Assembly: GCA_029006345.1 (NCBI GenBank)
Contig: JAQXGK010000111.1
Span: 1-40,362, forward strand
Source of the DNA: Bacillota bacterium
GTDB taxonomy: Bacteria > Bacillota > Clostridia > Oscillospirales > SIG627
DNA: 40,362 bases
Direction of reading: 5' to 3'
Positions 1 through 40,362 of the stretch are shown one piece after another. Each line of letters starts with the position of its first letter. Position 1 is the stretch's first letter. Below the pieces are notes generated by a model. It was given only the letters and a program-made list of their open reading frames with translations, had not been told where the DNA came from and searched no databases. The position numbers were made by a program, and so were the translations under genes.

Positions 1-1053
1 GCGGAGCTCAACGATAGAAGTCTCTTTGACAGCATAGACGAGCGCGCCGAAATGACGCCCGGTGTGCAGCAGGAAATAAACCTCGGAAGCGAAAGACCGG
101 TTAAGGCTCTGAGACAGCTCAAGACTGATATATCAGAAGCGTTCAACATACGCGACGGATACAAGCGCGATATGGGACGGATACTCGAGGGTGTATCTAA
201 GACTATGCTCGACGGCGGCAAGCTGAGCGACAGCGATATTGACAGCCTTTTGGATTCCGTTATAGCCGCAAGCGATGTGCCGTATGTGAACGAAGAGCTT
301 GCCGGAATACAGCAGGAAATCAAGGGCGCAAAAATTAAAATCAACCAGCAGGTCAAGAGCGATATCTCCGACTATGACGCTCTCCGGAAGAGCCTCAACG
401 GCCTTGTTGTGCTGACAGGCGGCAAGGGACGTGCGCTTGACACCTACTATGCGGAGCTTAACTCCATGTTCGGAGAGGGGTATTTCCCGTCAGAGGTTAC
501 AGACGGCGCGGAACAGCTTAAAATTATTGCCGATATCATGCTGAAGGACTCTAACGTGCACAGGTCTCTTGAGGCCGCGGCTTATGACGAGGGCGGAGAC
601 GACGGAATGGATGCGGCAAGAGCGCAGGCGCGCAGGGACCTTGTAGACATTCTCAAAAACTATGAGATTTCCGCAAACCGCGAGCTGAGAGGCTATGCCG
701 AGGACAAGGCGGGTAAATATGAGCGGCAGATCGAGCGGGCAAACGATACAAAACAGCGCCGCCGTCAGAAGGTAGAGAACGCAATAAACGAGGTGGAGGA
801 TTACCGGGACAAGAATCAGGTTGAGCTTGACTCAAGGGACGGATCCGACAAGGAAGCGTGGATGAACCTGCACCGCGCTATCCGCGAAAATTCCAAATAT
901 TTGAGCTATTATGAACGTCAGCTTACCGCAGACGAGAAAGAACAGCTCAAGCTTGCGCTGGAAAAGCGGATATTACCGTCTGTAATGGAAATGCCGGAGG
1001 GAGAAGGGCTTCAGGGCTTATTTGACGCAGTTCGTGCATATAAAAACAGGTAA
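1..1053 (+). CDS. 3' part of a large unrecognised protein, probably of a mobile element
   Basis: The frame is open from the first base, so the gene starts outside the window; 350 residues are visible before the stop at 1051-1053. An internal ATG at 52 has no convincing Shine-Dalgarno sequence and is probably not a start. The product is hydrophilic, highly charged and mostly helical, with no signal peptide or membrane segment. A coiled-coil-like stretch rich in Arg, Lys and Glu lies about two-thirds of the way along. I recognise no catalytic motif. Its style (long, charged, helical tail of a big protein) resembles the C-termini of very large phage or integrative-element proteins. It runs into a repeat cluster and the 3' end of tRNA-Leu, which fits a mobile-element border. 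That placement is inference. Confidence 0.6.
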   Translation, partial: AELNDRSLFDSIDERAEMTPGVQQEINLGSERPVKALRQLKTDISEAFNIRDGYKRDMGRILEGVSKTMLDGGKLSDSDIDSLLDSVIAASDVPYVNEELAGIQQEIKGAKIKINQQVKSDISDYDALRKSLNGLVVLTGGKGRALDTYYAELNSMFGEGYFPSEVTDGAEQLKIIADIMLKDSNVHRSLEAAAYDEGGDDGMDAARAQARRDLVDILKNYEISANRELRGYAEDKAGKYERQIERANDTKQRRRQKVENAINEVEDYRDKNQVELDSRDGSDKEAWMNLHRAIRENSKYLSYYERQLTADEKEQLKLALEKRILPSVMEMPEGEGLQGLFDAVRAYKNR

Positions 1054-1067
1054 ATTCGATTGTTTTA

Positions 1068-1138
1068 TTAGCAATCCGTTAGCAATTTGATATCAAAAAC
1101 GGCTTAAAAAATGCTAATACAAATGAATTTATAGCAAT
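1068..1138. repeat. cluster of TTAGCAAT-like repeats beside tRNA-Leu
   Basis: TTAGCAAT occurs at 1068-1075 and 1079-1086, a near copy ATAGCAAT at 1131-1138, and an inverted near copy (ATGCTAAT) at 1111-1118. They fill the short gap between the gene ending at 1053 and the tRNA terminator. Short direct repeats flanking a tRNA 3' end are typical of integrase arm-binding sites, but no integrase is in view, so the function is inferred. Confidence 0.4.
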
Positions 1139-1160
1139 ATGACGGAACAATAGAATTAAG

Positions 1161-1206
1161 AAAAACCGTTGCAAATACTGGATAATCAGCATTTGCAACG
1201 GTTTTT
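1161..1206 (-). terminator. strong intrinsic terminator after tRNA-Leu
   Basis: A perfect 16-bp inverted repeat (1161-1176 with 1191-1206) encloses a 14-nt loop. The A/T runs at its ends give a U-tract on either strand. It sits 5 nt beyond the CCA end of the minus-strand tRNA, so it should terminate that transcript, and it could also stop read-through from the left. Confidence 0.85.
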
Positions 1207-1211
1207 TGATT

Positions 1212-1298
1212 TGGTGCCGGTGGCGGGGGTCGAACCCGCACCCTGTTGCCAGGACTGGATTTTGAGTCCAGCACGTCTGCCAATTCCATCACACCGGC
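1212..1298 (-). tRNA. tRNA-Leu (anticodon CAA)
   Basis: On the minus strand the acceptor GCCGGTG (from 1298) pairs with CACCGGC, followed by discriminator A and an encoded CCA ending at 1212. The anticodon loop CTCAAAA closes on stem CTGGA/TCCAG, giving anticodon CAA, which reads UUG. The TTCGA T-loop is present and the length of 87 nt with a long variable arm fits a class II leucine tRNA. The gene has its own promoter and terminator. Its 3' end points at the presumed mobile element to the left, a usual integration position. Confidence 0.95.
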
Positions 1299-1322
1299 AT
1301 ACATAGGTTTATCACGCATGAG

Positions 1323-1351
1323 ATTATATCACACAAATCCGAAAATATCAA
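1323..1351 (-). promoter_or_regulatory. sigma-A type promoter for tRNA-Leu
   Basis: On the minus strand TTGATA (1351-1346) and TATAAT (1328-1323) are separated by 17 nt. Transcription would start about 17-18 nt before the mature tRNA 5' end. Confidence 0.8.
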
Positions 1352-1391
1352 GAATGAATTTCGTTTTAGGTTTACAGTTTTGTCATTAATA

Positions 1392-1420
1392 TTGAATTAT
1401 GGCAAAAAGAATAGTATAAT
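1392..1420 (+). promoter_or_regulatory. promoter for the GT2-gtrA operon
   Basis: TTGAAT (1392-1397) and a perfect TATAAT (1415-1420) are 17 nt apart. The start of the glycosyltransferase gene follows about 40 nt downstream. Confidence 0.75.
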
Positions 1421-1461
1421 AGCTAATATCAGTTCTGAAAATGAGAGGAATGCCAAACGCT

Positions 1462-2427
1462 ATGGAAAAAAAGCTGATTACGGTGCTGATTCCGTGTTAT
1501 AACGAGGAGGAGTCATTTCCGATGCTGTGTGAGCGTCTGAGAAATGTCGCGGACGGACTGACGGAATATAACTTCGAGTTTTTGTTTATAGATGACGGCT
1601 CGAGCGACAGCACGGCGAGCCTTATGAAAGCCGAAAGGGAGAAGGACAAAAGAGTATCATATGTGACACTGTCCCGCAACTACGGCAAGGAAACCGCTAT
1701 GTGCGCCGGCTTTGACTATGCAAAGGGCGACGCTGTTGTAATTATGGACGCTGATTTGCAGCATCCGCCGGAGCTTATAGGTCAGATGGCAAAGCTTTGG
1801 AGCGAGGGTTACGACGATGTGTATGCCAAGCGCACCAGCCGCAAGGGCGAATCATTTATTAAGAAGTTTTTTACACGCATTTATTATCGTTTCATGCAGA
1901 GGTCGACCAGATATCCGGTTTATCCCGATGTCGGAGATTTCCGTTTGCTCGACAGGCGCTGTATTGAGGCAATAAAAAAACTGCGCGAGACGCAGAGAAA
2001 TACAAAAAATCTGTTTGCGTGGATAGGCTATAAGAAAATAGCGATAGAGTATGAGGTGGCAGAGCGACAGGCGGGCAAGTCCAAGTGGAGCTTTATGTCG
2101 CTTGTCAATCTCGCAATCGACGGCATTACAAGCTCGACGACCGCTCCGCTTCGGCTTTCCATGCTGTTCGGTATATTTTTCCTGATAGCGGCGTTTATAT
2201 ACATGCTTGTAATCATTATCAAGGCAATTGCCTGGGGCATTGACACCCCGGGATATTCCTCTCTGATGGTGATTGTTTTGTTCATCGGCGGCGTTCAACT
2301 GTTTTCGCTCGGTGTTATCAGCGAGTATTTAGGCAAGATATTCAACGAGAGCAAGGGAAGACCTGTTTATTTTGCGGATGAATACAACGGCTGCAAGATT
2401 TCAAACAAAGACGGTGACGGCCAATGA
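1462..2427 (+). CDS. GT2 family polyprenyl-phosphate glycosyltransferase (GtrB/DPM1-like)
   Basis: A membrane-associated glycosyltransferase expected to move a sugar from a nucleotide donor to polyprenyl phosphate on the inner membrane face. The N-terminus (ITVLIPCYNEEE), DDGSSDST and the metal-binding DADLQHPPE are GT2 hallmarks. QRNTKNLFAWIGYKK and ERQAGKSKWSF are typical of the GtrB/DPM1 branch. Two hydrophobic segments near the C-terminus (about residues 235-260 and 275-295) anchor it. In-frame ATGs also lie at 1441 and 1450; AGAGGA at 1444-1449 favours the ATG at 1462, giving 321 residues. The stop overlaps the start of the GtrA-like gene (ATGATAA), a pairing seen in glucosylation and teichoic-acid decoration operons. 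The sugar and the final acceptor cannot be told from sequence. Confidence 0.9.
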   Translation: MEKKLITVLIPCYNEEESFPMLCERLRNVADGLTEYNFEFLFIDDGSSDSTASLMKAEREKDKRVSYVTLSRNYGKETAMCAGFDYAKGDAVVIMDADLQHPPELIGQMAKLWSEGYDDVYAKRTSRKGESFIKKFFTRIYYRFMQRSTRYPVYPDVGDFRLLDRRCIEAIKKLRETQRNTKNLFAWIGYKKIAIEYEVAERQAGKSKWSFMSLVNLAIDGITSSTTAPLRLSMLFGIFFLIAAFIYMLVIIIKAIAWGIDTPGYSSLMVIVLFIGGVQLFSLGVISEYLGKIFNESKGRPVYFADEYNGCKISNKDGDGQ

Positions 2428-2921
2428 TAAAGCTTTTTGAATGGGGCAGAAAAATCTGTCCCAAGCCCCTGCTCGGCATATACAACAAGCTGTTTTTTAC
2501 CGAGGGCGGACTGTATCTCGTTTTCGGCGGGCTGACGACTGTTGTTTCTTATCTTTCTTATATACTTCCGTCGCTTTTGTTCGGGATAAACTCCATGCAG
2601 GAGGGTACATTCAAAAAAAGCGCCTTTGTAGTCGGCGTCAACATTTTTTCGTGGGTGTGCGCCGTACTGTTCGCCTACTTTACAAACAGACGCTATGTCT
2701 TTAATTCCGACAAGGTAAAAAAGGGCGAGATAGCCGACGAATTTTTGAAATTCGTCGGTTCCCGCGCACTGACTCTCGGATTGGAGACTGCTTTAATGCT
2801 GCTTCTCACATCGGTCATCGGTGCAAACGACATACTTTCAAAGATTATTGCAAGCGTGTTCGTGCTTATCGCAAATTACATTCTGTCAAAGCTCATCGTT
2901 TTTCGCAAAACAAGGGGATGA
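2424..2921 (+). CDS. GtrA-like membrane protein (candidate flippase)
   Basis: A 165-residue protein with about four membrane segments and the GtrA family signature, including the loop FAYFTNRRYVF between helices 2 and 3 and a basic C-terminal tail. GtrA-family proteins are thought to flip polyprenyl-phosphate-linked sugars across the membrane. It overlaps the preceding glycosyltransferase by 4 nt, so the two are translationally coupled and probably work as a pair. No GtrC-type polytopic transferase is nearby, so the enzyme that uses the flipped sugar must be elsewhere. Confidence 0.88.
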   Translation: MIKLFEWGRKICPKPLLGIYNKLFFTEGGLYLVFGGLTTVVSYLSYILPSLLFGINSMQEGTFKKSAFVVGVNIFSWVCAVLFAYFTNRRYVFNSDKVKKGEIADEFLKFVGSRALTLGLETALMLLLTSVIGANDILSKIIASVFVLIANYILSKLIVFRKTRG

Positions 2922-3058
2922 GCGTATATACAGCCGTACCCTTGCCGGGATTGTGTCTGAGTCCTTGTTTTTTTTCGTCTGCCCGACGGTATACGGCGGC
3001 CCTTGTTTATATTTTATGGTTATGACCGGTTATTGACACTGTTTTGAAAGGAAAAGAT

Positions 3059-3706
3059 ATGATTAAGCTTTCACCGTCGCTGCTTGCGGCTGATTTCTCA
3101 AATCTCAAGGGGGATATAGGCGCCGCCGAAAAGGCGGGCGCGCAATACCTGCATCTCGATGTAATGGATGGAATTTTCGTACCGAACATATCCTTCGGTG
3201 TGCCGGTTATTAAGGCTCTCCGCAAATGTACCGATATGGTTTTCGATACGCACCTGATGATAACCGACCCGATAAGATATATAGACGCGTTTGCTTCCTG
3301 CGGCTCGGATATAATTACGTTTCATTACGAAGCGTGTGAGGATCGAAATGCGGTTATTGACAAGATTCATTCGCTCGGGCTGCGCGCCGGTATGTCTATA
3401 AAGCCCGGGACAGCGCCGGAGGTGCTGGACGGCTATTTTGACAAGCTCGACCTTATACTCATCATGTCGGTTGAACCCGGCTTCGGAGGCCAGAAGTTTA
3501 TGCCGTCCTGTCTTCCCAAGCTTGAATACTGTGCGAAAAAGATAGCGGCTCTTTCGCATCCCTGCGACCTGGAGGTCGACGGCGGAATAAACCTTTCAAA
3601 CGTGGGAGAGGTTATATCGGCCGGCTGTGACACGGTGGTTGCAGGCTCGTCTGTATTCGGAGCACCGGATATTTCAGACGCAGTCAGGTCGTTTTTGCAG
3701 AAATAA
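3059..3706 (+). CDS. rpe: ribulose-phosphate 3-epimerase
   Basis: Interconverts ribulose 5-phosphate and xylulose 5-phosphate in the pentose phosphate pathway; cytosolic TIM barrel. The N-terminus SPSLLAADFSNL, the metal and catalytic segments HLDVMDG and THLMI, the MSVEPGFGGQKF phosphate-binding loop and EVDGGIN are all present, and the 215-residue length is normal. An in-frame TTG at 3044 opens the frame earlier, but AAAGGA sits 6-10 nt before the ATG at 3059 and the family motif begins there. It follows gtrA after about 137 nt without a clear promoter, and a terminator follows. Confidence 0.95.
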   Translation: MIKLSPSLLAADFSNLKGDIGAAEKAGAQYLHLDVMDGIFVPNISFGVPVIKALRKCTDMVFDTHLMITDPIRYIDAFASCGSDIITFHYEACEDRNAVIDKIHSLGLRAGMSIKPGTAPEVLDGYFDKLDLILIMSVEPGFGGQKFMPSCLPKLEYCAKKIAALSHPCDLEVDGGINLSNVGEVISAGCDTVVAGSSVFGAPDISDAVRSFLQK

Positions 3707-3749
3707 CAGAACTTTTTTACAGTATGTCAGAAAGAATACAGCAATGAGA

Positions 3750-3778
3750 AACTGCGGTCATGCCGACCGCAGTTTTGT
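3750..3778 (+). terminator. intrinsic terminator after rpe
   Basis: The 10-bp stem AACTGCGGTC/GACCGCAGTT (3750-3759 with 3765-3774) has a 5-nt loop and is followed by TTGTTATTTT. Confidence 0.85.
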
Positions 3779-3810
3779 TATTTTCGGAAATCAAAGCCGG
3801 CTTGCAGGCA

Positions 3811-3848
3811 GACAAAAACAGCCAAAGCCTCAGAGAGGATTTGGCTGT
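3811..3848 (-). terminator. intrinsic terminator after the CE2-like esterase gene
   Basis: On the minus strand ACAGCCAAA pairs with TTTGGCTGT around a loop that can itself pair (CCTC/GAGG), followed by TTTTTGTC. It lies just beyond the stop at 3872. Confidence 0.8.
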
Positions 3849-3871
3849 GGTTTCATATATACCCTTGGACT

Positions 3872-4969
3872 TCATTCCTTGTCTTCCGGGAAGAGATCCG
3901 GCTTGAAGATTCTTATAGCATCCACAAGCTCAAGCGCCTGCTTTGCGGCTCCCGCGGCATTTGGATGATAGTTACAGCCGTTGGAGTCCTTTGTGAGGCA
4001 GGCAAGCGTGTATTCAACATCCGGGAAATATGTGTCGAAGGCTTCGGTTATAGCGGAGTCATTATTTTCGTGAGATATGTCGGTGCAGATGACAATCGGT
4101 ATCTTCTTGCTGTAACCGTCATAAACCTCGTTCATAAGGTCGCGAATGCCCTCAATGACAGTTTCGCGCTCGCCGGTGCCCACCATGGCTACATCGTTGG
4201 TGCCGAGATTCATTACAAGCAGGTCGGGAACGCGGTCAAAGCCGTATTCTTTCTCTGTGTCGCGGAACCAGTTCTGATAGCCGTAAACCTCCGGAATGGT
4301 GAATTTTGTATAACCGAAGGCAAAGCCTGCGCCGGAGAAGGCGGAAAGCTGATAATCTGCTCCCAGCTGCTTGGCGGTGAGGTAGGCATAGGCTTGAGTC
4401 GCGTCGTCGAGCATGGGTCTGTAGGTTTCGCTTCGCGTTCCTCTGATGCCGTAGCCCGAGGTGTAGCTGTCGCCGAGAAATTCGATATAGTACTTGTTTT
4501 TCTCCTGCTCTTTCAGCTCGCCCGTCAGAGTGACGGAATTTATCTGTGCCTGCGATTCATAGACATTTGTCTGCCGCGCAAGGCGGAAGGTATGTACGCC
4601 CTTTTCTATATTCTCGGCTAAAACTATATCGCTTGTGGTGTTATCAACTTCAATATCGTCTTTTACTCTTTCGCCGTCGACAAAGGCGGCAAAGCAGGTA
4701 AGTCCCTGCACGCCGTTGTCTGTCTCACCGTAGGCGTTTGCCTCGCTCGTGACATTTACGCTGACCTTTCCGACGCAATCGGCGGTAAATTCAATTTCAG
4801 AGCCCGACCAATCAAAGGTGACGGAATTGTCCTTAACCTCGTATCTGCCCTGAATGACAACCTTATCGAGAATGTCGCTGATATTCATAGTGGTCTCCTT
4901 ATATCCGGCACAACCGCTTAAAGCTGTGATAAGTATGACTAAGCATAAAAACAATGAAATTTTCTTCAA
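3872..4969 (-). CDS. SGNH/GDSL esterase lipoprotein, carbohydrate esterase family 2-like
   Basis: A secreted lipoprotein of 365 residues predicted to remove acetyl groups from polysaccharide. A signal peptide ends in the lipobox LSGC (Cys about residue 20). Residues about 35-150 look like the beta-sandwich domain of CE2 enzymes. The SGNH domain follows: FLGDSYTSGYG with the nucleophile Ser, NLGTND, and the C-terminal HPNAAGA with the catalytic His. Two-domain order and length match CE2 acetylxylan esterases. The start is a TTG, with GGGAG 10 nt upstream on the minus strand; no in-frame ATG fits. The gene stands alone with its own terminator. Xylan is the likely substrate by family, but substrate is inference. 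Confidence 0.85.
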   Translation of the reverse strand: MKKISLFLCLVILITALSGCAGYKETTMNISDILDKVVIQGRYEVKDNSVTFDWSGSEIEFTADCVGKVSVNVTSEANAYGETDNGVQGLTCFAAFVDGERVKDDIEVDNTTSDIVLAENIEKGVHTFRLARQTNVYESQAQINSVTLTGELKEQEKNKYYIEFLGDSYTSGYGIRGTRSETYRPMLDDATQAYAYLTAKQLGADYQLSAFSGAGFAFGYTKFTIPEVYGYQNWFRDTEKEYGFDRVPDLLVMNLGTNDVAMVGTGERETVIEGIRDLMNEVYDGYSKKIPIVICTDISHENNDSAITEAFDTYFPDVEYTLACLTKDSNGCNYHPNAAGAAKQALELVDAIRIFKPDLFPEDKE

Positions 4970-5046
4970 TTAAATACATCTCCCGAACAATGTTCTATTA
5001 TGAATTTTTGCCGCTGTATTCACGGAAAACAGGGAGGACTCTGTTT

Positions 5047-5910
5047 TTATACGGGTCGGTTTAAAAAGGCAATAATTGAATTTGCGGCGGTCATGCCCTG
5101 ATACACAGCCTTTGCAATCTGGCGCGGAGCGCCGGTGCAGTCGCCTGCCGCATACAGTCCGGGAACGCCGCAGGACATTTCGGAATCCACCTTCAGATCG
5201 GTGCCGTCGAGCTTGAGACCGAGCTTTTTGGCAAAGCTGAACGCGCCGGCAGTGCCGACAGCCGAAAACAGTCCGTTTAACGGTATTTCATCGCCGTTTT
5301 GGAGCACGACGCCCGTGAGAAGCCCGTCAGTCGTTTTGAGAGACGCCGTTTTTTCGGCAATTACTTCGATATTGCCGGTTATTTCCGCTTCGAGCGGCTT
5401 GCCGTCGGCGAAGAGAAATACCTTTTCACATATCGACGACAGATACTTTGCTTCCTCCGCAGCATATTTTCCCGCACCGAGCACGCCGACCGGCTTTCCG
5501 CGGAAGAAAAAGCCGTCACATACGGCACAGTAGCTTGTGCCGCTCCCGATGAGCGTGTCAAATTTATCTAATTTCGGCTTGATATGCTCCGAGCCGCAGG
5601 CTATTACCACTGCGCGCGGGGAAAAGGTGCGGGTTGGGGTAGACACCGTATATCCGCCGTCTGCAAATGAGATTCCGGTGACCTCGTCCCGTATTATTTC
5701 AATACCGAGGGCGAGTGCCTGACGCACGCCCCTGAGCTCCAGCTCCTTGCCGGAGATGCTTTCAAAACCGTAGTAATTATCGATGCTTTTTACTTTTGCA
5801 AGCGTTCCTGAACCCTTGGATACTATTACTGGGTCAAGCCCTGCGCGCTTGAGATAAAGCGCACAGGAAATGCCGGCGGGTCCGCAACCGATGATTACAG
5901 TGCTGTTCAT
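5047..5910 (-). CDS. thioredoxin-reductase-like flavoprotein lacking the usual NADPH motif
   Basis: A 287-residue FAD protein with an N-terminal GCGPAGISCALYLKR dinucleotide fold, a CAVCDG redox disulphide (about residues 133-136), a second nucleotide-like fold and the C-terminal GLYAAGDC motif. This is the domain order of thioredoxin reductase. The second fold reads GAGKYAAEEA, and the HRRxxxR segment that binds the NADPH 2'-phosphate is replaced by FADGKPLEA. Clostridial ferredoxin-dependent flavin thioredoxin reductases (FFTR) show this kind of loss, so ferredoxin may be the electron donor. Classical trxB is possible but less well supported. It starts 3 nt after the thrS stop with AAAGGA upstream, so it is probably co-transcribed under the T-box. 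No thioredoxin gene is adjacent. Confidence 0.85.
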   Translation of the reverse strand: MNSTVIIGCGPAGISCALYLKRAGLDPVIVSKGSGTLAKVKSIDNYYGFESISGKELELRGVRQALALGIEIIRDEVTGISFADGGYTVSTPTRTFSPRAVVIACGSEHIKPKLDKFDTLIGSGTSYCAVCDGFFFRGKPVGVLGAGKYAAEEAKYLSSICEKVFLFADGKPLEAEITGNIEVIAEKTASLKTTDGLLTGVVLQNGDEIPLNGLFSAVGTAGAFSFAKKLGLKLDGTDLKVDSEMSCGVPGLYAAGDCTGAPRQIAKAVYQGMTAANSIIAFLNRPV

Positions 5911-5913
5911 TGT

Positions 5914-7848
5914 TTATATTTCCTTTATTTCAACTTCGTGAGCAAGCTTTGCGGCAAGCTCCTCCAGCTTCATGGCGCCGAGATCGCCGTTCTTGCGCGA
6001 ACGGACGCTGACGGTGGAATCGGCGATTTCGTTATCTCCGCATATAAGCATATTCGGTATCTTCTGAAGCTGTGCTTCGCGTATCTTGTAGCCGATTTTT
6101 TCGCTGCGGTCGTCAACTTCGACGCGATAGCCCATATTCAGGAGTTTATCCGAAATGCTCTTTGCGTATTCAAGCTGTTTTTCGGAAATAGGCAGAACCT
6201 TGACCTGTACCGGAGCAAGCCAGAGCGGGAAGGCGCCTGCGTATTTTTCGATAAGCAGTGCGAGCGTTCTCTCGTAGCAGCCGAGGCTGGTGCGGTGAAT
6301 TATGCAGGGGTTCTTCTTTTTGCCGTCCTTGTCGGTATATTCCATGCCGAATTTTTCGGCGAGCAATTCGTCTATCTGAATGGTGATGAGGGTATCTTCT
6401 TTACCGTGAACGTTCTTTATCTGGATATCAAGCTTGGGACCGTAGAACGCTGCTTCGCCGATACCTATTTTATATTCAATTCCGAGATCGTCGAGAATGC
6501 GTTTCATCATGCTCTGTGAAGCTTCCCACTGCTCGGGCGTACCGATGTATTTTTCCTTGTCGTTGGGATCCCACTGTGAGAAGCGGTAGGTGATGTCCTC
6601 GTAGAGTCCGAGAGTTTTCATCATGTATATAGCGAGTTCGAGGCACTTCTGGAATTCGCTCTCAAGCTGCTCGCGCGTGCACATAAGGTGACCTTCGGAT
6701 ATGGTAAACTGACGCACGCGGATAAGGCCGTGCATTTCGCCGGAGGCTTCGTTGCGGAACAGTGTGGAGGTTTCATTATAGCGCAGGGGCAGGTCTCGGT
6801 AGGAGCGAGCCTTGCTGAGGTAGGCCTGATACTGGAAGGGGCAGGTCATGGGACGGAGCGCGAAGACCTCGTCGTCCTTTTCGGGGTCGCCGAGTACAAA
6901 CATTCCGTCAAGATAGTGATCCCAGTGACCGGAGAGCTTGTAGAGGTCGCTCTTGGCCATAAGCGGAGTCTTGGTAAGCTGCCAGCCGCGCTTTTGCTCT
7001 TCGTCCTCTACAAAACGCTGAAGAAGCTGTATTACTCTTGCTCCCTTGGGCAGCATTATCGGAAGTCCCTGGCCGATGATATCGCTTGTGGTAAACAGCT
7101 CAAGCTCACGTCCGAGTTTGTTGTGGTCGCGTTTTTTTGCCTCCTCGACCTGTTCGAGGTAGACTTTAAGCTCCTCTGCCTTCGGGAAGCTGGTACCATA
7201 TATGCGCTGGAGCATCTTCTTGCTTGAATCGCCGCGCCAGTAAGCGCCGGTACAGCTTGTCAGCTTGACGGCTCTGACCCTGCCGGTCGAGATAAGGTGA
7301 AGTCCGGCGCAGAGATCGACGAAGTCGCCCTGCTCGTAAAACGAGATGACCTCATCCTCCGGAAGGTCGCGGATAAGCTCGACCTTGTACGGTTCGCCGC
7401 GCTTTTCCATGAATTCTATTGCTTGATCGCGGGGGAGTGTAAAGCGCTTGAGCGGTATATTTTCGGAGATGATTTTGTTCATTTCCTTTTCTATCTTGGC
7501 AAGCATCTCGGGGTTGAAGCTGATTTCGCTGTCGAAATCGTAATAGAAGCCGTTGTCGATAGACGGGCCGATAGCCAGCTTGACCTCCGGGAAAAGGCGC
7601 TTGACTGCCTGTGCGAGAATGTGCGAGGTGGTATGACGATAGATTTTTCTGCCCTCCTCGTCGTCGAAGGTGAGTACAATAAGCTCGCAGTCGGAATTTA
7701 TGACGGTATTGAGCTCGTGCGTCTCGCCGTCCACCTTGACCGCTACAGCCGCCTTTGCGAGTCCCTGACTAATACCCTTGACTATGTCGAGGGCTGACAG
7801 ACCGCTTTCAAACTCCTTTGAGGAGCCGTCCTTGAGTGTGATTTTCAT
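5914..7848 (-). CDS. thrS: threonyl-tRNA synthetase
   Basis: Charges tRNA-Thr with threonine; cytosolic homodimer. Domains in order are an N-terminal TGS domain beginning MKITLKDGS, the zinc-dependent editing domain (HTTSHILAQAVKRLFP, and SCTGAYWRGD), the class II catalytic core (RPMTCPFQYQAYLS, RNEASGEMHGLIRVRQF, HRTSLGCYERTLALLIEKYAG) and an anticodon-binding domain. The 644-residue length is standard. The frame is open upstream to 8031, but that part overlaps the T-box leader. An ATG at 7860 lies directly against AAAGGA, while the ATG at 7848 is spaced 12 nt and starts the TGS fold, so 7848 is preferred. It is followed at 3 nt by the thioredoxin-reductase-like gene. Confidence 0.97.
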   Translation of the reverse strand: MKITLKDGSSKEFESGLSALDIVKGISQGLAKAAVAVKVDGETHELNTVINSDCELIVLTFDDEEGRKIYRHTTSHILAQAVKRLFPEVKLAIGPSIDNGFYYDFDSEISFNPEMLAKIEKEMNKIISENIPLKRFTLPRDQAIEFMEKRGEPYKVELIRDLPEDEVISFYEQGDFVDLCAGLHLISTGRVRAVKLTSCTGAYWRGDSSKKMLQRIYGTSFPKAEELKVYLEQVEEAKKRDHNKLGRELELFTTSDIIGQGLPIMLPKGARVIQLLQRFVEDEEQKRGWQLTKTPLMAKSDLYKLSGHWDHYLDGMFVLGDPEKDDEVFALRPMTCPFQYQAYLSKARSYRDLPLRYNETSTLFRNEASGEMHGLIRVRQFTISEGHLMCTREQLESEFQKCLELAIYMMKTLGLYEDITYRFSQWDPNDKEKYIGTPEQWEASQSMMKRILDDLGIEYKIGIGEAAFYGPKLDIQIKNVHGKEDTLITIQIDELLAEKFGMEYTDKDGKKKNPCIIHRTSLGCYERTLALLIEKYAGAFPLWLAPVQVKVLPISEKQLEYAKSISDKLLNMGYRVEVDDRSEKIGYKIREAQLQKIPNMLICGDNEIADSTVSVRSRKNGDLGAMKLEELAAKLAHEVEIKEI

Positions 7849-7877
7849 TGGTATTACCATTCCTTTCATTAGATACA

Positions 7878-7908
7878 ATAAAAAAGCGCCCCGACAAAAT
7901 GTCGGGGC
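7878..7908 (-). terminator. T-box controlled terminator before thrS
   Basis: On the minus strand the stem GCCCCGAC/GTCGGGGC has a short A/T loop and is followed by GCTTTTTTATTG. It overlaps the region that would form the antiterminator with the T-box sequence, as expected for a tRNA-sensing attenuator. Confidence 0.88.
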
Positions 7909-8094
7909 AGCTATACTGCGGTTCCACCCGGCTTGAACGGAAATCCGTTCGCCTCGTCTGGCCTGTAACGCGGCCGACCGTCCGGCATTTCCTCCGGAAA
8001 CCAAGGGATGTGGTATATCGCACGGTGTCACAGCGGCTTTTCAGCTTCCGCCGCCTCTCTGCGGTGACATTGAAAGAGCGATACATGTCATCCA
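7881..8094 (-). promoter_or_regulatory. T-box leader (threonine, specifier ACC) controlling thrS
   Basis: On the minus strand the leader begins after the promoter at 8101-8129. Stem I closes with GGATG/CATCC and TATCGC/GCGATA; the internal loop between them carries TACCA, so the specifier codon is ACC (8014-8012), a threonine codon. The distal part of stem I (TGTCAC/GTGACA) contains GAGAGG-type bulge sequence. The T-box consensus GGGTGGAACCGCA is at 7929-7917, then comes the terminator. Uncharged tRNA-Thr(GGU) should stabilise the antiterminator and switch on thrS and the gene behind it. Confidence 0.93.
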
Positions 8095-8100
8095 AATCCG

Positions 8101-8129
8101 ATTTTACTTTCTTTTTTTCGGTTTGTCAA
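8101..8129 (-). promoter_or_regulatory. promoter of the thrS T-box operon
   Basis: Consensus TTGACA (8129-8124) and TAAAAT (8106-8101) on the minus strand with a 17-nt spacer, just after the stop codon of the acetyltransferase gene at 8138. Confidence 0.85.
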
Positions 8130-8137
8130 GCGTTTTT

Positions 8138-9292
8138 TCAGAAATGGTCATGCAGTGCCACGCTATTTCCGGGGAAGGCGGCAAGAAAGTCTTCGACGGA
8201 GCCTTTGACCTGCAGACTTTCAAGCGCGTTGACGGTAAGCTCCGTAAAACGGTATCCGCTTAATACAACGCGTGAGAGATCGGCGATATCGAGCGAAAGG
8301 TCGTATTCGCCGCCGTCGCGTACCGACACTTCGGCATAATTTCCGCCGTATTCAACATCGAAAATCGCATTGTTTTTCTCAACTATCGGGTCGATGACTT
8401 TGACCGAGAAGGCGCCTGCGGATTCGGGATATTTTGCGGCGGAGAGCACGCGTTCAACGTCGAGAATTCTTCCCATGGCAGAGCCGTACAGCAGGGTCTC
8501 GGCGGAGTTTTTCTCGGAGAGCAGCAGGGTGAGGGGTGAATTTTCGGGTATGCCGAAGAATTCAGCCTTATCTGCCTGCCCTTCAAACAGACGGAGAAAG
8601 CCCAGAGTCTTTCTGAGCGCGTCTATGCTTCTGTAGCACAGCTCGCCGACAAACATATTCTTGCCGTTGAGCTTTAGCTTGACATAAGCGATGCCGCGTC
8701 CGTTTTCGTCCTTAATCAGATATGTCAGATTTTTGCTTGAATGAGGATCAAAGTCGTATTTTGAGCCGTCGCTGCGCTCAAAAATCACGTCGTATTCCTT
8801 TGAGTAATCGCCGTATATTGAGAGAAGCTCGGGCAGATATGAGCTGTCATCGCACAGCACGGCGTTTCGCCAGACGGGTTGGCGGATGAGCGAAATGGGG
8901 TAGGTGATGCCCTTGACCTCCATAACGGTTGCAAAGCCGAACTTTGAGTAATAGTCGTAGCTCGAGGGGTAGAGATAGCTGACAGCGCAGTTTGATTCTG
9001 CAAGGATTTTATTGAAAATCGCCCTTATGGCGCCGCTTCGGCGGAACTCCGGTGCTGAAGATACACCTGCTATACCGAGCGCCTCAAGGGAGCTGTTTCC
9101 GAAACGGCTCATATAGTATTCGAGATATATCTGAGCCATGAGCGTTTCGCCGTCGTCGCAAAACGCGCCGATGACATTGTCGTATAAGGTCTGGCCTTCA
9201 AGAGACGCTGTATCAACGGGATAGTTGAAGGCTATGCCCATCAGCTTGACATTTTTTGCTCTCTCGTCCGGTCTGAGCTTTCGTATTATCAT
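8138..9292 (-). CDS. Eis-like GNAT acetyltransferase with SCP2-like C-terminal domain
   Basis: A 384-residue protein with the build of the Eis group. An N-terminal GNAT domain contains the acetyl-CoA loop GVSSAPEFRRSGAIRAI (about residues 78-94) and the YYSKFGFA strand. A second GNAT-like region follows, then a C-terminal SCP2 sterol-carrier-like domain from about residue 285. Eis proteins acetylate amines such as aminoglycosides or polyamines; the substrate here cannot be inferred. GGAGG stands 6 nt before the ATG. It has its own extended -10 promoter and no visible terminator before the thrS promoter, so some read-through into the T-box leader is possible. Confidence 0.85.
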   Translation of the reverse strand: MIIRKLRPDERAKNVKLMGIAFNYPVDTASLEGQTLYDNVIGAFCDDGETLMAQIYLEYYMSRFGNSSLEALGIAGVSSAPEFRRSGAIRAIFNKILAESNCAVSYLYPSSYDYYSKFGFATVMEVKGITYPISLIRQPVWRNAVLCDDSSYLPELLSIYGDYSKEYDVIFERSDGSKYDFDPHSSKNLTYLIKDENGRGIAYVKLKLNGKNMFVGELCYRSIDALRKTLGFLRLFEGQADKAEFFGIPENSPLTLLLSEKNSAETLLYGSAMGRILDVERVLSAAKYPESAGAFSVKVIDPIVEKNNAIFDVEYGGNYAEVSVRDGGEYDLSLDIADLSRVVLSGYRFTELTVNALESLQVKGSVEDFLAAFPGNSVALHDHF

Positions 9293-9321
9293 ATCTATCC
9301 TCCGGTTAAGGTTGTGAAAAC

Positions 9322-9350
9322 ATTATAGCAAAAGTAAGCAGCGTTGTAAA
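9322..9350 (-). promoter_or_regulatory. extended -10 promoter of the Eis-like gene
   Basis: On the minus strand TTTACA (9350-9345) and TATAAT (9327-9322) are 17 nt apart with TGC directly before the -10. The -35 abuts the terminator of the upstream transporter operon. Confidence 0.8.
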
Positions 9351-9384
9351 CAAAAAAAGAAGTCCGGATATAACTATCCGGACT
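9351..9384 (-). terminator. intrinsic terminator after the amino acid transporter operon
   Basis: On the minus strand AGTCCGGATA pairs with TATCCGGACT (9384-9361) around a 4-nt loop, followed by TCTTTTTTTG. It is 9 nt past the ATPase stop. Confidence 0.9.
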
Positions 9385-9392
9385 GAGTAAAA

Positions 9393-10136
9393 TCACAGTA
9401 CCTTGCTCAAAAAGCCCTTGAGACGCTCGCTCTTGGGATTGGTAAAGAATTCCTGAGGCGGTGCGGATTCCATTATTATTCCTTCGTCGATAAACACAAC
9501 CTCGCTGGCAACCTCGCGGGCAAAGCCCATTTCGTGGGTAACGACTACCATAGTCATGCCCTGAGCGGCGAGATTTTTCATTACCTCGAGAACTTCCCCT
9601 ACCATTTCGGGGTCGAGAGCGGAGGTGGGTTCGTCGAACAGCATTACATCCGGCTCCATGCAGAGCGCGCGGACTATGGCTATTCTTTGCTTCTGTCCGC
9701 CGGAAAGCTGGTTCGGATAGGCGTTTGCACGGTCGGCGAGTCCTACCTTATCGAGCAGCTCGAGAGCCTTTGCCTCTGCTTCCGCGCGGCTCTTTTTCTT
9801 GAGCTTCATGGGTGCGAGAGTAAGGTTTTTCATAATCGTCATGTGAGGGAAAAGATTGAACTGCTGAAAAACCATTCCCATTTTCTGCCGGTGAAGATTT
9901 ATATCCACCTCGGGGTTTGTAATATCTACGCCTTCAAAGTAAATATGACCTCCTGTCGGGCGTTCCAGCAGGTTGAGACACCTGAGAAAAGTCGATTTTC
10001 CGCTGCCGGAGGGACCTACAACGACTATAACGTCGCCGCGGCGTATTTCTGCGTTTATGCCTTTTAATACCTTTATATCGCCGAAGGATTTTTCGAGATC
10101 GTCGGCTTTTATGAGTATATCCTTTTCAGTGGTCAC
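9393..10136 (-). CDS. polar amino acid ABC transporter ATP-binding protein
   Basis: The energising subunit of a PAAT-family importer (GlnQ/HisP-like), 247 residues. Walker [11 protein letters not shown]-loop segment QQFNLFPHM, signature [15 protein letters not shown], Walker [15 protein letters not shown] and the switch His in [10 protein letters not shown] are all intact. The frame opens with a TTG at 10157, but AGGAGG lies 10 nt before a GTG at 10136, and the protein from there matches family length. The start overlaps the permease stop by 11 nt. It is the last gene of the binding protein-permease-ATPase operon. Confidence 0.93.
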
Positions 10137-10905
10137 TTTTGCGAAGCCTCCTCTCAAGAATTCCGAGCAGCTTGGTGAGAATTATTACTATGACAAGGTA
10201 AATTACCGCAAGGCTTATGTAAGGTACGAACGGCGAGTAGGTCTTAGCAACGATATTCTGCGTCTGCTTTGTGACGTCTCTTAGCATGATTATAGACACA
10301 AGCGAGGTGTCCTTAAGAAGTGTAATCATTTCATTTCCGAGGGCGGGGAGAATATTCTTTACCGCCTGGGGGATAATGATATGCCACATGGTCTGGACAT
10401 AATTGAGACCCAGCGAGCGGCCGGCTTCCATTTGTCCTGCGTTTATCGACATAATTCCGCTGCGCGCAATCTCCGCGACATAAGCACCGGAGTTTATACC
10501 GAGCGTGAGTATACCGCAAACCACCGTCATGAAATCTGTTTTGGGAATCATGATGACAAAGCCCATTATGAGCAGCTGAACCATCATGGGGGTTCCGCGG
10601 ATAACCGTCAGGTAAAGCTTGCAGAAGGAGTTTGCTATGCGTAATAATACCGACGGCTTGGTCGAGCGCAGATTGTCGTAGGAGGAGCGGATTATAGCAA
10701 TTATTACGCCGATTACTATACCGATGGCAAGCGCGCCGAGGGTGACGATAAATGTGATTTTAAGTCCGTCTGCGAACCATTTCCATCTGTCCTCGAATAT
10801 GAAGGTCTGATATAGCTGATACAGCAGATTTTGCAGCCATTCCGGCATACCTTGTATCCATGCCGGTGCAGTTTCTATCCAGCCCGCAAATGTCAGAAAA
10901 CTCAA
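10126..10905 (-). CDS. polar amino acid ABC transporter permease
   Basis: A 259-residue HisM/GlnP-type inner membrane permease with about five membrane helices. The EAA loop that docks to the ATPase reads [22 protein letters not shown]-like at about residues 160-180. An amphipathic N-terminal stretch with several Trp residues precedes the first helix and is longer than in many relatives. Only one permease is encoded, so the channel is probably a homodimer. It lies between the binding protein and ATPase genes and overlaps the latter. Confidence 0.93.
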
Positions 10906-10965
10906 TGTAAATTCCTATCCTTTCTGTTTGTGCAAAATAAAATAACAGCATTAAAAACGCCAATA

Positions 10966-10993
10966 CAGGGGGCGGCGAGAGCGCCGTCCCCTG
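10966..10993 (-). other. GC-rich hairpin between the binding-protein and permease genes
   Basis: A 12-nt arm at each side (10966-10977 with 10982-10993, one mismatch) encloses the loop AGAG. No U-run follows on the minus strand, so it is not a classic terminator. Such hairpins after binding-protein genes commonly protect the upstream mRNA from 3' decay and raise binding protein over permease levels. Confidence 0.6.
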
Positions 10994-11014
10994 ATATCGT
11001 TTGTCTGATTAGTC

Positions 11015-11836
11015 TTATTCAGCTTTGCCTTCGGCGGGTATGTACTTGTTGATGATAGCGTCAAGCTTGCCCTCACTCTTGAGCTCTGCAAGCGCGTCAT
11101 TTACCTTCTTGAGAAGCTCTTCGTTGTCCTTGGCAATCGCTGCTGCATAGTCCTCGTCCGCATACGTTGTCTTGAGAATTTTGAGGCCGGTGTTTGAGGC
11201 AACAAAGGCCTTTGCGGGTTCGGAGTCGATAACGACGCAGTCAACCTGACCGTTCTTGAGTGCCGCTGTTGCGAGTGCTCCGTTAGTAAACTGCTTAACA
11301 TTTTCCTGACCGTAATCGTCGGTGCAGTAAATATCGCCTGTGGTGCCGCTCTGTACGCCGATTTTCTTTCCTTCGAGATCGTCGATGGTTGCGATGGAGC
11401 TGTCTTCGGTAACTATGACTACCTGAACGCCCTTTGCGTAGCTGTCGGAGAAGTTGACGCTCTCAAGGCGCTCTTCGTTAACTGTCATTCCGGCAAGGCC
11501 GATGTCGATGCTGTGCTGTGTAATTGCAGGGATAATGGATTCAAATTCCATATCCTTTATCTCGAGCTTCATGCCGAGCTTTTCGGCAATGGCAGCTGCT
11601 ATCTCAGCGTCGATACCTGTTATCTCTTCGTTTTCGATATACTCATAGGGAGGGAAGTTGGCACTGGTGCCCATGACGAGAGTTTTCTTTTCGTCCTTGT
11701 TTGTGCTGTCGGCATCGCCGGTCTTGGCTTCGGTTTTTGTTTCTGCGGTTGAGGTGGTCTTTGCATTGTCTGAACTGCAGGCGATCATGGAAAGTGCAAA
11801 AACGACCGCGAGCATAAGTGCGATAATCTTTTTCAT
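11015..11836 (-). CDS. amino acid ABC transporter substrate-binding lipoprotein
   Basis: A 273-residue family 3 solute-binding protein. The signal peptide ends in the lipobox MIAC (Cys about 20), followed by a Ser/Thr/Lys-rich linker that tethers it to the membrane. The folded part starts near residue 52 with TLVMGTSANFPPYEY, and contains GIDAEIAAAIAEKLG and the ligand-contact region SIDIGLAGMTVNEER. GKKIGVQSGTTG marks the second lobe. It delivers a polar amino acid to the permease encoded next. The exact ligand cannot be assigned. It is first in its operon, behind a near-perfect promoter. Confidence 0.93.
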   Translation of the reverse strand: MKKIIALMLAVVFALSMIACSSDNAKTTSTAETKTEAKTGDADSTNKDEKKTLVMGTSANFPPYEYIENEEITGIDAEIAAAIAEKLGMKLEIKDMEFESIIPAITQHSIDIGLAGMTVNEERLESVNFSDSYAKGVQVVIVTEDSSIATIDDLEGKKIGVQSGTTGDIYCTDDYGQENVKQFTNGALATAALKNGQVDCVVIDSEPAKAFVASNTGLKILKTTYADEDYAAAIAKDNEELLKKVNDALAELKSEGKLDAIINKYIPAEGKAE

Positions 11837-11908
11837 TTTCTTTCTCCTGATTCTGTAATAATGATATTTCGGTTGCCGTCAAGCGGCTTCCTGTTTCGGA
11901 ATACTGAC

Positions 11909-11937
11909 ATTATATTACGCAATCGGTCGGTTGTCAA
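11909..11937 (-). promoter_or_regulatory. consensus promoter of the amino acid transporter operon
   Basis: TTGACA (11937-11932), 17 nt, TATAAT (11914-11909) on the minus strand: a perfect sigma-A match. The leader is about 65 nt long. I see no obvious operator. Confidence 0.88.
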
Positions 11938-12016
11938 TAGTATTTTTAATATTTATGCAAAAATAATTGAATAAATATTCACGCCGGCCGTTCTTCAGCT
12001 TTGGAATAATGACGTA

Positions 12017-12895
12017 TCAGCGTTGATTTGCCGCCTTAATCAGCGGACCGACGCTTTCGTATATTCTGTTGGCTACATACGGATTATTCATGGTATAAAG
12101 GTGAATTCCGTCCACGCCGTGGCTGATTAAGTCGATTATCTGGTCGATTGCATATGCTATTCCCGCTTCGCGCAGTGCGTCGGGATGCGACTCAAAGCGC
12201 TGCATCATACTGGTGAACTTTCTCGGCAGGCTGGCGCCGCACATGGTGACCATTCGCTCTATCTGCGACTTGTTGACGACCGGCATGATGCCTGCTTCTA
12301 TCGGGACATTGATATCCGACAGGCGGGCCTTTTCCAGAAAGTCATAGAAAAATGAGTTGTCAAAAAACAGCTGACTTATCAGATGGTCGGCTCCGGCCTC
12401 GACTTTTTTCTTCAGATTGCGTATATCCTCGAGAAATGAGGCCGATTCCACGTGGCACTCCGGGTAGCAGGCTCCGGCGACGGAAAAACCGCCCTTTTCC
12501 ATGAGATATGCCGTAAGGTCGCTTGCGTGCCTGAAGTCATCCTTGGGAGGAATGTCGGGATTGATGTCGCCGCGAAGCGCAAGAATATTTTCGATATCGT
12601 TTTCTTTAAGCTTTTCGGTTATGTAGTCGATATCCTCTCTTGTGTTCGATACGCAGGTCAGGTGAAACAGCGGCTCGATGCCGTATGTATGCTTGAGCAG
12701 CAAGGCTACCTCCAAGGTGGACATATCCGCTCTGTTACCGCCTGCGCCGTAGGTGACGCTTATAAAGTCGGGCGAATGGTCCTTGATTGCATCAAGCGTA
12801 GACCTTATGGTGTCTATGGGAGCGGTTTTTTTCGGAGGAAACACCTCGTAGGAAAATACTGTCTTTCCTTTTTTGAATAATTCGTTGATTTTCAT
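12017..12895 (-). CDS. metF: methylenetetrahydrofolate reductase
   Basis: A FAD-dependent TIM-barrel enzyme of 292 residues that reduces 5,10-methylene-THF to 5-methyl-THF for methionine synthesis or, in acetogens, the Wood-Ljungdahl pathway. Diagnostic segments are FSYEVFPPK (with the catalytic Glu), SVTYGAGG, HLTCVS, NILALRGD and ISQLFFDN. Length is typical of bacterial MetF. Its start overlaps the stop of the YihY-family gene by 4 nt, so the two are co-transcribed although their functions are not obviously linked. I see no SAM riboswitch upstream and no metV or methionine synthase gene adjacent. Confidence 0.95.
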   Translation of the reverse strand: MKINELFKKGKTVFSYEVFPPKKTAPIDTIRSTLDAIKDHSPDFISVTYGAGGNRADMSTLEVALLLKHTYGIEPLFHLTCVSNTREDIDYITEKLKENDIENILALRGDINPDIPPKDDFRHASDLTAYLMEKGGFSVAGACYPECHVESASFLEDIRNLKKKVEAGADHLISQLFFDNSFFYDFLEKARLSDINVPIEAGIMPVVNKSQIERMVTMCGASLPRKFTSMMQRFESHPDALREAGIAYAIDQIIDLISHGVDGIHLYTMNNPYVANRIYESVGPLIKAANQR

Positions 12896-13812
12896 AGATA
12901 TTTATCCCTTTCCTTACTGTTTGCGGCATCTGCGGGTTTTGTCTTTTGATCAACCACTGTGTGCCGCTTTTGCCATATCATTGAGTTAATGAGCGCTCCG
13001 CCGAGTATAACGGTGTTTGAGAAGAAAAGCCAGAGCAGAAGAACTATTATGGCTCCCAGCGAGCCGTATACGACGGAATAATCCTTCATATTATCCACAT
13101 AGAAAGAGAAGGCCGCCGTAAAAAGCACCCAGCTTGCCATTCCCGCTACGGTACCGACAATACAGTCGGAAGGACGCTGCTTGACGCCCGGCAGGACATA
13201 ATAGATAGCGAGCAGAACAAAGAAGATGAGTGCGGCGATTATCGCAAATCGGAGTATCAGCCATAGATTGACGAAAAAGTCGGAGAAGCCGAGCTTATCG
13301 GCGAGAAATCCGACCAGTTCCTTGCCCAACACCATGATAAACAGCGATATTATTATCGCAAGCAGCAAGAGAAACGAAAACAGAAACGAAAGTATCCAGT
13401 CCGACGCCGCTGTGCGAATATCAAAGGCGTTGCCGTATAACAGCCGTATGCGCTTGCGGAGAACTCTGACCACCCGGGAAACGGAATACACCGTCAGCAT
13501 TACGGCTGTCGCGGTAATGAGCCCGGTAGTCGTACCTGATATTGACGAGAGGTAGTTGCTGATGATGGAGGAGTATTTTTCCGGCATCAAGGTCTCCAAA
13601 AGCCTTTCTACCGATTCGGTGCTGATATTCAGTTTGGATATAACGACATTTATCAAAATCAGTATGGGTGAAATGGAAAATACGTAGTAATACGACATCA
13701 TGGCTGAGCTTTCAAATATTTCGCCCGAAATGAAATTTTTTATAAAAAGCAGGATATACTGTCCGAAGGCAGTTTTTCTTTTCTTTGTATTATGCGTGTT
13801 GTTTGCCGCTAT
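12892..13812 (-). CDS. YihY/BrkB-family membrane protein with a non-canonical start
   Basis: A polytopic membrane protein of the YihY/BrkB family (once misnamed RNase BN), with about six helices; its role is unknown. The motifs SAMMSYYYVFSISPILI near the N-terminus and YGSLGAIIVLLLWLFFSNTVILGGALIN near the C-terminus are typical. The first ATG in frame is at 13701, but family homology continues upstream (IKNFISGEIFESSAM) for about 35 codons to a stop at 13819. No ATG, GTG or TTG occurs in that stretch. GAAAGGGG at 13829-13822 is 9 nt before an ATA codon at 13812, so I place the start there, giving 306 residues. Alternatives are a start at 13701, CTG, or a sequence error. It overlaps metF by 4 nt. 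Confidence 0.75.
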   Translation of the reverse strand: MAANNTHNTKKRKTAFGQYILLFIKNFISGEIFESSAMMSYYYVFSISPILILINVVISKLNISTESVERLLETLMPEKYSSIISNYLSSISGTTTGLITATAVMLTVYSVSRVVRVLRKRIRLLYGNAFDIRTAASDWILSFLFSFLLLLAIIISLFIMVLGKELVGFLADKLGFSDFFVNLWLILRFAIIAALIFFVLLAIYYVLPGVKQRPSDCIVGTVAGMASWVLFTAAFSFYVDNMKDYSVVYGSLGAIIVLLLWLFFSNTVILGGALINSMIWQKRHTVVDQKTKPADAANSKERDKYL

Positions 13813-13831
13813 AACTGTTCACCCCTTTCGG

Positions 13832-13860
13832 TTGAAATCGCACGGTTATTATGCTATAAT
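13832..13860 (+). promoter_or_regulatory. extended -10 promoter for the metallo-beta-lactamase-fold gene
   Basis: TTGAAA (13832-13837) and TATAAT (13855-13860) lie 17 nt apart, with TGC before the -10. The leader to the GTG at 14013 is about 147 nt and crosses the opposing promoter of the YihY-metF operon. Confidence 0.75.
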
Positions 13861-13939
13861 CGGACGTGCGGGACCGATTGTTTTTTGTCTACACAATTAT
13901 ACTGTCTGTAAGTAGAATAATTGCCCTGCGAATGCAGAT

Positions 13940-13968
13940 ATTATACATCTTTTTTGATTTTTCGGCAA
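13940..13968 (-). promoter_or_regulatory. possible promoter of the YihY-metF operon
   Basis: On the minus strand TTGCCG (13968-13963) and TATAAT (13945-13940) are 17 nt apart. The leader to the presumed start at 13812 is about 120 nt. Its transcript is complementary to the leader of the divergent gene. Confidence 0.5.
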
Positions 13969-14012
13969 TACGATAAAATGAAAATCAACCGAAAAAAAGG
14001 GGAAGAAAATCA

Positions 14013-14840
14013 GTGAAAAAGCAATTTTGGCCGTTGATTCTCATATTGATTCTTACTGTTGCCGCGTCAGTCGGCTGCGGTGATTCGGGTTATGCCGACG
14101 AGGAATTTTCTGTTTTGGCGGTTCAAGTCGGCAAGGCAGACGCCCTTATACTTTACACGGGAGATTCCTGCGTGCTGATAGACACCGGCGAGGACGGCGA
14201 CGCGGACAAAATTCTCTCGGAGCTTGAAAGGCTGGGGAAAAAGCGCGCAGATGCGGTTATCCTGACTCATTTTGACAAGGACCATATCGGCGGCGCGGAT
14301 AAAATTCTCGCCGGACTTGAGGTGGGGCGGGTGATAATGCCTGACAGCCGTGAAAACAGCGCAGATTACCGAGAGCTGATTTCGGCTCTTGACAAAGCGG
14401 GGATAAAGCCGGAAATGCCGGCGGAAAAGACCGAGTTTACATTTGGCGGGGCGAAGTACGAGGTATATCCGTCCGAGAAAGAATCCTATGAGAAGGATTC
14501 GGATAACAACATTTCCCTTGTCACATTTGTAAGCTACGGAGAAACGCGCTTTTTGTTTGCGGGAGACGCCGAGGGCGAGAGACTCGATGAAATTATGTCA
14601 CTGGGGGATATTTCCTGCGACTATATCAAGCTCCCACACCACGGCGGCTATAACAAAAGAACAGAGAGCTTTCTTACTGCGGCAGACCCGGAATATGCCG
14701 TAATTACCGACAGCGGCAAAAAGCCTGCCGACTCACGGACGGAGGGCGTGCTGTACAGGCTGGGCACCGAGATTTATTCTACAAGAAACGGCAACGTTCT
14801 CGCGGTATCCGATAAGAAGACAGTCAGAATAATACAGTAA
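14013..14840 (+). CDS. ComEC-like metallo-beta-lactamase-fold lipoprotein
   Basis: An extracytoplasmic lipoprotein (lipobox SVGC, Cys about residue 22) with a metallo-beta-lactamase domain like the C-terminal domain of ComEC/Rec2. The metal motif THFDKDHIGG, the later LFAGDAE and LPHHGG are present, so two metals should bind. The ComEC transport domain is absent. Free-standing forms are common in Clostridia and are suspected nucleases or phosphodiesterases, but the substrate is unknown. The start is GTG with AGGGGAAG upstream; a shared bidirectional terminator follows. Confidence 0.85.
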   Translation: MKKQFWPLILILILTVAASVGCGDSGYADEEFSVLAVQVGKADALILYTGDSCVLIDTGEDGDADKILSELERLGKKRADAVILTHFDKDHIGGADKILAGLEVGRVIMPDSRENSADYRELISALDKAGIKPEMPAEKTEFTFGGAKYEVYPSEKESYEKDSDNNISLVTFVSYGETRFLFAGDAEGERLDEIMSLGDISCDYIKLPHHGGYNKRTESFLTAADPEYAVITDSGKKPADSRTEGVLYRLGTEIYSTRNGNVLAVSDKKTVRIIQ

Positions 14841-14841
14841 A

Positions 14842-14870
14842 AAATACGGACTGCCCGGCAGTCCGTATTT
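14842..14870. terminator. bidirectional terminator between convergent lipoprotein genes
   Basis: A 13-bp stem (14842-14854 with 14858-14870) closes on CCG; A-run before and T-run after make it work in both directions. Confidence 0.88.
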
Positions 14871-14882
14871 TTATCCGAATTG

Positions 14883-15335
14883 TTATTTTGTGGTGAAGGT
14901 TATCGGCGTCGGAGCGGAGTCGAGATACTTCTTGTTTGAATCGAGCGCCCTTATTCCGAAGGTGTATTCCGTATTCTCCGTAAGGTCGCCGATGTAAACG
15001 CTCAGCTCGTAGGTGTCGCGCTCATAGGTCCATTCTTCTCCGTCCTTGCGGAATACTCTGTATTTTGCCGCGCCCTCAACGGCGTCCCATACGAGAATTG
15101 CATAGTTCTTTTTGAGCTTGCTGACGGATATATTCATTGCGGGCTGCGGAGCCTCTGTCACTGTTGTCAAAACGGCAGAGGTGTCTGATGCGGCAGTCGA
15201 TTGTCCGGCGGTTGAGGTTGTGTTTGTCGTTTCCGATGTTGCGCCGTTGCTTTCGCCGCCGTTTTTTGCACCGGAGCAGGAAAGCGCCGAAAGTGCCATG
15301 AAGGCGGCAAGCGCAAAACATATTAACCTTTTCAT
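14883..15335 (-). CDS. small lipoprotein with a fibronectin type III domain
   Basis: A 150-residue secreted lipoprotein. A signal peptide ends in LSCS (lipobox Cys about residue 20), then comes a low-complexity Ser/Thr linker of about 45 residues, and a C-terminal Fn3-like fold of about 85 residues. NYAILVWDAVEGAAKYRVFRK, shortened here to the core WDAVEGAAKYRVF, and LTENTEYTFGIRALD are typical Fn3 strands. No catalytic motif is visible, so it is probably a surface binding or spacer protein. It is transcribed alone and converges on the metallo-beta-lactamase-fold gene. Confidence 0.8.
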   Translation of the reverse strand: MKRLICFALAAFMALSALSCSGAKNGGESNGATSETTNTTSTAGQSTAASDTSAVLTTVTEAPQPAMNISVSKLKKNYAILVWDAVEGAAKYRVFRKDGEEWTYERDTYELSVYIGDLTENTEYTFGIRALDSNKKYLDSAPTPITFTTK

Positions 15336-15446
15336 AATCTGTTATCCTTGCATAATCCTTTCAAACGGTATTTGCTTTTGCCGCGCAGCTTGCCGGCTGT
15401 TACAACTAAAAGCAAGCACGGCGGTTATCTTCTTTGTGTATTATGG

Positions 15447-15475
15447 ATAGTACCACAAAGTCCGGTCTGTGTCAA
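15447..15475 (-). promoter_or_regulatory. promoter of the Fn3 lipoprotein gene
   Basis: TTGACA (15475-15470) and TACTAT (15452-15447) with a 17-nt spacer on the minus strand. The leader is about 105 nt and ends in AAGGA before the ATG at 15335. Confidence 0.7.
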
Positions 15476-15596
15476 TGTCGTTTGCCGTCGCTTTTGCGAA
15501 GAAGCTTTTGCCGTATCCTGCATATCGTATTTAAGCAGTTTGCGCTTGTTTCGTGATACATCGATACCGCAGACTTTGAATTTTTGCTTCTTTGTA

Positions 15597-15625
15597 TTGA
15601 TTATTGCGGCGTTGTTTGATATAAT
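15597..15625 (+). promoter_or_regulatory. promoter of the DUF3048 lipoprotein gene
   Basis: TTGATT (15597-15602) and TATAAT (15620-15625), 17 nt apart, with a leader of about 105 nt. Confidence 0.75.
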
Positions 15626-15736
15626 AATATGAATTATTTTGCAAAACCGTTTTGTCTTAAACGCCCGCCTTTTCGGCGAGCAATGCTTCAAAACAGATTT
15701 TCTCCTTTTATACACGAAAGTGAAGGCGATACATAA

Positions 15737-16843
15737 ATGAAGAAAATAAAAGGTTTTATAAGAAAGTCATTTGCCGTACTGCTGTCTGCCGTGACGGTAA
15801 TGACGCTTTCCGCCTGCGCAGGGGATATACCTTCGGCGCCGCAAAACGCCGCCGACAGCCCCAAGCTGACCGGCGAATTTGAAAGCGGCGGGTCAAGCCT
15901 GATAAACACTCCGGACTTTATAAATCCCATGACGGGACTTGCCTGCAGCAGGGAGGAAGCGGAGCGCAGACCTATTGCCGTTATGATAAACAACATTAAA
16001 AAGGCGCAGCCGCAGTACGGAATATCCGAAGCGGACATTATTTATGAATGCAACGCCGAGGGCGGCGTTAACAGACTTATGGCGCTGTTTTCCGATTATG
16101 CTTCGGTTCCGACCGTCGGCTCTGTCCGATCAGCAAGAGACTATTTTGTAAATATTGCGACCATGCATGACGCGGTATTTGTTCACGCGGGCGGTGCAAG
16201 CGACGCTTACGGATATATAAGAGATCATTCTGTCGAAAATATCGACGGCGTCAACGGCGGCGGAACGGAGGGAAAAACCTTCTGGCGCGACAAAGACAGA
16301 ATGAACAAGATGGGGTATGAACACTCGCTTATGACAAGCGGTGAAAATATTGCAAGCACCATGTCAAAGCTCGGCTTTTCCGACAAGAGAAGCAGGACCG
16401 AGACCATGTACAGGTTCAATGCGACAGCCGTGCCGCTTGAATACGCAACGACATTTTCGCATGTTTCCATTCCGCACTCGAATTCCATTACGGCTGAATT
16501 TGATTACAACCCGGACGACGGTCTGTTCTACAGAAGTCAGTTCGGAAAGGAGCACATTGACGCTCAAACCGGAAAACAGCTGTCATTTACCAACGTCGTG
16601 CTGATTTTCACAAAGCAAAAGGTCACGGATGAAAAGGGCAGACTGGATGTCAAGCTTACAGGAGGCGGCGACGGCTACTATCTGTACGGCGGCAGATATA
16701 TACCGATAAAATGGGAGAGAGATTCCGAAAAAGAGCTTATTTCGCTCAAGAATGTCGACGGCAGCAACCTGCTGCTCAATCCCGGAAAGAGCTTTATATC
16801 GGTGTGTGCAAATTCCATTTACAGCAAGGTAATATTCTCATAA
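15737..16843 (+). CDS. DUF3048 (YerB-like) lipoprotein
   Basis: A 368-residue secreted lipoprotein (lipobox LSAC, Cys about residue 27) of the DUF3048 family, whose Bacillus member is YerB. Typical features are NPMTGL, the start of the domain RPIAVMINN, QYGISEADIIYECNAEGG, RLMALF and SVRSARDYFV; a second conserved domain covers the last 110 residues. The function of the family is unknown; an envelope role is likely from its location. It is followed 27 nt later by argS and probably shares a transcript with it. Confidence 0.9.
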   Translation: MKKIKGFIRKSFAVLLSAVTVMTLSACAGDIPSAPQNAADSPKLTGEFESGGSSLINTPDFINPMTGLACSREEAERRPIAVMINNIKKAQPQYGISEADIIYECNAEGGVNRLMALFSDYASVPTVGSVRSARDYFVNIATMHDAVFVHAGGASDAYGYIRDHSVENIDGVNGGGTEGKTFWRDKDRMNKMGYEHSLMTSGENIASTMSKLGFSDKRSRTETMYRFNATAVPLEYATTFSHVSIPHSNSITAEFDYNPDDGLFYRSQFGKEHIDAQTGKQLSFTNVVLIFTKQKVTDEKGRLDVKLTGGGDGYYLYGGRYIPIKWERDSEKELISLKNVDGSNLLLNPGKSFISVCANSIYSKVIFS

Positions 16844-16870
16844 ACAGCATTTTTGAAAGGTATAGGAAGA

Positions 16871-18571
16871 ATGAATTTACTCAAAAACCAGATTGCACAA
16901 CAGGTCGGGGCGCTTTTGGGCGCCGACAGCGGCCTATCACACGAGGACATATTAAAGCTCATCGAATATCCCCCCGAGCCCAAAATGGGCGACTTGTCGG
17001 TGGCGTGCTTCCGCTTCAGCAAGATATTGCGAAAGAGTCCAGTCGCTATTGCAGAGGACTTTAAGAGCAGGATTTGCATAGACGGCGTCGCAAGAACGGA
17101 GGCGGTGAACGGCTACCTCAACTTTTTTGTCAGCGACTCCTACAGAATGAGTCTTTTGGACGGCATAAACGCCGCCGGCGACGACTACGGCAAAAATGAT
17201 ATCGGCTCCGGAAAGACGGTCTGCATCGACTACTCCTCTCCGAATATTGCAAAGGAGTTTCACATAGGTCATCTCGGCACGACGGTAATAGGAAATTCGC
17301 TCAAGCGCATTCACGCTTTTTCGGGCTATAAGTGCGTGGGCATCAATTATCTCGGCGACTGGGGAACGCAGTTCGGCCGTCTTATAGTCGCTTATAAGAC
17401 ATGGGCGGACAAGGAAAAAATCGAGCGCGACGGCGTAGAGGAGCTCGGCCGTATATATAAGGAGTTTTACGAAAGAGCGGAGAAGGATCCGTCGCTCAAT
17501 GACAGAGCGCGTGAGGAATTCAACAAGATGGAGCAGGGCGATCCCGAGTCGCTCAGGCTATGGCAGTGGTTCAGAGAGATAAGCCTTCAGAAGTTTATGG
17601 AGACTTACAAGCTGTTGGGAATAGATTTTGACAGCTACGACGGCGAGGGCTTCTTCCACGATAAGGCACAGGAGGTTGTTGACGAACTAAAGGAAAAGAA
17701 TCTGCTCGAGGAATCCGACGGCGCCATGCTTGTGCGTCTCGACGATTACAATATGCCGCCTTGCCTGATACTGAAAAACGACGGCTCGAGCTTATATACG
17801 ACACGCGATATTGCGGCGGCGATATACCGCAAGAAAACATATAATTTCGATAAATGTCTGTATGTTACCGACGCCGGGCAGAGCCTGCATTTCGCACAGT
17901 TTTTCAAGGTCATCGGGCTGATGGGCTACGATTGGGAAGATGAGCTTGTGCATATTCCGTACGGAAAAATCAGCGTAAACGGCGCCAAGCTTGCGTCGCG
18001 CACCGGAAATGTAGTATTGCTTTCCGACCTTTTCAACGACGCGATAGAACGGGTTAAGGCCATAATGGACGAGAAAAACCCGGACCTCGAAAACCGTGAC
18101 GAGATAGCGCGAAAGGTTGGCTTGGGCGCTGTTATATTCAATCAGCTTTCCAGCGGAAGAATCAAGGATGTCAATTTCGTTTGGGAGGATGCGCTCAATT
18201 TTGACGGCAACACCGGACCTTATGCGCAGTACACATACGCGCGCAGCTGCAGTGTGCTTGAGAAGGCGGGAAAGGCGCCCGATTGCGACATATCGGATTA
18301 TGAAATGAATCCCGTTGAGCGGGAGCTTGTTGCTGTGCTTTCAAAGTTTCCCGAAAAGGTGGCATCGGCTCTTGACGATTACGAGCCGTCTGCCGTTACC
18401 CGCTACATACTCGACCTCTGCCAGAGCTTCAACCGCTTCTATCACGATTGTCCAATAATGAAGGCGAGCGACAGGGAAAAGGCGGCGAGAATCAAAATGT
18501 GCCGCGCGGTACGCTATACTCTCGGCAACGCACTTTGGCTTATCGGGCTTGAAAAGACCGAAAAAATATAA
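16871..18571 (+). CDS. argS: arginyl-tRNA synthetase
   Basis: Class I synthetase that charges tRNA-Arg, 566 residues. The N-terminal Add-1 domain (about 1-110) recognises the D-loop. The catalytic signature SSPNIAKEFHIGHLGTT contains HIGH. The KMSKS equivalent is degenerate (KLASRTGNV), as is usual for ArgRS. The C-terminal helical anticodon domain carries NGNTGPYAQYTYAR-like sequence (here DGNTGPYAQYTYARS). The open frame begins with a TTG at 16853, but GGAAGA and the family N-terminus point to the ATG at 16871. No T-box is seen. Confidence 0.96.
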   Translation: MNLLKNQIAQQVGALLGADSGLSHEDILKLIEYPPEPKMGDLSVACFRFSKILRKSPVAIAEDFKSRICIDGVARTEAVNGYLNFFVSDSYRMSLLDGINAAGDDYGKNDIGSGKTVCIDYSSPNIAKEFHIGHLGTTVIGNSLKRIHAFSGYKCVGINYLGDWGTQFGRLIVAYKTWADKEKIERDGVEELGRIYKEFYERAEKDPSLNDRAREEFNKMEQGDPESLRLWQWFREISLQKFMETYKLLGIDFDSYDGEGFFHDKAQEVVDELKEKNLLEESDGAMLVRLDDYNMPPCLILKNDGSSLYTTRDIAAAIYRKKTYNFDKCLYVTDAGQSLHFAQFFKVIGLMGYDWEDELVHIPYGKISVNGAKLASRTGNVVLLSDLFNDAIERVKAIMDEKNPDLENRDEIARKVGLGAVIFNQLSSGRIKDVNFVWEDALNFDGNTGPYAQYTYARSCSVLEKAGKAPDCDISDYEMNPVERELVAVLSKFPEKVASALDDYEPSAVTRYILDLCQSFNRFYHDCPIMKASDREKAARIKMCRAVRYTLGNALWLIGLEKTEKI

Positions 18572-18659
18572 GCCGAAAAGATTTTCAGTATTGAGAAAGC
18601 ATTGACAAAGTATCAATATAAATCAAGTTTATAAATTATTATTTTAAGGAGCAGAATAT

Positions 18660-19382
18660 ATGTCAGGTCACTCAAAGTGGAAAAACATAATGCACAAAAA
18701 GGAAAAGACGGATGCCGCAAGGGCAAAAATCTTTACAAAAATAGGCAAGGAGATTTCAATGGCGGTCAAAGCCGGCGGTCCCGATCCGACCTCCAATTCC
18801 AAGCTTCGCGACCTCATTGCCAAGGCTAAGTCAAACAATGTTCCGTCAGACAACATCGACCGTATAATCAAGAAGGCAGCTTCGGATGACAGCGCAAATT
18901 ACGAAAGCATTGTTTACGAGGGTTACGGTCCGAACGGAATTGCGATTATAGTTGAGGCCGCAACCGACAGCCGCAACCGCACGAGCGCCAATCTGCGCCA
19001 TTACTTCGATAAATTCGGCGGAAATCTCGGCACTACCGGATGCGTTTCCTTTATGTTTAAGGATAAGGGTACGATTATTATCGAGAGCGAAGGCGTGGAC
19101 GAGGAGAAGCTCATGGAGGACGCGCTTAACGCAGGCGCCGAGGACATAAGCGCCGACGAAGACATTTTTGAAATAACGACAGCTCCGGAGACGCTTGATG
19201 AAGTGCGCGACGCTCTTGAAAAGGCAGGCTACAGCATTGCTTCCGCCGAGGCTGACAAGATTCCCGACAGTTATATGACGCTCAACGACGAGGAGAGCAT
19301 TACAAAGATGGAAAAGCTGCTTGATATGCTCGACGAGGACGAGGATGTCAATAACGTCTACCACAACTGGCAGAACGACTGA
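18660..19382 (+). CDS. yebC: YebC/PmpR/TACO1 family protein
   Basis: A 240-residue protein beginning with the diagnostic MSGHSKWKNIMHKKEK. It also has ARAKIFTKIGKEI and the family core YEGYGPNGIAIIVEAATDS, shortened here. YebC proteins were described as transcriptional regulators, and family members are also linked to relief of ribosome stalling at polyproline. AAGGAG is 9-10 nt upstream of the ATG. Its stop overlaps the start of the methyltransferase gene by 1 nt (TGATG), so it leads a tightly packed operon. Confidence 0.95.
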   Translation: MSGHSKWKNIMHKKEKTDAARAKIFTKIGKEISMAVKAGGPDPTSNSKLRDLIAKAKSNNVPSDNIDRIIKKAASDDSANYESIVYEGYGPNGIAIIVEAATDSRNRTSANLRHYFDKFGGNLGTTGCVSFMFKDKGTIIIESEGVDEEKLMEDALNAGAEDISADEDIFEITTAPETLDEVRDALEKAGYSIASAEADKIPDSYMTLNDEESITKMEKLLDMLDEDEDVNNVYHNWQND

Positions 19383-20140
19383 TGAAAAAAGAGGCCGATA
19401 AGCAGCGCGACAGCGTCTTTGCAGAGGGCGCGCTGTCGGTAAACGAGGTGCTCAGGGCACATTCGCGCACCGTCAAGCGAATTCTGATTGCCCGGGGTGC
19501 AAACAGAACCAATAAAAATACGGCGCTGACGCTCAGACTTGCCGAGAGATTTTCAATTCCGCTGGAGACCTGCTCAGACAGCTTTGTTTCGGAATGTGCG
19601 ACCGGCACCACGCACGGAGGCGTTTTAGCCGAGGTGGGGGAACGTTCCTACTGCGAGCTTGAGGACATTTTTGCCGACAGGGAAGGCTTTGCCGTTATGC
19701 TGTCGGGAATTGAGGACCCGTATAATTTCGGTTATGCTATGCGCAGTTTATATGCCGCAGGCGCGACCGGCTTTATTCTCAACGGCCGCAACTGGATGAG
19801 CGCCGCAGGCGTGGTTATCCGCGCAAGCGCAGGTGCCAGTGAAAGGTGCCGAATAGCGCTTTGCGATGACAATGAAAAACTTGTGAATACGGCGCATGAG
19901 TACGGCTACAGCGTCGTTTGTGCAAAGGAAAATTCGGCGTCTCTTTATAGCGAGGATATTCCGCTGCCGATATTGCTGGTGATAGGCGGAGAAAAGCGGG
20001 GAATAGACAAAAATCTTCTGAGACTCGCCGACAAGCATATAACTATCCCGTATGCGGGCGACTTTGACAAGTCGCTGACAGCCGCCGCGGCAAGTGCCGT
20101 TATCGGCTTTGAAATCATGAGAAAGAATATAAAAAAATGA
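19382..20140 (+). CDS. TrmH/SpoU-family RNA 2'-O-methyltransferase
   Basis: A 252-residue SPOUT enzyme using S-adenosylmethionine. An N-terminal substrate-binding domain (about 1-85) precedes the knotted SpoU domain. Motif I is DPYNFGYAMRS, motif II is VIGGEKRGI, and motif III is KSLTAAAASAVIGFEI; the last departs from the common SLNVSVA form. The RNA target (rRNA or tRNA) cannot be settled by sequence. It overlaps yebC by 1 nt and the protease gene by 4 nt. Confidence 0.88.
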   Translation: MKKEADKQRDSVFAEGALSVNEVLRAHSRTVKRILIARGANRTNKNTALTLRLAERFSIPLETCSDSFVSECATGTTHGGVLAEVGERSYCELEDIFADREGFAVMLSGIEDPYNFGYAMRSLYAAGATGFILNGRNWMSAAGVVIRASAGASERCRIALCDDNEKLVNTAHEYGYSVVCAKENSASLYSEDIPLPILLVIGGEKRGIDKNLLRLADKHITIPYAGDFDKSLTAAAASAVIGFEIMRKNIKK

Positions 20141-20811
20141 GTGATTATGTAAAACAGTTGATTATTCAGGCGCTGTATATATTGCCGATTATGCTTATAA
20201 CGCTTCCGGTGCACGAGACGGCACACGGCTATGCGGCATATAAGCTCGGCGATCCTACTGCAAAGCTCATGGGCAGGCTGACGCTCAATCCCGCAAAGCA
20301 TTTCGACCCGGTGGGCTTTCTGTGCATGATAATCTGTCGCTTCGGCTGGGCTAAGCCCGTACCGGTAAATCCCAATAACTTCAGGAATCCAAAGCGCGAC
20401 ATGGCGATTACCGCACTTGCGGGGCCTGCCAGCAATTTGCTCATGGGACTCTGCGGTACGGTTTTATATACCGCGGCATACAAGCTGCTTGTCGGGGTCA
20501 GCTTTGAAAGCAGCTTTGCCTTAACCTTTTTCTCCTGCCTGCTGACCTTCTTAAGTTATTTTGCTTCAATTAATGTCGGTCTTGCGGTATTCAACCTTAT
20601 CCCGATAGTGCCGCTTGACGGCTCGCGGATTCTCTATTATTTCTTGCCGGACAGGATCATTTACAGGATAAGACCGTACGAAAGGTACATCCAGCTTGCT
20701 CTGTTTGCGCTTCTTATTTTCGGAGCGCTTTCGACACCTCTTTCGTATGTGTCGGGTAAGGTGTTTAATGCGTTTTACTATATCAGCGACAAGGTTACGG
20801 CGTTTATATGA
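20137..20811 (+). CDS. site-2 protease family (M50) membrane protein
   Basis: A 224-residue intramembrane zinc metalloprotease-like protein with about five membrane helices. The first helix carries HETAHG (the HExxH zinc site) and a later helix carries NLIPIVPLDGSRIL, whose Asp is the third zinc ligand. AITALAGPASNLLMG is the family GPxxN motif. PDZ domains are absent, so it belongs to the small rhomboid-like YwhC group, whose substrates are unknown. Four-base overlaps link it to the methyltransferase gene and to scpA, a common neighbourhood in Firmicutes. Confidence 0.92.
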   Translation: MSDYVKQLIIQALYILPIMLITLPVHETAHGYAAYKLGDPTAKLMGRLTLNPAKHFDPVGFLCMIICRFGWAKPVPVNPNNFRNPKRDMAITALAGPASNLLMGLCGTVLYTAAYKLLVGVSFESSFALTFFSCLLTFLSYFASINVGLAVFNLIPIVPLDGSRILYYFLPDRIIYRIRPYERYIQLALFALLIFGALSTPLSYVSGKVFNAFYYISDKVTAFI

Positions 20812-21584
20812 GTGAGAAAATTGAAATTCATTCTCCGGAGGAGGGGCTGTCCTTCTCGGTCGGGGTGTTTGACGGACCGCTTGAACTGCTTTTAACGCTT
20901 GTTACAAAACAGAAGATAAATATATACGACATTCCGATAGCGAAAATTCTCGACCAGTATATGCAGTATCTCGAGTATATGCACCGAAATGATGCGGAAA
21001 TCTCCAGCGAATTCATAGTAATGGCATGCGAGCTTCTGTATATAAAGTCGAAGATGCTTTTGCCGAAAGATGAGCAAGAGGAAGACCCGCGTTCGGAACT
21101 TGTCATGAGCCTTATCGCCTATTCAAAGGTTAAGGAGACCGGCGACTTTCTCGCACAGCGCGGAGAACGCTACTTCAACCGGTACTATCCGACTCCCGCG
21201 CCGTTTGACGTCAAGATAGAGACGGCGCAAATGGATGTCAGGGAGCTTGTTGAGGCATACATCGGCCTGAAGCTGTCCCTGAAGGAGGATAGGGAAAAGC
21301 GCAAGGAGGAAAGCGTAAAGCAGGTCTTCTCGCGCAAGGTGATTCCCATTGAGGACAAGATAATCACTATATTAAAGCGGCTTATCCGCTCGCTTGACTT
21401 CGGAAATTCGGTCATGTTCAATACCTTCTTTGACGGAAATCACGACGTCGGAGAAAGTGTCGCAACATTTCTTGCGATGTTGGAGCTTGTTAATTCCGGT
21501 CGAATCAGCTTTTTGCGCGACGGTGACAATTACATAATAAGTCTGAATCGCAGTAAGACCGAGGAAAAGGAAATAAGACAATGA
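20808..21584 (+). CDS. scpA: segregation and condensation protein A
   Basis: The kleisin subunit of the Smc-ScpAB condensin, which bridges the Smc heads and helps chromosome arms separate. The N-terminal FDGPLELLLTLV and INIYDIPIAKILDQY motifs and SSEFIVMACELLYIKSKMLLP, shortened to EFIVMACELLYIKSKMLLP, are diagnostic. The C-terminal winged-helix part (about residues 180-250) binds the Smc head. Length of 258 is normal. It overlaps scpB by 4 nt. Confidence 0.96.
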   Translation: MSEKIEIHSPEEGLSFSVGVFDGPLELLLTLVTKQKINIYDIPIAKILDQYMQYLEYMHRNDAEISSEFIVMACELLYIKSKMLLPKDEQEEDPRSELVMSLIAYSKVKETGDFLAQRGERYFNRYYPTPAPFDVKIETAQMDVRELVEAYIGLKLSLKEDREKRKEESVKQVFSRKVIPIEDKIITILKRLIRSLDFGNSVMFNTFFDGNHDVGESVATFLAMLELVNSGRISFLRDGDNYIISLNRSKTEEKEIRQ

Positions 21585-22144
21585 AATTCAGCGAAAAATA
21601 TCTCGGCTATCAGAAGGATTTTCTGATAAACGCACTTGAAGCCGTGCTTTTTGTCAGCGGCGATCCGGTGCCGGTAGTTAAGCTTGCCGAGCTTTTTGAA
21701 ATAACAAAGGACGAGGTAATTATTACCGCCGGCGCTCTTCGGGACAAGATTATTAAGGATGACAGCGCCTTTGAGCTTGTGGTGCTTGAGGACGAGCTGC
21801 AGCTCTGCACAAAGCAGGATTACAAGGATTATGTTTCATCTTTTCTTGAGATAAAGCGTACGGCGATGATTTCAAAGGCGGCGCTTGAGGCGCTGTCGGT
21901 GGTTGCCTATAAACAGCCGGTTACAAAGGGATATATCGAAAAGATTCGCGGAGTGGATTGCTCCGGAATCATTAATACGCTTTTACAGCGTGAGCTTATT
22001 GAGGAATGCGGGCGTCTGGACGCACCGGGGCGGCCGATTCTGTACCGTACCACATCGAACTTTCTGCGTTGCTTCGGGCTTGAAAGCCTCAACGAGCTTC
22101 CCGATTCCGAGGGTGAGCAGCAGCAGATAGAAGTACAGCAATAA
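21581..22144 (+). CDS. scpB: segregation and condensation protein B
   Basis: Partner of ScpA; two winged-helix domains form a dimer on the kleisin. The sequence NALEAVLFVSGDPVPV opens the first domain, and ALEALSVVAYKQPVTKGYIE with IRGVDCSGIINTLLQRELI marks the second. The last 20 residues are polar and Gln-rich. 187 residues is usual. Start overlaps scpA by 4 nt. Confidence 0.96.
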   Translation: MKFSEKYLGYQKDFLINALEAVLFVSGDPVPVVKLAELFEITKDEVIITAGALRDKIIKDDSAFELVVLEDELQLCTKQDYKDYVSSFLEIKRTAMISKAALEALSVVAYKQPVTKGYIEKIRGVDCSGIINTLLQRELIEECGRLDAPGRPILYRTTSNFLRCFGLESLNELPDSEGEQQQIEVQQ

Positions 22145-22169
22145 TCAAAATTGACGCGGGAGGGTGAAA

Positions 22170-22835
22170 ATGATAGTTCTTTATGTCATTCTCGCGCTTG
22201 TCTGTCTTGTTTTACTGCCGCTGTTTCTGAATTTTCACCTCATACTTGAGTATGACGGAGAGGCGCGGGCTTTTCTCAGAGTTCTGTTTATAAAGCTCGA
22301 TTTGATTAAGCTTTCGGAAAAACTGGCTAATCGCGCTAAAAAGCCGAAAAAGCAAAAGAAGAAAAGGAAGAAAAAGTCCGAGCCGCAGCCTGCGGAAAAG
22401 CGGCCCGACAGGAAGAAAAAGCCGTCGGATATACTGGATTTTTTAAAATTTGCCAAGAAAATCGCAGCAGACGCCGCGTCGAGGTTATTGAAAAGACTGC
22501 GTATCAGGCTTGCTTATCTCAATATTACGGTAGCGACAGAGCAAGCCGATAAGACGGCACTTTTGTTCGGCGCTGTTTGTACCGCCCTATCTTCCCTCGA
22601 CGAGGTGCTGAGGCAATTTGCCCGTTACAGCGCGGACAGAGACAAGATAAACGTCGGCGTGGATTATCTTGCAGAAAAGACCGTCGCAAAGGCAAAGCTG
22701 ATTTTTACCATAAAACCGATTTTTGTTATAGGCGCCGCATTCGGTGTGATTGTCAATCTCTTCAATAACAAAAATAAAATAAGCAACGGAAAGGAACTCA
22801 AAAATGAACGAAATACCGCTCAAACAAATCATTGA
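22170..22835 (+). CDS. DUF2953 protein (YtfI-like)
   Basis: A 221-residue protein with an N-terminal membrane helix (about 1-20), a strongly basic Lys-rich segment (about 50-85) and a C-terminal hydrophobic segment. The domain resembles DUF2953, known in Bacillus as YtfI, encoded next to YtfJ. Its function is unknown. A GTG at 22164 opens the frame, but GGGAGG lies directly against it and is correctly spaced for the ATG at 22170. The 3' end overlaps ytfJ by 32 nt. Confidence 0.82.
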   Translation: MIVLYVILALVCLVLLPLFLNFHLILEYDGEARAFLRVLFIKLDLIKLSEKLANRAKKPKKQKKKRKKKSEPQPAEKRPDRKKKPSDILDFLKFAKKIAADAASRLLKRLRIRLAYLNITVATEQADKTALLFGAVCTALSSLDEVLRQFARYSADRDKINVGVDYLAEKTVAKAKLIFTIKPIFVIGAAFGVIVNLFNNKNKISNGKELKNERNTAQTNH

Positions 22836-23271
22836 TTCTTCCCTTGAGAACATAAAAAATGTGCTTGATACCAACTCCATTATCGTAGAGCCTATCAAGG
22901 TCGGCGAGAAAACCGTGGTAATTCCGATAGCTAAGGTTTCGGTGGGCATCACTTCGGGCGGAGTCGATTACGATGCAAAGAAGACCGGTCAGCCCCACTT
23001 CGGAGGCGGAAACGGTGCAGGGGTGACCATGACGCCGGTATCTTTTCTTGTCATCAACGGCGACGATGTGCGGATGCTCAATATCAACGACCCGAAGGCA
23101 AACAACGATGTATCCAATATTATCGGCTCGGTCAGCGACCTGGTGGATCGTGCGCCGGAGGTTATCTCCAGACTGAAAAAGAGCTTTTCCTCCGACAAGT
23201 CCGAAAAAAGCGATGAAAAAAGCAAGGACGAGGCAGACGACACCGGAGCAGAGCCTATAGTGGGCAAGTAA
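22804..23271 (+). CDS. ytfJ: GerW/YtfJ family sporulation protein
   Basis: A 155-residue protein matching YtfJ/GerW, which in Bacillus is made in the forespore and is needed for proper germination. The Gly-rich segment GQPHFGGGNGAGVTMTPVSF, followed by LVINGDDVRML, is diagnostic. The last 40 residues are highly charged and probably disordered. The ytfI-ytfJ gene order is conserved, which supports both calls and suggests an endospore former. A sporulation promoter is not visible, and it could be read from the scpAB transcript. Confidence 0.92.
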   Translation: MNEIPLKQIIDSSLENIKNVLDTNSIIVEPIKVGEKTVVIPIAKVSVGITSGGVDYDAKKTGQPHFGGGNGAGVTMTPVSFLVINGDDVRMLNINDPKANNDVSNIIGSVSDLVDRAPEVISRLKKSFSSDKSEKSDEKSKDEADDTGAEPIVGK

Positions 23272-23290
23272 GCGTAATAATTCTCAAAGC

Positions 23291-23332
23291 TTTCTCATAT
23301 CCTTGACCGAAAGGAAAGAAGAATATGAGAAA
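23291..23332 (+). promoter_or_regulatory. inverted repeat enclosing the dacF-like ribosome binding site and start codon
   Basis: TTTCTCATAT (23291-23300) is perfectly complementary to ATATGAGAAA (23323-23332), which includes the ATG at 23325. Inside the loop CCTT (23301-23304) can pair with AAGG (23311-23314), part of the Shine-Dalgarno sequence. Folded RNA would hide both start signals. There is no U-run, so it is not a terminator. Confidence 0.5.
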
Positions 23333-24404
23333 AGTTTTACCTGTATTATTTGCATTGCTGTTTGCTGTTCAGGCGCTTACTGTTTCAGCCGACGTTTATG
23401 CCGACGGCTATTGCCTTGTGGATATGGACACGCTTGCGGTGCTGTCACAGTCGGACGCTCATGAGCACCTGCCTATGGCAAGCACAACTAAGATAATGAC
23501 GGCGATTGTCGCCCTCGAAAACGGCGATATCGACGCAGTTGTTACTATACCCAAGCAAGCGGTTGGTGTAGAGGGCTCGTCCGTTTACTTAAAGGCCGGA
23601 GAAAAGCTCACCCTTGAGCAGCTTTTGTATGCCGTAATGCTGCAGAGTGCAAACGACGCGGCGACCGCTGTGGCGATTGAGGTGGGAGGCTCCGAAGAGA
23701 ACTTTGTCGCTATGATGAACGATAAAGCGGCAGAGCTCGGCATGAAGGACACCTGCTTTGCAAATCCTCACGGATTACCGGACGACGGTCATTTTTCCAG
23801 CGCATACGATATGGCAGTTCTTATGTCATATGCCATGGGTAACAGCGAGTTCAGAAAAATCACTTCTACAGAGAACAAAAATCTCGGCGAGCGATATATA
23901 TCAAATCACAATAAATTGCTGTGGCTGTACGAGTACTGCACCGGCGGCAAGACCGGCTTTACGAAAAAGGCCGGACGCTGCCTCGTTTCGTCAGCCGAAA
24001 AGGACGGCGCACGGCTCGCCTGCGTGACGCTCGGCGCTCCGAATGATTGGAATGATCACAAAGAGCTTTTTAATTACGGCTTTTCGCTTTATACTGCGGA
24101 AACTCTGTGCGCGGCGGGAGAAAGGGAATTCAGGCTTCCGGTTGTCGGAAGTACGGTGCAGTACGTCAGCGCCGTCAATACAGACGCCGTGAGTGCGAGT
24201 TTGCTCAAGGACGACAGCATTACTTTTACCGTCGAACTTGACAGGTTTCTGTATGCTCCGGTCAGTGCCGGAGACTCGGTCGGCCGCATAGTCTTTTACA
24301 GAAACGGAAGATACGCGGGAGAAAGCGATATTACCGCGACTGAGCCGGCTGAGTATTATGAGAAGCCGTCATTGTGGGACAAAATAAAGTCACTTTTTGA
24401 CTGA
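23325..24404 (+). CDS. D-alanyl-D-alanine carboxypeptidase (PBP5/DacF type)
   Basis: A 359-residue secreted peptidoglycan carboxypeptidase that trims the terminal D-Ala from stem peptides. A signal peptide spans about residues 1-22. The catalytic triplets are intact: STTK (nucleophile Ser, about residue 52), SAN (LQSANDAA) and KTG (GGKTGFTKKAG). The C-terminal PBP5-type beta domain follows, but there is no clear terminal amphipathic anchor beyond FYRNGRY and a short basic/hydrophobic end. DacF in Bacillus is a sporulation protein, and ytfJ lies just upstream, so a sporulation or cortex role is possible. The start lies in an RNA hairpin. Confidence 0.93.
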   Translation: MRKVLPVLFALLFAVQALTVSADVYADGYCLVDMDTLAVLSQSDAHEHLPMASTTKIMTAIVALENGDIDAVVTIPKQAVGVEGSSVYLKAGEKLTLEQLLYAVMLQSANDAATAVAIEVGGSEENFVAMMNDKAAELGMKDTCFANPHGLPDDGHFSSAYDMAVLMSYAMGNSEFRKITSTENKNLGERYISNHNKLLWLYEYCTGGKTGFTKKAGRCLVSSAEKDGARLACVTLGAPNDWNDHKELFNYGFSLYTAETLCAAGEREFRLPVVGSTVQYVSAVNTDAVSASLLKDDSITFTVELDRFLYAPVSAGDSVGRIVFYRNGRYAGESDITATEPAEYYEKPSLWDKIKSLFD

Positions 24405-24428
24405 ATACTGAATTATAAAAGGAATAAC

Positions 24429-25142
24429 ATGGAATCAGTAAGAATACAGAAGTATTTAAGCGATTGCGGCGTTATGTCGCGCCGAAAGGCAGAGGCTGAA
24501 ATCGCCGCCGGCAAAGTTAAGGTTAATAACGAGCTTGCTACAATAGGGATGAAAATAAATCCCGACGGGGATGCGGTTTTTTATAACGGAAAAGCAGTCG
24601 TGCCGAGTGGGGAGAAGAAGATTTACATTAAGCTGAATAAGCCGCGCGGATATGTTGCCACGCTTTCGGATGAAAAGGGCAGAAAGTGCGTCGCCGACCT
24701 TGTCAAGGATGTGGGTGAGCGCGTATATCCCATCGGGCGGCTTGACCTTGACAGCGAAGGACTGCTGCTTATGACCAATGACGGTGAGCTTGCAAATAAG
24801 CTTATGCATCCGAGCGGAAATGTCGCAAAGGTTTATATAGTCAAGGTTCGAACACAGCCGACGTCCGAGCAGATGTCCAAGCTGAACGGGAAAATGACCA
24901 TAGACGGATATGACTTGCGGCCGGTCAAGGTTCGCTACGACAACGGAATGGATTTCAAGGTTCTGCGGTTTGAACTGCACGAGGGAAGAAACCGTCAGAT
25001 AAGAAAAATGTGCGAAGCGGTCGGATTGCAGGTTGCAAAGCTGAGAAGAATATCTATAGGCGACATTACTGTTGCCGGTCTCGGCAGCGGCAAATGGCAG
25101 TATCTTTCGCGCGAGGAAATACAGTATCTTAAGGAAATATAA
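24429..25142 (+). CDS. rluB: RsuA/RluB-family pseudouridine synthase
   Basis: A 237-residue rRNA pseudouridine synthase. The N-terminal S4 RNA-binding domain reads IQKYLSDCGVMSRRKAEAEI; the catalytic motif GRLDLDSEGLLLMTNDG contains the essential Asp, and HEGRNRQIRKM is the conserved C-terminal motif. It most likely modifies 23S rRNA like RluB, though RsuA-type action on 16S cannot be excluded. One base separates its stop from the next gene. Confidence 0.9.
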   Translation: MESVRIQKYLSDCGVMSRRKAEAEIAAGKVKVNNELATIGMKINPDGDAVFYNGKAVVPSGEKKIYIKLNKPRGYVATLSDEKGRKCVADLVKDVGERVYPIGRLDLDSEGLLLMTNDGELANKLMHPSGNVAKVYIVKVRTQPTSEQMSKLNGKMTIDGYDLRPVKVRYDNGMDFKVLRFELHEGRNRQIRKMCEAVGLQVAKLRRISIGDITVAGLGSGKWQYLSREEIQYLKEI

Positions 25143-25143
25143 A

Positions 25144-25545
25144 ATGCTCAAGATTACACCTATAAACGATAAGGAAGTTCAGAAGGAGCTGTCTGCGGCC
25201 TGCGGATTGGATTTTGCACCCGAAAGGATGGCATATCAGATCTATGAGGGCGAGAAATTTTTGGGAATAGCCGAGTTTTATATAAGCGGGAAAGTAGGGT
25301 ATATCAGCCGTATTCGCAATTCTGTCGGCTCGTTTGATACAGATGCGCTCGAAATTGCCGGGCGCGCGGTATTGAATTTTCTCGATTTGTGTGGTATAAA
25401 GGATGTTGTCTGCGAAGTTCACGAGCCGCTTGACGAGATTCTCGCAAAGAGGATGACTTTCGAAAAGGATTCGGACGGCAGGTATAAAATCAATCTTGTC
25501 GGATTCTTTAATGAACCTTGCAAGCGCTGCAAAAAGGCCGACTGA
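25144..25545 (+). CDS. small uncharacterised protein, possibly GNAT-like
   Basis: A 133-residue soluble protein starting at the ATG 1 nt after the rluB stop; the longer frame upstream lies inside rluB. The pattern of strands around GEKFLGIAEFYISGKVGYI and a following helix ALEIAGRAVLNFLDLCG resembles a reduced GNAT acetyltransferase fold, but a clear acetyl-CoA loop is absent. The C-terminus ends in CKRCKK. I do not recognise its function. Coupling to rluB suggests co-expression only. Confidence 0.7.
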   Translation: MLKITPINDKEVQKELSAACGLDFAPERMAYQIYEGEKFLGIAEFYISGKVGYISRIRNSVGSFDTDALEIAGRAVLNFLDLCGIKDVVCEVHEPLDEILAKRMTFEKDSDGRYKINLVGFFNEPCKRCKKAD

Positions 25546-25568
25546 TTTCACAGACGCCTCATAAATAT

Positions 25569-25916
25569 GGGGGCGTAATGGTTTCGACGGGGTTTTTGAA
25601 GCAGAATAAGCGGGTAGAGTAGCAGAACTCTCAAATAGCTGCAAATTAAAATTAAACGCTGATAATAATCAGGTTAGATTAGCTGCCTAAGTGCAGCCGT
25701 TCCCCCGGTGAGTACCACGGCTCCGGGCTGAGCGTCACTCAGTGGTAAAGGTGAATCTGCCAAAGCTTTGAGGCAGATCATCATTTTATGAAGCTACCCT
25801 TGATTCAGTTTGTTGCGCAACGGTGTCAAAAGGGGAATTCAAAGGCGTAACTGCACCCGGAGAAGGTTCTGTGAATTGAATTTCGGACAGGGGTTCGACT
25901 CCCCTCGCCTCCACCA
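25569..25916 (+). ncRNA. ssrA: transfer-messenger RNA (tmRNA)
   Basis: The 348-nt RNA begins GGGGGCGTAATGG and ends CGCCTCCACCA, whose acceptor strands pair with one G-U. It has the T-arm GGGGTTCGACTCCCC and an encoded CCA. The tag frame is best read from GCT at 25658 after TAAAC: Ala-Asp-Asn-Asn-Gln-Val-Arg-Leu-Ala-Ala, then TAA at 25688-25690. The resume codon was chosen because its frame ends in the standard Leu-Ala-Ala-stop and because TAxxC precedes it. Together with SmpB it rescues stalled ribosomes. The prophage begins just beyond its 3' end, so ssrA is the likely attachment gene. Confidence 0.95.
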
Positions 25917-25920
25917 AACG

Positions 25921-25968
25921 AAAAAGCGTTGCAATATAAGGAAATCCATTGTATAGCAACGCTTTTTT
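25921..25968 (+). terminator. terminator after ssrA
   Basis: AAAAAGCGTTGC (25921-25932) pairs with GCAACGCTTTTT (25956-25967) and ends in a T-run. It starts 4 nt after the tmRNA CCA and may have come with the phage. Confidence 0.8.
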
Positions 25969-26022
25969 GTGTTTTTCGCGAAGCATACGATTACATAAAA
26001 TTACGTACAAATACATAAAAAG

Positions 26023-26046
26023 TGATGTAGTAAATGATGTAGTAAA
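26023..26046. repeat. tandem 12-nt repeat near the prophage end
   Basis: TGATGTAGTAAA occurs twice in direct succession (26023-26034 and 26035-26046). A second near repeat, TACATAAAA, lies just before it at about 25992-26020. The position, within 110 nt of the tmRNA 3' end, fits integrase or excisionase arm sites at attL/attR. Confidence 0.5.
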
Positions 26047-26062
26047 ATTAGTAAAAAAATTT

Positions 26063-26115
26063 TTTGCAAATAAAAATTAAGCCCCTCAGAGATATAAACT
26101 CCGAGGGGCTTAATT
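26063..26115 (-). terminator. terminator of the prophage late operon
   Basis: On the minus strand AATTAAGCCCCTC (26115-26103) pairs with GAGGGGCTTAATT (26087-26075), with extra pairing in the loop, followed by TTTATTTG. It ends the lysis cassette a few bases past the lysin stop. Confidence 0.88.
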
Positions 26116-26122
26116 TGCGGTA

Positions 26123-26839
26123 TCACTTACATAAACAGCCCATGCGGTCGAGTATTACGATCTCGCGCACCATAGTTTCGGGCAGATTCAAATCGCTTTC
26201 GGAGCTGCCCTTGACATATCCGCGTGAAATTGCTTTTTCAACGCTCTTTCTGCCCCAGTCGGGGATATCCTCAAGCTTGTTATATATGGGATTCTGTGCT
26301 TTTATTGCGGCTATTTCTTTCTGCTGCTCCGCTATCTGCTTCGACTGCTTGTCGCATATAGCTTTAAGCTCATCATATTCCTTGCTCATAAGTTCCTCAT
26401 CCTCGCTTTCGTATGTACCTTTTTTATTCGGGATATTCGTAACTGCCGGCGTGTTGATTACTGCCTTGACTTTATTGTCCCTGTCCCTTATCTCAAAATG
26501 CAGGTGGGCACCGAAGGAATACCCGGTGTTGCCCATGACTCCTATAGGGTCGCCCTTTTTGACCTTTTGCCCCTTTGATACAAGGCGCTTTGACAAATGA
26601 CAGTAGTATATAAGCAGACCGTCGTCTGTCTCGTCGTCGTTGTCAGAGACCAGCTTGACGTAGTTGCCCCATTCCCAAGTCTTATTGCTTTTGTCGGTGA
26701 TTATTGTTGACGTGCCGATATATCCGTCGCATATCGCATACACCGTCTTGTCTTCGTCCCCGACTAAGTCCATGCCGTTGTGCGTGCCGGGCTTATAGGC
26801 CTGAGTAACACGGAATTGGCCACGAAACGGACTAAGCAT
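26123..26839 (-). CDS. phage endolysin with M23 peptidase domain and SLH-like C-terminus
   Basis: A 238-residue cell-wall hydrolase. The N-terminal LytM/M23 zinc peptidase has HNGMD (His20, Asp24), His81 in YYCHLS and HLHFE (His112, His114), so the active site is complete. A coiled-coil stretch (about 150-185) joins it to a C-terminal segment [20 protein letters not shown] that resembles S-layer-homology or small cell-wall binding repeats. No signal peptide is present, which fits holin-dependent release. Three ATGs lie in a row at 26845-26837; AGGGG is best spaced for the last, at 26839. The gene overlaps the holin 3' end. Confidence 0.9.
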
Positions 26840-27044
26840 CATCATCACCCCTGAGCTCCGGCAGTCCCGCAACACTTGTGAGCAGAGATAGTATTCCGGA
26901 CAGCGCCGATGCAGATGCAACAAGAGCCCAGTTTACGTCACCTATGACTGCGCTTGTGCCTATGGTCGCTACAGCAGTCTGAGCTACCGTCTTTACAGCA
27001 CGTATTCCTGCTGCCTTAATCCATGTAATAATCTTTGCCTTCAT
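26832..27044 (-). CDS. phage holin, r1t type
   Basis: A 70-residue membrane protein matching the r1t holin family: [19 protein letters not shown] and [20 protein letters not shown], then TSVAGLPE. Two membrane helices and an acidic C-terminal end (GDDDA) are seen. It forms the hole that frees the endolysin encoded directly downstream, with which it overlaps by 8 nt. Confidence 0.9.
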
Positions 27045-27295
27045 TTCTTACTCGCCTCCTCAAGATCGTTTATTCGGTGATTAATGACTTTGATTTGCTC
27101 TTCTACCACCGGCATGCGGCGGGCGAAGTTGTTGTGTTCTCTGACCTCTCGCGTCAGCTCGTCGATTTTGGTGTCTGCGACGGCTTGATTATGTTCGAGC
27201 TTATTCTCAATCCGGCGGTTGGCGGTCAGATTTGTAATTACCACCCCGACAAACGCAAGCACACCGGTTATAATAGACGCTACTATCTGCTCCAT
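27041..27295 (-). CDS. small phage membrane/coiled-coil protein of the lysis region
   Basis: An 84-residue protein with one N-terminal membrane helix ([19 protein letters not shown]) followed by a charged coiled-coil. This resembles the haemolysin XhlA-like partners of holins, though the match is only in architecture. It overlaps the holin start by 4 nt and directly follows the XkdX-like gene. A role in lysis control or membrane anchoring is inferred. Confidence 0.7.
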
Positions 27296-27496
27296 TTACA
27301 TTTCCTCGCTTTCTGCGTTGCCTTCAGTCTCCACCGGAGCAGGGCAAGCGAGAGCGATATCTTCTGCCTGTGCCTCTGTAATAAGCCCCTTTGACAGATA
27401 CCCGGCAGTCAGCTCCGTCACCCTACAGAAGGCAAACGTGCCGTCCCGGTACCCCGCCTTAATGCCCTGAATAAGCCACTGTGATAAACTAAACAT
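27296..27496 (-). CDS. XkdX-like small phage protein
   Basis: A 66-residue protein in which GIKAGYRDGTFAF, FCRVTELTAGYLSKGLIT and EDIALACP match the small XkdX-like proteins found between fibre and holin genes. The frame extends to 27529, but AAAGGACGG sits 8 nt before the ATG at 27496. The protein ends in an acidic tail. Its function is unknown. Confidence 0.78.
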   Translation of the reverse strand: MFSLSQWLIQGIKAGYRDGTFAFCRVTELTAGYLSKGLITEAQAEDIALACPAPVETEGNAESEEM

Positions 27497-27512
27497 CTTA
27501 TGTACCGTCCTT

Positions 27513-29192
27513 TCATATCGTTCCGCCAAGTGTTATCACGGCGGATTGTAATTCGTTTATTTTTTTGAGCAGATTGTTATATGCCGCAGTAGTGTCCGCT
27601 CGGTATTTTATTGTGCATAAGTTATCGCAGGTTATCTTGGTTGAGCCGAGATATGTTGACAGAGCCTTTACCGCAGATACTATGCCGCTGTCGGTTATCT
27701 CAGTCGTTATGGGCGCTATCGGGTACATAATATAACAATTAGAGAGATTATTTATCTTTTCTACTGTTAAGCTCGTTGTAAGCTGCATTCGCCCTCTGCC
27801 GTTGTGCAGATATATTCTTTCGGCACCCGATCCGCCCTGGGCGAAGTGCGTACACATAAATATATCGGTTGCAGTACCGGCTATTATATCCGGGTCAATA
27901 CTCGGCTCGAATTTTGATACAAATTTGCCGATTGCTGTCGTAGTGATTTTTGATACCGCCGGCATAGGCCCGTAATATAGCCTTTGAACGTACCAGACCG
28001 CGCCGTCCTTGAGATAGAACTCGTCGTATATCGTTCCGGCGGAACAGGTAAGCGCGCGAAGCGGATAATCTTCCGGAACGCTGAATGACTGGCTTTTGGT
28101 AAGATGCGATATTTTAACAGTCGGCTGAGCGGATACAATATCGACAGGCGCAGTAGGAGTCGGTGTGCCGTCCTGATCGCTGTTGCCGTAAATGTTCAAG
28201 CCTTCGATCGGATGATTGACGGCATCATTGATACTTTGCGTCTTTGCCGTTTGGCTTTCGAGGATAATTATGTCGGCTTTGCCGTTATACGCTTCCTGTC
28301 TCTTGGCTTCGTTCTCCTGCCGTACCGCCTCGGCAGCCGCCCGCTCGTTCTCAGCTGTGACGCGTGCCGTCTCGGCAGCCGCCCGCTCGTTCTCGGCGGA
28401 TATCCTGGTATTCTCGGCGCCCGCTCTTGCGGCTTCGTTGGACTGACGTTCTGCTTCCGCGCTTGCTCTTGTTTCTTCCGCTGCTTGTCGTTTGGTTTCA
28501 GCGCCTGATCTTGCAGACTCGTTAAGCTGTCGATTGTTTTCCGCACTTGCCCTCTCGGTTTCGGATTTTACTCTCGATTTTTCGTTTTTCTGGCGATCTG
28601 CTTCTGCATCTGTACGGGCGGTCTCGGCGCTTTGCCGCTCATTCTCGGCCGTGATGCGTTCCGCCTCGTTTACACTCAGCTGTTGGATTTCGTCGGCCGC
28701 GAGAACGTCATCGACAATCTCGGCCTTGTCACTGTCCGTCCAATAGTCGACGCCGCGGTTTGGCGTGAATTTGCCGTTGTCAGCGTCGTCTCTGACTGAC
28801 CGTGCCGTGTCGCGTGCATCACCGCAAAGCGATATTATCTGATCATACACGGTCGGCGTGGGCGGCTCGGGTGTTTGGCCGTCCTTGTACCCGGATACCG
28901 CCACCGGGATATTGATGACGTCGGCGGTGATACGCTTGGTGCCGACGGAGCCGTATACCGATAAATCAAATCCGGGCGACGCGATAACCTCGTGCGGCAC
29001 TATAATACTGTCGCTGTCGAGGAGCTGTGTATATGTGTTATCGCCGTGCGTAAATACCGCTGTTTTTGCCGTGCCATCCCAGTCGGCACTGAAAGAAAAC
29101 GACAGCGTCAAATAATCCACGCTGTCGGCTACCGGTTTTGATTTGTTTAACAGACTAAGCTTTTGATGACTGCATGATATTTTCAGGTCCAT
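27513..29192 (-). CDS. phage tail fibre / baseplate upper protein with long coiled-coil
   Basis: A 559-residue structural protein. The first 130 residues form a beta-rich domain that probably attaches to the baseplate (BppU-like in position and style), ending in a Pro-rich linker PEPPTPTVYDQI. Residues about 175-305 are made of 7-residue repeats of the kind AExxRxx, a parallel trimeric coiled-coil stalk. The last 250 residues are beta-rich and likely bind the host surface. Eleven-residue-type phasing is not seen; the heptads look continuous. AAGGAG stands about 13 nt before the ATG, rather far. Host-range determinant is an inference from position. Confidence 0.8.
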   Translation of the reverse strand: MDLKISCSHQKLSLLNKSKPVADSVDYLTLSFSFSADWDGTAKTAVFTHGDNTYTQLLDSDSIIVPHEVIASPGFDLSVYGSVGTKRITADVINIPVAVSGYKDGQTPEPPTPTVYDQIISLCGDARDTARSVRDDADNGKFTPNRGVDYWTDSDKAEIVDDVLAADEIQQLSVNEAERITAENERQSAETARTDAEADRQKNEKSRVKSETERASAENNRQLNESARSGAETKRQAAEETRASAEAERQSNEAARAGAENTRISAENERAAAETARVTAENERAAAEAVRQENEAKRQEAYNGKADIIILESQTAKTQSINDAVNHPIEGLNIYGNSDQDGTPTPTAPVDIVSAQPTVKISHLTKSQSFSVPEDYPLRALTCSAGTIYDEFYLKDGAVWYVQRLYYGPMPAVSKITTTAIGKFVSKFEPSIDPDIIAGTATDIFMCTHFAQGGSGAERIYLHNGRGRMQLTTSLTVEKINNLSNCYIMYPIAPITTEITDSGIVSAVKALSTYLGSTKITCDNLCTIKYRADTTAAYNNLLKKINELQSAVITLGGTI

Positions 29193-29233
29193 TTAATTTA
29201 ATCAACTCCTTATGTCGATAAATTGCCAAGCGA

Positions 29234-29575
29234 TTACGAGTTTGAAAGCGTTGCATAACAAGCATTCTGAAAATCAATCCATTTTTGGATTGCGGTGATA
29301 GGCGACGTGTCGGCGTTCCATTCGTTTCTTTCGTACTCGACATCATACGGAGCGCCGCTACCGTTTGAGGAAAGCCTGTAGCACTGATTTTCCTGTCTTT
29401 TAAGATACGTAATCAGCTGCGATAGTGTCGTCGACTTTTTAGCCGTGTATTTGTATGATGCTATAAGTGTGACGCCTATTTGTGCCGCGAGATATTCTCC
29501 GTTTTGCTCGTACTCATTAAGTATTTCTGCCGTCATTACATCCGGCGGCGATGTGTGCTGAGTCCATACTGCCAT
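29234..29575 (-). CDS. uncharacterised phage tail-region protein
   Basis: A 113-residue soluble protein between the tail-tip gene and the fibre gene, ending 41 nt before the fibre start. Sequence such as LNEYEQNGEYLAAQIG and TTLSQLITYLKRQE suggests mixed alpha/beta. Genes at this place often encode small baseplate parts or XkdW-like proteins. I do not recognise a family with certainty. Confidence 0.7.
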   Translation of the reverse strand: MAVWTQHTSPPDVMTAEILNEYEQNGEYLAAQIGVTLIASYKYTAKKSTTLSQLITYLKRQENQCYRLSSNGSGAPYDVEYERNEWNADTSPITAIQKWIDFQNACYATLSNS

Positions 29576-31273
29576 TTACCACACCAGTCCTTTCATGTGC
29601 GCAGTCGGCGTGCCGCTACCATCGATTATCAATGATGTAATCAGCACTTTGTATATTGTTCCGACATATGTTTCTATATTCCACATTTCTCCTACATTGA
29701 CCGATCCTAGAATTATATCCGCTTCTATTTCCTTGTTATGCTGGATATAAGATTTTCGTAAAGCCATAACGTCAGTTCGTCGCGAATCTGCACGATAATC
29801 ATTATCGTCGATCACAAGGGTTTCTGCTCCGGTCGAATCGTCCGGTAAATTGTCGTTAATAGCCTCATCAGTTGTGACACTACCTACCTTGTAATAGGTA
29901 ACTCTTACGCTACAAGTTGCATCCGAACCAGAATCACGCTTGTCTATGATTCTGATCTGATAATCTCCGTATGAAGATACTTCAAAATCAGTCCGCGACG
30001 CATTTGATGACCAACTATCAAGCCCCACAGTGCCAAGTGGATAATTCACATCAATATATACTGTTTCGCCCGGCAAGATAGGAATGTCAGCAATTATCTC
30101 TGCAGTAGGGTCATAATAGTATTTATTGTATGATGATATCACTTTGCTATATAGTTCAGAGTTGATTACCCTTACTCGTCCAAGCACACGACTACTTGCT
30201 ATTTTACCCTTTGTTGATATAGTACCAATGTACTGTGCGGCATCTTTAATGCAAAGCTTGTCAGAATTAGCACAATCCACATAAGTACCGGTGCTTTGGC
30301 AAACCTTTTGCAAAACATCACGATTTGTCTGATTTCTTATTTTATAGAAGAATTTTATATCATCTGGACACACCCTCTTTTCACTTGATAATCCAAAACC
30401 TCTAAGCATGGTCGGAAAATCACGTTCTACTAAAGGACCAGAATCGGAGCTTGTTGACTTGTCGAGTAGAAACACCGCTGAATACGCGATTACATCGTAA
30501 GACATATTATCATCGGTATATACCGAATCAATATAATATCTACCGCGATAAGTTCCGAAGTTGTCATAAGCGTCCAATGTGTTGAATTTATCTAACGTAA
30601 GTGTGGTATCAGATAGTATAGTAACTGACAGCTCGTTAATTGGAAGGTCGGTGCTCAGAACATCAATTTCTTGTGTCAATTCAAGATTTTTCAAGTCGGA
30701 AAACTCCTCGAATTCTCCGAGCATAATGCCGTCGACATAAACGAATTGCTCTGGCATGTGCGTCTTTGAAAATGTAATAACTATCGATTTGATTTCTTGT
30801 CCAGGTTCTAATTTTGTTATGGCTCTCTTAACGGATTTACTGCTATTTGAAGTGACTACTATTTCTTCTGATGTGGTCGACGACGTACTAGACGATGTTG
30901 CGTTCAACAAAATAGAAAAATCAGTACAATAATCTTTCCCGAAGTTTATTGTTATGCTACGCGGATTAGTTATGTAAGATGATTCAGAACTAATAGTTAT
31001 GCTTTCGTCGGTGATGTTGCAATCAGCATTAGATATTGTACTAGAAACCCACGAGCAATTAGGTGTTTCGGTATTTGATATCCACAGTACATCGTTAAGA
31101 AGATTCCATCCGTTGCCTGACAAATCGGCGTATACTACTTTTTCTGCGGGAAAATTGATTATATCGTCCTTTAAAGCAATGCCCGTGCTAGATTGTCCTG
31201 TGTCGGTAATGTTTGAAATGCATTCTTTGTTTTGAATATATATATAACTCGGATTTATTATCTTCGCTGCCAT
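29576..31273 (-). CDS. phage tail-tip (Tal-like) protein
   Basis: A 565-residue beta-rich protein lying after the distal tail gene, where the tail-associated hub protein is normally encoded. The centre (about residues 195-330, LELTQEIDVLSTDLPINELS and YRGRYYIDSVYTDDNMSYDV) looks like the hub fold that follows a distal-tail protein. No lytic domain is visible. The N-terminal 180 residues look like a carbohydrate-binding-type beta-sandwich. Its DNA is noticeably more AT-rich than the lysis genes. It abuts the next gene by 0-1 nt. Confidence 0.75.
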   Translation of the reverse strand: MAAKIINPSYIYIQNKECISNITDTGQSSTGIALKDDIINFPAEKVVYADLSGNGWNLLNDVLWISNTETPNCSWVSSTISNADCNITDESITISSESSYITNPRSITINFGKDYCTDFSILLNATSSSTSSTTSEEIVVTSNSSKSVKRAITKLEPGQEIKSIVITFSKTHMPEQFVYVDGIMLGEFEEFSDLKNLELTQEIDVLSTDLPINELSVTILSDTTLTLDKFNTLDAYDNFGTYRGRYYIDSVYTDDNMSYDVIAYSAVFLLDKSTSSDSGPLVERDFPTMLRGFGLSSEKRVCPDDIKFFYKIRNQTNRDVLQKVCQSTGTYVDCANSDKLCIKDAAQYIGTISTKGKIASSRVLGRVRVINSELYSKVISSYNKYYYDPTAEIIADIPILPGETVYIDVNYPLGTVGLDSWSSNASRTDFEVSSYGDYQIRIIDKRDSGSDATCSVRVTYYKVGSVTTDEAINDNLPDDSTGAETLVIDDNDYRADSRRTDVMALRKSYIQHNKEIEADIILGSVNVGEMWNIETYVGTIYKVLITSLIIDGSGTPTAHMKGLVW

Positions 31274-31274
31274 A

Positions 31275-31676
31275 TTAACCTCGATTCGGTAATCGCTTGG
31301 GGGATTTAGCTATAAATTGTAGTTGCACGCTGTCCCAGTATTTAACGCCGTTTTTTACAACCTTGAGTTTTTGGCGTCCGGTCGTTATGTACGCATAAAA
31401 GAGATAGCTGGATTGGTTATACGGTACGCTAAGTGTACCAAAAGCTGTAGGTGTACTTATAGCTTCCCAAAAAGCATCGTAATCTTTAACAGAACAGTTT
31501 TTGCCGCGTGCAACTGTTAGGGTATAATTATAGAAAGTGCCGATCGGATCTATAAACATATTGCCGTCCTGCGTTCGTCCGCTTTTTTCTCCTGATAGCT
31601 TTTCAAATGTGCGTTCAAGGTCGAGGATTATGACATCATAGTAAACACCGTTCCACGAAAATAAATTCTGCGCCAT
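31275..31676 (-). CDS. phage distal-tail-like protein
   Basis: A 133-residue protein between tape measure and hub, the place of a Dit protein but much shorter than usual (Dit is commonly 200-300 residues). VARGKNCSVKDYDAFWEAIS and GRQKLKVVKNGVKYWDSVQL are seen. It resembles small tail proteins of the DUF6711 style, though I name that family only tentatively. The stop of the tape measure gene and this start overlap by 1 nt. Confidence 0.7.
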   Translation of the reverse strand: MAQNLFSWNGVYYDVIILDLERTFEKLSGEKSGRTQDGNMFIDPIGTFYNYTLTVARGKNCSVKDYDAFWEAISTPTAFGTLSVPYNQSSYLFYAYITTGRQKLKVVKNGVKYWDSVQLQFIAKSPKRLPNRG

Positions 31677-33946
31677 TACTTATTCACCGCCTTTACAGAT
31701 AATCTTGCATTTTCCTTGTTTATCGCGGGAACCGCCGCGCGCGCGAAGGATCTACCGTCCAACTCAAGCACTATAGTACCGCCGCCAAACCCGCCGCCAT
31801 AAGAGCTAAGAACCTCAGCTACAGCTTGCTTGATTGTGGATAGGGGCGCTTCCACGTTGGTTCCGCTTGTTTGATCGCCTAACATAGCCAAGAAAGGACG
31901 GTTAGCAGGAATTACTGCACCCGTCGCAAGTGCTGGCAAACCTATAAGAGAACCTACTGCTGAAAAAGCGTGCTTTAGGTATTTCCATGCATCTCCGAAG
32001 CTATCCCCTATGGATCCTAATAATTCATCTGAATTATCGTGGTTATATATATCTGTTTCCCACTTGATAGCGCCTTCCTTTGCAGCATATATGCCGAATA
32101 AAAACGTTAACTCGTCAACCACTCGGTCGTTTATATCTTGCACAGTAGTATCAGAGTTTTCAGCTACATATCCGCTTTCGGCCGAGGTTTCGCCAATAGA
32201 ATTGAATGTTTTATACCAGGATTCGTGTTTATGATTAATAGCACTATATAGGTCATCAAGTGCAGGCGATAAACTGTCAGCATACCAGTTTGGTAAAGTA
32301 TTGTTTGTAAATTCAGTTAGCTTGTCTTTAACAGAAGATAACGCCGAATCAAAGGCGCCTGATAGATTAGAATTTAGTCTTGGCAAAAAATCGGTGCCAA
32401 TACTGAACAGGATCGATTTATACCAGTTCGGAACAGTGTTCCCCGCAAAATCTGTCAGTTTTTCCGTAATCGGTTGTAGGATTGAATTGCTGATCTTTTC
32501 AGGAAGGTTTGTTGCGGCACTTATGGAATCGTCTATCTTAACTTTGGTATCATCAATGCTTTGCCCAAAGTTTTCTTTTGCTGTGCCGAGACTTCCATCA
32601 ATGCTTTTTAAGCCTTCTTCGATAGAATCAGTGACACCATCAACGCTTTTTCCGATGTCTTCTTCTGATTTGCCAAAATATCCGGATATGCTGTTTAATG
32701 CATCACTTATAGAATCAGGCAAATTATCAATAGACGCGCTCCCAAGCTTACTTAATATATCGGAAAAGCTGAGCGCACCGACACCGGCAAGCTCGAGAGC
32801 GCCTTCTAGTACGCTTACTGCATCCGCTTCAGCTTGTGTATCTCGTGTTTGATTTTCAAGCGTTCGGTTTTTCTTGCCGAACAGCTTGTCAAGCAACCCT
32901 GTTGTAGATGCGAGTTTTTTCATCCAATGCAAAAGCAAAAGAACTGCAGCAATCTCTAATATCAGTTTTGCTCGTGATAGGTCGAGATTGTCCCAGTTCT
33001 CAAAAATTGGATCTGTGCTTTTGTTGGTATCTGTATTGTTAAGAATGTCAAGCGTATCAAATCCGGCAAGTTGTTTTTTGGCTTCTTTTGAAGCATCAGC
33101 CATTTTTTGCAAAGATTTGGCTGACTTTTCTGCTTCTTCCGCAGTATTCCCCAAAAAACTATTTATTATTTTTGCCAGTAGCGCCGACAGTTCGACGCCT
33201 ATTTGCAACAGCTCCTGAAGCGCAGGTTTTAGACTTTCCCACAAAGGAGACGCTGCCATAAGGAGATTCCCTTTTATCTTCGCTGTACTTTTTGATAACT
33301 CTTCGTCTTTTTCAACAAGATCACCAACAACGGAAGATATTTTTCTAAGCGCCCGAAGAATAACTGAATAAATGAAAACGTTTTTGATGAACTTGTTAAC
33401 TCTCCGGCTGAACTTGTCAAAAAGGCTTGCTGTGCTTTTAGCTGTGCTCTGTATTTTCTGACAACTGTCACTCGCCTCGGACAAATCTCGTTTGTTTTTT
33501 TTTGACTGTTCAGAGGCTTCTCTGGCGGTTTTGTTTGCTGAGGCTATATTACTTTTTATTCTATCAGATTCATCGGCGGCTGCTTTTATGTAGCCTTGTG
33601 ATTTGGCATACGATTCGGGATTCATTCGAGCTCGATCAATATTGGCTTTAAGTTTTGCAGAATCATCGTATAAAAAGCTCATTCGAGTTTCAATAGCTTC
33701 GACCTGCTCGTCAAGTTCAGCCATGCTCCGAGCCATTTTCCTATATTCGCTAGAATTTGTGCCCCCGTTTTTTGCAATCAAATCCATTTGATATTGTAGT
33801 TGCTTGCTCTTATCAAGCAAATCTTGACGGAGTTTTTTTTGCTTTTCTAACTCTCTGGTTTCGCGCATAAGCTTTGATGTCATTTTCCCGACATCTTTGT
33901 CTATCTGACTTTGGTCAAAGCCTACAGACAGTAACAAATCAGCCAT
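31676..33946 (-). CDS. phage tail tape measure protein
   Basis: The 756-residue ruler that sets tail length. The first 190 residues are coiled-coil (heptads with many Lys and Glu), a hydrophobic stretch follows (about 180-205 and 325-345), then a region of amphipathic repeats (SIDGSLGTAKENFGQSIDD), and LPALATGAVIPANRPFLAMLGDQ, shortened to ALATGAVIPANRPFLAML, a motif typical of these proteins near the C-terminus. At about 1.5 angstrom per residue a tail of roughly 110 nm would be expected, within the siphovirus range. It overlaps the Gp15 gene by 1 nt. Confidence 0.9.
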   Translation of the reverse strand: MADLLLSVGFDQSQIDKDVGKMTSKLMRETRELEKQKKLRQDLLDKSKQLQYQMDLIAKNGGTNSSEYRKMARSMAELDEQVEAIETRMSFLYDDSAKLKANIDRARMNPESYAKSQGYIKAAADESDRIKSNIASANKTAREASEQSKKNKRDLSEASDSCQKIQSTAKSTASLFDKFSRRVNKFIKNVFIYSVILRALRKISSVVGDLVEKDEELSKSTAKIKGNLLMAASPLWESLKPALQELLQIGVELSALLAKIINSFLGNTAEEAEKSAKSLQKMADASKEAKKQLAGFDTLDILNNTDTNKSTDPIFENWDNLDLSRAKLILEIAAVLLLLHWMKKLASTTGLLDKLFGKKNRTLENQTRDTQAEADAVSVLEGALELAGVGALSFSDILSKLGSASIDNLPDSISDALNSISGYFGKSEEDIGKSVDGVTDSIEEGLKSIDGSLGTAKENFGQSIDDTKVKIDDSISAATNLPEKISNSILQPITEKLTDFAGNTVPNWYKSILFSIGTDFLPRLNSNLSGAFDSALSSVKDKLTEFTNNTLPNWYADSLSPALDDLYSAINHKHESWYKTFNSIGETSAESGYVAENSDTTVQDINDRVVDELTFLFGIYAAKEGAIKWETDIYNHDNSDELLGSIGDSFGDAWKYLKHAFSAVGSLIGLPALATGAVIPANRPFLAMLGDQTSGTNVEAPLSTIKQAVAEVLSSYGGGFGGGTIVLELDGRSFARAAVPAINKENARLSVKAVNK

Positions 33947-34503
33947 TATTCGACCCCCAATATATCGTTAATTAAATCTTCCTCTTCTTTTGAAATATTT
34001 ACTTTCAGGTCGACAAGTTCCTTGTTATCTTCATAAAACTCACGTTCCCATTTTTCAAGCTTCTTGTGCCTGATTCTTTTATTGCGAATGCTTACAACAG
34101 TAGAGAACGAACATTCACCAATTTCGTTATATGCACCGAGAAAAGTCCACCAGTGAAGATATTCAGAATCTCTACACTCGTAACCGAGTGTCCTGTTGAT
34201 TGGAGCAATAATTAGAGGAAAGTCTTGCTCCCAATTCATCAAGGATGGCTTTGGATTACTACTTTTGTAATCCCTGCCACCATCGATAAACCAGTATGCT
34301 TTTTCAATAGCCTCAACTATATTTGTCTTTGGTATTTTGCTGTAATCAGGATATAAATTGAAAAAAACAACCATAACTTTTTCATCGTTGCTAAGGTTGT
34401 TGTCATCAAGTGCAGATATTGTTTTGAGTATGTCTCTAAAATCGGTTCGTATTTTATAGTCTACGCCGCCGATAGATAGAGTTTTTGGCAAAGAGAACAA
34501 CAT
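33946..34503 (-). CDS. phage Gp15-family tail assembly protein
   Basis: A 185-residue protein of the Gp15 family: TLSIGGVDYKIRTDFRDILK at the N-terminus, MNWEQDFPLIIAPINRTLGYE and HWWTFLGAYNEIGE. Gp15 proteins are encoded directly before the tape measure and are thought to be tail assembly chaperones. A programmed frameshift between this and the preceding gene is common in other phages; here the genes overlap by 1 nt and I see no clear slippery site. Confidence 0.88.
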   Translation of the reverse strand: MLFSLPKTLSIGGVDYKIRTDFRDILKTISALDDNNLSNDEKVMVVFFNLYPDYSKIPKTNIVEAIEKAYWFIDGGRDYKSSNPKPSLMNWEQDFPLIIAPINRTLGYECRDSEYLHWWTFLGAYNEIGECSFSTVVSIRNKRIRHKKLEKWEREFYEDNKELVDLKVNISKEEEDLINDILGVE

Positions 34504-34931
34504 TACTTTATAAGATACTTATCTATCTTTTTGATTGTTTTTTTTGCGCTGATTCTGAATTTTTCCTCTATTAGCGGCATGATTGCTTCCATAAATTCTT
34601 CAATGTACATTTTTCCGCCGACATCAGCTGTGCAATATGTACTCCCAAAAACCATATCAGACACTTTTTCGTTGTCGAAGATATAATTGATCTGCTCACG
34701 TATTTTTGAATCAGTTTCAGCAAAAACATCAATTATATCGCGTGTATCTGTTTCTGCTGTCGCTGAAAGCTCCGTGCAATACGCTTTTATTTTCTCGTTG
34801 GCTTTCTTTAACCTCTCAAAAATTCCGTTGTCATCGAGGTTTATATAAATCACACGGTCTTCGCCATATTTTTCCTTATTAACATATATCTTTTCTTTGC
34901 CATCGTTTATATTAAGATTTAGTTCTGCCAT
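34503..34931 (-). CDS. phage tail assembly chaperone-like protein
   Basis: A 142-residue protein beginning MAELNLNIND, in the position of the first tail assembly chaperone. The frame is open to 34979, but that extension runs through the terminator hairpin; AAAGGAG is 5 nt before the ATG at 34931. The protein is acidic with a basic C-terminus (KKTIKKIDKYLIK). It overlaps the Gp15 gene by 1 nt. Confidence 0.75.
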   Translation of the reverse strand: MAELNLNINDGKEKIYVNKEKYGEDRVIYINLDDNGIFERLKKANEKIKAYCTELSATAETDTRDIIDVFAETDSKIREQINYIFDNEKVSDMVFGSTYCTADVGGKMYIEEFMEAIMPLIEEKFRISAKKTIKKIDKYLIK

Positions 34932-34940
34932 AGTTACTCC

Positions 34941-34974
34941 TTTCAAATTAAAAGGAGCACGACTTCGTGCTCCT
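34941..34974 (-). terminator. terminator behind the inserted zinc-ribbon gene
   Basis: On the minus strand AGGAGCACGA/TCGTGCTCCT (34974-34953) forms a perfect 10-bp stem with a 2-base gap, followed by TTTAATTTG. It lies 15 nt after the stop at 34990 and before the chaperone start. Confidence 0.8.
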
Positions 34975-34989
34975 ATCACCCTTATTCTT

Positions 34990-35670
34990 TTAACTAATGA
35001 GATACGCTATACATTCACTGCTGAATCTGTCATACTCATTATTTTTTACGGTTTGCAACATGTCTAAATAGCGTTGTGCATCTCTTACTTTTCCGCTACC
35101 GCTGTTATAATAAAGGTCGCGTATTTTTTTGTCACCTTCATTATAGATCTCCGTGAATTTTAGCGCGTGCTTTTCAATTGTATCATAAAGCCCGTTCAAA
35201 CCGCTGTCGTTTTCATTGACCTTTGCCTTGAAGTCTGCTATTGCTATAGGCGTGTACGCTTCCAATTTAGTAGCGTATTCATTATAAATGGCCTCAAATG
35301 AGTTGGTCGGCGATGTGGTACCGCTCTGTGCAGTTGTTGTCGTAATGATATCATTCGATCTTTCCGGCGAGTTGCTATACTGAGTCGTATTGTTTTCGAT
35401 ATCAGTATCTACATTGGACAGGAAATAAGCATCAAACAGTCCGTTATTAAACGCAAAAAAAACAAACCCAACCGATATGACGCATATAATAATCATTATT
35501 GCTGCCAACTTACCACTGGAGAAACGCTTTTGACCGCATTGAGGGCATTTCGTATAGACATCCGAGTATTGCGCATGACATTTCTTGCACTCAACCATTT
35601 TGTGATTAAGCTTGTAATTATTATCGTTGTTTAAGTTCGGATGTAATTCAGGGGAGCCGTAAGCGCCCAT
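34990..35670 (-). CDS. zinc-ribbon membrane protein, probable phage cargo (moron) gene
   Basis: A 226-residue protein with no structural role suggested by sequence. The N-terminus carries a zinc ribbon (Cys28, Cys31, Cys42, Cys45: CKKC and CPQC), then one membrane helix (about 55-77), a Thr/Ser-rich linker and an extracytoplasmic helical domain of about 110 residues. The start is ATG 35670 with GAGAGG 8 nt upstream; a GTG at 35679 overlaps that site. It sits between the major tail gene and the chaperone gene, which are normally adjacent, and has its own promoter and terminator. This is the layout of a moron expressed from the prophage. A surface role such as superinfection exclusion is possible but unproven. 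Confidence 0.85.
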   Translation of the reverse strand: MGAYGSPELHPNLNNDNNYKLNHKMVECKKCHAQYSDVYTKCPQCGQKRFSSGKLAAIMIIICVISVGFVFFAFNNGLFDAYFLSNVDTDIENNTTQYSNSPERSNDIITTTTAQSGTTSPTNSFEAIYNEYATKLEAYTPIAIADFKAKVNENDSGLNGLYDTIEKHALKFTEIYNEGDKKIRDLYYNSGSGKVRDAQRYLDMLQTVKNNEYDRFSSECIAYLIS

Positions 35671-35700
35671 TTTACGCACCTCTCTATTAAATGGTAATTA

Positions 35701-35729
35701 ATTATACCATATGTATAATCAAAGTGCAA
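35701..35729 (-). promoter_or_regulatory. promoter and palindromic element of the cargo gene
   Basis: On the minus strand TATAAT (35706-35701) is preceded at 17 nt by TTGCAC (35729-35724). ATTATAC and GTATAAT form an inverted repeat with a 5-nt centre that overlaps the -10, so a repressor could bind there. Confidence 0.65.
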
Positions 35730-35735
35730 CATTTT

Positions 35736-35764
35736 GCCCCGCCGCAGTTATGTTGCAGCGGGGC
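35736..35764. other. GC-rich hairpin between the major tail gene and the cargo gene
   Basis: GCCCCGCCGC (35736-35745) pairs with GCAGCGGGGC (35755-35764), one mismatch, around a 9-nt loop. A-runs flank it on the minus strand, T-runs on the plus strand, so it would terminate plus-strand rather than late transcripts. It may slow or process the late mRNA. Confidence 0.6.
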
Positions 35765-35770
35765 ATTTTC

Positions 35771-36283
35771 TCAGTCTTCTGTAAATGTTATCGGAGATTT
35801 CAATGAGTTTACCGTTCCAAATGTTTTATCATTGCTGTAATGAATACAGATAGGCATATTCACATTTGAATCTCCTCCGATACTTTTAACCTCTATTGTG
35901 CATCCGCTGTGTTTTTCTGCTTTGTATCCATTTGTCGAAGTTCCATAAAACCCGCGGATAACAAGAACATCAAACAAAGACAACTCAGACAAGGCATTTC
36001 TTTGCATAATATCATCAAGTTGCGCCGCGAGAATAGAACCACCACGAATGGTGAATGGTTCGACATCCTGAGCGGGTTCGGTTTTTTTGATATCAGTATA
36101 CGTGATGCCGAGAATATCAGTAAAAGTTTCTGTATCGGGATTGTAATCGATAGAACTATCTTCGACACGCACACCTACGACTTCCCATACAGGCTCACTC
36201 GAAGTCCCTGTGTTTACTGCTGTGACAAGTAGCTTTCTTTCCGCAAGCTGCTTATCAACGAGATTAAATGATTCAACTGACAT
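35771..36283 (-). CDS. phage major tail protein
   Basis: A 170-residue tail tube protein. The fold begins with an N-terminal segment of strands (LLVTAVNTGTSSEPVWEVVG), then EDSSIDYNPDTETFTDILG, and a C-terminal KSPITFTED. Length and place (after head-tail connectors, before the chaperone genes) fit the siphovirus tail tube. The next phage gene on the same strand is the cargo gene. Confidence 0.82.
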   Translation of the reverse strand: MSVESFNLVDKQLAERKLLVTAVNTGTSSEPVWEVVGVRVEDSSIDYNPDTETFTDILGITYTDIKKTEPAQDVEPFTIRGGSILAAQLDDIMQRNALSELSLFDVLVIRGFYGTSTNGYKAEKHSGCTIEVKSIGGDSNVNMPICIHYSNDKTFGTVNSLKSPITFTED

Positions 36284-36285
36284 AA

Positions 36286-36720
36286 TTATTCCTCCTCTAT
36301 GTATTCAATTCGAATTCTGACCATATATTTTGCAAGATTGTCAGTCTGATTTGATGTGCTCGGCTGGTCCTGCAAACATTTAACACGGTCTATTGTTTTG
36401 CCGATTCCAAAGTCGGGAAACGACCGAATTTTGTTTTGCTCTGCAACCCAGTCAATAAAAGACTGGACAGCAGAATAATCGTTGATGTTTTCTGCCAAAA
36501 ACGGTTCTGTCGCAAAATCTTTGTACCATGTTACAGCGAATACATAATATTTCATGACGGTGCCATCAATATATGTTTTCGCTACCGTGTCGCTCGGTTC
36601 TGGTATAAGATTGCACACGCCGTCTTGAACTGCACCGAAATTAAATCCGAGAAGTTCTATACCTGGATACGTTTTGACCCAATCCCATACTGCCTGGTTT
36701 TTGTTTATGGATTTACTCAT
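36286..36720 (-). CDS. phage minor capsid / tail terminator-like protein
   Basis: A 144-residue protein matching the minor capsid protein 3 style found just before the major tail gene. Sequence includes DWVKTYPGIELLGFNFG and YYVFAVTWYKDFATEPF. Tail terminator proteins occupy this position. It overlaps the upstream gene by 4 nt. Confidence 0.75.
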   Translation of the reverse strand: MSKSINKNQAVWDWVKTYPGIELLGFNFGAVQDGVCNLIPEPSDTVAKTYIDGTVMKYYVFAVTWYKDFATEPFLAENINDYSAVQSFIDWVAEQNKIRSFPDFGIGKTIDRVKCLQDQPSTSNQTDNLAKYMVRIRIEYIEEE

Positions 36721-37127
36721 ACATTAACCTTTCTTGTCCGTATATAACGTTCAATTTCACGTGACAGCACTTCTTTGTCAACTCCTTTATCCCAGTGAGA
36801 CATAGCGAGTGGATTCATATCTCGTCGGAAATTGAATCCATCTCCAAAATACATCTTTATTGCATAGGGAGCTGTGAATCGAACGCCATCTACGGTAATA
36901 TTACCGCTCGATTGAGCAAGGGTTCGGATTGTTGCATCGTCTAGGCGCGTTGTTTTGTCTCCCAGATTAACTGACATAGTTGTCATTAACAATCCGGTGT
37001 CACGAGGTATAAATTTCGCCATATGCTTATAAAAACTATACTGTGCAAACCGTTTTACATCGTCATCTATAAGCTTTGCAAGTTTAGACTGTATTGCAAC
37101 ATTATCTACAATAACTTGAACTGCCAT
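36717..37127 (-). CDS. phage minor capsid / head-tail joining protein
   Basis: A 136-residue protein like minor capsid protein 2: FAQYSFYKHMAKFIPRDTG, FTAPYAIKMYFG and MNPLAMSHWDKGVDKE. Head-tail connector role is inferred from gene order. Overlaps its neighbour by 4 nt. Confidence 0.78.
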   Translation of the reverse strand: MAVQVIVDNVAIQSKLAKLIDDDVKRFAQYSFYKHMAKFIPRDTGLLMTTMSVNLGDKTTRLDDATIRTLAQSSGNITVDGVRFTAPYAIKMYFGDGFNFRRDMNPLAMSHWDKGVDKEVLSREIERYIRTRKVNV

Positions 37128-37131
37128 TCAG

Positions 37132-37554
37132 TCACACCCCCGAACAAAAGTAATGCTCTCCGAGACCGAAGAAATCGGAATTATTGCGCACAACCTTAAT
37201 TGTAAAAGCATTGCCGCTGTGCGCCTTGAGGAAATCGTTGCCCGAGCTGCCGTCCGATATAGTATCCGAAGTAGCACCAAAGTATATGATGTCACCGGGC
37301 TTCAGCGTGAAACGCTCTGATTTATTCTGCAGTGCGTTCCACGCCTCGGGCGATACATACAGCGGATTTTTGGCTATGCGGCAAATATAACTTGCTGTCT
37401 GCGCTATTGCGGCACCGTCAAAAGCTGTTTTTACCTCGACTTTTGTAAAGGCATTCTGCACAGTGAATTTATACCAATTTATTTTTTGATTTACAGTGTC
37501 GCGGTAATGGCAAAAGACGGTGACAGTTTTATTAAAATCTGCGCAAGCCATCAA
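37132..37554 (-). CDS. phage head-tail connector-region protein
   Basis: A 140-residue protein in the position of minor capsid protein 1 or a head closure protein. It is rich in strands (TVQNAFTKVEVKTAFDG, FTLKPGDIIYFG) and has two Cys near the N-terminus plus one near the C-terminus. Family assignment is from order. Confidence 0.72.
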   Translation of the reverse strand: MMACADFNKTVTVFCHYRDTVNQKINWYKFTVQNAFTKVEVKTAFDGAAIAQTASYICRIAKNPLYVSPEAWNALQNKSERFTLKPGDIIYFGATSDTISDGSSGNDFLKAHSGNAFTIKVVRNNSDFFGLGEHYFCSGV

Positions 37555-37883
37555 TCAACACCTCGGTATACTAAATAGTCAGGCAGATATTCAAGTGCCT
37601 TTCGCGTGAACTTTGACTCAACCGTTTCCGGCGACGAATATGATATTGACACATCGTCGTTTGAAAAACCGGATACCGCTTCATCGTTCTTGCTATCGGC
37701 CAGAATATCAATAAGCACTGGGTATACTGCCTTGACTTCCAAAGGAATATCGGCAGCGCCGTTCAATCTGCCTTGCGTTATTTTGTTAAGCAACGCACCT
37801 GCGCGTGCTTCATAGAGATTAAAGGCGGCTTCGTCCTGTATATTGCCGCCGTATTCCAAGTAATCATCATAGCTTATATACAT
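37551..37883 (-). CDS. phage head-tail connector (gp6-like) protein
   Basis: A 110-residue mostly helical protein starting MYISYDDYLEYGG. Helices FNLYEARAGALLNKITQG and KAVYPVLIDILAD fit the gp6-like connector that binds under the portal. It overlaps the next gene by 4 nt. Confidence 0.75.
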   Translation of the reverse strand: MYISYDDYLEYGGNIQDEAAFNLYEARAGALLNKITQGRLNGAADIPLEVKAVYPVLIDILADSKNDEAVSGFSNDDVSISYSSPETVESKFTRKALEYLPDYLVYRGVD

Positions 37884-37899
37884 TTAAGCCGCCTTTCCG

Positions 37900-38076
37900 T
37901 CACTCTGACTTTGGATCCGACTCGCCGTTAAGCAAGCCGAGGATATCATCTTTTTTTGCGCCTTCGGGAATTGATATACCGCGTGCAGCGGCAAGCTCAA
38001 GAAGCTCCTTGACTGTTCGCTTTTCAAAGGGCTTTTCAACAGGAACAGCCGGATCAATACGTCCTACTACTCTCAT
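37900..38076 (-). CDS. small phage protein with SAP/HeH-like helix pair
   Basis: A 58-residue protein just after the capsid gene. KRTVKELLELAAARGISIPE followed by KKDDILGLL is a helix-extension-helix of the SAP/Rho-N type that often binds nucleic acid. The frame runs further upstream inside the capsid gene; AAGGA is 8 nt before the ATG at 38076, while an ATG at 38085 touches it. Similar proteins follow capsid genes in other phages. Confidence 0.75.
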   Translation of the reverse strand: MRVVGRIDPAVPVEKPFEKRTVKELLELAAARGISIPEGAKKDDILGLLNGESDPKSE

Positions 38077-38087
38077 ATCAACCATCC

Positions 38088-38963
38088 TTAAGACGCTTTG
38101 TTGTGCAGATAAATACCCGCAACCTTGTTCTCGTACACGTCCGCAAGGCCGTATGCGCGGTAGAAGAACATCCATCCGTCGTCGCTCTGATTGGATTCCG
38201 GTGTGATGATCTTGTTAACAACGTGCTTGGGGTACTGGAGTATCGCCTTTTTATGGATAACCATAAAGTTGATATCCTTACCGCTAGAATCTTTGACGAA
38301 GCCGCCCGCGGTTTCGCCTACTGAGGTGCCATCGTACAGGTCGATAGCGGTATAGAATCTTGTCTGCGGCACCTTCATGATTTTTGCGAAGGACGCGAGT
38401 ACCTCCTTCGACTTGTTTGTATCAACAGCAAATACCGAGTTATAGAGGGTGGGAGTGATGTACAAGTATCTTTCGTCGGCGGGGACCTCGTCCTCGTCCA
38501 ATTTGTTCTGCGCCGCTACGAGCGCTGCCAAAACATCCGTTCCTGATGCGAGAGTTGCCGCAGCGGCAGTGGATATGCCGGGCATTCCTGCATATTTTGC
38601 GAAACGGAACGCGTCCATTTCAGGAGCAACCTTAGTGCGGATAAACTCACTTGCGAGCTTGCCGAAAGCAACACCAGCGGTCTCCTCGTTGTCCATAGCG
38701 TCAATGGTGAATTTGCGTCCTCTGTCGTAGTTGAACTGGACCGTTTCATTTGTCAGAGTGACATCACCCTTGACGTATCCGGAATTGCGCGAATAGTCGG
38801 CGAGCCCATCCATAGAGATCTTCGGAATGATTATCTCATTGGTATTAGCACCCGCTCTGACAAGAGAGGCGTCGCCGTCCAAGTCAGAGGTGAGCGATGC
38901 GTTCTTATAGACCTCGTCAAGAAGGTCTATATACTTTTTGAATGTTGTAATAGCATTAGGCAT
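38088..38963 (-). CDS. phage major capsid protein
   Basis: A 291-residue major head protein, probably HK97-like fold without an N-terminal delta domain of its own because a separate scaffold is encoded just upstream. Segments MPNAITTFKKYIDLLDEVYK, VRAGANTNEIIIPKIS and GWMFFYRAYGLADVYENKVAG, shortened to WMFFYRAYGLADV, are typical. About 21 nt separate it from the scaffold gene. Confidence 0.88.
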   Translation of the reverse strand: MPNAITTFKKYIDLLDEVYKNASLTSDLDGDASLVRAGANTNEIIIPKISMDGLADYSRNSGYVKGDVTLTNETVQFNYDRGRKFTIDAMDNEETAGVAFGKLASEFIRTKVAPEMDAFRFAKYAGMPGISTAAAATLASGTDVLAALVAAQNKLDEDEVPADERYLYITPTLYNSVFAVDTNKSKEVLASFAKIMKVPQTRFYTAIDLYDGTSVGETAGGFVKDSSGKDINFMVIHKKAILQYPKHVVNKIITPESNQSDDGWMFFYRAYGLADVYENKVAGIYLHNKAS

Positions 38964-38984
38964 GGTAATTATTCTCCTTCATGT

Positions 38985-39551
38985 TTATTTTTTGATAGGC
39001 GGCAGACCCATTATTGAGCGAACGGCATCATCGTCGATTTCTTTCGCATTCCCACCGCCGGCGCCGGGGATATCAATGCTGTTAGGGCTGGCAAATATGC
39101 CTTCGCGGTCTTTGATAAGTGCGTCAAATATTTCTTTGTCGCCCTTGCCTTTGTTTTCGTCTTTGGCTAAAGCGTCCTTGAATTCGCTGAGAATGCCGTT
39201 TTTAGTAAATTCATTTATGAATTTTCGGTCTTCCGGAACCAAACCGTCAAAACGCGCGGCAAGCGCCTTTGCTTCAGCCGCGGCAGCTTCAGCCGCTTTG
39301 CGATCCTGCTCGGCTTTCTTGTACTTATCAATCTCTGCCTGTAAAGCGTCGGCGTTGCCCTTTTTCTCTTCGAGCTCCTTGATAGTATTGTTAGCCTTTG
39401 CGAGGTCTGCCTTTGCGGCGTCGAGGTCGGATTTGTATTTATCCGCACTGCCTTTAGCCGCAGTTGTGTCTCTGCCGTTAATGTCCAGGATCTGCTTCAA
39501 GGCATCGTCCGACACATCCGGCAGAATTTTTTTGATTTCTTCGCGTGTCAT
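38985..39551 (-). CDS. phage scaffolding protein (Gp20-like)
   Basis: A 188-residue, highly charged coiled-coil protein: a long Ala/Lys/Glu helix (about 40-100) and a C-terminal basic/hydrophobic tail (RSIMGLPPIKK) that would contact the shell. Length and place before the capsid gene match Gp20/DUF4355 scaffolds. Confidence 0.85.
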   Translation of the reverse strand: MTREEIKKILPDVSDDALKQILDINGRDTTAAKGSADKYKSDLDAAKADLAKANNTIKELEEKKGNADALQAEIDKYKKAEQDRKAAEAAAAEAKALAARFDGLVPEDRKFINEFTKNGILSEFKDALAKDENKGKGDKEIFDALIKDREGIFASPNSIDIPGAGGGNAKEIDDDAVRSIMGLPPIKK

Positions 39552-39670
39552 AGTTTTCCTTTCCGCCTACAGTTTTTTATACGAGGTTCTTTCCTCCTGG
39601 CGTTGGTAGTTTTACGACATTCCGGTCAAAATTCAGATTCTGTTTGCCGTAGCAAATTAAATCTGTGCAT

Positions 39671-39713
39671 AATAAAAGCCCGAGCCGATACAAATGTGTG
39701 TACCGGTTCGGGC
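39671..39713 (-). terminator. terminator A before the scaffold gene
   Basis: On the minus strand GCCCGAACCGGTACA (39713-39699) pairs with the complement at 39678-39692 using two G-U pairs, followed by TTTTATTATG. Confidence 0.75.
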
Positions 39714-39743
39714 ATTATTATCTTGTTGCGGTATGCGTCAGGG

Positions 39744-39777
39744 CATAAGAAAACCGCTCACTTTTCGTGGGCGGTTT
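39744..39777 (-). terminator. terminator B after the Cys-rich gene
   Basis: On the minus strand AAACCGCCCAC (39777-39767) pairs with GTGAGCGGTTT (39761-39751), one G-U, followed by TCTTATG. It lies 11 nt after the stop. Confidence 0.75.
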
Positions 39778-39788
39778 ATGAGGTTTGG

Positions 39789-40085
39789 TTATTTGTGCTT
39801 TGGAGTGGCCTTTCCGTTTTCGTCGAATGTGAAAAACTTGCAACACCTTGATTTTTCATCCTTTGAAAAGTGTGGACAATCATATGACTTACAGTCGATG
39901 ATTTCTTTAGGCATTTTGCCGTACACGGAGCATTCCGGGGCATCCCAGGTTCCGTAATGAAAATCAGCGTTTTTGCATACCTTGCAAAGAGGGGTTAGGA
40001 TCGCTCCGAGAACTGGCTGATCAAGACTGCCTTTTCCCTTTATTTCTTCACACCACTTGTCAACAAGCTTCTTGTCTATAGCCAT
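39789..40085 (-). CDS. Cys-rich small phage protein
   Basis: A 98-residue protein with eight cysteines (12, 34, 37, 52, 65, 70, 81, 82) plus His43 and His72. CKVC and CCKF suggest zinc or iron-sulphur binding, but no named motif fits. There is no signal peptide. AAAGGG is 8 nt before the ATG. An extended -10 promoter lies about 60 nt upstream and two terminators follow, so it can be expressed apart from the late operon. Its function is unknown. Confidence 0.72.
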   Translation of the reverse strand: MAIDKKLVDKWCEEIKGKGSLDQPVLGAILTPLCKVCKNADFHYGTWDAPECSVYGKMPKEIIDCKSYDCPHFSKDEKSRCCKFFTFDENGKATPKHK

Positions 40086-40089
40086 ATCT

Positions 40090-40344
40090 TCAACCCTTTC
40101 TTATGAGCGTCATAAATATCTTTCCGTTAAATATCTGCGCTTCCAGTATAGCATATTCTGAACCGTTTGGCAATAATACCGATGTCTTGTGGTTGATATT
40201 ACATTCGGCTGCCGGCTCGTTCAGCCGGATTTTCGGAAGTTTTTGGTTACCATGGCTTTCTTTAATGCGGCGGCAAGTGACTTTTTTGTTTTTAACGAGA
40301 ATTCTTTGTTTGTCGTTCGCAAACCCCTTGCAAAAACAGAGCTT
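40090..40344 (-). other. open reading frame of about 84 codons without a canonical start
   Basis: The frame runs from just after a stop at 40347-40345 to TGA at 40092-40090, ending 4 nt before the Cys-rich gene. It would encode a segment with CFCKGF, TCRRIKE and a C-terminus LPNGSEYAILEAQIFNGKIF. The first canonical start codon is a TTG near 40170, in the promoter region. It may be a broken gene, a gene with an unusual start, or chance. Confidence 0.35.
40145..40173 (-). promoter_or_regulatory. extended -10 promoter of the Cys-rich gene
   Basis: On the minus strand TTGCCA (40173-40168), 17 nt, TATACT (40150-40145), with TGC before the -10. Confidence 0.7.
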
Positions 40345-40362
40345 TTATAATATAATATTAAG

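Follow-up and report, generated by a model that had tools for sequence, protein, structure and literature searches.

A tail-operon cargo gene of a Bacillota prophage encodes a predicted membrane protein with a divergent member of an unnamed three-helix domain family

What is a gene for a zinc-ribbon membrane protein doing inside the tail operon of a prophage, and is it read in the lysogen or late in infection? The gene lies on a 40,362-base contig (hereafter the window, meaning the whole stretch of DNA that was analysed) of a 1.66-Mb draft genome of a Bacillota bacterium, assembled in 118 contigs. Bases 1 to 25.5 kb of the window carry host genes, and a minus-strand prophage begins past the tmRNA gene. 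The prophage part also includes a lysin-like gene, a scaffold-like gene and, at 27513-29192, a fibre-like gene in which degenerate Ala/Glu/Arg-rich repeats form a long run. The features referred to below are as follows.

25569-25916: tmRNA gene
31676-33946, minus strand: tape measure protein gene
33946-34503, minus strand: Gp15 gene (PF06854, 3e-22)
34503-34931, minus strand: downstream flanking gene, tail-chaperone-like (phrog_11299)
34953-34974, minus strand: intrinsic terminator-like hairpin with perfect 10-nt arms and the minus-strand tail TTTTAATTT
34993-35670, minus strand: cargo gene, encoding P0001 (226 aa); ATG at 35670, stop codon at 34990-34992
34993-35298, minus strand: outer domain of P0001, residues 125-226, predicted three-helix bundle (tblastn, hhalign, AlphaFold2)
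35452-35508, minus strand: predicted membrane helix, about residues 55-73 (hydropathy and charge bias; residues 52-77 in the model)
35527-35589, minus strand: zinc-ribbon-like CxxC-N10-CxxC segment, residues 28-48, predicted cytoplasmic
35701-35729, minus strand: promoter predicted from the sequence, with -35 TTGCAC (35729-35724), TGG and -10 TATAAT (35706-35701)
35701-35719: dyad ATTATAC-N5-GTATAAT overlapping the -10, a possible operator
35735-35765: second hairpin, between the major-tail-like gene and the promoter, without a minus-strand U-run
35771-36283, minus strand: upstream flanking gene, major-tail-like (phrog_3099)
38088-38963, minus strand: major head gene

The 28 nt of the tmRNA 3' end at 25893-25920 have an exact copy at L180:9215-9242, on another contig (C8) of the same genome, where the attachment-site copy adjoins a tyrosine integrase gene, with an S24 repressor and a Cro-like gene coming next. 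This copy and the integrase and repressor next to it make the tmRNA gene the most likely integration site of the prophage, whose two parts would then lie on separate contigs. Its integrase-repressor interval (L180:10446-11701) holds other genes, among them an HTH gene, and not the cargo gene. The HTH gene is flanked on either side by genes for proteins of 156 and 138 aa without a Pfam match, a set that is perhaps a candidate toxin-antitoxin system.

The position of the gene was compared with that in related phages, of which ten were collected through the major-tail-like protein and eighty, from IMG/VR, through Gp15. Four tail genes were placed in each by iterated profiles, and nine loci were left out as unscorable (a gene missing, or its best match out of place). 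For the two flanking genes, 'major tail' and 'chaperone' are labels drawn from gene order and conserved position; both PHROGs are of unknown function. The relatives are distant (Gp15 identity of 40-54% in the IMG/VR set). The two flanking genes are 791 bp apart here and at most 123 bp apart in 80 of the 81 scorable relatives; in the exception, L090, they are separated by 308 bp with no convincing gene inside. Since the flanking genes adjoin in related phages, it is well supported that the cargo gene is an insertion (a moron) and not a conserved late gene. Both its place between these two genes and its moron status, as given in a preliminary description of the locus, were borne out. A foreign base composition was considered and rejected, as the GC content of 0.40 resembles that of the neighbouring tail genes. 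No cargo was seen between the major-tail-like and chaperone-like genes of the other phages examined.

Cargo recurs nearby, at the junction of the Gp15 and tape measure genes, which is at least 200 bp wide in 18 of 82 scorable relatives. In ten of these wide gaps there is a gene oriented against the operon, and in one further gap a helix protein is encoded on the same strand:

L070, and L075 with its near copy L117, opposite strand: ribbon-helix-DUF4352 (PF11611) proteins
L156, opposite strand: ribbon-helix protein
L071:5572-6408, opposite strand: helix-PF12869 protein, strong match
L074 and L097, opposite strand: lipoproteins
L150, opposite strand: YoeB/RelB pair
L069 and L084, opposite strand: two other cargo genes
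L108:5623-6903, same strand as the operon: helix protein, weak PF12869 match

The other seven gaps contain rearranged tail genes, a tape-measure fragment, further same-strand genes or no convincing ORF. From these junction inserts, several of which have an anchor-plus-outer-domain plan, the tail operon is a recurrent cargo site in related phages. Literature searches on ribbon-helix proteins, and on DUF4352 in connection with superinfection, returned nothing useful.

The transcription signals ascribed to the gene in the preliminary description (its own promoter with a perfect TATAAT, a palindrome over the -10 and a terminator with a 10-bp stem) were all recovered. The promoter reads TTGCAC-N14-TGG-TATAAT, an extended -10 layout whose 17-bp spacer ends in TGG. 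The expected number of occurrences of TTG-N3-N14..16-TGNTATAAT in the 14.4 kb of prophage (both strands) is 0.05, and the single one seen is that of the cargo gene. A standard promoter scan overlooked it because the -35 matches at just 3 of 6 positions. The dyad is present once in the 1.66-Mb genome; 6% of simulated zones contain a comparable one, so that it is weak evidence when taken alone. As a target of the prophage's own repressor it was rejected, the repressor-cro interval on C8 having TGTCAATACC/GGTATTGACA repeats that are dissimilar to it. The 3' hairpin has a folding energy of -17 kcal/mol (z -3.8). The upstream hairpin, which the preliminary description does not mention, is stronger (-25 kcal/mol, z -5.3). 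Expression in the lysogen is thus predicted, as had been proposed. Late in infection, transcription of the tail operon may extend into the cargo gene as well, since the upstream hairpin has no minus-strand U-run and read-through would be possible.

The description of the product as a zinc-ribbon, single-helix membrane protein likewise held. P0001 has cysteine pairs at 28/31 and 42/45, with a weak Zn_Ribbon_1 match (E 8e-4, below the curated cut-off), and a single hydrophobic segment with a mean hydropathy of 2.94 versus 0.31 for the next best window elsewhere in the protein. An N-in/C-out topology is predicted because the N side of the helix is flanked by five K/R residues whereas the far side has none. 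Between the helix and the C-terminal domain lies a Thr/Ser/Asn-rich linker. The AlphaFold2 model of the whole protein (mean pLDDT 71) comprises ribbon strands, helix 52-77 and three further helices, with residues 73-121 forming a low-confidence linker; modelled alone, the outer domain folds as a three-helix bundle (pLDDT 89, pTM 0.80). Close full-length homologues were absent from the genus, family, order and phylum samples, the viral contigs and the phage records; order-level matches fell mainly on the generic ribbon/helix part and were excluded. Searches of the sequence against NCBIfam, PADLOC, Pfam and PDB gave nothing informative. A fold search found only generic three-helix bundles in PDB, none at E <= 0.001, and one match in BFVD (A0A8S5P382, E 8.5e-4).

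The C-terminal domain matches a protein of Lactococcus phage CAP (QWT77051.1; tblastn E 4e-5, 27% identity), from which a family was reached that includes Dorea phage DO134P1, Enterococcus phage SEsuP-1 and a faecal phage contig. Further members came from 20 IMG/VR loci and 13 genome loci. An eight-member family profile aligned with P0001 in hhalign at P 3.6e-8 (probability 95%). By these profile and sequence comparisons, the outer domain of P0001 is a divergent member of an unnamed family of three-helix-bundle domains of about 100 aa, for which Pfam and PDB gave no informative match. Every member seen has some tether on the outside, and at least five kinds of anchor occur: a lipobox, a membrane helix, a C-terminal LysM, wall-binding-type repeats (L027), and a double zinc ribbon with a membrane segment (L046). 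In L054 (Sarcina DSM 11001) and L055 (a Lachnospiraceae genome) the domain is the C-terminal part of large lipoproteins. The domain is scarce, being found in 2 of 398 genomes of the phylum sample, one of which is the present genome and the other marginal. The earlier view that the ribbon-helix-outer-domain layout is not a standard phage part holds only by half: the plan recurs in morons of related phages (L070, L075/L117, L156) and in the Butyrivibrio protein of L046, and the family to which the outer domain belongs is recurrent in phages.

The genes around the homologues were then compared. The domain genes of CAP and SEsuP-1 lie between repressor and integrase (in SEsuP-1 the repressor is accompanied by ImmA), and in DO134P1 the order is repressor-like gene, ImmA, domain gene and serine recombinase. 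The same arrangement is present in most IMG/VR loci and in genome loci L047, L050 and L053, some being cut by a contig end. With 12 of the 20 IMG/VR loci being near duplicates of an Enterococcus type, about ten cases can be counted as independent. A second tail-module case is L027, in which the domain gene directly follows the tape measure gene on the same strand. Seeded lysogeny-gene profiles gave no match near the homologues in L045, L048, L049, L054, L055 and L057, and all of these but L055 lie in chromosomal stretches with no phage genes detected. Some of the matchless loci may still be prophage, because the context profiles were seeded with few lysogeny genes.

The repressor-integrase slot is also where sie2009 and ltp are located, whose products are reported to block DNA injection (PMC3952083, PMC7693887). 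PHROG 8545, named 'superinfection exclusion Sie-like', contains Sie2009 (1.7e-79) and also matches the family domain alone in L026 (1e-12), CAP-like L025 (7e-7) and L046 (1e-5). It matches P0001 neither as a whole nor by its domain. The outer domain of Sie2009 is PF12869, for which hhalign gave no relation to the family domain and which was not found in P0001; assignment of the P0001 outer domain as a Sie2009 domain through phrog_8545 was accordingly rejected. The phrog_8545 profile appears to mix two outer domains, and because it matches PF12869 and the three-helix domain over the same columns, the name 'Sie-like' can be mis-transferred. Since phrog_8545 misses P0001 and the Sie2009 outer domain is unrelated, the exclusion label does not transfer directly to P0001. 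As judged from these profiles, the domain family shares with tested exclusion proteins the slot, the anchoring and in part a profile, but not the outer domain. PF12869 itself is present in one of the junction cargo proteins (L071).

The genomic company of the outer domain nonetheless lends support to action against superinfection, as had been suggested for this gene. In the reading that we put forward, and hold with about even confidence, P0001 is a surface protein expressed in the lysogen that probably blocks the entry of other phages. With the tail operon silent in the lysogen, the sigma-70-type promoter of the cargo gene would be active, and the message would end at the 3' hairpin. P0001 would span the cytoplasmic membrane, its zinc ribbon facing the cytoplasm and its three-helix bundle held outside by the flexible linker. 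There the bundle would most likely contact either the apparatus with which an infecting phage injects its DNA (the tail tip or tape measure protein) or a host factor that injection requires. DNA entry would thereby be stopped, in the manner of Sie2009 and Ltp. Counting against exclusion are the homologues without detected phage genes around them and the location of the cargo gene outside the lysogeny slot in this prophage. Tentatively, the three-helix domain could be a modular exclusion effector of Firmicutes temperate phages, one that is swapped among anchors and that, given its own promoter as in the present case, can move out of the repressor-integrase slot into the tail operon.

The homologues without phage genes nearby, namely the domain lipoproteins of Vagococcus, Ruminococcus, Sarcina and Solobacterium and the Butyrivibrio ribbon-helix protein, are what would be expected if P0001 were instead a lysogenic-conversion protein of the envelope that is not directed at phages: a general Firmicutes surface module, derived from a host lipoprotein and aiding the host under wall or membrane stress, in adhesion or in nutrient capture. 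The scarcity of the domain in the phylum sample speaks against such a general module, as does the housing of most phage copies in the exclusion-gene slot, and we consider this explanation unlikely, although it deserves some weight. A late accessory role, in which the gene is read mainly together with the tail operon, its own promoter is weak or silent in the lysogen, and the product serves virion assembly or lysis, for instance as a lysis-timing or envelope factor, would agree with the shared strand, with the possible read-through past the upstream hairpin and with the tail-module position of the L027 gene; the extended -10 promoter, so rarely expected by chance, the 3' hairpin and the absence of the gene from related tail operons make it improbable. 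The layout of ribbon, helix and outer domain, with the ribbon predicted inside, would also suit a transmembrane signalling protein in which the outer bundle senses and the ribbon relays to the cytoplasm. Most homologues, however, have an anchor (lipobox, LysM or wall repeats) but no ribbon, which suggests that function goes with the outer domain; the host signalling role once envisaged found no support here and is thought very improbable.

A lone gene is now tied to a recurrent, unnamed surface domain of temperate phages that accompanies tested exclusion genes, and the tail operon, besides the lysogeny module, houses envelope-directed cargo in this phage group. Homologues of the domain are already at hand in isolated phages of Lactococcus and Enterococcus.

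Among known systems, the proteins of CAP (QWT77051.1), DO134P1 (WAX12381.1) and SEsuP-1 (QYI86637.1) resemble P0001 in carrying a homologous outer domain of about 100 aa on an anchor (16-30% identity over the domain). They differ in the anchor, which is a membrane helix, a lipobox or a lipobox with LysM instead of a zinc ribbon and helix, and in lying between repressor and integrase instead of in the tail operon. The protein of Butyrivibrio sp. XPD2006 (L046:5392-6297) shares with P0001 the zinc ribbon, membrane segment, linker and same outer domain, but its ribbon is double, it probably has more than one membrane segment, and no phage genes were detected near it. The ribbon-helix-DUF4352 morons (L070, L075/L117) have a zinc ribbon, membrane helix and outer domain and occupy the same tail operon, whereas their outer domain is PF11611 and their genes sit at the Gp15/tape-measure junction on the opposite strand. 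Sie2009 of Lactococcus phage Tuc2009 (NP_108681.1) is likewise prophage cargo with an N-terminal membrane anchor, a low-complexity linker and an outer domain, the last being PF12869 and the gene lying between integrase and repressor. Ltp of Streptococcus phage TP-J34 differs in its lipobox and PF07553 repeats; P0001 has no lipobox in its sequence and was not matched by PF07553, which does match Ltp itself. With its small helical outer domain tethered at the membrane, Ltp is nevertheless the model for how P0001 might work in blocking DNA injection.
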